Both the position numbers and the translations under genes were made by a program. Of a stretch of 64,000 nucleotides of DNA, positions 1 to 64,000 are shown piece after piece. The DNA comes from Sipunculus nudus (Eukaryota; Annelida; Sipuncula; Golfingiida; Sipunculidae), in assembly GCA_026874595.1 (NCBI GenBank), contig CM049319.1, forward strand, positions 60,274,917 to 60,338,916. Direction: 5' to 3'. Numbering within the stretch: the stretch's first letter is position 1; the number at the start of each line of letters is the position of its first letter. The notes beneath the pieces were generated by a model that saw only the letters and a list, made by a program, of their open reading frames with translations, was not told the DNA's origin and did no database searches.

Positions 1-1315
1 CAAAACAAAAATAATTTCCATTTTATTCCCAATTCATATAAAAATTATGACAGGTGGAGACATCTTCAGGGGACAATGAAAATTAAAAACTCAGGTGCTA
101 TGACATGTGAGACATGGGAAAATAATAACTAAAACATTGAGAAGGCAAGCATGATGATCAGAGGAAGCTAAATTAACGATGCGGAAGGGGAGGCGAATTC
201 AACAAATTTCCTTGTTTAGGATAATCCCATGAACCTTTAATAAATATAGACCAGGAAACACTGCTCCGTTGTAGACATACTGTTCATGTTGTTTAAACCC
301 ATGTGTTAATAACATGTGGGTGTGGCTGCCAAAATTATCCAAAACCACTTGAACAAGGACATTTGGTAACAAGTCAAACAAACCAGAGTGCAAACGGTGT
401 TTTGCAACTAGTGGTGCCAAAATATTTTGAGTTGACCTTTCACCTATCTTCTCAGCAGTGTGTTCATCTGTGCATCTGTTTTGACACATTAACCCACATC
501 TTTGAACTTGATTGACCAATTGGGCTAAAATTTTGCACAAATGTAGCCCTGTGACAGCTTTATTACATACATAACGCCACCTGCAACCATTTTAATATTT
601 TGCACACTGCCATCTGTTCATCTGCCTTGGGTTAAAATCACTCTTAGCTCTGCAGTGGTTTGACTTATCAACCTGAAATTTTGCATGTGTATACTTCCTG
701 TAAAGCTTTCTTGATTTTATTGTAGTCGGAGCCACCTACATTCGCGTTCAGGCTGTAGACATCCAGGCTAATATCTCAGGACTGGTTTGATGTATAGGCC
801 TGAAATTTTGCATGACTATAGATCTTACATAGCTCTACAGCTTATACAAATTAAGTTGGCCAACTAACAACTTTTTTGCAAGGTGTCCATCTTCTCATGT
901 GTCTAGGGTAAAAATCACTCCTATCTCAGCAGTGGTTTGACTTGTCCTCCTGAAATTTTGCATATATAATTATGTATTCATCTTTTATAGCTAGTTGCCC
1001 TTTCAAATATCAGGTAGCGCCAACTACAATCATGTTTACATGACAGACGTCCATGCTAATATGCAACACATCTCACTCTATTTCCTCTTGCCACTCAATC
1101 CATGCTTCACTTCACCTGTCCCACTCTGATTTCTGTGGATAAATGTAGTTGCTTGTCGGCTACCTGTATTCTAGTTTTAATTGATTATGACAGAAAATGG
1201 TCAGTCATTGATATAATCAATTAATTGGCACACTTCTATTATGTTTATATACGTCCTGTGTCATGTGGTCATTTCATGTATCAGGCATATATTTATGTAT
1301 GTATATATATTTCAG
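1..1315. repeat. Repeat-filled intron or 5' flank of the ferritin-like gene
   Basis: No exon is recognisable here. Bases ~190-440 resemble the dispersed family also seen at ~2600-2830, ~3080-3420 and ~31080-31400 (shared phrases such as 'GGCGTTTTGCAACT' variants). Bases ~420-1175 are colinear with ~9300-10045, the interior of an H1 Helentron-like copy, sharing 'TTTTGCACAAATGTAGCCCT' and 'CCCACTCTGATTTCT'. The segment is probably intronic because a splice acceptor and ferritin exon follow at 1316. Confidence 0.6.
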
Positions 1316-1456
1316 ATGGGTCACTTCATCAAAGATACATTCCTGAACAGGAAGGTGGAGACAATCAAGCAACTGGCGGACCACACCCAGAATCTCATAC
1401 GAGTTGGACAGGGTGTTGGAGAGTTCATGTTTGACAAGAAAACACTGGACATCTGA
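1316..1456 (+). CDS. Ferritin-like protein, terminal coding exon (partial gene)
   Basis: This exon encodes the C-terminal 46 residues of a ferritin-family protein and ends in TGA. It follows a polypyrimidine/AG acceptor (TATATATTTCAG). Its first codon, ATG, is at the same intron position as the last exon of the intact ferritin at 24400-24546, which supports a real spliced paralog rather than a retrocopy. Conserved ferritin features are visible: FI at the start of helix D, VETIKQLADH, the helix E region RVGQGVGEFMFDKKTLD and a C-terminus two residues shorter than the intact paralog. Several normally important positions differ. The Asp and Glu that line the three-fold iron channel (human H-chain D131 and E134) are His and Lys, and the ferroxidase Gln141 equivalent is Lys. 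Upstream exons are off the left edge or not recognisable. It could be a specialised non-ferroxidase or secreted ferritin, or a relaxed paralog. Confidence 0.8.
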   Translation: MGHFIKDTFLNRKVETIKQLADHTQNLIRVGQGVGEFMFDKKTLDI

Positions 1457-1630
1457 TCTCAGGATCTCCACACAAAAGACTGTCGCTAACCCAAAAAAAA
1501 AAAAAAAAACGCAAAAACTGTAAAACTGAAACAGGAAGTACAAACTAAAGTTTGACATGTATAGTGAAAGTAAAATTAATTTTCCTGTGGTGGGAACATT
1601 TGAAATAAATTTACTTTAAACTTTCCATTT
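1457..1630 (+). terminator. 3' UTR and polyadenylation signal of the ferritin-like gene
   Basis: A canonical AATAAA lies at 1604-1609, about 150 bases after the stop codon, followed by T-rich sequence. An internal A-run at ~1493-1509 precedes it. The cleavage site is inferred at ~1620-1635. Confidence 0.55.
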
Positions 1631-2139
1631 AATGGTAAATTGTGTTAATGACATGATATAACAAGCAATTCGTTTTTTTTTTCAAAGTTTCCTAATATTG
1701 GATATGGTCAAACTGAATGTTCTGACTGAAAATTCAATTACCGGTGTAATTTTGGTATTCTGGTGGCGTTTTCATGATGAGATTTATATATTCCTTTTAA
1801 CATATCATATTTTAGGGGGATGCTAGAGCTACAACCTTCTGGTGCTGTATTATGTATCTTGTTACAAAGATGTAATGGTGACCTGATAATTAGTCACTGT
1901 GAAAGCGATTCTGAGAAATGCATTTTTGTTATGCCTGAATCACCCCTGCTATTAAAAGGGAATACCAAAAGAATAAAAACAAAAGAATTCCTACTTGTTT
2001 AATCTTCAGCGTATTGTTCACAAAGCTCAAATAATTACATTTTGTATTTCATTTTGTCTTATATATTGTGCATTTTCAAGTCAGAAGTGAATTGCATTTA
2101 TACCTTCATGTTCTTATGAAGGTGAATGAAAGATACAAC

Positions 2140-2445
2140 AGACAGTCGTGAACGACAAATACAAGAGAAACGTGAACAACAAATAAGAGACTTGTGAACA
2201 ACAAATACTAGAGAGACTTGTGAATGACAAATATAAGAGACTTAATGGCAAATACAAGAGAGACTAAAAAATGACTTAAACAAGAGAGACTAAATTACAA
2301 ATACAAGAGACTTGCAAGTGACAAAAAAAGGAGAGACTTGCAAATGACAAATACAAGAGTGACTTGCAAATGACAAATATAAGAGAAACTTGCAAATGAC
2401 AAATACAAGAGAGACTTGCAATTGACAAATACAAGAGAGACTTTA
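2140..2445. repeat. Minisatellite, ~24-27 bp unit
   Basis: About a dozen diverged copies of a unit close to 'GACTTGCAAATGACAAATAC' plus 'AAGAGA' run head to tail. The best-conserved copies are at ~2330-2445 and the unit decays leftward. Confidence 0.85.
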
Positions 2446-2596
2446 TGTGAGAAAGAAATGTTGTGCTGGCACTGTTATTCATGTTTTCAAACAAATTCGG
2501 GAACTGTCTGTAAGTTAACAGTGAGGTAGAGAGAGTCTGTAGGGTCTGAGACCTCCAGTTTGTCTGAATACCCAAATTTCGTCTTCCCCCCAGTAC

Positions 2597-3560
2597 TTAA
2601 AGGGACCTATTCCGAAATTTGATGTCCATTAACTGAAGATAATCCCATTAATCTTTTAAAAAAAATAGCTAAGGAAACGCCATTTAATTGCACAAAGGCT
2701 GGTAATCTGTTTATATCCTTGTTTTTATTACAAGCCGAGTAGGGGCCTGCCAAAATAATCGAAACACATTCAACAAGGTCATCTTGCGTCAAGTTGCACG
2801 AACTAGAATTTTGCAAAGGTGCTTTGCAACTATTGACCTTTCAACTGCCTCACATACGTCAAAAAAAAAAAACGCTGTGCATGTTTCTTTTCTGTTTGCA
2901 CACATTGGCACATGTACCCTGACTGACTGACCCCCCCCCCCCCCCCACTGCTCTTTACCAACGACCTCTTATTTTAGACAATTTTATGCATGACTACCAT
3001 TGACCCCTCCCTGTTTTAGCTTTATCTAGCAGCTACTGTTTGCTGTAGTCAAGACTCCAGCCCTGCGTGCTCCTTAAAGGGACCCAATCACCTATATGAC
3101 CTTCATAAACTAAAGGTAATCCCTTGGAGCTTTTATAAAAATAGGCCAGAAATCATTGATATCACCTTACACAGGTTGCTTGTTTTGCTGATATCAATAT
3201 GTTTATAATACATGGGGGGCCTGCTAAAAAAACAAATTCAAGAAGGGCATCTGGCGGCAAGTTAGCCAGAGCTTTGCAAATGGCGTTTTGCTACAAGTGA
3301 CCGACCTACCACCGCATATATGCAACCTTCCACCATAGGTTACATGCTTTCCCCGTTTGTCAACATTGCTGTGTTTACAAACATGTTGTTGAGAAACAGG
3401 TTCATGCATCCTTCACGAAGGCATTATAAGGAATTTTCACAATTAAAATTATTCTTAGATCATTAATATATACACAAAGGAAGCCAGAAATCACACAAGT
3501 TCTTTTTCCAAAGATAGATGAATGGGCACCTTTAAGAGAAATTTTGAAAGAGCCGATGGA
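2597..3560. repeat. Dispersed repeat family starting near TTAAAGGGACC
   Basis: Two related copies (~2597-2830 and ~3073-3440) share 'AAAGGGACC', 'TTTTATAAAAATAGGCC'-like and 'GGCGTTTTGC'-like blocks. Relatives occur at ~190-440, ~6745-6830, ~31080-31400 and 33192-33694. A C-run of about 16 bases lies at ~2931-2946. No gene is seen. Confidence 0.6.
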
Positions 3561-3660
3561 CGTGATGCCACCAAGCCAAGCAGGAAACCGCGAGAGACTG
3601 CACCGTTTTACCCCGACCGTTGACCTATCGAGGAAAGCAACCGCACCCACACCCATAAAG
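3548..3660. repeat. Dispersed repeat, inverted relative of 10810-10920
   Basis: The sequence 'GCCACCAAGCCAAGCAGGAA' and flanking bases occur in the opposite orientation at ~10860-10895, embedded in about 110 bp of similarity. The open frame through it shows no protein signal. Confidence 0.65.
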
Positions 3661-3984
3661 CTTCTGGTCCGAGCAGGTCACGCAGGGGCCCCAGCAGCAG
3701 AGCTTGAAACCAGCCAATATAGAGAGCTGAACCCGATCTCAAAAACGACACTAACGAGCGCTCGCTTATTTCTTTATTAGCCTCGGCTGGCAGTGCTGTT
3801 GTGTTTTTTAATTACTTTAAAAAATTGATTAAAGGGCGTATGCGTTTGTTCATAGTGTTTTTAGGCATTAATTTCCGCATGTTGTTGTAGAGTTTGAAAT
3901 CTCTTGCGGATGTGCGTGGTATAATTCAGTGTGCTTGTGTTATAAAGCGAAAGTGATGAGAATTCAACTGTTATGCTGGTAGGG

Positions 3985-4763
3985 ATAGTCTGTACTCGAA
4001 ATCCATCCATAACCGTTACACCGCTCAGGCAATAACTAGGGTTTCTACGCCGCAGTTTTGCCTCTTCGGGTCCCCCTCATTCTGCACTGAGGTCGCCAGA
4101 ACTGACACGCCAGCTAGCCAGCTAGGTCCGGCCCGCCCTCGCCAACCGTCAACCACCGAGGAATCCCCCAGGTGTTCCGGGAGCCTGAGCCTCGCAACCT
4201 GCCAGTAATGTCCGAGCGCTACCGGCCTGCCCCTGGACTGTTCGCAGTCCCGTCATGAGCCTTGTCCCTTTCGACCAGGTACAGCTCTCGTTCGATCGGA
4301 GCCTTCTCGGGAGCCTTCTCGGGAGCCTTCTCTGGTGCTTTTGCCATCATGTCTTGAGCCTTGTCCCTGCTGGTCCTGACCGGACCCCCGGTTATTTTGA
4401 CGTCTTGGAGCCTTGTCCCTGATCCTTTCGGGATCCCCGTAACTTTTTCCACCAAACGGCTGGCTCTACAGGGCCAGGTTCCATACTGCCGGCAACAGGC
4501 TGGCCTACTCTTCTATCGAAAAACAGTATGGGGTCTTTTACGTGCCCGTCCCCTTCTGGACACGGGACCGCCATTTAACGTCCTCATCCGATGGACGGCC
4601 CGTGTTTGTCTTTTGCAGGCGGGCGCTGCGGTGCCCCGGAGCCTTTCTACCCTTCCCCCACTTTCTCTAGTGGGGTGATAATACTGGGTTTCCGTCTGCC
4701 ACTGATCTTTTGCCAGTCGAGTAGAGTCTGCCACTGATCTTTTGCCAGTCTGTACTCGAAATA
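3985..4763. other. GC-rich island flanked by a ~15-bp direct repeat
   Basis: About 750 bases much richer in GC than the surroundings are bounded by 'AGTCTGTACTCGAAAT' at ~3986 and ~4748. Inside are three tandem 'GGGAGCCTTCTC'-like units (~4299-4331, an APEK-type repeat on the - strand), repeated 'GAGCCTTGTCCCT' and two copies of 'TCTGCCACTGATCTTTTGCC' at ~4697 and ~4728. Frames are broken and no domain is recognised. It looks like the relic of an inserted element of different composition. Confidence 0.4.
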
Positions 4764-4878
4764 TGGTGCTGCGCTTCTTATATCCTTCAGAGTACGCAGA
4801 AGCGGTTCCAGTGGGAGGGTCCAGGATTTCCGGACACGCTCTCCCCCCCCCCCCCCCCCTTTTCAGCCAACGCGGCCA

Positions 4879-6016
4879 TTTTTAGCTCAGCTGGCTATAG
4901 ACGTGGTCCATTGTCCGTCTGTCTGTCCGTCCGTCCGTAGATGTGGCACGTTTTGAAACCGTAAGACTTAGGAATAAAAAATTTGGCATAATGTTAGATG
5001 TCCGAAAGATCTATCAAGCCAAAAACTTGGTCTTTGCGACTTCGTTTCTTTGAGAAATTAAGGAAAAACCTCAATTTTTTTTATTAAAAACATATTTTCA
5101 CACTTCAGTACTGCCTAATATCAAAACCACTCATCTTTTTATCCTCATATTTACCATAAATATTCCTCTATATGATACCAAGTACATGCAAGAAATTAGG
5201 TCTTTATTATATAATTTTAAAAAGTATTGCTCTTAGTAAAATATCAGGAAAAATATTTGATCACTTAACACAAAAAAATGTCAAAAGACTTTTTCAGTAA
5301 TAAAACTTTAATTAATAATAATTTAATTCTATACCCAAGATTAGATTAAAATCTTTAATTTTTTTTAAATCTTAGCAAAAATACAAAATTGGTACCATAA
5401 ATTTTGCTCAAATTTGACCATGGCACGTATATTTAATTAATTTTTATATAAATGTGGATTTAATCTGTTGAATTCTGAAATTTGAAAGTAAAAGCTTAAA
5501 AATTATTCTAATTATTGAAGTTTTTTCAGATGCTCTAATGTATTTGGATTTTGTATATCCAAGACCCCACTCTTGCTCACTACAGCTTGCCTAGGTAACC
5601 TTATAAGTGATGCAGCACTGACAGAACACCCCTGCTGTAATAAACATACACTTATTCTCATGGGCCCTACCCTAGGTCCCCCCCCACCACCAATTACTAG
5701 TATATTGCAATACATGGTTTGTTATTGTCAACTGTATTTCTTTAAATGTAAAGCTGTTTTTGATTCAATGTGCACAACTTTTCTCGTAATATTAATTCAA
5801 GAAGTAATCCAAGAGATGCCACGTTGATCTGATGTAGCATTTTAAAGAAATTATTTCCTTTTAAATAATTAAACAAAATATAATTTAACCCATCATTAGG
5901 CATAATTTGATAAAATATGAAACAAAGCGTGGATAAATAAAGGTGCAATTGAAAATTGTGAATTCTGGAGTGTTATTCTCATATATTTATTGCTTTGCAA
6001 ATTTAGAAAATATATT

Positions 6017-6068
<52 letters not shown>

Positions 6069-6588
6069 TATAATGTGATGTTACCTGCCAAAATTAAGTT
6101 TAAATGTTGATTTGTGTATCAATTTAAATATTCAGATATATATGATATACTGTAAATATATTGTAAAATTTATAAACTTAAAAAAATGACTTAACAAAAG
6201 AAAAAATAGGATCTAATGCAAATATTTGTTCATTATTTTCCTATCTCAGTAGAATGGTAATTAAAGTTATTTGCTTTTTTTCCATCTCTCTGCCTGTTTT
6301 TAAATATTTAAAAATAATTTCATTTAAATTAAATTTTATCCTTTACGTATATGCAGAGTTTCTGTAACTCCAACCAGTCCCTGTTAGCACCACTGAATTT
6401 AATTCCATATTCTGTATTTATATCAAGAGGTGTTGTAACTCTCCCCCCCCCCCCCCCCCCCCAAGTCATTGAGCCCTAGTTCCTGAGCACTGAGGATAGT
6501 ATTTTTATTGCAACTTGAAAAAAATCTATAGTGATGCAGTTATAACTGTCACAATCAGCTGAGCGCCGTGACCCATGGATCCCTTGTT
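4879..6588 (+). mobile_element. Helentron-like non-autonomous element H2, copy a
   Basis: The 5' end is TTTTTAGCTCAGCTGG, followed by a (TCCG)n tract at ~4915-4938. The 3' end has the inverted partner CAGCTGAGC, then the near-palindrome GACCCATGGATC, then CCTTGTT. The ~1.7-kb interior matches H2 copies at 16308-23450, 51655-54521 and 59826-62426, for example 'TTTGACCATGGCACG' and 'CTCTTGGATTACTTCTTG' in reverse. A (TA)n tract lies at ~6017-6065 and a C-run near 6443-6462. There is no coding capacity. Assignment to HINE/Helentron rests on end structure. Confidence 0.65.
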
Positions 6589-6730
6589 AAGGGTTTCAGA
6601 CCAATTTTTGCGGGATGGACCCCCCCCCCCCCCCCCGTCTTTTCCTGACCCGGGGACCTATTTTTAGGTTTGTCATTAGTTCTTCAATTTAGGACCCTAC
6701 TTTTCTTAAACCCTGGATCCGCCCCTGGTA
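6589..6730. repeat. Fragment of a GGATCC-ended miniature element
   Basis: This resembles 27276-27500: a C-run, then 'GACCCGGGGACCT', 'TTTAGGTTTGTCATT' and 'AAACCCTGGATCCGC' at the end. It abuts the 3' end of H2 copy a. Confidence 0.55.
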
Positions 6731-8342
6731 CGGCGCATGTACCCTATTGACTAACAATTTGTGAATAAACAAGTTCATAAATCTGCATAGAGGCGTTATA
6801 AGAACTTTACTTAAGGTAGCAGGACTGGTCAAAATCCTAGCTACCTTAAAAAGGTTTCATTAATATGTACACAGATTATGCCAGAAATCCCGTTACTTCT
6901 ATAGAAATGTAGGTGAAAGCTGGCTTGAAGTTTATTTTCCCACTAGTTTCAGGAAACCCTCAATAATCAGTTCTGTTTCTCCCAGACCAACAAGCTAACA
7001 GTGGTTTTAAACAGGTGTTCTGTTTTGTTGAGGAAAGAAAAAATTAACAAGGTAGCAAAATACAAATGTATGCATAACGGAGTGTTAGTACAATGTATTT
7101 GCACCTTGCTTTTTATGCAATCATAAAAATTTCCAGACACAAAATTGTATTATCATTATAAAGTGTTTTTGAGATCTTTACATGTAATGTTATCCGAAAC
7201 ACTTGGACAGTAAGTGTCAGACCTTTCAAAAATTTAGTAATATTCAGTGACCAATATTTGCTAAATTAAAAAAAAAAAAATCAACAAGAATTTCTTGCAG
7301 TTGCCGACAAGAAAGATTTTGAGACAACCCAATAAAATATAAAAAGCTTATAAAAGCTTATTAACCTTTGATACCAAATCGGGATGTCACGTCGGGGAAA
7401 ATGTTTGTTTGAACCGACTGCACTGCCATCTAGCGACTATTTCGGGAATAACGCTCCAGTGATCACACCTATATTTTCAAGTAAATCGTGACCAGCCATG
7501 AAGGTTTACTGTTCTTAGAAGAGTGGCCATTTTTGGAGACGCGTTTACATTTAAAATGGAAATAGGAATTGGTTAGTTTCTTGTTTGCCGTTATGTCTTT
7601 AATTTTGTCGAAGTGGCTTTACTCAAGATGAACAATTTCTTTACATCCAAAGTCGGCTGCTGAACTGATAGATTGCATGACGCATGTTAGCCATCCGCCA
7701 GAGGCCGTTTCTATTCAAAACGAACCTCTTCCAGTAAGGCAGTATGGGACGACCGGAACTGTTTGTCCCCCTTTCAAGAAAACACCTGTTTATATTTCTT
7801 ATTTCTGTGCTAACAAAATATCACGTATTCTGTGAAGTCCTTACCACAAAATACCAAAGATTATGTATTTTTTTGTTGCCTTGAAACGGTTCTTGTCCAA
7901 CATATTTGAACGGACTCCATTACACACTTCGCTACAGTTATACCTACGCCGCTGGTGTATTTAAAAGCCCCGGTGCTCGGTGGCCGGTGGGTGGCAGATA
8001 TTGACGTCAACAAACCACAGCCAGCAGACTCGTATATATATACTCTTGCGAGTCCGACTCTGCGCAGTGTGGGACGCATTTATAAAGGGCGTCTCTCTAT
8101 AGAGAATTCAGATGGCGATACTTTTCATTCATTCAAATACATATAGTTGACGAAAAAAACGAGCTACAAATCATGCAGCATGAAAAAAAAACTTGCTAAC
8201 GTTGTCTAAAATGCAGAAACTGCAAGTATAAAATGCCATTTGTCTCGAAATTATGTCGTTTCACAGATCGGGTTCGGCTCTCGATTGGCATGGCTGGGTC
8301 TCCGCTGCTGGGATCGGTTGAGGGAATGTATGCTGCTCCTGC
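6731..8342. other. No gene recognised
   Basis: Bases ~6745-6830 belong to the dispersed family at 3076-3440. From ~7380 to 8300 the sequence is less AT-biased and unique in the window. No exon with conserved protein signal or convincing splice pair is visible. Confidence 0.5.
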
Positions 8343-10220
8343 TTTTTAGCGAACCTGTGAGCTTATGCGATGGTGCGGCGGCGTCCGTCGTGTGTCGTGC
8401 GTCGTCTGTACGTTAACCATAGCTATCTCAAAAACGGAAGAAGCTAGCATCACCAAATTTTTTGCAAATAATCAGTAATCTGAAAAACTCTATCGGATTT
8501 TGTTTAATTTTTTTCTAACTGCATCTTCTTAGATTTTATAGGGAAAAAGCTAAAAAAGCTTTAAAAATCTTCTTCTCCGAAACTGTCCAACCAAATTGTC
8601 CAATATTTCACAGAAATGATCCCTGGTACAATCTCTCTCAAGTTTGTTCGAATGGTTCCAGTTTGGAGATTTTTGGCCGAGGTTGAACTTAGTCATCTGT
8701 CCAAAAAAGCACACTAAAATTAAAATCTCAGAAACGGCTAGAGCTATAATCACCAAATTTTATACCAATGTTTGTCACATATGTCATATCTGAAATTGAG
8801 GTATTGGTGGCGCCACCTACATTGATGTGTTTTTTACTAGCGAAAATGTTATTTAAAACTCTTCTAGCTTATACCCTGATTTATGATGAAACTTAAGCTG
8901 ATTGGTTTAAACTTTATAAGAATTATTCTATGGTAGGGTTCTGCCAGTTTTATAAGAATAGATTGGGTAAATACAGCTTTAAAAAAGCATTGTAGCCAAT
9001 TGAAAAAGGCTTTCTGTGTTTGAAAACAGTTTTGACCACATGCTGCGTTTCAGCAGCCAAGTCAAGAGGTCACTCAGTACAAACAGCTGGGGTCCAGACA
9101 TCACCATGGCAACTGACCTGGCTCTGGTGGGTGTCTAGACAATGTGTCTAGACGTCTAGATACAGCGTCTAGACGTCTAGACACAATGTATAGATGCAAA
9201 ATTCCCTGATTATTGGAACTATATCTTTCAGAAAAAAACTTGGTTTGCATTTTAAGCGAATCGGGTTAATCATCAGGTCACATTTGAACTGCTGCGCTCT
9301 CATTTTTTGTTGACCTCTGACTTTCCTTGTTGCCCAGTGTCCATTTGTGCGTCTGTTTCCAAACATAAACCCACATATCTGGGGAACCGTTTGAACGATC
9401 AGGCTAAAAATTTTGCACAAATGTAGCCCTTTGATAGCTTTATAACATACACTTAAATTGGTGGCGCCTTCTGCAACTATTTTTGCACAGCGTCCATCTG
9501 TTCATCTGCCTTGGGATAATATCACTCATATCTCAGCAGTGGTTTGACTTTTCCAACTGAAATTTTGCAGGTTTGTTTATACATCCTGGACAGCATCCTC
9601 AATTTTATGACAGGTGGCGCCACCTACATTCAGGTTTACTCTGCAGACATCCAAGCTCATATCTCGAGAACCGTTTGACCGATTGGGCCGAAATTTTGCA
9701 TTAGTATAGATCTCACATAGCTTCTCATCATAGGCAAAACTGGTGGCGCCACCTGCTACCATTTATGCACAGCATCCATCTGTTCATCTGCCTTGGGATA
9801 AAATCACTCATATCTCAGCAGTTGTTTGACTTATCCACCTGAAATTTTGCAGGTTTATACATCCTGGACAATTTTCTCGATTTTATGACAGGTGGCACCA
9901 CCTACATTCATGTTTACGCTGCAGACATCCATGCTATTATGCAACACACCTCACTCTTTTCCCCTTGCCACTTAATCCATGCCTCACTTCACCCGTCCCA
10001 CTCTGATTTCTTCGGATATACATAGTCGACTACCCATATTCTAGTTTTAAAATGTCCTAGTCTGAAACTTGCATGTCCGAAAAGTCCATTTTGCTGAAAT
10101 CATAATGACTAAGGTAGATATGCAGAACTTAAGAGGATCAATATTAAATTTAAAAAAAATAAACCTCCATTCCTACTCCTAAACTTTGCACAGGTTCGCA
10201 TCAGGCCTTTAGGCCTTGTT
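8343..10220 (+). mobile_element. Helentron-like non-autonomous element H1, copy 1
   Basis: The 5' end is TTTTTAGCGAACCTGTGAGC. The 3' end carries the inverted partner CACAGGTTCGC (10189-10199), then a perfect short hairpin AGGCCTTTAGGCCT, then TGTT. Internally, ~9400-10045 contains repeated ~280-bp paragraphs with 'CATATCTCAGCAGTGGTTTG' and 'GGTGGCGCCACCT', also present in the fragment at 420-1175. The second full copy is 17842-20280 in the opposite orientation. No protein is encoded. Confidence 0.65.
9143..9185. repeat. Perfect 18-bp inverted repeat with self-palindromic arms
   Basis: The arm TGTGTCTAGACGTCTAGA and its exact reverse complement are separated by TACAGCG. Each arm contains the 14-bp palindrome TCTAGACGTCTAGA. 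It lies inside H1 copy 1, and a further partial copy, 'GTGTCTAGACAA', precedes it at ~9131. Confidence 0.9.
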
Positions 10221-10221
10221 T

Positions 10222-10800
10222 GGACTGTAGTAGCGTCATATCAACCCTCTGGCATAACGACCAGATCACTGGCGCCAGAGTGTTTTTTCATCTAAGTCTG
10301 AGGATCGCATAATAAGGCCTTATGAAGATGCATATATTTTCGTCATTTCTGACAACGCTTCGTGGCCTACAGGTACACCTGTCAATCATCATAAACCAGA
10401 CTGATCGTCAGCATTTTTTGTGTACTTTCTAATAATACCAAACATGAGCGAAAAAAGTTACGTTTTAACCCAGCACATTGGTAAACCCCTCGGAATGTTT
10501 GTCGAATTTATGACTGCATGAACACAAGCATGGCTCGCACGCAGGCAGCTTGCAGGCGATACAGGAAATGACCCGTGTTCATGGAGACGGTGTTCCAGTT
10601 TGGGCTGTGAGCTCACATGTATATACCATTATGGTAACTCATTATTCTTAGCATAATATTGAGATTATGGGCCGTTTACCACAATATGAATGCAACCTGA
10701 TGCTATGTATCTGTGATACATTTCTCGAGATTACTTGTGTCACGACTCGAGTAGGCTTACCAGCCCAATTATCCGATTGTCTACTGAGTCGGGTTGTCAG
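10222..10800. repeat. Dispersed repeat R10, uninterrupted copy
   Basis: About 580 bases match, in reverse orientation, 37453-37661 plus 38646-39008. Shared blocks include 'GACCCGTGTTCATGGAGACG' and 'CAGCCCAATTATCCGATTG'. The other copy is split by a 984-bp insertion, so this copy serves as the empty site. No coding signal is seen. Confidence 0.8.
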
Positions 10801-12050
10801 GGCTAGGACTGCGGGTGTTGTGGCTTTCCTTAAGTCACCGGTACGGGTAAAACGGTGGCGGTCTCTCGCGGCTTCCTGCTTGGCTTGGTGGCATCGCGTC
10901 TATTGGCTCTAAAAATTACGCTTAGGGAGCGCACAGGGCTGGGTTCTTGACCACAGCAACCTGTAGCTGCTCGATAAAGGAAAACATCCAAATAAAAAAA
11001 ATCATGCAGCATGACAGCTGTTCATTCAGTTACACGTTTTCTCACTGTTACAACCACACGAGTATTAATTGGCCTGTATCCGAAGTCCTACATTCCAGTT
11101 ATTATCCCGTCTATGACGGACGTATTATGGTATACCCCCAGTCCGTCCGTCCGTCTCTCCGTTAAGTTTTAGTGTCGCCACGATAACTTACCTTGACATT
11201 GATGAATTTTCAAGTAACTCGCCATAACTACTTACCATGCAATAGATTGTCTCGCCCTGCTCTTATTTAATAATGGGTAGAGGTTTACTCCCTCTGCGTT
11301 CTCTCGCCCGAGTATTAGGCCTATGGGCAAAACCCACGCATATTCAGTACGGTCAGAGGTCACTCTAGGCTACTTTGTGGTTTAACCTACCAGGGATATG
11401 ATGGAATTATTCATGAAACTCATTATTAAAATTAACCAATACAGTTTCTCACCTGTATTAAAATATACTAGCTGTGTGTGACATGGTTCTAGCCACTGAC
11501 GGCGACACAACAGGCATTTCATTTTATATAAAGCAATGCGTCAGTCAATAAAGCACTTTGTAAATCCATTATTATGGGCTACAACGGTTCGCCAAAATCA
11601 TGACTGGATCAAAGGTCCGCCCTAGAAAAAAAACGGACTCTAATACAGGTGAATGGACTTGTCCCACAGCTGTGAAAAGAAATTGCCCGGTCTCGGATTG
11701 GTTAAAGTCATTGGCTGATGCGCAACCGTCAGGCACAGCCAGTACAGCATTCAACCTGAATAGGACCTCAGTGACAAATATTCACCGTCAATCGGCCTAT
11801 AGGTTAGATCTATAGCAATCGCCTAGCTGTGGGTCATGTGTTTTATACCCTTGAACCACCACGCGAAGCCTGCCACGTGGTCGTATATTATATACATATA
11901 ATACTTTGGATACTGTGTCGGCAAACATAAGCACATGTCCCGGCCTCACAATAGTGACTCTCTAAATATAATACATGCTGTGGTGATCCAAATAATTTTC
12001 CTATACTGTTACCCTTTCCGTCCAAAATTCCATCTAAATCCTTGCATAAC
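10801..12050. repeat. Mixed repeat remnants, no gene
   Basis: Bases 10810-10920 match 3548-3660 inverted. Bases ~11100-11160 carry a (TCCG)n tract after 'GACGGACGTATTATGGTAT'. Bases ~11335-11470 resemble ~56680-57010 ('TCATGAAACTCATTAT', 'GTTTCTC'), suggesting a third Helentron-like or other dispersed family. The remainder is unassigned. Confidence 0.5.
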
Positions 12051-12080
12051 AGTTTAAAGTAAAGTTACTTAGAGAAAAAA

Positions 12081-12084
<4 letters not shown>

Positions 12085-12138
<54 letters not shown>
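12085..12138. repeat. (TA)n microsatellite
   Basis: An uninterrupted alternating TA tract of about 54 bases. Confidence 0.95.
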
Positions 12139-12140
<2 letters not shown>

Positions 12141-14165
12141 CCAAAAAAAGAATAAAACATAAGGTATAGAGGTGTAGTAATACATTGTCAGCAAACTGTA
12201 TTATTAGGTCTGTATACTTTTCGATAATAAGAACCATAGTCATATACGATAGAAAAAAAAAATTACGAGGAACACAACTGGACCGCGTAGACTGCATACT
12301 TATGTTAAAACATATGTCATGTTTTTAAAACGAAATTTTGGCAATGTCTGACACGGCAGCTCTGTAAAAATACCAAATTCGTTCACTAGATGTCAGCACA
12401 AGTCTGTCAGGTGTTACCAGGTCTTCGCAAAAAAAAATAATAAATAAAAACCAAAACAAAAGACCAAGACTAGAAATCTGCATGCTAAGGAATGCAAGGT
12501 TCCGCCATGTTGGTTGTGCCAAAGACCGTGATTGCATTCAATTATCCGGCCCATTTTCTTAGGTTCATTCGTGAGTAAGTGACTGTAAATTTGTGAATAA
12601 TCCCGATGACGTTACTGAATCCGGGTCATGTGCCCGGTCCACACCATGATCTATTCATTAACCCATTCCGAAATGCCTGAACATTTCATGAGATTCCATG
12701 CATGACTGCGTGGGTGATGCTGTGATTAAACACACACACGTACGGTGATGATCACAGACTTTGTAGCATGAAGATTAGAAAAGCACTAGAAAACCACATA
12801 TCTCCCCCAACATCCTGGACGACCAGATTCGGAATAATAGGCCTCCAAGGTTCCTTGGTACATACGACCAGGATTTAAAGGGAAATGTGTGTCACGTTAA
12901 CAAACCCAATTCTTGGATCATTGGTCGGCTCTACCATCCAGAACAAAGACGGCTTAATTAGGATGACACTAATGCATACCCGGGAAACTGCAACTCTGTT
13001 CCAAAATTTACAGCCAGGTTTACCCTACCCTACCCTAGCCAGAGGTCGTTCAAATCTCTGCTTGTTAGCTCCTGTGGGACGGCCCGGAATAGCTTTCTCG
13101 ACTGTCAAACTATAAAATCAAAATGTGTGTTGATTTACCCCCGATACCAATGCATGACGGCACTCCGTGTTCTGGGCGGGGAAAAAATTACCCTATCACT
13201 ATGGTAAACAAATCTTTATAAAAATGATTTAGAGGAAGCAGATTTTCTACAAATTTTAATAAATTATTCTTTAGCGTCATCCTAACCTTCCACAAAATTC
13301 TTAAAAATCCGGTAATCACTTTTTCAGTAAACCGTAAAACCCTCTATTGGCGGGAAACCTATTTTATCTCAGTGGAAGTAAGATGATCTTGCCTCTGTTT
13401 CAACCAAAAAAAAACCACCACATCAACATTTTTTAACCTGTCTCCGTACATATCAGAAACAGTCTTATGGTTGCCATTGAATAATCAGAATTCCCGGAAC
13501 AACAGGTGGTCTGACGAACACGGGGTTGCTTGGCCTGGTGTATATAATATTTAAATATTCATCCACAATTAAGATGAAACCTTGGTGTAACACCTCGGGT
13601 CAAGATGTCAGGTTTCGTAACTTTTAATTCTCTTTTTATGGGTATCGGTGGAAGCTATTTGGAAGTACATGTATATCTAAGGCTTTTTTTTGTTATAGTG
13701 GAAAACTGCATATTTTGGAAAATATGTAAATTAACAGTTTTCATGACGATATAATAAACAAAAATGACGGTTGGAGAGCTCCCCCAGTGTTTATTTATCG
13801 ACCCCCCCCCCCCCCACCCACTGCTTTGTCAAGTGTATCCAGGTCATAGCGGGCGGAATAAGACGTAGCCCTGCAAGGACGTTAGTAGGCTATTTTTGTT
13901 TGCTACTTAAAAGCGTTTATAATACTTGATTTCATGCACCTATACACGTAGTGACAGGACAGACACTTAGCGTTACAAGACCGTGAGAGAACGTTTGATT
14001 TCTCTGTCAGAGGCAACAATTAAATGGTAACCATTTCATGGACTGGGCCAGTCTAAATAAGGCGTACCGACGTTCTATACATGGGATGAAAAACGGCAGG
14101 CTTGCCCAGCAGGCATCACTTTAAAGCAGGCAAGCGTTATTCAGCCGGACAGTCATAAGCATGAA
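12139..14165. other. No gene recognised
   Basis: Unique AT-rich sequence with a C-run at ~13803-13816. No exon, RNA gene or repeat relationship could be supported. Confidence 0.45.
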
Positions 14166-14167
14166 CA

Positions 14168-14413
14168 GTGGCGTCAATTTTTCTTCCAAGGTGGGGGGGT
14201 GGGGGGTGGGGGGGGGTGACTCGCCGACACACACACACACACACATACATACATACACACACACATATATATATATATACCTTTTTGGCGCCTGTATGAC
14301 ACATTCTAAATATATATACTTAATCACATTTCATATATATTTCAATATAATATTTCACAGGAAATTCATAAATGGAGCCTGTATATATTCTATTCAAATA
14401 ATTATTTCATCTG

Positions 14414-14471
<58 letters not shown>

Positions 14472-14592
14472 GATTCTCTGAGAAGTTTTTTTTTTTTGGG
14501 GGGGGGGGGGGGGTGATAACATTGACCATCCCCTCTTGCCAACAAGTGGGGGGGGGGTTATATATCACCAATCCCTACTATATTGACGCCCC
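14168..14592. mobile_element. Miniature inverted-repeat element ending GGCGTCAAT/ATTGACGCC
   Basis: The left end GGCGTCAATTTTT and right end TATTGACGCC are inverted. The interior holds G-runs, a (CA)n/(TA)n patch at ~14226-14280 and a (TA)n tract at ~14417-14467. A lone related end, TTATTGACGCCCC, occurs at ~29858. Confidence 0.5.
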
Positions 14593-14878
14593 ATAATTAG
14601 CACTAATGGGCTTGTCCCCTATTTATTGGCTTTAATAAGCTATTTATAAATAATGCGAGACGGAGTGCAGGACAAAAAAAATCTATTGTGACATGAAACA
14701 CGGCCGGTGGATTTATATGAAACCTGCATGTTTACCTATAAATAAAAGATTATAAAATAGTTAGTTGATTCAGGATTTCAGCTATTCAATAGTAGCTCAC
14801 AATCATATCATACATGCGCATCAAAATGGATGTTCTGTTCAGTGCATGCACAGCTGTTCTACGATTGGGCTGGACGCT

Positions 14879-16532
14879 ATAGGGGCGTTGTTAAACATTA
14901 CGGTATTATATATATTTTTTAATATAGCTGAAAGAAGTTGCCTATCAAACTGTTACTTGCCGTACAACACTACCCCCCCCCCCCCCCCCCCCTTCCATAA
15001 TTTTGATGGGATGTTGGGATGTGGAAGCCCCCATCTCCTTTGATGTGGGCAAACAAAATGCTGGGAAATAATTCGTTCACCTTGTTTATTCAGTTTTTAT
15101 TTATTAGTACGCCATATGCTGATAAAATATAGGGTGTATTTGTAAGCATTATAAAAAATACGGAATGACTTATCGTTATGAATCACCTTCGACATTGTGA
15201 GGGTACTGCAAATCCACCCCCCCCCCCCCCTCAACCAGAAAGGGGGTTCGGCCGGTTTTTCGCATTATACGCCAGAATGTGTTAAGGTAGTAGGAATTTC
15301 CTGAATATAATATTCGTAAAAACAATACCCATTTCCCAAACCTCATGCCGGTTCTGCTCTCAAGCTTAATTTTTCTTCACCACAGTTTATGTCAATGCGA
15401 CACAACCCCTCAAGAATACCTTTTTTTTGGGGGGGGGGGGGGGAATCTTGCGCATGGTCAATTTAAATAAAACAAGGGACCCATGGGTCACGTCGCTCAG
15501 CTGAATTTTGGAAAATATTAGTAACTGCAAAATATTTTTATTTCTTTTGGTTTTTCATGTATATTACCATTTGAAAAGCTAAGAGAAAATGGCCATGCTG
15601 AAATGGACCTCTGTAAATTATAGAATAATGAACATGAGCTAAAGCATATGCACTGTGTAATAAATGAAAATTTTGGCCTGAAATCATTTAGTGATATAGG
15701 GGCGTTAAACATTACGGTATTATATATATTTGTTAACATAGCTGAAAGAAGTTGCCTATCAAACAGTTACTTGCCGTTCAACACTACCCCCCCCCCCCCC
15801 TTCCATAATTTTGATGGGATGGTGGGATGTGGAAGCCCCCATCTCCTTTGATGTGGGCAAACAAAATGCTGGGAAATAATTCGTTCACCTTGTTTATTCA
15901 GTTTTTATTTATTATTACGCCATATGCTGATAAAATATAGGGTGTATTTGTAAGCATTATAAAAAATACGGAATGATTTATCGTTATGAATCACCTTCGA
16001 CATTGTGAGGGTACTGCAAATCCACCCCACCCCCCCCCCCAACCAGAGAGCGGGCAAAAGGAAACTTCCGGTCAATGAAAGGGGATTCGGCCGGTTTTAC
16101 GCATTATACGCCAGAATGTGTTAAGGTAGTAGGAATTTCCTGAATATAATATTCGTAAAAACAATACCCATTTCCCAAACCTCATGCCGGTTCTGCTCTC
16201 AAGCTTAATTTTTCTTCACCACAGTTTATGTCAATGCCACACAACCCCTCAAGATTACCCTTTTTTTTGGGGGGGGGGGGAATCTTGCGCATGGTCAATT
16301 TAAATAAAACAAGGGACCCATGGGTCACGTCGCTCAGCTGAATTTTGGAAAATATTAGTAACTGCAAAATATTTTTATTTCTTTTGGTTTTTCATGTATA
16401 TTACCATTTGAAAAGCTAAGAGAAAATGGCCATGCTGAAATGGACCTCTGTAAATTATAGAATAATGAACATGAGCTAAAGCATATGCACTGTGTAATAA
16501 ATGAAAATTTTGGCCTGAAATCATTTAGTGAT
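14879..16532. repeat. Tandem duplication, unit ~0.82 kb
   Basis: Unit 1 (~14879-15695) and unit 2 (~15697-16532) are nearly identical. Both contain 'CATTACGGTATTATATATAT', a C-run, 'GATGGGATG', a G-run after TTTTTTTT and the H2 3' end AACAAGGGACCC (15471 and 16308). Differences are mainly in homopolymer length plus a ~38-base insertion near 16048 in unit 2. Confidence 0.9.
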
Positions 16533-17430
16533 GCACCTAGGGGAAAAATGGGTCTACGGTAAGTGTTATATAAAAGATACAATTCATAAACAAATAATGT
16601 GTGAAGGTAATTAAGTTTTCAAAAGTTAAATATATGGCCATAATAGTTAAAAAATTAATCCCACAACGTTTGACCAATATTCCTGATTTTAAAACTAAGT
16701 TTAACAGTGTTATTTACACCTAGGCTCGGCCAACTTTAAGAGATATGAATGAAATGCTACAAAGTATTTATATCTTCTTAAATCTTGTTAAATCTATCTT
16801 AAATCTATCTCATTTGAATATTAGGATTAAATTCCTGAACAATTTTTTCTTTAAAAAATCAAAATTGTCCAAGTCTCAACAAAAAGAATTTATTTAACGT
16901 TAAAATTATAAGATTCATCTTGTTGGGGGAGGGGCTCTGTTGTAACTGCTCGTTGCTGAAAAAAATGTGAAATTATAAGATTAATCTTGTTTATAGTATA
17001 GGTCTGTCAACAGAATGGGGGAGGGGGGGGGGGGGGAAGAGAGAAAGGCTCCCTGTGGTATTAACTGCAGACAGCCTGATCAAGCTCAACAAGAGTGAGG
17101 GCTTGCCCCAGTGATGGGATTACATTATATCAGGGGAGCATAGCAATGCACTGAATGACCTACAGTGACCAAAGTGGACTGCTTGACAATGTAAGGGAAT
17201 ACAACAAGAGCCTCCAAAAAATTCAATAACTAGCCTAATTTTGCAGCTTTTATTTTAAAATTTCATATTTTATCAGATTAAATCCTTATGTGTACATGCT
17301 GTGAAAATTAAATCCAGAGTACTTACAGGAAAAATGTCCCGTGGCCAAAATTGGGCAAAATTTAAGGTACTGATTTTATATTTATGCTTAAAACTTAAAA
17401 CTAGGGCTGAATGACGGGGGGGGGGGGGGG

Positions 17431-17842
17431 AGTTGCAACACCTATGGATATTAATACAGAATACGGAATTAAATTCAATGGTGCTTACAGGGACTGGTGG
17501 GAGTTACAGCACCTCTGCATATACATAAAGGATAACATTTAATTTAAAAGAAATTATTTAAAATATTTTAAAAAATGCAGAGAGATGGAAAACAAAGCAA
17601 ATAACTTTAATTTCCATTTCTACTGAGACAGGAAAATAATGAACAAATATTTGCATATGATCCTATTTTTTCTTTTGTTAAGTCATTTTTTTAAGTTTAT
17701 AAATTTTGCAACACCTATGGATATTAATACAGAATACGGAATAAAATTCAATGGTGCTTACAGGGACTGGTGGGAGTTACAGCACCTCTGCATATACATG
17801 AAGGATAACATTTAATTTAAAAGAAATCATTAAAAATATTTA
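17431..17842. repeat. ~0.28-kb tandem duplication within H2 copy b
   Basis: 'CACCTATGGATATTAATACA' occurs at ~17438 and ~17711. The second unit stops at 17841 and resumes at 20281 ('CATGCAGAGAGATGG') after the H1 element. Unit 1 therefore shows the uninterrupted sequence. Confidence 0.85.
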
Positions 17843-20280
17843 ACAAGGCCTAAAGGCCTAATGCGAACCTGTGCATATGGATATACACCAGGTATAACGC
17901 TTCAATGCTGAACCACTACTTTTCATATATATGAACAATGCAAGTACTAAAAATTTTGAACATGAAACAATACACAAACATCTCTGCTGAAATTCTGGCA
18001 TGGGTGCACACAACACAAAAATTATTGTAGGTGGCACCACCAGTCTTGTATACGACAAAGCTATTTGACATGTATAAATATGCCCAATTTCAGGCTGATA
18101 TATCAAATTCCTCCGTAGAATTAAGCAGGCACATACACTTTGCAAAAGTCATTGTAGATGGCGACACCTGTCTTGTGAACGAGAAAGCCATTAAAGACAC
18201 ATAGACAGGTCAGAATATCAGGCCAATACATCAAACTTACCATGAGTCTGATGCATGGGGCTGACCAGGCTTAGGTGAGAAAGGCTGTTGCCCCGAGTGT
18301 ACTGTGACATTTTACTGGCTCAGGCTACTGCACTGAGTGAACTCTTGACCTGCACCTGGCTAGACTGAGTGAACTTTTGACCTGTACCTGGCTGCACTGA
18401 GTGAACTCTTGACCTGTTGCATAATCTGACACAGTTAGCAGTCTGCCAAAGCTATAAATAAATCCAGGCTGACCTTTTGCCTATTGCCAAATCTGAAATA
18501 GTAGCCACACAATTGCATAAGCTCACAGATTGGCTCAATATGCAGCCCTGAGGGGCATGACACCCATGAGGTGATCACATGATACTCATGAGGTGATCAC
18601 ATGCTACCAATGAGGTGATCACATATATGCCTTGTGCTTGGCTGCACTGATTGAACTGTTGACCTATATTTGGCTGCACTGAATGAACTCTTGATCTGTT
18701 GCCAAATCTGAAACAGTTGGCAGTTTCTCAACCTATTCAAGAAACATACACAATCTTGGCCTGTTATGTAACTCTGCTAAAATTTATCCAACACAAACAA
18801 TTTGAATAAACTTGAGAAGGCTCGCCTCTGGGATCATTTCTGTAAAATATTGAACAATTTGGCTGGACTGTTTGCAAGAAGAAGACTTTTAACGTTTTTT
18901 TCAGCTTTTTCCCTGTAAAATGTAAGTAAATGCAGATAGCAAAAATAAGCTGAATCCATCAACATTTGATATGTGACTGATAATTGCATAAAATTTGGGG
19001 ATGGTAGCTCCTGCTATTCCTGAGAAATTATGAGTTAGTGTACAGATGATATGTATTATCATAATTCTACATTTTTTAAAAGCTTTTAAAAACATTCTTG
19101 TCAATATTTTCCATAGATATTCTGAAATCTAAATGTCTAGAGGCATGATGTAATGGATGCTGATAAACTGGTGCTAGGCTAGATGTATCTGCTTCACACA
19201 GCTAACATATATGGTAAAATGACTCAATTCAATCTTTATAATTCAGCCAAAATTCATTTTTTGGAACCATAAAAGACAATTATTATTAGAATGATTCAGG
19301 GAATTATTCTTGCAAAATATTAAACATACTGGCCTCAGTATCATCAGTCGAAAAACATTTTGTAGGTTTATAACTCATATGGGAAAATACGGCAAATGGC
19401 AAAGTTCAGCTTCCCATAACTCAGCCAAAAATCATTGAACCAAAACCATTTGAACAAACTGGAATTATTAACTTCAAAGGATAATTTATGTGTGAGATTT
19501 AAGAATTTGGCCCAGTGATTTTTGAGAAGAAGATTTTTGTAGCCACTTAGCTAAAATGGGCTTTTATGGCATATGACTAAATTCAGCTTCCCATAACTTA
19601 GCCAAAAGTCACTGAACTGAGACCATTTGAACAAACTTCAGAAAGCACTACCCTAGGATCATTTCTGTGCGATATTAAACAATTTGGCCATTTCGTTTAA
19701 GAGAAGAAGTTATTAGTAGCTGTCAGTATGATACGGGCATTGATGACCCCCGTACAAAAAAGGCCGATGCAGGTGGCGCCAACAATACCTCAATTTCAGA
19801 TATGACTCATGTGACCAACATTGGCATAAAAATTGGTGGTGATAGCTCAAGCCATTTCTGAGATTGTAATTTTAGTATGCTTTTTTGGACAGATGACTAG
19901 GTTCAACTTCCTGAACTCGGCCAAAAATCACCGAACTTAATTATTATAAACCATTCGAACAAACTTGAAAGAGATTGTTCCAGGAATCATTTCTGTAAAA
20001 TATTGGACAATTTGGCTGAACAGATTCGGAGAAAAAGATTTTTTAAGCTTTTTTAGCTTTTCCCTATAAAATCTAACAAAATGCAGTTAGCCAAAAAATA
20101 AGCAAAATCCGATAGAGGTTTTTAGATGACTAATTTTATGCATAAAATTTCGTGATGCTAATTCGTGCCGTTTTCAAGATAGTATATATGGGTTAACGTA
20201 CAGACGACGGACGACGGACGACGGACGCCGGACGCCGGACGACGCCACACCATCGCATAAGCTCACAGGTTCGCTAAAAA
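17842..20280 (-). mobile_element. Helentron-like element H1, copy 2
   Basis: On the - strand it runs from TTTTTAGCGAACCTGTGAGC (20280) to CACAGGTTCGCATTAGGCC, hairpin AGGCCTTTAGGCCT and TGTT (17842). It contains a (GACG)n tract at ~20198-20250 and two minisatellites. The undisturbed copy of its host repeat at ~17555-17590 indicates insertion in a run of T (T|T) without an obvious target duplication. That fits Helentron behaviour. Confidence 0.65.
18310..18710. repeat. Minisatellites inside H1 copy 2
   Basis: A ~31-34-bp unit with 'GCACTGAGTGAACTCTTGACC' variants repeats about four times at ~18325-18420 and again at ~18640-18700. A separate 23-bp unit, 'ATGAGGTGATCACATG', repeats three times at ~18567-18626; each copy contains the TGATCA palindrome. 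Confidence 0.85.
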
Positions 20281-23200
20281 CATGCAGAGAGATGGAAAAC
20301 AAAGCAAATAACTTTAATTTCCATTCTACTGAGACAGGAAAATAATGAACAAATATTTGCATATGATCCTATTTTTTCTTTTGTTAAGTCATTTTTTTTT
20401 AAGTTTATAAATTTTACTATATATTTGCAGTACATCATATATATCTGAATATTTGAATTGATTCACAAATCTATATTGCATCAACATTTATATATATATA
20501 TATATATTATAAAATATTTTTAATTTTGCAAAGCAATACTATATATGAAAATAACACTCCAGATTTAACCATTTAAATTGCACCTTTATTTATCCATGAT
20601 TTGCTTCATATATTATCAAATTATGCCTACTGATGGGTTAAATTATATTTTGTTTAATTATTTAAAAGGAAATAATTTCTTTAAAATGCTACATCAGATC
20701 AACGTAGCATCTCTTGGATTACTTCTTGAATTAATATTTCAACAAAAGTTGTGCACATTGGATTTAAAACAGCTTTATATTTAAAGAAATACAGTTGACA
20801 ATAACAAACCATGTATTGCAATATAATTGGTAAGGTGGTGGTGTGTGTGTGTGGGGGGGGGGGGGGACTGGGGGGATGTTAGGGAAGGGCCCATGAGAAT
20901 AAGTGTATGTTTTTTACAGCAGGGCCGTTCTGCCAGTGCTGCATCACTTACAAGGTTACCGAGGCAAGGCTGTAGTGAGCAAGAGTGGGGTCTTGGATAT
21001 ACAAAATGCAAATACATTAGAGCATCTGAAAAACTTCAATAATGTGGTAATAAATATAAGCTGTATTATGAGTTGTTGTTGTTAAGCTTATGTATGATTT
21101 TGATAGTGCCTTTGGAGACAGGGAAGAGGATTGATTTCCATTTTATTAACAAATGGAGTATACTATTGTCACACAGATTTTGACTTGGCCATATAACTTA
21201 TAAGCAGAACATATAATATAAGAGTTTAACTATTTATTTAAAAAAATTACAAATATTGTCCCAAATATAATTTTTATTAAAAATGATAAGAGAATCGTAT
21301 AATTTTTAAAAATGAAATATAACTGAAATGAGTACATATTCATATTCGTATTTAAATACAATTGCAAAGTATTTGCACCATATCTGGTATTTATTCAGTT
21401 TTCACCAAACAATGACGTTGAGAATCCAGAATATACAAAATTCACACATTTAAATAATGATCATAAGTACCTGGTTTTATGGCTTTTATTTATATTAAAA
21501 AAAATAAATGTAATATATTCATTTTGGACTAATTTCACATCAATGTACACACTAGACACAGTAGGAATCTAGATTAATATTATCAACTGCATCTTTGTCT
21601 ATCATTAATTTCCTTCATATGATCCCTAATGATTAGTAATGAATAATATGATTTACTTTTTTTATCATTAAAATTGAACTGAAAAATACCATAGGTGATT
21701 GCATGGTGTTATTTGGAATACGTGATATTCTATCCATCGATACAAGATTCTTATATCATCAGTTACTGTAAGTTAATTTCCTGTTATTATAAACTAACTA
21801 ATTCCTTTTCTATTTTTCTTTAATTTGTTATTAAAAACCAAAAAAATATATTCATTTATTGTTTATTGTTTTGTTGTTGGTTAAAACTACTGGATGAGTT
21901 GGGTCGGACACATGGATTAACTGTGGCTGGCCATAAGCTGCCTGGCTGCCCCAGTGTATGGGTAGCCTCAAGCATGCATAATTTGCTGAAAGTTCAACAA
22001 GGTCAACATACAGGTGACTCAAGAGGGGCTGGAGAGGGCCAAGGTCTGACATGGTCTCATAAAAACATTAATAAAAGCTACAATTTTTGGCCAATTTCTT
22101 TCAGCTTTCTAAACTAAAAAGCTGAAATCCTTATGTGTGCACGATATGAAAATTCTATCAACAGTGCTCACAGGAAACAAACGTGCCATGGTCAAAGTTG
22201 GGCAAAATTTAAGGTACTAATTTTATATTTATACTAGTAACTTATAAAATTTGAAAAATTCAGAACTAATTTTGGGTATTCAATTGAATCTTGATTAAAT
22301 AATGTTACATCCCTGACGAAAAAATCTCTAGCTTCAGCAATCCCCTTGTTAAGGGAGTAAATATATTTCTTGATTTTTTACAAAGTGCATTATGTTTGGG
22401 CCCATAACTTAAAACAATTACGCAATACTGACATCATTTCTGGCATGTGCACAGAGAATGTATAGAAAAATATGTATACTATATATGATTATAAAGTCAG
22501 ATCAGTGGTTTTAATATTAGGCAGTCTTGAAGTTTAACAATGGGTTTTTACTGGAAAAATGTAGTTTTTCATTAATATCTCGCAGGTATTAAGTCCTAGT
22601 GACCAAATTCTTGGCATGGTAGGGGATTTTGGAGACATCTAATTGTATGCCAAATTTTAGGAACTGAGAGCTGAAGCTGGGGAGCTGAGCTCTTACAAAC
22701 TGCATATCACTAGCTTGATGTAAACAATATGTTACATGGTGCTTGAAAACTTGAATAAAATCTACAGTGTTTGATCACCTGGTTTCAAATTTTTGGTGCT
22801 AACAGACAAAATGCTAACAAAAACATGATGTGAAAATTAAATCCTCAGTACTTACAGGAAAAAACGTGCCATGGTTAAAGTTGGGCAAAATTTAAGTTAC
22901 CAATTTTTTATTTTTAATATTTTAAAAAATTTAAAAGATTTTGATCTAATTTTAGGTATACAATTTAATTTTTATAAATTAAAGTTATATAACTGGAAAA
23001 AAGTCCATAGCTTCAACATGTTTTGTGTTAAGTGATCAAATATCTTTCCTGATTTTTTACAAAATGCATTGTTTGGGCCCATAACTTTTTTAAATTATAT
23101 AATACAGACATAATTTCTGGCATGTACATAGGAACTATATAGAGGAATATTTATGGTAAATATGAGGAAAAACATATGAGTGGTTTTGATATTTGGAAGT

Positions 23201-23450
23201 CCTGAAGTGTGAAAATAGGTTTTTAATAAAAAAAATTGAGGTTTTTCCTGAATTTCTCAAAGGAACGAAGTCGCAAAGACCCAGTTTTCGGCTTGGTAGT
23301 AGATCTTGGGGACATCTAACATTATGCTGAATTTTGGATTCCTAGGTCTTACGGTTTCAAAAAGTGCCACATCTACGGACGGGCGGACACACGGACGGAC
23401 AATGGACCACGACTATAGCTCAGATGACTTACAGACAGCCGAGCTAAAAA

Positions 23451-23798
23451 TCGAGATCACCATGGGGGACTTCCATCATACGAGTGGCACTATTATGCAA
23501 CATTTGCCGTCCACGCGTGCAAATCCACTGCCGAAACAGACTCACAGCTGGGTTTATATCGATTTCAGGGGGGGGGGGGCAGCTTTTCAAGTGCTCTTAT
23601 TAGGGCGATCTGGCAATGAATGCAGAGGTCTTTTGAAAAGGGTCTTGGGTTTCTAATCAAACATACCACAGGCACTTTCATTCAAACAAGCAAATTCCTA
23701 CTTTCACCCAATTAAGCTCCCCCCTCCCCCTTGTACAACACTTCCACACTGATTATGATAACAACAACACAGGTTTCACGTTTGAACTTTTATCGGGT
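23451..23798. other. Region downstream of the ferritin gene, nothing recognised
   Basis: Unique sequence with a G-run at ~23569-23579 and a C-rich stretch at ~23717-23730. Open frames here show no family signal. Confidence 0.4.
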
Positions 23799-23804
23799 TT
23801 TATT
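23799..23804 (-). terminator. Candidate polyadenylation signal of ferritin
   Basis: AATAAA on the - strand, about 600 bases after the ferritin stop codon. It is the first canonical signal I see downstream, so the 3' UTR would be ~0.6 kb. Non-canonical signals nearer the stop are possible. Confidence 0.35.
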
Positions 23805-24399
23805 GGTTTTTTTGGCTCCTTCATTGAAGCGCTTACACCAACATGCTCTGTATGGCGCCACCTTGCTGTGGTCACCGCGACGATTACCCTCTACAAGGGT
23901 TCACTTGCCCTCCTTTAGGGCATCTGTTACCCTGACCCAGGGTTCCTCTTATGTCTGATAAGACTCTTTATGATATCCTTTACTCTAAAGGTATCCATGT
24001 CTAGACTTGACATGCAGTACAGCATGTTCTATAACTCTGTTATCAATATGACACTTCTAAGGTTTACAAAACCAGGTCTGACCACTTCTTTACGGTGGTT
24101 TAGTTATATCTTCCACTTGAGGATGTTCACGTTACGTGTTCGTTAACACTTACTTCCTTATGAAGTTACACTGTTGAGAACAGAAGAACAAGTACAATAG
24201 CAGTATCAGTGGAAATTACACAAATTACACAAGGTGCAAGAGCATGTGTGACAAAATCTTACAAATCAAATCAGGCTAATCATCAATATTTACGTATAAA
24301 TGTACATGAACAACGCTCCCTCTCCCGGGGAGTTCTCACTTTGGGCTAGTGGTCATTTTATCCCATAAATGCCACATCCAAGCCCGGCGCCCCATCGCT

Positions 24400-24546
24400 C
24401 TAGGAGTCGCCATCCAAAGTCTCCTTGTCGAACATGTACTCTCCGAGACCACTCCCAACGCGTTCCAGGTTGCGGACGTAGTCTGACAGCTGCTTGATTG
24501 CCTCGACCTGCTCTGTCAGGTAGTTTGCCTCAATGAAGTCACACAT
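24400..24546 (-). CDS. Ferritin coding exon 3
   Basis: Encodes residues 126-173 ([10 protein letters not shown] to ETLDGDS) and a TAG stop. It is preceded by acceptor TTTTTTAG. Its junction position is identical to that of the paralog exon at 1316-1456. Confidence 0.95.
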
Positions 24547-26203
24547 CTAAAAAAGATAAACCACAAGAACCTTGCGTCAGAAACTGATAACACAAGCTTT
24601 TCGTTCAATTGTCCGCAATAAACTACTATCATTAACCTGAAAGTACATTCTGCCGACTCCACGGCTGGCATTTCTCGCTGGCACATGGATATTTTTCAAA
24701 ACAGTATTTACATACATTATTTCCTGTGACATCAAAACGTTAAGCTCTCTCCACGTTACTGTCATGCGTTCTGCACATGAGGTCACTTTTGATGCACCTA
24801 TCATGTTAGAATGATTCACAAATTGCATACTATTGCAATTAATAATTTTAAGATTACTTTTTTTTATTGCAAATAAATATTCATGTATACTACGAAGGAA
24901 CAAAAAAAAAAAACTTGCAACTTTTTCTAATCATTACTAGCTTAAATACACAGAATTGAATGATCTCCAATTTTATAGAAGCTCTACCTAAGAATCGTCA
25001 ATAAATCATCAACGACAGGTTCAAGACATAGTCCAAGTATAAAATATTTGTATTAAGCTGTATTCACCTGCTTGTCCCCATGCTTATCAGCGGTCTCATG
25101 CAGCGTCAGCAGGGACTGGTTGACGTTCTTCTCCAGTTCCAATGCTGCCTGCATGGCATCCAGGCCGGTCCCCCAGTTCTCCTGGTCAGGAGCTCTGATG
25201 TCCGTCAGCTTGATGCGGCCTCCACGCTGGTTCTGGAATTTCATCAGCTTTTCGGCGTGCTCGCGCTCTTCTTCGCTTGCTTTCTTGAAGTACTTGTGGA
25301 ATCCAGGTAGAGCCACATCGTCACGATCAAAGTACCAGGCCTGAAATTAACAGGACACATCAGTAATAATTTAAAAGCAAGCAAATAGTTAAAGAAGTTT
25401 TTTTTTTACCCGTTAATTCAAATACCAGAATTTTCAAAGCAATAGTAACCCCTTGTGTGAAAATTCTTTAAGGCCACTATCAGCAAATAGAAGTCGAGCA
25501 AATTAATGTCTATATACAAAAAAAAATAAAATTCTGTAAAATGAGTTTATATTAACAATTTCATAGAGGCAAAAAAAATTTAGCATTGAAAATGGTATCC
25601 TGTTGTCGGATACGTAATGAAATATGCAACATTTTCATTTTTTGCAATTTATTAACGAATATTTATATTTCATGCAAGTTCCTTGTTGATACCGACATAC
25701 AATTTCTCGAGTCAAGTGATTATTAATCCAGAATTTCAGAAAACCCCGCAAAGGGTGAACGGCAAACAGTTCCCTATATTATAGGCCAGCAAGCTCCCTT
25801 TTGTCCCCATGTTTAAGGCCATTGACGTCAAGCCTTTAGCACGTGATCAATGATGACCGCATTTGACCTACATTATGCCCGCTTGGAGACGACACGTTTT
25901 CACCGGCCGCCATTTTGTTAAATATACTTCAACCTTGGCCATAAAATTGAAAACAATTTTTCTAAATTTTCGAATGCGACAACCGCTGCTTTTGTCATAA
26001 ATGTGTTCAATTCTTGCATAACATCGATGAAATGGACAAGATACTCATTTAAACTTGCTGTGGCGCGCACAAAACCCCTCACAAGTCGTCATCATACTCA
26101 CCATGGATTGGTAGGTGTAACTGGCGTACAGCTCGAGGTTTATTTGCTTGTTTACCCCGGCTTCGCTCTCTTCATGGTAGTTCTGGCGTGGTCTAGTTGC
26201 CAT
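24400..26203 (-). CDS. Ferritin, heavy (ferroxidase) type, three coding exons, 173 aa
   Basis: This is a cytosolic iron-storage subunit of the kind that assembles as a 24-mer cage and oxidises Fe(II). Coding exons on the - strand are 26203-26102 (34 codons), 25340-25068 (91 codons) and 24546-24400 (48 codons plus TAG). All junctions are GT-AG and phase 0. The family signature is clear: [20 protein letters not shown], then [32 protein letters not shown] and [10 protein letters not shown]. The ferroxidase ligands are all present: E24, Y31, E58, E59, H62, E104 and Q138, equivalent to human H-chain 27, 34, 61, 62, 65, 107 and 141. The three-fold channel acids D128 and E131 are kept. There is no signal peptide, so the product should be intracellular. 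The start ATG opens the RQNYH motif and lies in the same exon as a 5' UTR carrying an IRE-like hairpin. The length is typical of soma-type ferritins. Confidence 0.96.
25068..25340 (-). CDS. Ferritin coding exon 2
   Basis: Encodes residues 35-125 from AWYFDRDD to GDKQ, between acceptor TTTCAG and donor CAG|GTGAAT. It carries ferroxidase ligands E58, E59, H62 and E104. The upstream intron (25341-26101) and downstream intron (24547-25067) hold nothing recognisable. Confidence 0.95.
26102..26203 (-). CDS. Ferritin coding exon 1
   Basis: Encodes residues 1-34 (helix A start, E24 and Y31) and ends ...YQSM at the donor ATG|GTGAGT. It is contiguous with the 5' UTR. Confidence 0.95.
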
Positions 26204-26289
26204 CTTGATACTGTTATGTGAACTTGGTCTGAAGATTAACACTATTTTATCAATACAGAAGCTTTTCTGCGATATCTTCTTGTCGAATA

Positions 26290-26321
26290 TTGCCCGTACG
26301 TTCACTGACGTCCCAAGGCAA
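26290..26321 (-). promoter_or_regulatory. Iron-responsive-element-like hairpin in ferritin 5' UTR
   Basis: On the - strand the hexaloop CAGTGA is closed by ACGT/ACGT, and an outer stem TTGCC/GGCAA surrounds it. IRP1/IRP2 bind such CAGUGN hairpins near the cap and block ferritin translation when iron is low. The canonical unpaired C six bases 5' of the loop is not present: the interval between inner and outer stems is 5 nt on the 5' side (TTGGG) and 3 nt on the 3' side (ACG). It is either a divergent IRE or one with a larger internal loop. The position, about 17 nt from the inferred cap, fits function. Confidence 0.75.
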
Positions 26322-26361
26322 ATCAACGACAACTGTTCTAGTGTGACGCAGCAGACAGCGG

Positions 26362-26369
26362 TTTATATA
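26362..26369 (-). promoter_or_regulatory. TATA box of ferritin
   Basis: TATATAAA in the context GCGTATATAAAC lies on the - strand. A start about 30 bases downstream (~26338) would put the IRE-like hairpin within ~20 nt of the cap and give a ~135-nt 5' UTR without an intron. Confidence 0.65.
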
Positions 26370-26659
26370 CGCTTTGAGTAGCCATTCCATCGAACAGCGT
26401 AACCCCCTGCATATGATTAACGCTCACGTTTTGGTCCGCATGTCCCTCACAATACCGGATTTATTGACCCAGTTCGGGTACAAAGATGAATGTTCTCGAA
26501 CAAACAGTAGGGGATTATAAATATAACTATATTCGAGTTTAATAAGTTCCACCCAAGTTCCTTGACGACACTACCGGCATATATATATATTAATCGTATA
26601 GTGACTATAAATAATTTATAGGCTTAACATCATGCATGCTAATTAGGCCAAAAAAGTAA

Positions 26660-26923
26660 AAGGTATGGTTCTCAGGCACCCCCCTCGTCAATTTTAACCC
26701 CCCCCCCCCCCGAATCAAAAGTTTTTATTTTGCTTTTTATCTTTAAAGAAGATAAATAATACATTTTATGTAGTGCATTTACCTGTTTAGCAAAAATATT
26801 GTTTATTTTCATGCTTTTTCCCTGATCATATGGCATTTTTATCGAAACACCCAAAAAGGTAAAAAATAAATACCGCCCGCCCGCACTGATTTATGAAAAA
26901 AAAGAACCTGAAAGCCGTACCTT
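26660..26923. mobile_element. Miniature inverted-repeat element (AAGGTATGGTTCTCAGG ends)
   Basis: The left end AAGGTATGGTTCTCAGG and right end CCTGAAAGCCGTACCTT are imperfect inverted repeats. A related copy lies at ~63371-63605, sharing 'TTACCTGTTTAGCAAAAA' and 'CTTGATCATAT'-like blocks. Confidence 0.65.
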
Positions 26924-29296
26924 AAATTTTATGTGCTTTATTGAGTGTATTTAATATATAGGCCTAGTCCTATAGATACGTACAGATATATAGGTCTATT
27001 ATATATATCTATTATGGCAAAATTTTATGATTTTAAGTGCGGATGAATGGCGGGAAAAGGGGAGCGTATATATATATGCATATAGAAAGGATATAAAAAA
27101 GATGAACATATGTGATTGTAATTCTAAAATAGTAAGTTTCGGATAAATGAAAGAAGTTAATTTTTTATTGGGCATTTTATTAAACGTATGTATGTTTTAT
27201 TCCTTATATAAATTAATTAGGCCCTTACTCACATCAATCAGGTATATACGTCACCAACGTATAGTCCTATAAAAAAGCGGATCGGGGGGAGGAGGGGTCC
27301 AGGGGTCCACACGGACCCCCTCCCCTTTTTTTTTCATCCAAAGCAACCTGTTTTAAAGTGTTTCAGACAAAATTTTGCGGCCTGCCCCCCCCCCTTTCCC
27401 TTTTCCGGACCTGGGGATCTTTATTTAGGTTTTTCATTGGTCCTTCTGGGATGGACCCCCCACCCAACCTTTACCTAAATCCTGGATCCGCGCCTGCGCC
27501 TGAGGCCTATAATTCGTTATTTTATTTGTACAGGTAGGCCTATCATATGAAACTGCTGAACTAATTGACCCAATTTAAGCTTTGATGGCTAAAACAACTC
27601 CCAGTTGTAGGCCTTCATGAATATTCGTTGTGTATATATATATATATATATAATAATATATATATATATATATTATATATATATATGCCGATATTTGGGT
27701 TTCCAATTGAAATTCTTACTTCCCCAGTTGAATATTAAATCGTAATGTCATATACATCACATATGTAGATAATTATATTCACTGAACCTTAATATGGAGG
27801 ACCTGTACTGTGCTTGGCTAATTTTTCCTGAGCAGCATATGAGTACACGAAGACCTATAGGTCTATAGATTATATAGGCCTATGAGTATTCATTTTTTAA
27901 AATTCGAAATTGTGGAATTGTGCCTTTATATAGGCTATATAGCCCTGATATATAAATTGCCTCGAGGTAGGACTTTGCATGTATATATAGGCCTACGTTT
28001 TTATCGCTTAAGGGCCTAAAATGAAATAAAACTAATAGTAAATTTGTATTAATTTATTAGATGATAATCAAGTATTTTATGATTTCGGAGATCCCCCCCC
28101 CCCTCCTCTAGGGTTGACATATTCACGGTTTCTTCCTGGTTATAAGGTATATATATAGTGCCCCCGGAGACATTTACATATATCTACATGACCTCGACCC
28201 TCGTACTATGTCATGATGCATGTGCGAGCCCCCCCGCCCCCCCCCCCCCCCCCGATCCACCAATAAGAAAATATGGTTTTATTTTAGACCATGTATGTAT
28301 ATATGACCTAGGCCTCGTGTCATCATGGTGTGATATGTAGAGGCCATTGTATCTCTATGTCTGTCCTAGCTGTGTGTGTCAACAATATCTATAGGCTGAA
28401 TTGATAAAATGTCGAAGAAATGACACGAACACGTACATATTTACCGCATAATTTATAAGATCCCTGGATATATTGAAAGAACGACACAAAAATGTACAAT
28501 ATCTTGACGATCGGGTGTGTACACGTGTATAGGCTATATTTTATATAGGCCTATATTTTGAGGTTTCCTGTGTTACCAAATGGTCTGAGCAAACCCTCGC
28601 ATGCATTACACATACATGTATGTGTATATAACAACAAACACGGACTTGACAACACACACACCCATGTGAGCGACGCATTATAGCCTATAAACAGTGCAGA
28701 CCGGTGCTTTATTGATCCTGACCAGGTCTACTAGCTGCACCTGCAGCGCATATAATATGTAAATATATATAGGAGACACAAACAGAAACAGATACATGAA
28801 AATTCTGCTTTTGAAAGTCATGTAACATGTATACGAGAATCTTGAATTTTGGCTCATGTTTTATTTGTTACCTAATAATGAACCGGGCGACCCTTATGTG
28901 TGTATTGTTTGGCGTTTTTTCATGAATTATACAAGAACTATCGTGACCACACAAGAATTTTGGCGCGCTCGGGGGGTGTGCTACTTATTGGAACGGCAAA
29001 TGACATCACTCTGCATACATTAATTCATGACTTGCAATTGTAGTGTTATGTGTTGGTGAAGCGTATGTACGATGAGTGTGCGCCTTATTCCTGTACACAC
29101 CACGTGCATATGATACATTAGCGTAGGCCTATTTACGCAAAAAAATACTGTATCCTGGGCTTTTAATATTGTTCTATGCAGCCTGCCCTAAATGCCCCCT
29201 ATACTGAGCCAACCACGAATTTTATATATGTACTGTTTTATATATATAGGCCTATATATATATATATAAATATATATAAATACATTTAATGCCTGC

Positions 29297-29358
<62 letters not shown>

Positions 29359-31079
29359 TGTATTCTTTTGAAATATAAACCATTACATAAAAAATACACT
29401 GCTATATATACCACGCAACTTCATTTCAATCGATCTAATTTTTTTTTCTTTCTGTTACTTCATCACCATTTCTTCTGTAAGATAATAAACAAATACTGAC
29501 AGCTTCCAGTAATTAAATTACATTCAAGTACATGTATTATATATTATAAAAATGTACTGAATGTATTTCTGAAGTTAGAATAGTATATAAATGCTTGCTC
29601 CACGTCAATATATGCATGTATACTCGATCTATTTCATCCGAATGTTAATATTTTTATAAATTTTTATAATAATTTATTCCAAGTTTCTGCGTTTTTTAAG
29701 TGTATCTGCAAAATGGGGCCGTTCCAAGGATTTCCAAACGGATGGAGACAGCGTTTGTGTGTTGTGGTGGTAATGATGGCAATAAATGGAATCGTGTTTC
29801 TGTTTGTGTGTCACTTTGTGTATGTGGGGGGGGGGGGGGTATTATACCCCTGACCCCCTTTATTGACGCCCCTGCGTTCTTGTCATACCCATCACTGAGT
29901 ACGTATAACATCCGCTAATTTAAAACAATGACGTTTAGGTTGTTTTTACATATTTTGACGTTGGTTCTTTTTGTGTGAGAAAAATAACGTGTTAAAAAAT
30001 GTGACAACAGCGGGTGAAAGAATATATATGCTCTTTCTTACATATACAATCCAAGTAAATATAGCGTCACACTACACCGGGCCATGATTAAGTAAACAGT
30101 CACGTTCACATGATGATAATTGTGTTAACTTAAACACACAATAACAATGCTTTGGCCTAACACAGATAACTGCATGTGCACATCCAACGTGACCTTTATT
30201 GACATAAATATTTTGTTTATGTGAGTCGCAAATGAATGGCGCAGTTGCGCTACATGAAACAACAACCATGCATGTGCATCTGCATAAGTAAACAAACACA
30301 TTAAAAAGGCTAGGAGCGATTTCTGTACATCATAAAACACGGGAGGATATAATGCAATTGTATTCGGTGTTGATATTTGCATTTGAATGACGCTGCTAAG
30401 TTTAAACCGATTGTCTGTGATTTTTTCAACTCACGTACACGTTTACAATCACATATTCCCACATATTTTTATTAACAGTGCATTGTGTGTTATAAAAATG
30501 TTACTGACATCATTCTCCGTATTATGATAATTTTACATCTATACTCAACAAAAAATAATCATGATCTTGTAAAAATTCCCATTTTGTTGAAATTTATCAC
30601 ATTCATTTCAAAAGAATGAACATAGATTCTGGTAAGGTCAGTTCATAGCGTCGTTTGTCATTTTAAGGGTCAGTGAATAACATCTATATACATAGAAAAC
30701 ATTACACATGTGTGATTAAATACCCTATCATGCAGCTCGCTACATCTTCCTTGGAGCAAGCTAGGTCTCCAGCTTAGTTTGGCAGAGAACTTACTTCAAC
30801 AAAGACCACTCAAATAAAACCTTATAAACCTGGCCCGTTTCTGATGCACACGTGTTCTTGTTCAGACGGGGTGTAAATAATGTATATTGTTTCCATTATG
30901 TTTGTTTTTATTGACAGTTTTGATTTTGGCGTGAACACTGCCAGTATTGTTTATTATTCGTGAAATAGAGTGAACCAATTAAAGTGAAACACTGAATCAA
31001 GATAAATATGAAAGCGTGGTTGCCATAGATGTAGTTTTCTCAAGAGCTTCTGTATGAGTAGACGCTGTAGAAGTTTAAA
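26924..31079. other. Gene-free AT-rich stretch
   Basis: No gene is supported. The stretch holds (TA)n tracts at ~27634-27686 and ~29299-29356, scattered short palindromic TAGGCCTATA motifs (~26940-29260), a C-run at ~28209-28252, and a miniature element at 27276-27500. Bases ~29700-31079 are unique with no recognised signal. Confidence 0.5.
27276..27500. mobile_element. Miniature element with GCGGATC / GGATCCGC ends
   Basis: The left end GCGGATCGGGGGGAGG and right end ATCCTGGATCCGCGCC are imperfect inverted repeats. 'GGGGTCC' and 'GGACCCC' repeats lie inside. Relatives are at 6589-6730 and possibly 32469-32718. Confidence 0.5.
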
Positions 31080-31400
31080 GTTGCCTATGCCGATACTTGA
31101 CGTCTATTTACTAAAAATAATCCCCCAAGTTGAACCTTTTAATAAAAATAGGCCAAGAACACTGATACAACCACAAACATTTTAAAATAATATAAACATA
31201 TTCAACAAGGACTTCTGGCGGCAAATAAGACGAACCAGAGTTTTGCAAAGGGCGTTTTGCAACTGGTGACATTTAAACTTCGCTAATATGTAACTAACCA
31301 CCTTATAAGTAACATTTTTTTTTTCTTTTTTGTCAACATTGTTGTGTTTAATTACAACATGTAAATAAACAAGCTCAGTGCACAGAGGCGTTATAACATA
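31080..31400. repeat. Dispersed repeat family, copy
   Basis: Similar to ~3080-3440 and ~2600-2830: 'CTTTTAATAAAAATAGGCCA', 'TCAACAAGGACTTCTGGCGG' and the terminal 'CACAGAGGCGTTATAA' that also occurs at ~6787. Confidence 0.7.
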
Positions 31401-33191
31401 AACTATCTAGATTCATCAGTTATCGTATGCTTGTGTTTCTTTACTGGTTTACTTTGGTCGTGGCGACATCTGCTGTGGGAACTTCTTACTGAAACTGTAC
31501 TGGTTCGATCATTGTGTCGTCACTTTAGGCATTCGTTAACAGGTTAACATTTGAGCTGATCCAAGGTAATTGTCTGTATCCTTGACACGTTGGTAGATTT
31601 AGTTTGCTTTCACGCCGGTAGATGTCGCACACTCCTATGCAGAGGAGTGCGAGCCTTGACATTGCGTAGGTCTTGGCTTGGCAAGTTGGCAGACTCGCGT
31701 CAGATGATCCTCCGAACCACATCTAAAACGTGTTATCTGTTGACGTTATCACATAAAGGGGAGGGATGTTCCCAGTTCAAGGCAACGACCATCAAGTCCA
31801 AATCGGCGTTGAATGCCTGCGTGTAAAAGAGTTGAAATTTTACAGCAATACGGGTCTGTAATTGTTGTTTGATCACGGCGAGGTCATTGAAAATTAGCTC
31901 TTGTTACGCTTATCTCTCTTTCCTCTATCCCCTTAAATCAGCGATAAATGGTCTATCGACACCGGGGTTACAGTCGCTTGAATGCTTATACTCCCTTAAT
32001 GTTTGAAAAAGATAAATAAATCTCAAGTATGTCCACCGGTCTTACATGATGTATACTGACTAGCTGATAAACCCGGTTACCGGGCTTTTTTACAGGGTTT
32101 GGGTTGTATTGAATTAGATGAGGAATGTTGGCTTAATGTTTTCATTCGAAAAATTAAAAAAAAATATAGATTTTCAGTGGTAAACTTTCTCAATAAGTTA
32201 TATACAAAAATATTTCAAATTGGTAAGAAATTTTCCGTATTTTTACCTGGTCAGTGATGATGTTTACATTTGCGAACCGGAAAGGGATGCATAGGCATTC
32301 TGATTTTCAAAGATTTTTGCCTGGTTTCATTCTACTGAAAATGGTTAGATATATAAATACTAGATTGATGTAAAGAAGGTATAAAAGTTGATTTAAATGT
32401 ATGTTGATTTAAGGCAAGGAAGCTGTTCCTAAAGAAGGAAATGAGAATATGCATACCTCGTTAGTAGTAGAAGCGGATCTAAAGGGGCTTCGAACCCCCC
32501 CCCCCCCACCCCACCCCCGAACCCCCATCCATGTTTTCGACCGCCGCAACCTTTTAATAAATGTTTCAAAACCTAAGGAATGATCCCCAGGTCTGGAAAA
32601 GGGAGGTCCAGGTCGCAAACATTGGTCTGAAACATTTGAAAAAAAAGGTTGCGGTAGATGAAAAAAGGGTATGGGGGCTCTGGACCCCCACGAACCCACT
32701 CCCACCCGATCCGCTTCGGCCACTATTGCATGCTGACGAAAAAATTGATGCCAAAGGATAGAAGGTCACTTGGAAGTTTGTAGATGACAGGATAAACATG
32801 CTTAAATCAGTCACTGACGGCAGGAGGGTTTATTCATATGCACCATAAATCTTAATCCTGCGCTTGACGACGCAGGCATCCACTACGCAGTTTCCAAGAC
32901 AAGCAAAAATCACCCAGAATGATTTGTACATTAAAAAATATTTTTTCTCATATCGGCGAGGTCACTGCGGGAATAATAACCTTTAATGAGGTAAAGTGTC
33001 ATATGCAACGCGGTTTCAGAGAACATTGAGGACAAAAAAAGTGGCCCAACTTCCCAACTTAAGTATTGTTGGTGTATTGTAAACCGGTTATAAATAACGA
33101 ATATTAACTACTACTACTTATCATACTTTGAGATAAGGCTGTAGTAGTTATATTTGAAAACAATAGGCGTCATATTTAAAGATTGAGGCAT
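31401..33191. other. No gene recognised; one small GGATC-ended element
   Basis: At 32469-32718 the left end AGCGGATCTAAAGGGG and right end CCCGATCCGCTTC are inverted, around a C-run and 'TTTCAAAACC'/'GAAACATTTG' segments, suggesting a miniature element. The rest is unassigned. Confidence 0.45.
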
Positions 33192-33694
33192 TAAAGGGGC
33201 CCAATCACCTATAAAGCATGTTGAGTTAACACGAAAAATAGTTTCTTCCCTTTTAAATCAATCTGTACCTGCCAAAATATTGCCCTGAAACCGTTTGCTT
33301 ACTCCTGTAAACGAGTGTTAATAACAGTGAACCGGGCGCGGTCGCAGTCGCAGGTGTAAACATAAACACAGCGCATCGGGCCGTGTGATGCGAGGAGCCA
33401 CAACACGTGCCAATCAGGAGATATACTGACTGACTTTGCTAAAAAAAATGAAATACATGTTCCCTCTGGCTGAAACACCGCGTGTTGCCTCTCTTAATCG
33501 GACTCCGGTCATGCGGCCTTGTTATCGTAAACAGACTGTGTTTACAAACACGCAGGGCTATAACAACAGTCGTATGCGAGGAAATGAGTCTGTGTGCTGG
33601 AATAGTTTTGCTGGGAAACTTTTGTATAAAGCAAATCTGAACTAGTGGTGTTAAAGAATAGGAAAAATATTGCTCCTGATTATGTCCCTTTAAA
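33192..33694. mobile_element. Miniature element with TTAAAGGGRC ends
   Basis: The left end TTAAAGGGGCCCAATCACC and right end TGTCCCTTTAA are inverted. The left end matches the start of the family at 3073 ('TTAAAGGGACCCAATCACC'). Confidence 0.55.
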
Positions 33695-33888
33695 GATTCA
33701 ATCGCCTGTGTAGACGTACATGAAGCATTGCATCCAGAACAGAGACGAGGCCCTAATGTGATTGGCTGGTGCAAAAAAATATGTTAGTGTTTTTATAGGC
33801 TAGTGTGTTTTATAAAAATTGAATGGGATCTAGAATGCGTTTGCTAGACCTCAAATGGCTGCTTTCCACGGCACAGGCGCAACAGAAT

Positions 33889-34478
33889 AGGGCGTATGCA
33901 CTTAAGCCACAGGCAAGCTGATGTAGGGGCAAACAAGCTAGGGGCACAGCATCTTGACATCGGTCAGATGCAGGCTGTATCACTAGCTGACCACTCGGGG
34001 GTTACAGTCCTATCATTGATCAATCATTAAATATGGATGCAAATTTCAGCAAAAAATCTGTTAAAGAGTTACAGTTGTGTCTGAAAGAAAGAGGGGTTGT
34101 AGCAGCACAAGCAAAGAAAGCTGAGCTAATTGACTTGTGTAATGCTAGCCATGAAATGGGATTAGAGGTGGACCCAGATGGCTTGATTGAGGACAGGGAG
34201 GAAGTACTGGGTGATAAGTTAATTACACCAAAGAAGGAGGCACACAAAACCTAGGTGTCTTACCAGTCCTGTCAGTGTTTGACATTTACAATTATTTTAT
34301 ATCGTTTGAGGAGTACAATATGTGAAACCTCAGGGAATACTATAACATGGAAAGGCACACCATGGCAAAGGATGGGTATGTGAAACACATCGAGGTACAT
34401 CAGTATCACAGGGATACTTGCTTTGCAGTAAAGAGTAAAGTGAAGCCAAGAACATGGGAGAAGGACCCTGTCACTAAT
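33889..34478 (+). mobile_element. TIR element Y (SAP/SWIM/YqaJ type), outer copy, truncated
   Basis: Starts at AGGGCGTATGCACTTAAGCC and runs ~590 bases, nearly identical to the start of the inner copy at 34479. It is interrupted at CACTAAT by that copy. Just after the inner copy's right end, TTTAAACCACTATTATATA resembles the expected continuation (TTCAAACCACTATAATGTA at ~35103), which supports one copy having inserted into another. The remainder of the outer copy is missing, replaced by a Mutator-like element. Confidence 0.75.
34033..34254 (+). pseudogene. N-terminal SAP-like fragment, outer copy of element Y
   Basis: This open frame of 73 codons starts at ATG, with KKSVKELQLCLKERG and KKAELIDLC motifs typical of a SAP DNA-binding helix pair (leucines spaced as in LKxxLxxRG...KxxLI). 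It then has an acidic linker with DGLIEDREE. It ends at a TAG where the inner copy has an insertion that keeps the frame open longer. The gene is truncated by the nested copy. Confidence 0.6.
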
Positions 34479-36113
34479 AGGGCGTATGCACTTAAGCCAC
34501 GGGCAAGCTGATGTAGGGGCAAACAAGCTAGGGGCACAGCATCTGGACATCGGTCAGATGCAGGCTGTATCACTAGCTGACCACTCGGGGGTTACAGTCC
34601 TATCATTGATCAATCATTAAATATGGATGCAAATTTCAGCAAAAAATCTGTTAAAGAGTTACAGTTGTGTCCGAAAGAAAGAGGGGTTGTAGCAGCACAA
34701 GCAAAGAAAGCTGAGCTAATTGACTTGTGTAATGTTAGCCATGAAATTGGATAAGAGGTGGACCCAGATGGCGTGATTGAGGACAGGGAGGAAGTACTGA
34801 GTGATAAGTTATTTACATCTGACAGAATCCAGCTTGAAAATCCAGGAAACTTCAAAGAAGGAGGCACACAAAACCTAGGTGTCTTACCAGTCCTGTCAGT
34901 GTTTGACATTTACAATTATTTTATATATCGTTTGATGAGTACAATATGTGAAACCTCAGGGAATACTATAACATGGAAGGGTACACCATGGCAAAGGATG
35001 GGTATGTGAAACACATCGAGGTACATCAGTATCACAGGGATACTTGCTTTGCAGTAAAGAGTAAAATGAAGCCAAGAACATGGGAGAAGGACCCTGTCAC
35101 TAATTCAAACCACTATAATGTATGGGTTATCCTAAGCAATGTCTCTGATGCCAGTCGCATTCATGCAGGGTACTGTTCTTGTAATGGGGGTCTAGATGGG
35201 GGTTGCCGACACGTTGTAGCTACATAGTTTGACATTGTTGGATAGATGGATAATAATTCTACCACAAGTGTCACCTTGGGCTCATGTACATGGACTAGAA
35301 AAGGTAGTAAAAAGGAAGTGTCTGTGCCGGTGACCCTGCTGGAGACATCTATTCAGGGAAAATCTAAGAATGCCAGCTCAGCCTACGAAGACAGGTACAA
35401 CCCTGTACCTGAGGGAGTGAATTTACCTTCTGCTGATGAGATTTTTAAGCGCATACAGATTTGTTGCCCAGAAGCCTGTATTTTAGATACAATGTTTACA
35501 AACAAAACACAGAAGCAAATGAATGATACAGTAACACCCCTTACAGTTTTGATACCTATAGATAACATAGGTATTTTCCTTTCAACACACAGCAGATATG
35601 GCTCATCAGGTTTTGAGGACTGTTTTTACCTTTAATGAAATACACAGATGCTAAATTAAACAAAATAGAGTTTGCAACTAGAGGACAGAATGAAAACAAG
35701 AACTGGTTTATTATGAGAAGGGGTTTATTGACAGCATAAAAATGTATCAGCTGACACATTCAATGGATGGTGATAAAACAGCCAGGGCCTTCCTGAGAGA
35801 CAGTGGTCTGAATGAGGCTGCATTACCACCTGCTGTCAGATACGGGTGCAAGTTTGAATCAAAGGCTATTAACACTTTTATCAAGTCCCAGAGGTATCAG
35901 GATTTTCAGGATTTGCCCCAAGACCACCTTTTTTTGTCATGGTGATTATCTATCTAAAGCTTTATGACAAACTTACAATAACATTAGCAAAATAGATACA
36001 GGTTCAGCCGATGTGCACACTGAGCCATATGCTAATACACTGCCCAGTGCCCAGCCCTGCCCCTCTGTTTGCCCCTACATCAGCCTGCCAGCTGCTTAAG
36101 TGAAGTGGCCCTA
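34479..36113 (+). mobile_element. TIR element Y, inner copy with both ends
   Basis: The 5' end AGGGCGTATGCACTTAAGCC and the 3' end, read in reverse as AGGGCCACTTCACTTAAGCA, form imperfect terminal inverted repeats of about 46 bp. They agree again over CTGATGTAGGGGCAAAC at their inner edge. Both copies are preceded by AAT, and an AT dinucleotide flanks the inner copy on each side. The 1635-bp interior carries the remains of one gene and no recognisable transposase. Confidence 0.75.
34623..35945 (+). pseudogene. SAP - SWIM zinc finger - YqaJ-like protein, decayed
   Basis: Segments in order are as follows. A SAP-like N-terminus at 34623 has an in-frame stop, where the outer copy reads through. 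A linker with TWKGTPWQRMGM needs a frame change near 34970. Next is 34973-35227 with KHIEVHQYHRDTCFAVKSK and a SWIM finger, CSCNGGLDGGCRHVVA (CxC...CxH), ended by TAG. Then 35246-35635 has a DRYNPVPEGVNLPSADEIF spacer. Finally 35742-35945 has PAVRYGCKFESKAINTF, which resembles the WG-x-x-x-E-x-x-A motif of YqaJ-type exonucleases. Proteins of this SAP/SWIM/YqaJ layout are common as uncharacterised multicopy proteins in marine invertebrates. The catalytic core of YqaJ is largely absent and at least three lesions exist, so no intact product is expected. Confidence 0.7.
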
Positions 36114-37452
36114 TTTAAACCACTATTATATAGGCACTCGGTAAAACCCGGAATATCCGCGGAATTTCCGAGGATATTCCGAGATTCCTCAGAATAAAAG
36201 TTAGAGCAATTTCCCTCGGCTGAGGACCAATGACAGTGGGAAAAAAATATCTAAACCTAAAGATTGAATAATAATCTTTATATTTTTATCAGGGTTCAGT
36301 TCTAATCTTCTACTTATTAATGTGTATTCAACGTTTTTCCGAGCCAGATCTGACCGGCCCGGGACGAAGGCAATGTTGTTGGGGCATCATACCTAAATCC
36401 GGCGACTTTAGGACAATTCTGGGAGAGTATAAACAGCTGACAGGCCTGGATAAAAAGGATATGACCAAATCGCCGGTAAAGCGAGTGAATTTGAGATTTA
36501 TCAGATATACTCTTCTTACTGATAATAAGATTATGGATTATTGTGGAAGGCCACAACTAAAGGAAGGGACGTGACATGGAGGCTTCAACAGTATCTGTGT
36601 CTACATTTACCACGTACTGGCATTATTAAAATTCCATTTTGTTATTATATTAGTTTAATGAACAAAGAAGACAACTTCCTCAGAAAAAAAAATAATTTAT
36701 TAACAACTGAACCGTAATAATCAAATGAAATATTTAATAATTGAAAGTAAATTCAGCCTCATGAAATACACCAGATACCAGTTATCAATGTATGAAATAT
36801 TTACAAATGACAAGTAAAAAGATGAAACACAAGTGATACCAGGTTTCAATTTATGCATTATGTACAAAAGAAAAGTAAAATGATCATGTAATATACTCCC
36901 TATACCAGGTGTTAATGTATGTATTATATTTACAAATGAAAAGTGAAATCATCATCTTGAAATACATTATGTACGTTACCGGGTGACAATGTATATGAAT
37001 GAGAGGAGAGGAATTAATATAGGGCTGTGCCCTGTTTTCCAATCCTCGTTGATGAATTTGAGATTCAATAAACCATTGAATGCATGAAATATTTGCATAT
37101 GAAAAGCAAATCGATAATGAAGTACATGTTACACAAGGTGTAAATTAAGACATGAAATATTTACATAATGAAAAGTGAAATGGTCATCATGTCAAATACA
37201 TGTTTTACCAAGTGACAATTATTGAAATATTTACAAATGAAAAGCGAAATGATCATAAAATACACGTTTTGCCTGGTGTCTATGTATGAACAATTTACAA
37301 TGTAACATTGAGAACAGTTAATGAATACTATAGTACATTTATAATTTTGGTTCTAACAGAGAAATAGTAAAAATAACACAAATACAGAAAATATGGATAT
37401 AAATTAACACACACCCTGATATATATCAACATATGATTACGTATGTAATTAG

Positions 37453-39008
37453 CCGTGACAATCCGACACAGTAGGCAATCAGATAATTGGGCTGGTAAGC
37501 TTATTCGAGTCGTGATATAAGTTATATCTAGGAATGTATCGCAGTGCCCTTGCATCAGTGGTCTTGATCGGCCCATAATCTCAATATTATGCTAAAAATA
37601 ATGAATTTACACAATAGTATACATGTGAGCTCACAACCCAAACTGAAACATCGTCTCCATGGGCAGTGTGTAAAACCCGGACCCCACGGATCCCGGACCC
37701 CGGACCCCAAAAACCAATTTCCACACTGTCGATTATATATACAGATAAAAACACCCCTGATGCTGATATAAGAACAAAGTAAAGTCCCTCAGTGTTAAAG
37801 CTTTGTAAATAACCATTTCAATGAACATTTTAAGTATACAAAATATTTTGCTGAAGATGTACCCAAACTGCTTGACTTTGATGACTATTCCATTTTTAAA
37901 GGACCCTGGAAACCCCGCTCATATTTTCATTTATGACTCCATGAGAAAGAATAAGCACTCGTGTCAAACATTAAATATGATTATTTGATATTTCAAGTGA
38001 AAATATTATAGTGCAGGCACACTGAAGTGCGCCAGCGGTCAATGCATGCGGACCTGAGACTGATATATCGATATCAGCTAGAGCTCTCCCACATAACACA
38101 GGTTTTGTGTTCCATTCATGAACAACAATGCAATTTACTGTTGGTAACAATATAATTACCCAAAGAAATTTTTAATGACTTGCATTTCAAGAAACGACAG
38201 ATAAAAACATAATGATTTTATAAATGTTCTTATTATACTTTTTATTTCGCTAAACATGAAACAAATAGCAAATATAAGAACATGAAGAAAAAATAAGACA
38301 AAATGAAAATAATATAGATACAAAAACACAATAACTAAATCATATGGTTGTTATGCCTAAATGGGATGTTAAAATATGTACAAAAGAAATGGTAAAACAA
38401 AGGGGTCCGTGGGATCCGTGAGGTCAGTGCGCCACGGTCCGTAGGGTAATTTTTCAACTTTTGTTGCAAAACAGACCACTTTTTATGTTTTTTCTAACAC
38501 ACATAATGTAAAAAACGTCTTAAGATACTATTCTGCAAAATATCTCGACAAATTACCATATGAGAGTTTTAAGAAATATAGATTTTTTCTTGGGGTCCGG
38601 GATCCGGGGTCCGGGGTCCGTGGGGTCCGGGTTTTACACACTGCCGTCTCCATGGACACGGGTCATTTCCTGTATCGCTTGCAAGCTGCCTGCGTCCTGT
38701 AACCCGTGCCAGCCATGCACGTGTTCATGCGGACATAAATTCAACAAACACGCCAACGGGTTTACCAATGGGCTGGTTTAAAACGGAAATTTTCTCGCTC
38801 ATGTTTGGTATTATTAGAAAGAACACAAAAAATGCTAACGATTGGTCTGGTTTATGTTGAGTGACAGTTTACCTGTTGGCCATGAAGCTTTGTCAGAAAT
38901 GACGAAAATATTTGCATCTTCATTAATGCGTTCCTCAGACATAGATGTAATGACACGCGGGCGCTAGCTAGTAATCTGGTCGTAATGCCAGAGGGTCGAT
39001 ATGACGCT
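37453..39008. repeat. Dispersed repeat R10, copy split by M2
   Basis: Flanks 37453-37661 and 38646-39008 are the reverse complement of 10222-10800 with one copy of GTCTCCATG duplicated around the insertion. Confidence 0.8.
37662..38645. mobile_element. Mutator-like element M2, 984 bp, 9-bp TSD
   Basis: The ends are GGCAGTGTGTAAAACCCGG and its inverse, followed inward by repeated GGACCCC units. GTCTCCATG flanks both sides (37653-37661, 38646-38654), and the empty site at ~10584-10592 has it once. It is AT-rich inside, with no ORF. A fragment of one end recurs at 50047-50152. Confidence 0.9.
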
Positions 39009-39136
39009 AGTATTTAATAAATATATGTATGTATATATATATATTTATATATAAGTGTATATAATTATATATATATATATTACTATTTGATACAATTTTG
39101 AATATTAGTTCATGTTTTAAATATTCATATATATAC

Positions 39137-39168
<32 letters not shown>

Positions 39169-39660
39169 TATTCAATTATATATACTTGAACATTTTATAA
39201 AACAATTATACATCATAATCTATAGACATAATATATGAAATAATAATGAAACTAATGTGCTGTGAAAGAATTAAACGATGTTATGCAACAGGTACAAATT
39301 GATTTGTCAACAGAAATGGAGAAACAGTTTTTCACTTATGTGGTTTTAAGTGGGCCGGCCAAGTTGCCGTGGGCTGGAATCTCCGAGAATTCTCCTTACG
39401 CTTCCGAAATATGGGTAAACATGGCGGTCGTCCAGGGCCTTTTGAAAAGATGTTTATAAAATCGTCCGCTGTACCTTAATAATTGAAGATTAGAACTGAA
39501 CCCAAAGAAATGGGAAGATTATTATTCATTCCCTGTGGTATTGGTTCTTTTTTCCGACTTTCTTGAGTCGTCCGACGAGGGAAATCGCTTTAACTTTTAT
39601 TCCGAGATATCTCGGAATTTCCGAGGATATTCCGGGTTTTACCGAGTGCCTATTATATAG

Positions 39661-41021
39661 CGAAGTGCTTATTGACACACGGTCCGAAAGTCTCGGTTAC
39701 CTCGATTTGGAAGTCTCGGTTACCGTGTTTTGAGGTCTCGGGTACTGAGAATTGGGAGTCTCGGTTACCGTGTGTCACCAGTGGTCAGTCATGCGTACCG
39801 CAATTAAGCTGGCGCACCTTTGCCCCAATTAATCACTTTGATCACTGGTGTCCTAGATCAAAGGGCCAGGTAACTTCAAAGGCTACCCGGGAAACTGGGC
39901 GTCATGAAATGTAGTGTTTTTTTTTATCATTGCGAAAACGTTTCTTTTGCCTTATTGTAACAGGGGTTTTCCAGGGTAACTGTGTAATTAAAACTTTTTT
40001 TCAATGGCTATATATTTTCCATCTTTAACGCAAATTATAAACAAAAGTAATGTTCTGTAATATAAAGGAGATGCATAATTTTACAAAAAATTAAGCATTT
40101 TATTAAAGGTGGTGTTGTTTGAGAGTCATTAATTGTGTGTCCTAAGTCGAATTTATCGGCTCAAACTTTGATCTACCACCATAACGTTGATATTGATAAA
40201 GTCGCTAAGAAAACGTTGCATTGCATTGTACAAGCTATATTTGACTAATTTGAGCACATTTAGTCATAAAATATGAAATATGGTAGTTATTCTTATATAG
40301 ATATCCATTTCCATTTATTATAGAATAATAAAAATCGAAGTGCTTATTGACACACGGTCCGAAAGTCTCGGTTACCTCGATTTGGAAGTCTCGGTTACCG
40401 TGTTTTGAGGTCTCGGGTACTGAGAATTGGGAGTCTCGGTTACCGTGTGTCACCAGTGGTCAGTCATGCGTACCGCAATTAAGCTGGCGCACCTTTGCCC
40501 CAATTAATCACTTTGATCACTGGTGTCCTAGATCAAAGGGCCAGGTAACTTCAAAGGCTACCCGGGAAACTGGGCGTCATGAAATGTAGTGTTTTTTTTT
40601 ATCATTGCGAAAACGTTTCTTTTGCCTTATTGTAACAGGGGTTTTCCAGGGTAACTGTGTAATTAAAACTTTTTTTCAATGGCTATATATTTTCCAACTT
40701 TAACGCAAATTATAAACAAAAGTAATGTTCTGTAATATAAAGGAGATGCATAATTTTACAAAAAATTAAGCATTTTATTAAAGGTGGTGTTGTTTGAGAG
40801 TCATTAATTGTGTGTCCTAAGTCGAATTTATCGGCTCAAACTTTGATCTACCACCATAACGTTATGCATGACGTTGATATTGATAAAGTCGCTAAGAAAA
40901 CGTTGCATTGCATTGTACAAGCTATATTTGACTAATTTGAGCACATTTAGTCATAAAATATCAAATATGGTAGTTATTCTTATATAGATATCCATTTCCA
41001 TTTATTATAGAATTATAAAAA
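39661..41021. repeat. Recent tandem duplication, 675-bp unit
   Basis: Unit 1 (39661-40335) and unit 2 (40336-~41021) are almost identical, with a ~10-base insertion (TATGCATGAC) in unit 2 near 40865. Each unit begins with CTTATTGACACACGG and three to four copies of a ~27-bp motif containing GTCTCGGTTACC, closed by ACCGTGTGTCA, which makes a ~105-bp inverted-end block. Confidence 0.92.
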
Positions 41022-44000
41022 TTTGAAAATAATGCGTCAAAGATAATAAATGAAACAAGCCTTTAAAAATTCTCTAGTTGCATATTTACTTCACCCAGGG
41101 CCCCTGCATGGCAGGGCATGCATTAGGAAACGCTGTTCAGAGGTCGAGAAGGATGATACTGAAGAAGACTGTATTGGAATATTTAATTTTATATGGAACC
41201 TGCTTGAATATTTATGTACAGTATAGTTTTGTATATAATAAAAATATGTATGCATGTTTGTGTCCGTATCTTAACATGTTTATATAACATGTATATTAAT
41301 TGTGTATATTTTATATAGCATGATGAATTGTTTGGATTTTCTTTTTTATTATTACAGAAACGTAGTACATGCATAACGTAACAGTACATGCATACATATA
41401 GAAATTAATATTTCAATAACAATTTACATTGAATCGTGAAGATTATGCATGTAAAGGAGAGCAGGTCGGTAAGGTTTTCTCATTTTGATTAATGTTGAGT
41501 TAATTTACCTCCTCAAAGTTTCTTAGCGATTACATCATATGTTGAATAAATCTGCTCAACATAGCTTATACATCCATGATAGTTCGGTAACATTTTGAGA
41601 CATCTGTAATTACAAACATACTTTTTAGCAACCAGTGTTAGCATGTTTAACCATCTATGTTCGCTTTAACCAAACAAAACTTCAGATACCGAAAACTTAA
41701 CAGAGGAGTTTAATGACGAATTATTCAAAACCTCTTGTATTTTTAACCACAAGTTAGCGACAAGAGAACAATTAAAAAAAAATATGATAAAAAGTTTCTC
41801 ATACTTATTTACAAAAGGTACAAGTAGGAGAATCTATTAGCCTACATTCAGTCTATGAAGAAATGGGTTTAACGTCACCCGACGTTGTAGTTCATAAAAC
41901 TGAAAATTCCTAAGTGGTACGAAATTTGTTGTGTCATAAATCTTGGAGAATCCCATATAAACAATCTCCTCTGATATATCAATTAAATCTTGTTTCCATT
42001 TCTAATCTACTAAGTCTGGAGTGACTAAATGTTTCACTTGTTTTCTCTCATCATTAGAGTGTAGTGGTTGTGCTTTTTCTAACGGCGTAAAAGTAAATTT
42101 TTACACTTGTTCCAACAGCGGACCAAGTATTAAACCAATTGAATTGTATTATCAAGTATAGGAAACTGCATAATTGTGTAAGATGTTTTATCATACAGAA
42201 TTGTTAGGGGTTCGTAATATAGGCAGAACATTCAAAACCATTGTGCCTCTCATCTTCGACGTCACCGTTTTAACATATGACACAGCCCCTTGCTTCAGTG
42301 TTTAGCTTCTTGTATTTATTTGGTGGTATCAGCCTATATATGCATGGTGTCTAAAATCTGTCAGTTTCACTTCTCAGCGCAAGTATCCCACACCAAAGCC
42401 GAACAAGTGTACTGAACTTTGCTGTCGTCGATCGGGCCATATACTTTTTACGTATATTCTTAATTATGTGCCGTGCACTGCACGAGTGCTGATAAAACTG
42501 ATAAGAAAATCTTTATTTCAGAACTGATCGGTATTGTTCATGCGATTTATGTTGATTATCAGAACGTAACTTCTGGTTCAGATTACGTTGGCAATGCGGC
42601 GCTATTTCATTATATGTGTGTATTAATATACATCAATGGATTCGAGTATCTTACTTCTTTGCATCTGAGCACTCAGTTATCCGCGACTTGCAAGGTCATA
42701 ATCCAATATGAATACTTTCTTGGCTAGACTTGTGTAATCCATAGTGATTCCAAAACCGTAACATCTTAATCAAATGATATCTACATGTTAAATAACCAAT
42801 GTCTCTTTTAGAGCAGCAATTACACGTGCAGAACCTGTGAACACTAAAAAAGGTAACGGAGAGGTCTGTTTTGAATTTTATCACATGACGGGGGTTTATG
42901 CATATCCCCATAACTCAGACGCATAATCTATAGGACTGTTACTACCATCTTAGTATTTAAGTTTGTAAAGGAGTCATATAAGTATAGTATCCTTAAAATT
43001 CTTAAACTTGCTCAATACTAGACCAAGATATTACAATCCAACAGGCGCTAGGAAATCAGAACTTTTAGGCAATGAAAAAATGGATTTTATACCGACATAA
43101 GGCTTTTTATTTTTTCTGCTAAGCCGTTAATACATATATATTAAACATCGTGACGGATTATATCGCCTTGTACCTCGCATAGTACCCCAAACCAATTTTT
43201 GAAAATATTATTACTTAATCATACATAAGCTGAATAACTACTATATAAACTTTTTTATGGTGTTATAGATTTTGTAATCAAATTTTAGTCCAAACAGCCG
43301 CGAGTGAAGAGTAGTTTCCTATATTTACCCATCAACACCTTTTTTCCTGCATGCATGCACAAGCCCACTTACTTGAGGCAAACGATTACTTAATAATGAA
43401 GTAACTAAAAAATATGATCAGGATAGGAGCGACCTTTTCGAACCCCATTCTGATCTTTGGCTATAGGGTTAAGTTTGTTAAAGTAAGACGCGTTATTCTA
43501 TAATCGATCAGGCCACGATGATGAGTTGTTGATAAAGATATGACCATTCCATGGCTCGTAGTAACTTAGCCAATTTCATTTTCGGTTTGTTTCTCTGATT
43601 TTTAACATGTACACTTTACATCGTGAAAATCTGGAAAAGTATACATCCCATAAAGATGAATTGACAAAATTCTCAGTAATCACTTCTCTATTAAAATTAG
43701 AGTAATAAAGTTTCAACTTCTCCAGGTTAATAGCAATTATTTAATTATTCAGTATCTATGTGCGTATCAAGTTTGTATATTTAGTAATAAAAAATTATGA
43801 TTAACTTACTATATTTTGAATTAATTTCAATAAAGTTTATTTTTTCCTATTATCCTTGTTTATTATTTTCTGATTAGAAAAATGATATTGAATAAAACGA
43901 GATATATGTATGTAAATTATATTTTATTTTTAAATTGTTGAATATATTTAAAATTTTGAAATGAGTTAAATAATTTTCATCAGGGATGTAATTTTCATCC

Positions 44001-44203
44001 CCGAAATTAGTAGTACCCCGCCTGGTAAAAATAGTTTTAAACTAATAAATATACCTAGGCGATGAAAGTAATGAACTATTATAAATGTTAAACATTTGTG
44101 CTAGAGATCAAAGGACCCCAATGGTAACACCTGATTAGTCCAAAGCTACCACTTCTCCCACACGGCCCGGTAATTAAGACCTGCTATAGTAACAACAACT
44201 CGC
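41022..44203. other. Gene-free AT-rich stretch
   Basis: Unique, very AT-rich sequence. No exon, RNA gene or repeat relationship could be supported. It lies between oppositely oriented TTATTGACACACGG motifs at 40344 and 44311-44324. Confidence 0.45.
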
Positions 44204-44361
44204 GTTATTGACACACGGTTTCGGGTATCACGACGGGGGTGTTAGTGACACACGGTGAACGCCCTGCCATCTAGCGGGAGTGTGACAGATTTGACGCATG
44301 CGCAGTTGAACCGTGTGTCAATAAGCTAGACCTTATTGACACACCCCGTGTGTCAATAAGG
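44204..44361. repeat. Cluster of TTATTGACACACGG inverted motifs
   Basis: TTATTGACACACGG at 44204 and CCGTGTGTCAATAA at 44311-44324 are inverted, enclosing ~120 bases with 'CCATCTAGCGG'. Immediately right, CCTTATTGACACA and TGTGTCAATAAGG at 44331-44361 form a 13-bp perfect hairpin with a CCCCG loop. The same motif opens both units of the 39661 duplication. Confidence 0.8.
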
Positions 44362-45120
44362 GCGGCCATTATATAGTACCGCGCGCCATCTGGCGGAAGC
44401 GTCTATTGCACACGGCACCCCACCTGCCGGGTGAACTACGAACAAAGAGCTGAGCGGCCATATTTGAAAACTGCCGGGTGAGGCACGATTTGAACACTGA
44501 CGGAAAAATTCCTGAGTTTACATTCTTAACCCGGATATCGTACGAAGGTTTTATACATTATTTGTGAGTACAATCTTATATACACGAAAGTAACAGTATT
44601 AACTCATCAATTTACGGAATTTCCTGTAAATTTATGTGGCATCCATTCCTGAAATTATTGAACCCGTCCTGGAACTGTATTGCGTCCTTCAATATCGCCC
44701 ACAACATCATGGGTGCCGGTCAGGCTATCAAGAGGTCTGTACACATCGATTGGCACACCAAGGGGTTGGTTCATTTCTTAAGTTACAGATCCTGCATCGC
44801 GTTTATACTTAATCCACTGTTATATTTGCATTTGCACAGTGACATTTGCTAATCTCAAACCAAAGTTGACCTGCTTATAGGAAAACTCAAAATGTTTTGA
44901 ACATTGTTGACCTGTTTGATTACTTCTTCAGACACTGACAGATAAGCCAATGTCAATTTGACAAGCGAGGTGCATATTGAGTCCATAGCACTGAGGTTTA
45001 AAAAATTAGCTGCCCCTCAAATATTTATACCCAAAAAATATTTCAGGTAAATCCAATTAAAAATTCAAATTTGTAACAATTAAATTAAATTATACTTTTC
45101 TGTGTATAAATGCAGTATAG

Positions 45121-45303
45121 AAGACATGTCCTGCGGCTGCCTTGCATGCCTTCACAAGTCTGTTGGGCCCACCTTCAGCATAAAACCATCCCCTGCTTGT
45201 GTGTTAGTACTTTGTCTGCCAGCCCCAAAGGTTTTCTGCCAATTTTTATTTGGCCTGAAAACTGACCCAGGCCCAACAGCTCAGCAATTGCCACCAGTCA
45301 AAT
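45121..45303 (+). other. Possible exon or proline-rich ORF interrupted by element M3
   Basis: An AG acceptor-like site (TATAAATGCAG) is followed by an open frame to 45303. Removing element M3 and one TSD copy joins the frame to 49952 onward (LPGQPPDPPMTGQL, then TAA). No family is recognised, and the frame could be fortuitous. The 44380-45100 interval upstream is unassigned; it includes a locally GC-rich patch at ~44380-44480. Confidence 0.25.
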
Positions 45304-46107
45304 GGGTCTGTCTAAAACGCGGAGAATCCGCGGAGAGATGGAGAATTTGCGGAGAGTTTTTATATGCAATGATACTTTTAAATACACATTAAAATCACTT
45401 AAAACCCCCAACCATATTACTCTTAACATATTTGTGCACTAATAAATGAACGAAATAATTTTAAAAATCTGTTCATAATTAAGCATTTTATGCTTATAAC
45501 AATGTAGACTCGCCGCCGAGTGAATGTGTTACACAAAATCTAACACCGGTGTGAGTCGCCAGCTGACACTGACAGATCTTTAGACAAAACAGCAAAACAT
45601 CTAATATTTCAACAGTTTATTGTGCAAACAATAAAAAAAAACATGCACGTGTATCAAATTCACAGGTGGTAAACGAAATGTATAATATGATAAATATCAT
45701 AATTTTACCTACATTTATTGATAGATAAAAAAACCCTCACCATTTATAGTGTAAAGACCCAATTTACATGCACAAATAAAAGGTGAAACACAAACATTCG
45801 ACTTTACACACTTTATACACAAAATAATATATATAGATTGCACCTTTCAGCTAATGAATCAATTTTGCAGTAGGAATAAATAAAATAAAAGAAAAAATAG
45901 TAATTATATATTGTAATCACAATTAAAGAATTATATTTTTCTTATTCTGTACAAAATACACCACACTGCTTTCTGGCCATAACAATACAGAGCATAGTAA
46001 TAAAAAATTAAAACTATAGCACAATGTACACATATACATATATTACAGCAAATTAAGAACTTATTTGTACAATCTTCACAAAACCATTTCAATTTTTAAT
46101 TGCTTTA

Positions 46108-49100
46108 CCGTATTTACTCGTGTATAGGACGACCCCGTGTATAAGACGACCCCCCAATTTTAAGCCTCAAATTTGGGTACAAATTATTTTTTAGCACCAT
46201 GGATCTGTCAGCTACTGAATCACTATGTGTCATGATCATGTAAACCCATGATTAAACTTGGCTATTATAACATTTCATTCTTCAAATGTTCAGTGGTATA
46301 TTTCTTTTTATTAGTAAAAAAGTGAAAATAGGAAAGTTAAAAGGAAATGTATGATGGAACAGACCAAAACAGGATTTTATTAAATATATAAAAGGATGTG
46401 TATATACAATTCAAAATGATGTCATAAGAAACACCAGATAAAAATAAATTAGGCACTGAATTAAGCACTGATGCATTTCTGTGGTTGCCTAAACTGACTA
46501 AACAAAATGATAAAAAATTCAAAAGCTGTGATGCTATGAAAGTATTTTTAATACTATTTATAAACAATTAAATATTGTCAAAGTACTATAAATATTGCAA
46601 GCTGTTAACTAAATATGAAAAACAATAAATTATAACTTGCGTGAAGGAATGTTTTTTTTTTTGGTTTCCAGTCAAACTTAACATACAAAAAATATGTGTT
46701 GATACAAAATTTCAAATTGATGTAGGTAAGAGATTGCATTTAGACGACATTAAGCACTGAATTAAGCACTATGGTTTGCAGGCTTTGGGGCTGCAGGAAT
46801 CGACAATTCAACTTGAAATCATAAATGATGACTTCAACACCTGTGATGATATTAACGTACTTACAAAGCGATTAACTGAAATAATCATCATCAAAGCACT
46901 TAACTACCGGAAAATGGCTATAAACACGTCACACTTGAAAACAAAATTACATGCAAATGTTCTTTCATCATAAATGGCTAACACACTGTTAAACTTCAGC
47001 CAAACTTCTGACAAACACTGAGTTCAGAAGCCTCCAAAGTCTGACTGATCATTAGCTGCATTAAATGCGGCGGTATCCAGGACCCTGAAAACCGCCACAT
47101 AAAAGCTTCAGAGTAAACTGGAGAACTTCAAACCCTTGTCGGAAAAAAAATCGTGTAAAATCAATAGTGCGTTTATGACAAGGAAACTTTAAGTAATCTA
47201 AGGGAGATATAGTACTTTATTCGAATGACCAAGAAATTCAGCTAAATATGATGTTTTAGTATGTAAACAAGACTCACTTTTGAAACTTTGCAACCCTTGC
47301 GCTTGAAACTGTCTCAGAATCTGAAACAATGAACTGCGTGACCTTTGCTCGCTGATCCAACACGGCCCGTTACCACTGGTTACACAGGCGGCTGCCGGCC
47401 AGCCGTGACAGGGGGAAAACCCAGAGCAGACATTGTTCCCCGTGTATCACCGTTTATTAGGATAATACATATTCTTCTAATCAACATTTAAAGTGGACAA
47501 ACACTGTCTAAGTGGTATGTTATATGCGCATTTGAGAATAACGGCCTGGTGAGTCCGTCATTGCTTGACAGCGGCCTTGATGGCGGGGGTCAGGTGTCCC
47601 CGGAACTGGTCCCACACGAGCAGACATCGTTTCTTCAGAAACGTGACCGTCATCACAAGTTGATCAAAGCTGTCACTGATGAGTTGTTTACTCGTTTAAC
47701 CAAACATGTGCGCTACATTAATTATATTCTGTGATAATTAATCATACTTTCTTAATGTTGTATGTTTGTCAGCGAGATTTGTTAAATATATTATTTATAT
47801 TGGAACCAATTTGCTTTGATAATAATTTTTATACAACTGGTATCATGTGGAGAATGAAAATGGAATTTATTAGCTCATCGTTGAACTGGGCGTGACCGGT
47901 GTCGTTTAGGTTACCCGTCAGGACGCCTGGCGAAAGCGAAGGACGACCGCAATATTGTATATTCTTTTTCAGTAATACGGAATATTAAACCATGACAAGG
48001 TAAAAATATGTGAAAAATACGATCAACATACACGATTTAAAATTTGTAATTATTACACTGCGGACGATTTGCATATCAGCGTGCCTTTTTGGGGAATGTT
48101 TATAGTTAATTGTTGGGCCAGGGGTATTTGCGGGGAGGTTACATGTCGGCCCGCTTGTGAACACAAGTCATGCATGCTACGCCGCTGGTATGACACATTT
48201 TGTAAAGTGAGAAGGACAAACATCACACGTTTCTCTTAAAATAAAACATGTGATGTGCTTCATAAACATAATATCAGACAAAATAAAGAAAATAATAAAT
48301 ACATTTCTTAAATAAACACGCTTGTTTGTTACCAACGCATCAGTGGGCGATACTTACCGGCAGCTTTCACAGTCAACTGAATAAGGTCTCTTTGATTTAG
48401 GCAAGCCGAGAGAAACCACCATATCAAAGGGGATTCTCACACCTGAAACCTCCACTGATCAGGTAATCCGTGCCCTTGTCCTTTTGGTGACCGTCATCAC
48501 AAGGTGATCAAAGCTGTCACTGATGAGTTGTTTACTCGTTTGTTTAACCAAAAATGTGCGCTACATTAATTATATTCCGTGATAATTAATCATACTTTCT
48601 TAATGTTGTATGTTTGTCAGCGAGATTTGTTAAATATATTATTTATATTGGAACCAATTTGCTTTGATAACGATTTTTATATAACTGATTTCATGTGGAG
48701 AATGAAAATGGAATTTATTAGCTTATCGTTGAACTGGGCGTGACCGGTGTCGTTTAGGTTACCCGTCTGGACGCTTGGCGAAAGTGAAGGACGACCACAA
48801 TTTTGTATATTCTTTTTCAGTAATACAGAATATTAAACCATGACAAGATAAAAATATGTAAAAAATACGATCGACATACACGATTTAAAATTTGTAATTA
48901 TTACACTGCCGACGATATGCATATCAGCGTGCCTTTTTGGGGAATGTTTATAGTTTATGGTTGGGCCGGGGGTATTTGCGGGGAGGTTACATGTCGGCCC
49001 GCTTGTGAACACAAGTCATGCATACTACGCTACTGATATGACAAATTTAGTAACGTGAGAAGGATAAACATCATACGTTCTTCTTGTAATAAAACATATG

Positions 49101-49352
49101 ATATGCTTTATAAACATTATATCAGACACATATAAAAAGAAAATAAATACATGTCATTACTAGAATCTGTGTACGGACGTTTTAAGGCTTGTGTTCTACC
49201 GACGCAGCACTGGTTGATATACTTACCGGTATCTTGTTTATCATTTTCGGTGTGCCTCAGGTGACTGAAAAACCCGATAATAGGACGACCCCCCCACTAA
49301 GCCCTCCAAAATTTGGGAACAAATTTGTCGTCCTATACACGAGTAAATACGG
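46108..49352. mobile_element. TA-flanked TIR element nested in M3
   Basis: CCGTATTTACTCGTGTATAG begins at 46108 and its inverse ends at 49352, each flanked by TA. That suggests a Tc1/mariner-superfamily (pogo-like) insertion, although the interior has no DDE frame I can recognise. Small frames at ~46776 and ~47549 show no domain. Confidence 0.65.
47642..49030. repeat. Direct repeats of ~0.55 kb inside the nested element
   Basis: The block starting 'GTGACCGTCATCACAAG' at 47642 recurs at 48487 and stays similar through 'CAAGTCATGCATRCTACGC' (~48182 and ~49021), with ~300 bp of unrelated sequence between the copies. Confidence 0.85.
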
Positions 49353-50046
49353 TAGTTATTTTAAAATCATATGCACATTTAAAATGAAACAGTTTATTAC
49401 ATTGTTTTCATTTTTTATCACAACCAATCATGTCTTCAAATAAATGTCCTAATCCACATTCACATTCAATCCTAGTGGTTACAGTTGCATTATATTTAGG
49501 CTTTGGTATTCTAGGAGAACGTTTTGCTTTAGGAAATGGTGTAAAAATGTCTGAACTGTAACAAGAAACTAAGTGTCGTTGCATTAATCCATTGTTAAAA
49601 TGTTCAATTTGTTTTATTTCTAGATTGAAACAAAAATCAACTGCATTTGCAATTGCAAATAGTCCACAGGCTCCTCAGTGATGCTATTCGTTGTCTCTGG
49701 CATGGCACAAATAAAATCTTAAGAGAAGAACTGAGAGCTTTTACGTTAATGTACAGATTTTTAATTATTTCGGTCATTTAACAGATACTTTAATATGTTA
49801 AGAGTAATATAGTTTGAGATTTTAAATAATTTTAACGTGTATTTAAAAGTATTATTGCATATAAGAACTCTCCGCAAATTCTCCACGAATTCTCCGCGAA
49901 TTCTCCATCTTTCCGCGGATTCTCCGCGTTTTAGATAGACCCCAGTCAAATTGCCAGGGCAACCACCTGACCCACCTATGACAGGGCAGCTCTAATTAGC
50001 CAGAGGGCAAGGTCTGCTTATTGCCTAGATTGGTCATTTGGAAAGC

Positions 50047-50152
50047 TTAGGGACTTTGCTCTGTTCTTATATCAGTAACAGGGGTGTATTTATCGGTTTA
50101 ATTATGGAAAATGTGGAAATTGATGTTAGGGGTCCGGGTTTTACACACTGCC
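50047..50152. mobile_element. Terminal fragment of an M2-family element
   Basis: Reverse complement of 37662-37795: 'TTCTTATATCAG', 'TGTGGAAATTG', then GGGGTCCGGGTTTTACACA CTGCC. The partner end is absent, so this is a solo end left by deletion. Confidence 0.75.
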
Positions 50153-51024
50153 ATTGATTAGTGATGTGCTGTGCATAGCCAAACATAAATTCAACTGTGG
50201 CTGAAAAATGGCTGTTTCTTGACTGGGGTGATGTGGTCAGAGCCACTTGGCTAACAAGTTACAACCAACATTCATAAAGTGTATGTATGTAATCACTGCT
50301 TACCTACCAGGAAGATACTAAGTTTGGATCTTCATGTATGATAAAAGCAGATAAACTTTGGTAATTAACTGGGTTAAACCTAGGTAAAAGCTAATCCTGA
50401 AACAACATTGTGTTACATTGGCCCATGTCTGGGCCGAAAATATTATTCCACACCCCTGTCCCATCGGAATGTGCCCACTGGCTAATGGAGAACCCTAGCC
50501 CTAGGAAGAGATGGCAGCTGTCAACAACACTCCCCAGCTGACTAGAGGGTCTGGCTTATCTTTGTCAAAACACCCTTCAGCGTCTGTCCTTTGTGTCACC
50601 CAATTTTTCCGCAAAAGCATGACCAGGACCTAGCTCCCCTCCCTAGAGCCATAAATAAGGGCTGTCCCCTTACTTCCCTGTCACCAGACAAGCTTTTAGG
50701 TAGGTCTCCAATACTGCACTTTTACCAATTCTTGTATTACCAGATAGATACTTAACTTGCATTTTTAATTCAGATTTCAGACAGACCTTTTGTCCTTTTG
50801 GTGTTTAATATTGAATTGCCAATATGTTTTAATCTTCACTTGTGGGAGATTTGACCTTTTATGTCAACCCTTCCTTCTGTTCCATTGTATACATGCTTAC
50901 ATTTACTAGTGGTGGGAGTCGGTACCTCTTTCATAATCGATCATCATTTTGAGCAAACAGATCGATGATCAATTATTAATTGGTTCAGACAAATATAAAG
51001 AAATATGCAATTATCTGTGAATCT
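50153..51024. other. No gene recognised
   Basis: Unique sequence with scattered C-rich patches. No supported feature. Confidence 0.4.
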
Positions 51025-54000
51025 CAGGGTTGGGCGGGTAATACCCAGGCGGGTAATACCCCTTATTACCTGGGCGGGCAATAAGCCTTAAAACCCACAT
51101 GCGGGTTTTAATGGGCAATATGATTTGGGATTTTCTAGATGCATTCTTTTCAATTTCAGAATTGCTGCATAAAATGCATATAATCAAATAAAAAGGAAAA
51201 ACTACAGTGATTGTCCATGAAATAAGTTTAATACCAATAGATGAACAACATCACAGATATTAAAGAAGAAGCACACAAGCAAGAAATTGTGTCATGCACC
51301 AATACTATTATGAAACATCATGCATTAGGCCAGACTTTTTTAATTTTTCGGTTTACAAACCTGCCGACCTCCGATTTCCTCATTTCAGAAAAAAAATAAA
51401 ATTGGCATTTTGACTTTTTCCCTTTTACATTGCGTCGCCGAATCCAGCACAGTTGTTGACAAATGAATTGTTTAGTGACCGTGTGTATTAGATCACCTCA
51501 AACGTTAGACCTCTTATGATTGGCTAATAAGGTCAATTTCATAATGACAGATGGAGGGTTTAAGCCAATCACAATAGGGTATCCTTGGGCCATAAATGCA
51601 ATTGATTGGCCATCAAGTTGACAAAAGATTCAGCAGGGAAATTCAGAATTCTTGGAGAGTTTTCAAAGAAATTAAGGAACAACCTCAATTTTATTTATTA
51701 CAAAAACCTATTTTCACACTTCAGGACTGCCTAATATCAAGACCACTCATCTATTTTTCCTCATATTTACCAAAAATAATCCTCTATATAGTTCCTATGT
51801 ACATGCCAGAAATTAGGTCTGTATTATATAATTTAAAAAAGTTATGGGCCCAAACATAATGCTTTTTTGTAAATAATCAGGAAAGAATTTTGATCACTTA
51901 ACACAAAACTTGTTAAAGCTAAGTACTTTTTTCCAGTAATATAACTTTTATTAATCAAAATTAAATTGTATACCCAGAATTAGAACAAAATCTTTTAAAA
52001 TTTTTAAAATATTAGAAAAAATAAAAAATTGGTACCTTAAATTTTGCCCAACTTTGACCATGGCACGTTTTTTTACTGTTACTGCTGTGGATTTAATTTT
52101 CAAAGCATGTTTTAATTAGCATTTCAACTGTTAACATCAAAAATTTGAAACCAGTTGATCAAAAACTGTAGATTTTATTCAAGTTTTCAAGCACCATGTC
52201 ACATATTGTTTACATCAAGCTAGTGTTATGCAGTTTGCTAGAGCTCAGCTCCCCAGCTTCAGCTCTCAGTTCCTAAAATTTGGCATACAATTAGATGTCT
52301 CCAAAATCCCCTACCATGCCAAGAATTTGGTCATTAGAACTTAATTCCTTCGAGATTGATGAAAAACTTCATTTTTTCATTAAAAACCCATTGTTACACT
52401 TCAGGACTGCCTAATATCAAAACCACTAATCTGACTTTGATCATATATAATATACATATTTTTCTATACATTTGCTATGCACATGCCAGAAATGATGTCA
52501 GTATTGCGTAATTGTTTTAAGTTATGGGCCCAAACATAATGGACTTTGTTAAAAATCAGGAAAAATATTTACTCATGTTACATGAAAATTATTGAAGCTA
52601 GAGAATTTTTTTCAAGTATATAACTTTGTTTAATTAAGATTCAATTGTATACCCAAAATTAGATCTGTATTTTGTAAATTTTATAAGTTATTAGCATAAA
52701 CATAAAATCAGTACCTTAAATTTTACCCAACTTTTACCAAGGCATGTTTCTTTCCTGTGAGTACTGTTAATTTAATTTTCACAGCATGATAACATAAGTA
52801 TTTAATTTGTTTAAATCTGAAATTTGAAAATAAAAGGTTGAAAATGAGGCTAGTTATTGAATTTTATCTAGTGTTCTAGGCTGTTACATAACACCTTCAC
52901 TCCTTGCCTACTGCTTCTGTGAGTGTCTGGGTCAGGCTGGGTCAGGCAGTAATTACCAGAGAGCATTTCTCCTCTCTCTCTTTCCCTTTCTCTCTTTCTC
53001 TGCCAGTCTAGCTCTCTTTCTCTCTCTCTTTTTCTCTCTCTCACCCCTATGCCTCCCTTCCACCCTCCACCCCATTCTGTTGACAGGTACTGTAAACCTG
53101 ATTTATTAGATATATATGTTGATGCAATTAAGAAATGTGAATCAACTGAAATATTCACATATACATGTTTTACTCTAAATGTATTGTTACATTTTCAAAC
53201 CTGGAAAAAATGAGGAATTTATGTACAAATTGTTCATAATTTCCTGGCTCAGAAGAATGGGAATTAAAATGATTTGCTTTGTTTCTCTAGCTTTCTGCCT
53301 GTTTTGAATATTTAATAATTATGAATAAACTTTTTTTTCCCTGTAAGCACTGATTAGTTAAATTTCATATCCTGTACGTATATGCAAGGGAATTGTAACT
53401 CCCACTATCCCCTTCCCCCACCCCACTAAGTCCTTGCTCCTTGGCACTTTGAACAATAGTTCTATTGCTATAGCATAAAATTTAATAATTTGAAGAAAAT
53501 ATATACAGAGAAACATAGGCCTTGTAACTCCTATCATAACCCCCAACCATCAAGTTCTGCCGCCTGTGGAGTGGGGACTTTATAGCAACTGTATACATAT
53601 CATTAAATAGAAAAAAAAGTTTATTAACAAAAATTGGATCTCATTAGACAAATGTGTAAATGGTTGAACTGTCAACAGCCTGTCATAAAGGTATCCAATG
53701 GAAATGCATGGTCAGATCTTAAAATATTATTTGCAACAATTTCTTCAATCATATTAACCAACCATGGCCTAGATTACTTCTTTCTCTCAGACTTAATCTA
53801 CATTTCATAATATTTTAGATTTTAACCTTCCAAGTACTGTTGAATGCTCTGTCCCTCTCTCTCTCTTTCTCCTTTTCTCTCTACATCCAGCCCTCTTGCT
53901 GCCCACACTGTTTCCTTCTCCGAACCTCATCCCAATGTCAGCCTTGGTAAACGAGAACAATATGAATCAGATATATTCATATTTTTATATATTGTATAAC

Positions 54001-54774
54001 TATTTGTTACCTATGTACATGCTAGAAATTATGTCAATATTGTGTAATATGTAGAAGTGGTGGGTATCAATATAATGTACCTTGTCAAGACCTAAGAGAT
54101 ATAATGTCATACAGTCACAATTCTTAAATCCCCTCTTCAGCATAGTTAATCATAACATTATATCTGTCAAATTGAAATCTTGCGGACTTCCATACACTAT
54201 AGATCCTTCAACAAATAGCCTTATCAACATTCTACCACTGCTTAGTGTACTGTCATTGCATTCATATTTGCTCAAATATATCCCTTTTTTCAACAGCTCC
54301 CAAATAAATTAAAAATAAACCACTATATTTGCTCCATATTAATCCATCAGTCAGGTTATTTCAAACATCATTTTCTCACATATTACATTATATTCCTTTA
54401 TAATAGCCTAATATGTCCATGATATTCATAAGGTTTGTCGACTAAATATAGTATCACAATGGTGATACATTTATAGTCCAGTCACGATCAGTTGAGCGCT
54501 GTGACCCATGGGTCCCTTGTTTTTAATTATCATTATAACTGCTATATATCAACAATATCAGTTATATATTATAAATATTTATATTGTTATATATATTTTA
54601 AAGCAGAGAGGCATACTGATTACAGTATTTTCCAAGCTAGTCCAAGAAATTTTAAGTTCAGTCAGTTGCCATTTGAGACTATATTGCCCATCAAACCCGG
54701 ATTTACCAGGGTTTACCCAGTAAAACCCACTGGGTTGGGTTTTATGCTTAAAACCCGGGTTTTGCCCAACCCTG
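51025..54774. mobile_element. hAT-like element with CAGGGTTGGGC ends
   Basis: CAGGGTTGGGC at 51025 and its inverse GCCCAACCCTG ending at 54774. The outer flanks GTGAATCT and ATGAAACT match at 6 of 8 bases, as expected for an aged 8-bp duplication. Internal AAACCC/GGGTAATACC tandem units lie near each end. An H2 copy occupies 51655-54521, and no hAT transposase is visible. Confidence 0.55.
51655..54521 (+). mobile_element. Helentron-like element H2, copy c (5' truncated)
   Basis: It begins inside H2 at 'AAATTAAGGA' (no TTTTTAGC or TCCG tract) and ends GTGACCCATGGGTCCCTTGTT at 54521. A (CT)n tract lies at ~52968-53042 with a second at ~53850-53882. Confidence 0.7.
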
Positions 54775-55351
54775 ATGAAACTGTACTTTCTTAACCCAGC
54801 CCGCATGTCTCAGAAATTCTACAGGTCTTAAGATAAGAAGATTTTGTTTTTTATATTTTTTTCTATTATTAGTAAGAAATGCTTTTCAAAGGTTCATTTT
54901 AATTGTTGATAATAATCAAGAATTAAACCACAATCCAGGACATCTACTTGCTGCATAGACCTGGAGAATTTATGGTGCATTTTAACGCCATATCGCCAAT
55001 ATTGTGCAATGTATATCTCGTTACAAAACTCCCCGCTAATTCTGCAGCTCCCTGCCAGTTCACTGAGGTTTATTAAGTCCTCCGTTCTCGCATCTACCCT
55101 ATTATACTCCGTTACATACTGAAGTTATTTTGGAACAAAGACTCATTATTTGAAGGGCGGAATGTTGTAAAAATGGAAGAATAATTTTAGCCTATAACAT
55201 AAAGGCATTCTGAAAAAAAATCATGATTATGATGTAATTGATAGTTGCCTTATGTAATCAAGCACTTTGAAGTGGCTGCAAACCAACTGACTTTCGATAA
55301 AACTCAATGATCGGCCCACCACTAACATTTACTTTTTTTATCTTCAGAACC

Positions 55352-55468
55352 ATGCCAGCTTCAGACTTCCACATCCACTGGCCTCAGGCTCCATTATTCC
55401 AGGTTTATGGTACAAAGAGGAAACATGGTCAGGAGCTACCTCGCCAGCAACCACATGAACAAGTGGAG
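55352..55468 (+). CDS. Unknown gene, first coding exon
   Basis: 39 codons, MPASDFHIHW to PHEQVE, with donor GAG|GTAAAC. An acceptor lies just upstream at 55346-55347. Confidence 0.6.
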
Positions 55469-58400
55469 GTAAACACTTCTGTCAAATTATATATTTTTTC
55501 CATCCAAGCTTCTTGGTTATCTCTAGGTTTCCAGGTGCAAGTGGGTTCACATGGTGGATTAATCTATCTTAGATAAAAAAAAGCATTATTTTATTAGAAG
55601 TGTGTGATATTAAGGTTATGTTTATGAAAATGACAGATGAATAAGATGCAGTCATGTTTAGTTTACAGTTACATGTTTGCTTGATTCTATATAATAACTG
55701 ACATCTGTTTAGTTAAGTGTGGTTTACTGCAGAACATCGCAAGTCTTGGAAATGGTACATCAGCTTTTTTCATTGGCTCATAAGCATGCTCTGCAATAGC
55801 ACAAATTGTAGTTTCTGAAATGGTTCGCCGATGTCTTCACTTTTCAGAGATGTCAAACATAAAAAACAGACTGTCAACTCTGATTGTCATTGTCTGCCAT
55901 CACACAATTCCAAATATCCATTACAGATTTATCATACAAATCCTGTGCTAACCTGACATGGAGGTGTCACTGACTTATAGATGCCTAAAAAAGTGTTAAC
56001 TTTATAGGCCAAATAATTTGAAATAAATGTTATTTGTTTTTTGTGTAGGACATGTTGAGGGCAAAGAGGAGATGTGTCAATGCAGTCTCTTCACTGCAGC
56101 AGCAGCCAGTCCCTGTGCAAGAGATTAACCACAACTATATGCAAGATGCCTACGCTTTAGCAGCACAGCAGCAATTACAGGTAAAGATTACACACTTTAC
56201 AACCATATTCAAGGTTCTTACACTTAAGCAGCACAACAGCAATTACAGGTAAAGATTTCACACTTTACAACCATATGCAAGATGACTTAGCTTAAGCAAT
56301 ACAGCAGCAATTACAGAAAAAAATTACACACTATACAACCACATTCAATATGCTTACACTTTAGCAGCACAGCAGCAATTCCAAGTAAAGATTACTCAGT
56401 TAACAGTGCTATGCAGGATGCCTACGCTTTAGTCAGACAGCAGCAATTACAGGTAACACAAACTCAATTTACAGACATATGCAACATATGTAACATATGT
56501 CAGCAGAACTGCTATTACAGGTAACCTATGCAATCTACATACATGTTCCTGGTGCCTCTATTTTAGTTGTGCAGGAGCATTTCAGGTAAAGAAAACAATT
56601 ACAATTTTAGTATTGCCGCGTTAACTTACCATGGATTTGACAGATTTTCACAAAACTTGCCATAGCTTCTGGCCAATAGATCATCTTGCCTGAGTTCCAT
56701 TATAAGCAAAATCCACATAATTTAGTGAGGTCAGGGTTCACCAAACTACTTTGTGGTGTCATTGTAATAACATACCAGGAGTATGATGGATATTATGCCT
56801 AAGTTCAGTATGTGGCAAAATCCATGCATATTTATTGAGGTCAAAAGGTCACAAGATTTTTGGTTTAGTGATGACTTACCAGAAATGTTTCATGAAACTC
56901 ATTATAAATATTAACCAGAAGAGTTTCTCCTCTTTATTATATTCTCAGCAAAATTCATGCATATTTAATGGGGTAAGAGGTCACAAGACATATAACAGGT
57001 GAATTATGCATGCTTGCTGTGCACTTGTTATATAGTGAAATGCAATAGAACCCACAGGCTTTTGATAAATAAAAACAGACCTATATAATGTTTCAACTAC
57101 AGTAAGCGCAGGTGTGTCAGTAATGGATTGAAAAAATCATAACTTGTAACTGTTGTGGATTGCATAGTTTTCTCAGGTAACCAGTTTAGTTGATTTCCCT
57201 TGTATCATTTTATAGAGTGCTCAGCATGAGAATTACTCGCACATGGAGTCTCAAGAAGCCCAAGCTGTCCAAAACCACCCTGTACAAGCTCAGCCTCAGA
57301 TGCAGCAGCAACAGCCACTTCAGTCAGCAAATACCATCCAGGTAAGCAACTAAATGAAGGTTTAACCCCTTATTTGGTAATGTATGCAGGGCTTGACATT
57401 AAAATACAGTAGAACGTCGAATATCTGAACATCGTTTATCCGAAAAATCGTTCATCTGAAATAAAAAACGGAGAACCGAAATTTTGACCATATATCCGAA
57501 ATTTGAACATTGACAAAAAATTCCAGAATAAAATGGTGTAAAAGATCGTCTGATCGCTAGATCAGCGGTGATACATATTGCCGACTAATTAGTGATCCCG
57601 AGTGTAGGCACAGTGAAAACACCAGGCCGCCTCGCTAGCCGGGGTTGTCTTCGGGTCGCTTTAATTAGAATGCCCAAGCCGGGGTAATTTACCTGTGCAA
57701 ACAAAACGTTACTACGGACCATTACTGAGTAGCCGACAGCAGGTCGTAGGTGTGATAAACACAACCCCGCCGGACCATGCAGTCCTTCCTTCAGCTTTGA
57801 TCTCGATGGATTTAAAGGATAGCTTTGATCTTCGTTCCGGTGGTCAAACAGGCCTCGAGTACTGCGGTGAGTAGATGTTGAGTTTAGGTGCGCCTGCGAT
57901 ATTTACTGTGTATAAAACTGTGTACATAAACTTGTTTACTTGTGCATTCAACCGATCCTCTCGCTTGTAATTTCAATAAAATAACAGTACATGTAAAAAG
58001 GTTCCCTTAGTTTAACTATCTGCCGAGAGATGGCAGCACTTTCGAGGTCATGGCAGGTCATTCCAGTTATCATGGCAGCCATGCGTGACATGATGTAGGT
58101 ACGATATCGATTGTTTCAAGCATAGGGCTGTTCACATTATTATATTACATGTATCATATAATAATGTTTTCAGTTTAATACACATTAAATCAATCGAAAA
58201 TGTTACATTATATTGTCACATGTTTATCATGCGCTAGCTCAATCAGTGTAGGTCAGTCAGTAACCGGTAAAGTCCCGAACTCGGCGGTAATCAACTAGGG
58301 TTGGGACGGTTACCGGTATACGGTATTATCACGATATCTGACAGCTACGGTTATCATACCGTCAACTTTCCTTTTATCGTGATACCACGATATCAATTTT

Positions 58401-61400
58401 TGTTCACGATTTTGGTTCACAAGCAAGCCCTTGAAGTACAAAATAAATTTATTTCAAAGAATCACATTTATTTTTATAAACCACATGTATTTGAATACAC
58501 GCGTGTGGGTGGAACCGTGTGCTTACAGACTTCGGGATTAGTCGGAAATGTCCGGAAGTAGCAGGATGAATCGGAGAGGACAAAAGCTTGAGAATTCCAG
58601 GAGAAAATAACATTATAATGAAAAAGCAATAAATACACATATTTATGCTTTTATTGCATGGAACAAAAATGTCAACATAAAAGTGTCATCACTGAATCGA
58701 ACATTCCATACGGGTTGCATATTTTGCCATATAAAATTGAGATGGTTTATTTAGCAGTGATTGGTATGACACGCTCTCCGAAAATTCGCCGGGATTCTTC
58801 GGCTTTTATGTAGCTATAGGAAACTGATGGAAAGTTGTGTCAAGGGTGATTCGACGATGGGGGCAGGACTTCCCGCGCCTCAAGCTTGCACACCTGCAGG
58901 ACCTTCATGCAACTTGCATCACTTAATGAGTCATTCTGTGGTACTGGCACAATTGGTATAAATGTTATTAATACTTAACTCCTTGTATAAAGTCAAGACT
59001 TTAAAGGTGGTTGCTATAAATACCATTATTGATGGGTTATGAATGCCATTATATATAATTAAAAATATCGCGATATCACAGTATATAGCGATAAAATTTG
59101 AATAATTATCATGATATCAAAAACCCATATGGTCCCAACACTATAATCAACATGATTCCCAGACAAATTTAATTTGAAATCTTTCATCCGAACGATCATT
59201 CATCCGAACAAAAAGCTTGTCCCCCGAGGCGTTCGGATATTCGACGTTCTACTGTATGCTATTTTTATCCAGATAACGAACCTGAACACTTGTGTCTGTC
59301 ATTGTCAAGAGATTGTGTTAGTTACTGCATTTATTTTAATTTTTCAATCCTTCTAATAAATTGACCAACTAAAGCTTGTCCAATAATTTTCAAATTTCCT
59401 CTTATTTTCAACTAATTTTGGTAGGTTGGAAAGGTCTTTTCCATTGCTCTAGTTTGCACAGAATTACGTGTGACAGTTTATAGAATAAAACTTCATTTCT
59501 CTTTGTTTCTTTCTTAAAGTGAGTGATAATTTGTTCCTACCTCCAGGACTGCCATCCCATGGACATGTGCGGCGAGACGTTCTCAGGTTCTTACCAGGCA
59601 TCACATGATTGTCATAACAACACCAGCGAAATGGACTCCAGGGTGTGTGCCATGGATGATGACTGTGACCCTGACCAATATCAATACACCCCTGACAGGT
59701 CAGAATGTGATATTTGTTATGTCTTGCAGTATAACTGGTATTATCATAAGTTTGACTATTGAAGAAATGTTATATTGATTATCAGTGGATATTATGTGAT
59801 TATTTGAAAAAAAGTTACTGCTGAGTTTTTAGCTCAGCTGATTATAAGTCATCTGAGCTATAGTCGTGGTCCATTGTCCTTCGTCCGTCCGTCCGTCCGT
59901 CGATGTGGCACGTTTTGAAACCGTAAGACCTAGGAATCCAAAATTCAGCATAATGTTAGATGTCCCCAAGATCTCCTACCAAGCCGAAAACTGGGTCTTT
60001 GCGACTTCATTCCTTTGAGAAATTAAGGAAAAACCTCAATTTTTTATTAAAAACCTATTTTCACACTTCAGGACTGCCTAATATCAAAACCACTCATCTG
60101 TTTTTCGTCATATTTCCTATAAATAATCCTCTATATAATTCCTATGTACATGCCGGAAATTAGGTCTGTATTATATAATTTAAAAAAGTTATGGGCCCAA
60201 ACATAATGCATTTTTTAAATAATCAGGAAAGAAATTTTATCACTTAACACAAAACTTGTTAAAGCTCAGCACTTTTTTTCCAGTAATATTTCTTTTATTA
60301 ATCAAAATTAAATTGCATACCCAAAATTAGATCAAAATCTTTTAAATTTTTTAAAATATTAGCAAAAATAAAAAATTGGTACCTTAAATTTTGCCCAACT
60401 TTGACCATGGCACGTTTTTTTGCTGTAACTGCTGTGGATTTAATTTTCACAGCATTTTTTGTTAGCATTTCAACTGTTAACATTAAAAATTTGAAACCAG
60501 TTGATCAAAAACTGTAGATTTTATTCAAGTTTTCAAGCACCATGTCACATATTGCTAGCGTTATGCAGTTTGCTAGAGCTCAGCTCCCGAGCTTCAGCTC
60601 TAAGTTCCTTAAATTTGGCATACAGTTAGATTTCTCCAAAATCCCCTACCATGCCAAGAATTTGGTCACTAGGACTTAATTCCTTCGAGATATCAATGAA
60701 AAACTTCATTTTTCCATTAAAAACCCATTGTTACACTTTAAGGCTGCCTAATATCAAAACTACTGATCTGACTTTGATCATATATAATATACATATTTTT
60801 CTATACATTCGCTATGCACATGCCAGTAATAATGTCAGTATTGTGTATTTTTTTTTAAGTTATGGGCCCAAACATAATGCACTTTGTAAAAAATCAAGAA
60901 ATATATTTACTCCCTTAACAAGGGCATTGCTGAAGCTAGAGATTTTTTTGTCAGGGATGTAACATTATTTAATCAAGATTCAATTGAATACCCAAAATTA
61001 GTTCTGAATTTTTCAAATTTTATAAGTTATTAGTATAAATATAAAATAAGTACCTTAAATTTTGCCCAACTGTGACCATGGCATTTTTGTTTCCCGTGAG
61101 CACTGTTGATATTATTTTCATATCATGCACACATAAGGATTTCATCTTTGTAGTTTAGAAAGCTGAAAGAAATTGGCCAAATATTGTAGCTTTTATTAAT
61201 GTTTTTTATGAGACCCTGGTAGACTTTGGCTCTCTCCAGCCCCTCTTGAGTCACCTGTATGTTGACCTTGTTGACCTTTCATCAAATTATGCACGCTTGA
61301 GGCGAGAATCCAGGCAGCTTATGGCCAGCCACAGTTGATCCAGGTGTCCAACCCAACTCATCTAGTAGTTTTAACCAACAACATAACAATAAACAATAAA

Positions 61401-63798
61401 TTAATAAATTTTTATTGGTTTTTAATAACAAATTAAAGAAAAATAGAAAAGGAATTTGTTAGTTTATAATAACAGGAAATTAACTTGCAGTAACTGATGA
61501 TATAAGAATCTTGTATCGATGGGTAGAATGTCACATATTCCAAATAACACCATGCAGTCACCTATGGCATTTTTCAGTTCATTTTTTATGATAAAGAAGT
61601 AAATCATATTATTCATTACTAATCATTAGGGATTATATGAAGGAAATTAATGATAGACAAAGATGCAGTTGATAATATTAATCTAGATTCCTACTGTGTC
61701 TAGTGTGTACATTGATGTGAAATTAGTCCAAAATGAATTTTTTACAGTTATTTTTTAATATAAATAAAAGCCATAAAACCAGGTACTTATGGTCATTATT
61801 TAAATGTGAGAATTTTGAATATTCTGGATTCTCAACATCATTGTTTGGTGAAAACTAAATAAATACCAGACATGGTGCAAATACTTTGTAATTGTATTTA
61901 AATACGAATATGATTATGTACTCCATTATAAAATTTCTTGCATAAAGAATGGGAATTCAGGTAAAAATGAAAGTATATGAATACCTGTGCAAATACTTTC
62001 AAAATGTATTCATGAATGCATTCATGAATATATTCTTTAATATATTTTAATAATCATATCAGTTATATTTCATTTTAAAAAATCAAAAGATTCTTTTATT
62101 ATTTTTAATAAAAATTATATTTGGGAAAATATTTGTAATTTTTTAAATAAATAGTTAAACTCTTATATTATATGTTCTGCTTATAAGTTATATGGCCAAG
62201 TCAAAATTTGTGTGACAGTAGTACTCCATTTGTTTATTAAATATATGAAATCAATCCTCTTCCCTGTCTCCAAAGGTACTATCAAAATCATACATAAGCT
62301 AAACAACAACAACTCATAATACAGCTTATATTTATTACCACACAAAACCAGCATGTGCCTCATTTCTAAATCATATTTTTTGATCATATATAACAGCTGA
62401 GCGTCGTGACCCATAGGTCCCTTGTTATTTATTAAGTGTTAATATTTTATGTTTAGAGAGAATATTTTAGTGAATATTTAAATTGCATATTGTCTCTTCT
62501 ACAATCTGCAGTATTACTACCATCTGCCCCCTATATTTCTGAAAAAAAAGTTTGCTCTCTCTCTTATATTATACAACATATTTTTAACATCAAAGTTTGA
62601 AATTGTGAATTGAAAAGTGTCTATGAAATTTGAATTTTGAAATATAGTCTGATATACAGTACAGAACTGACAGAAAACTTGGACTCATCCAAGGTTTGAG
62701 GCAATCAGGCTTTACCCTGTACAACTTTGCCAGTTAAGGCTTGCTCACAAATCACTGACGTCACCTGGAAACGCTGTCTCAGTGTCTTCTGGATGTCACC
62801 CTGATGTGTCCCAGTGTTATCCCTGTTTTTAAAAATATTGAACATGTTAAAAAAATGTCCTGATGTTTCCCTAATCTTTATCTTCCACTGCCATCCGGTG
62901 TCATGGTGTTTCCATGATGTTAGTGATGTAGTCCACAACATCTGATGTCTGGTTTGAGTACTTGAGGTTTGAGTCAGAGTCTACCTTTGATTCTTAGTCA
63001 CTTGGAATCCAAGTCCAAGTCTGAATCCAATATAAATCTCCCATTTAAAAGACATTTTAAATAAAAATTGGAGATCATCATTTGTATTAAAGTTTCACAT
63101 GCTTTATAGCTGAAGGTTTAATTACATGTAGCCCCTGATGCTGAACTAAAGCTTGGTAAATGTAGACTTTGTTGGTAGTTTGCAGATGTAGAAAAGTCTT
63201 AATATTATGTGACAGTGCCTTTTCTTACTGGACTTGAGATGTACTAATATGATTTCTCAAGGCCTTACCTGTGAGCCCAAGTCCAAGCCCTGAACCTTTG
63301 AGTCGGGATATCACTGACAATACGGAAAAAGTGTGAGTCCTGTCCTAAATATAACAAGGTTTAGGCCAAAAAAAAGGTATGGTTCTCAGGTACTGTCTGA
63401 CATTTAACCCCCTGCATCAAATATTTTCAATTTGATTTTCATCTTTCAGGAAGATAAAATAATATGATTTTGACAAGATTTTCTTTGTTATGTAGTGTTT
63501 TTACCTGTTTAGCAAAAACAAATCTGTTTTTACCATGCTTTTCCTTGATCATATAACATTTTCATCAAAACATACAAAAAAGGGTGAAACAGAAAGGACC
63601 ATAACTTTTTTTTTTGGCTTTAATTGTATATTTACATGTATATCATCCAACTTTCATGTTTTTCTAAGTACAAATATCTGATTCTCTCTTGACAGGGGAG
63701 GGGAGACCTCACCGGCCTCTGGTCGAATCAGGTGCTATTGCAAACCATCGTGGGAAGGGATGATGGGAATGAGGCCTTACGTGTCAGACTACTACTGA
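55352..63798 (+). CDS. Unknown five-exon gene, 209 aa, Gln-rich then Cys-rich
   Basis: Exons 55352-55468, 56049-56180, 57216-57341, 59547-59698 and 63696-63798 join in one frame (phases 0, 0, 0, 2) with GT-AG at every junction and end in TGA. The start ATG follows an acceptor (TTATCTTCAG) by four bases in a good context (AACCATGCC), so a 5' non-coding exon is likely upstream. The protein has a basic N-terminal segment (KRKHG and LRAKRRC, residues ~22-47), a Gln-rich middle (residues ~54-125) and a C-terminal part with CHPMDMC, DDDCDPDQYQY and a final IRCYCKPSWEGMMGMRPYV stretch. The first ~50 residues suggest a nuclear protein. I do not recognise the family. The 'EDMLRAKRR' patch faintly recalls the OCA motif of POU2AF coactivators, but this is too weak to use. 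Confidence 0.6.
56049..56180 (+). CDS. Unknown gene, coding exon 2
   Basis: 44 codons, DMLRAKRRC to AAQQQLQ, with acceptor TTTTGTGTAG and donor CAG|GTAAAG. The 3' end of the exon and its donor are repeated in the following intron. Confidence 0.65.
56145..56525. repeat. Exon 2 3' end amplified into intron 2
   Basis: About five diverged ~70-bp units each carry a version of 'GCTTTAGCAGCACAGCAGCA' followed by ATTACAGGTAAAG and 'ACACTTTACAACC'. They start at ~56145 (the real exon end), ~56214, ~56289, ~56350, ~56418 and a faint one at ~56495. Several keep a potential donor (GGTAAAG or GGTAAC). Confidence 0.9.
56615..57030. repeat. Dispersed repeat in intron 2
   Basis: Repeated paragraphs with 'GCATATTTATTGAGGTCA' and 'TCATGAAACTCATTATAAA' resemble ~11335-11470. 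Confidence 0.6.
57216..57341 (+). CDS. Unknown gene, coding exon 3
   Basis: 42 codons, SAQHENYSH to QSANTIQ, with acceptor ATTTTATAG and donor CAG|GTAAGC. Strongly Gln-rich. Confidence 0.65.
57407..59254. mobile_element. pogo/Tigger-like element in intron 3
   Basis: CAGTAGAACGTCGAATAT at 57407 and its inverse ending CTACTG at 59254 are flanked by TA. Further inward are TTCATCYGAA-type repeats. The end sequence resembles pogo/Tigger (Tc1/mariner superfamily) termini. No transposase remains, and a hAT element is nested within. Confidence 0.8.
58296..59143. mobile_element. hAT-like element nested in the pogo-like element
   Basis: TAGGGTTGGGAC at 58296 and its imperfect inverse GTCCCAACACTA at 59143 are flanked by a perfect 8-bp duplication TAATCAAC (58288-58295, 59144-59151). 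Subterminal 'CACGATATC'/'GATATCATG' repeats lie inside. 848 bp, non-coding. Confidence 0.85.
59547..59698 (+). CDS. Unknown gene, coding exon 4
   Basis: 50 codons plus 2 bases, DCHPMDMCGE to QYTPDR, with acceptor CTACCTCCAG and donor ACAG|GTCAGA. Cys- and Asp-rich. Confidence 0.65.
59826..62426 (+). mobile_element. Helentron-like element H2, copy d, in intron 4
   Basis: Begins TTTTTAGCTCAGCTG, has (TCCG)n at ~59882-59900, and ends CAGCTGAGCGTCGTGACCC ATAGGTCCCTTGTT. At 2.6 kb it is the longest uninterrupted H2 copy. The central block ~61380-61900 matches ~21340-21850 in reverse. Confidence 0.7.
62427..63695. other. Rest of intron 4
   Basis: No gene is seen. Bases ~63371-63605 are a relative of the miniature element at 26660-26923 with a decayed right end. 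Confidence 0.5.
63696..63798 (+). CDS. Unknown gene, last coding exon
   Basis: Completes codon R, then GGETSPASGRIRCYCKPSW and ending RPYVSDYY-TGA. The acceptor is TCTCTCTTGACAG. No AATAAA is seen before the window ends. Confidence 0.6.
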
Positions 63799-64000
63799 TT
63801 CATAAAAACGTCAAACCATCGCTGTTCATCCATAGTGCCCACAGTGCTACCCGTGTGTGCTGTTACAATGGTAAACATTTGAAGTGTACAAAAGTTTGTT
63901 TACTATTAACCTAGATAATATATTTGCAATTTTTGCATTATGTTATTGATATTTTTACACTATTTATAAAGAGTTCAGTGTTTTTAATACTGTGAGTGTA

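Follow-up and report, generated by a model that had tools for sequence, protein, structure and literature searches.

The ISL2EU elements are a group of the PHIS (PIF/Harbinger-like) DNA transposons that, according to the available text of PMC4482050, occurs only in animals, generates AT duplications in A|AT|T targets, and has terminal inverted repeats (TIRs) of 6–259 bp, usually starting with GG, with a mean length of autonomous copies of about 4840 bp. As described in the available sections of PMC4482050 and PMC9179366, most of these elements contain two ORFs, one encoding a DDE/HTH/THAP transposase and the other a protein with a YqaJ exonuclease domain. The locus described here lies in a 64,000-nucleotide stretch of Sipunculus nudus contig CM049319.1, which was analyzed as a whole and is referred to below as the window. 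It very probably consists of two nested, decayed and non-autonomous cut-and-paste copies of the ISL2EU type (PHIS), for which an intact relative presumably supplied the transposase, and it is a real but ordinary feature.

The repeat search of the window revealed two pairs of inverted repeats, 33886–33935/36066–36115 and 34476–34525/36066–36115, with 50 nt in each repeat and a complementarity of 84% in both pairs. An ungapped scan of both strands of the window with the left 46-mer gave 46 matches for the 46-mer itself, 45 for the other left end and 38 for the right end, against 24 for the next best position. The inverted ends of ~46 bp reported in the original prediction are thus real, but the span 33889..36113, which was treated there as one element, mixes two copies, running from the left end of the outer one to the right end of the inner one (Table 1). 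The second left end and gene start that had been noticed beside the element were confirmed: 33889–34478 aligned throughout with 34479–35104, with 14 mismatches in 590 aligned bases (counted from the alignment) and gaps of 34 and 2 bases. The left parts of the outer and inner copies are ~98% alike, the first ~600 bp of the decayed gene are present at the locus twice, and the description of a TIR-bounded DNA transposon with the gene inside holds for both copies. The inner element has the ends AGGGC...GCCCT, and base 36113 was counted as its flank.

Table 1. Positions of the two element copies, their ends, gene remains and target site in the window
Feature	Position	Strand	Basis
Older (outer) copy, split by the inner one; left TIR, leader and beginning of the nuclease gene	33889..34478	+	Alignment with 34479–35104
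Inner copy, 1634 bp, both ends present, interior truncated	34479..36112	+	Repeat search and 46-mer scan
Outer copy, left TIR, preceded by a flank ending in CAGAAT	33889..33935	+	Repeat search
Left TIR of the inner copy	34479..34525	+	Repeat search
Right TIR of the inner copy	36066..36112	-	Repeat search
Remnant of the outer-copy gene after the inner copy, 17/20 to 35103–35122; the last 3 bases may belong to the repeat from 36130	36113..36132	+	Repeat search, repeat edge
N-terminal part of the nuclease gene, outer copy, SAP/HeH-like	34033..34251	+	Pfam HeH, E = 0.019, below cut-off
In-frame TGA of the outer copy, common to the inner copy	34323..34325	+	Translation
Same in-frame TGA, inner copy	34949..34951	+	Translation
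Central portion of the nuclease gene, in a single frame interrupted by two stops; CSCN...CRH motif that resembles SWIM in its pattern only	34952..35632	+	No Pfam match
Beginning of the nuclease domain, similar to alkaline exonucleases; frameshifted, cut off	35635..35942	+	Pfam Viral_alk_exo, joined pieces
AT to the left of the inner copy, presumed half of its target site duplication	34477..34478	.	Comparison with CACTAATTCAAACC, the intact site within the inner copy
AT to the right of the inner copy, presumed other half of the duplication	36113..36114	.	Flank sequence

The gene of the outer copy breaks at CACTAAT, ending CCTGTCACTAAT, and the TIR of the inner copy starts right there; at the corresponding site the inner copy is intact and reads on as CCTGTCACTAATTCAAACCACTATAATGTATGG. 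Past the right end of the inner copy, the sequence ATTTAAACCACTATTATATA agreed with the continuation of the same gene in 17 of 20 positions, this resumed flank being short and less alike than the left parts. Without the AT, the agreement was 15 of 18 at the single predicted place, and one other place among ~128,000 on both strands also reached 15 of 18. Since the outer gene is broken at the left TIR of the inner copy, the inner copy is unbroken there and the sequence resumes past the right TIR, the inner copy is inserted into the outer one. Elsewhere in the window, no remainder of the outer copy was found. The edge of a repeat with an internal palindrome (36130–36323), which recurs at 39653–39473 with 77% identity, coincides with the end of the outer-copy remnant.

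The target of the inner copy is most simply read as A|AT|T with a duplicated AT of 2 bp, as in ISL2EU; this reading refers to one insertion event, and the same letters may be read as zero duplication, with the ends TAGGGC...GCCCTA in AA|TT. As AT is palindromic, a single insertion event cannot separate these two readings. The inner copy is flanked by the triplets AAT and ATT, and the left flank of the outer copy likewise ends in AAT. PIF/Harbinger proper was rejected, as these triplets do not form its 3-bp TWA duplication. The zero-duplication reading would resemble Spy, although the insertion site is TAATTC and not the AAATTT described for that group.

The beginning of the nuclease gene, which in the outer copy reads MDANFSKKSVKELQLCLKERGVVAAQAKKAELIDLC, lies 144 bp in from the left end, and the remains of the gene span ~80% of the inner element. 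By eye its N-terminus is SAP-like, in line with the original prediction, but the Pfam matches were to HeH/LEM and sub-threshold (E = 0.019 and 0.059), which weakly suggests a SAP-like start; the best match of the N-terminal piece among solved structures had an E-value of 0.38, with no SAP protein by name. The CxC...CxH motif, which had been taken as a SWIM finger, is present, but the loose pattern CxC(2-15)CxH was counted nine times across all six frames of the window, against 0–4 in each of 10 mononucleotide shuffles, and by itself the motif therefore proves little. None of the six gene pieces matched the Pfam SWIM, SAP or YqaJ models at E ≤ 1, and the profile match that would define a SWIM protein was thus not obtained. 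Besides the common TGA, the outer and inner copies each carry further lesions of their own.

The two pieces of the nuclease domain, joined by XX over the frameshift, matched Pfam Viral_alk_exo (E = 8.7e-06, 25.1 bits at a cut-off of 20), the first piece alone reaching 19.9 bits, while the second piece alone, which bears the PAVRYGxKxE motif, had no Pfam match. The match of the gene to the nuclease (alkaline exonuclease) family is modest, and the Pfam YqaJ model itself was unmatched. An E[IVLYF]K-type motif is expected in the rest of the nuclease core; as it is absent from the three + frames of 35800–36112, the remainder of the core appears to be lost. No NCBIfam matches were found for three gene pieces at E ≤ 1, and PHROGs gave weak matches, namely seven for the N-terminal piece (best E = 0.011), one for the middle piece (0.18) and none for the nuclease piece. 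A tblastn search of phages with the 94-aa nuclease piece (35665–35942) returned two records of one Streptococcus phage (lysin/holin, E = 4e-4, 31.6%), and among solved structures an endolysin (E = 0.036) scored better than the alkaline exonucleases (0.97). The lysin and endolysin matches were taken as probably due to chance, against the profile match to Viral_alk_exo.

No match to DDE or THAP domains was found with Pfam in the six gene pieces, nor in 20 of the 323 stop-to-stop stretches of at least 55 aa in the window, namely 10 chosen from the 25 longest and 10 situated within or next to the element. Protein relatives were sought in two scans of each collection: 1 and 17 stretches of viral_contigs and 13 and 75 stretches of genome_contigs fitted the pattern, none of which was confirmed, and the TIR pattern did not occur in viral_contigs. 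These misses say little about animals, since the scans catch close relatives only and covered viral and prokaryotic sequences. Matches to DUF2397 at 4516–4881 (E = 0.006) and to Mononeg_RNA_pol at 36320–36556 (E = 0.15) were below the Pfam cut-off and were taken as chance, and Rfam gave no matches in the window at gathering scores.

The window is repeat-rich, has a GC content of 36.8%, and lacks ORFs of 150 aa that begin with a usual start codon. The ORF at 26048–26362 (-) is ferritin-like (Pfam Ferritin, E = 0.007, below the cut-off) and contains what resembles the start of a ferritin. Taken together, these features give the window an animal character, in agreement with the host range of ISL2EU. 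Another repeat family is represented by a 2.1-kb inverted pair (21330–23450 and 61923–59826, 91.5% identical) and by related 1.2-kb copies at 51667–52829 and 60018–61168. Direct duplications, adjacent or nearly so, were found at 39661–40335/40336–41022 (97.8% identical), 47643–48307/48487–49155 (92.5%) and 14878–15695/15695–16532 (93.3%), and degenerate repeated units ~60–70 bp apart occupy 36725–37300.

A tandem duplication of one degraded element might also be expected to leave two directly oriented left ends, which here are 590 bp apart, but the break coincides precisely with the left TIR and the sequence it interrupts continues beyond the right TIR, which makes such an origin extremely improbable. 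It is also very unlikely, if slightly less so, that the locus represents an invertebrate lineage of TIR transposons that lacks a DDE enzyme and is mobilised by its only protein, the SAP-SWIM-YqaJ nuclease. The nuclease gene is indeed the only one recognised between the ends, and neither the six gene pieces nor the ORFs taken from the element matched a transposase; however, the gene is cut off, its last part has no E-x-K motif, and a stop codon is common to both copies. DDE enzymes typically generate short, staggered duplications of the target, which also counts against such a lineage. Moreover, the combination of an A|AT|T target and a YqaJ gene has been described for ISL2EU, where it is accompanied by a DDE transposase (PMC4482050, available text). 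The claim that the nuclease stands in place of a DDE enzyme is not supported: a YqaJ protein is the published second ORF of ISL2EU, beside the DDE/THAP transposase, and the missing transposase is most simply explained by internal deletion, as the inner copy has approximately one-third of the mean autonomous ISL2EU length and the nuclease gene itself is cut off.

It is improbable as well, though not to the same degree, that an unrelated TIR transposon, perhaps Spy-like or of another PHIS group, captured the nuclease gene from a host or a virus as cargo. Such a capture would agree with an insertion readable without duplication, as described for Spy in the available text of PMC4482050, and with one clam genome in which the domains of YqaJ and of herpesvirus alkaline exonuclease were listed as endogenous viral elements (PMC7826175, available part). 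Against it stand the position of the gene, which begins close inside the left end and whose remains cover most of the inner element, and the published organization of these groups, in which YqaJ is standard in ISL2EU, while Spy elements mostly carry one ORF only, for the transposase (PMC4482050, PMC9179366, available sections).

Under the preferred reading, that of nested ISL2EU-type copies, an intact relative elsewhere in the genome would have supplied a DDE/THAP transposase, which would bind the ~46-bp ends, excise the element and integrate it at AATT. The nuclease would be the element's own second protein; it may help to process DNA during excision or integration but would not replace the transposase. 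Internal deletion would have removed the transposase gene and some of the nuclease gene from the copies, which would have moved in trans. The TGA common to both copies suggests, as far as two copies can indicate, descent from a copy that was already defective, and therefore both copies probably moved in trans.

The locus matters mostly as a correction. Counts for some bivalve genomes place the domains of YqaJ and of herpes-type alkaline exonuclease among recombinases or endogenous viral elements (PMC10225492, PMC7826175, available parts). In scallops, the THAP, YqaJ and HTH_Tnp_4 families are named together among the mobile-element genes that have shrunk in one species (PMC10225492), and in the clam the YqaJ and herpesvirus alkaline exonuclease domains are among the most expanded of those listed as viral elements (PMC7826175). 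Both observations would be expected if YqaJ/alkaline exonuclease genes were often ISL2EU genes. Since the nuclease gene of the locus lies inside a transposon with ISL2EU marks, part of these bivalve counts may represent ISL2EU genes.

Compared with known systems, the gene shares the Viral_alk_exo match with the herpesvirus alkaline exonuclease and YqaJ families, but it is broken, truncated, situated in a TIR element and unmatched by the Pfam YqaJ model; its segment RGQNENKNWFIMRRGLLTA resembles a segment of the structurally solved alkaline exonucleases 2w4b and 2w45, but with an E-value of only 0.97. SWIM fingers also occur in MULE and KDZ/Zisupton transposons, which generate longer duplications of 8–9 bp; the locus has a SWIM-like motif as well, but its duplication is at most 2 bp. 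PIF/Harbinger proper and Spy belong to the same superfamily and have AT-rich targets, as does the locus (PMC4482050). Harbinger differs from it in 3-bp TWA duplications and a Myb/SANT second ORF, and Spy in the lack of duplication, the target AAATTT and mostly one ORF (PMC4482050, PMC9179366, available sections). Membership of the copies in ISL2EU is probable, not proven. They lack a transposase gene, which encodes the defining protein of the group, the inner copy is 1.6 kb rather than ~4.8 kb long, and the TIR starts with AGGG and not GG, a loose fit. The SAP-like and SWIM-like stretches have no counterpart in the available text on ISL2EU: the terms SAP and SWIM do not occur in that of PMC4482050, nor SWIM in that of PMC9179366, and in the available literature no report naming a SWIM finger in ISL2EU was found, the hits in PMC4746887 being to swim/Swimmer, nor a passage on a SWIM domain in connection with Zisupton. 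Meanwhile, the likeness to ISL2EU lies in a nuclease gene of the YqaJ/alkaline exonuclease kind (by the Viral_alk_exo match of the joined pieces only, with the YqaJ model unmatched), in a TIR length (~46–50 bp, 84%) inside the published range, and in a target readable as A|AT|T with an AT duplication.
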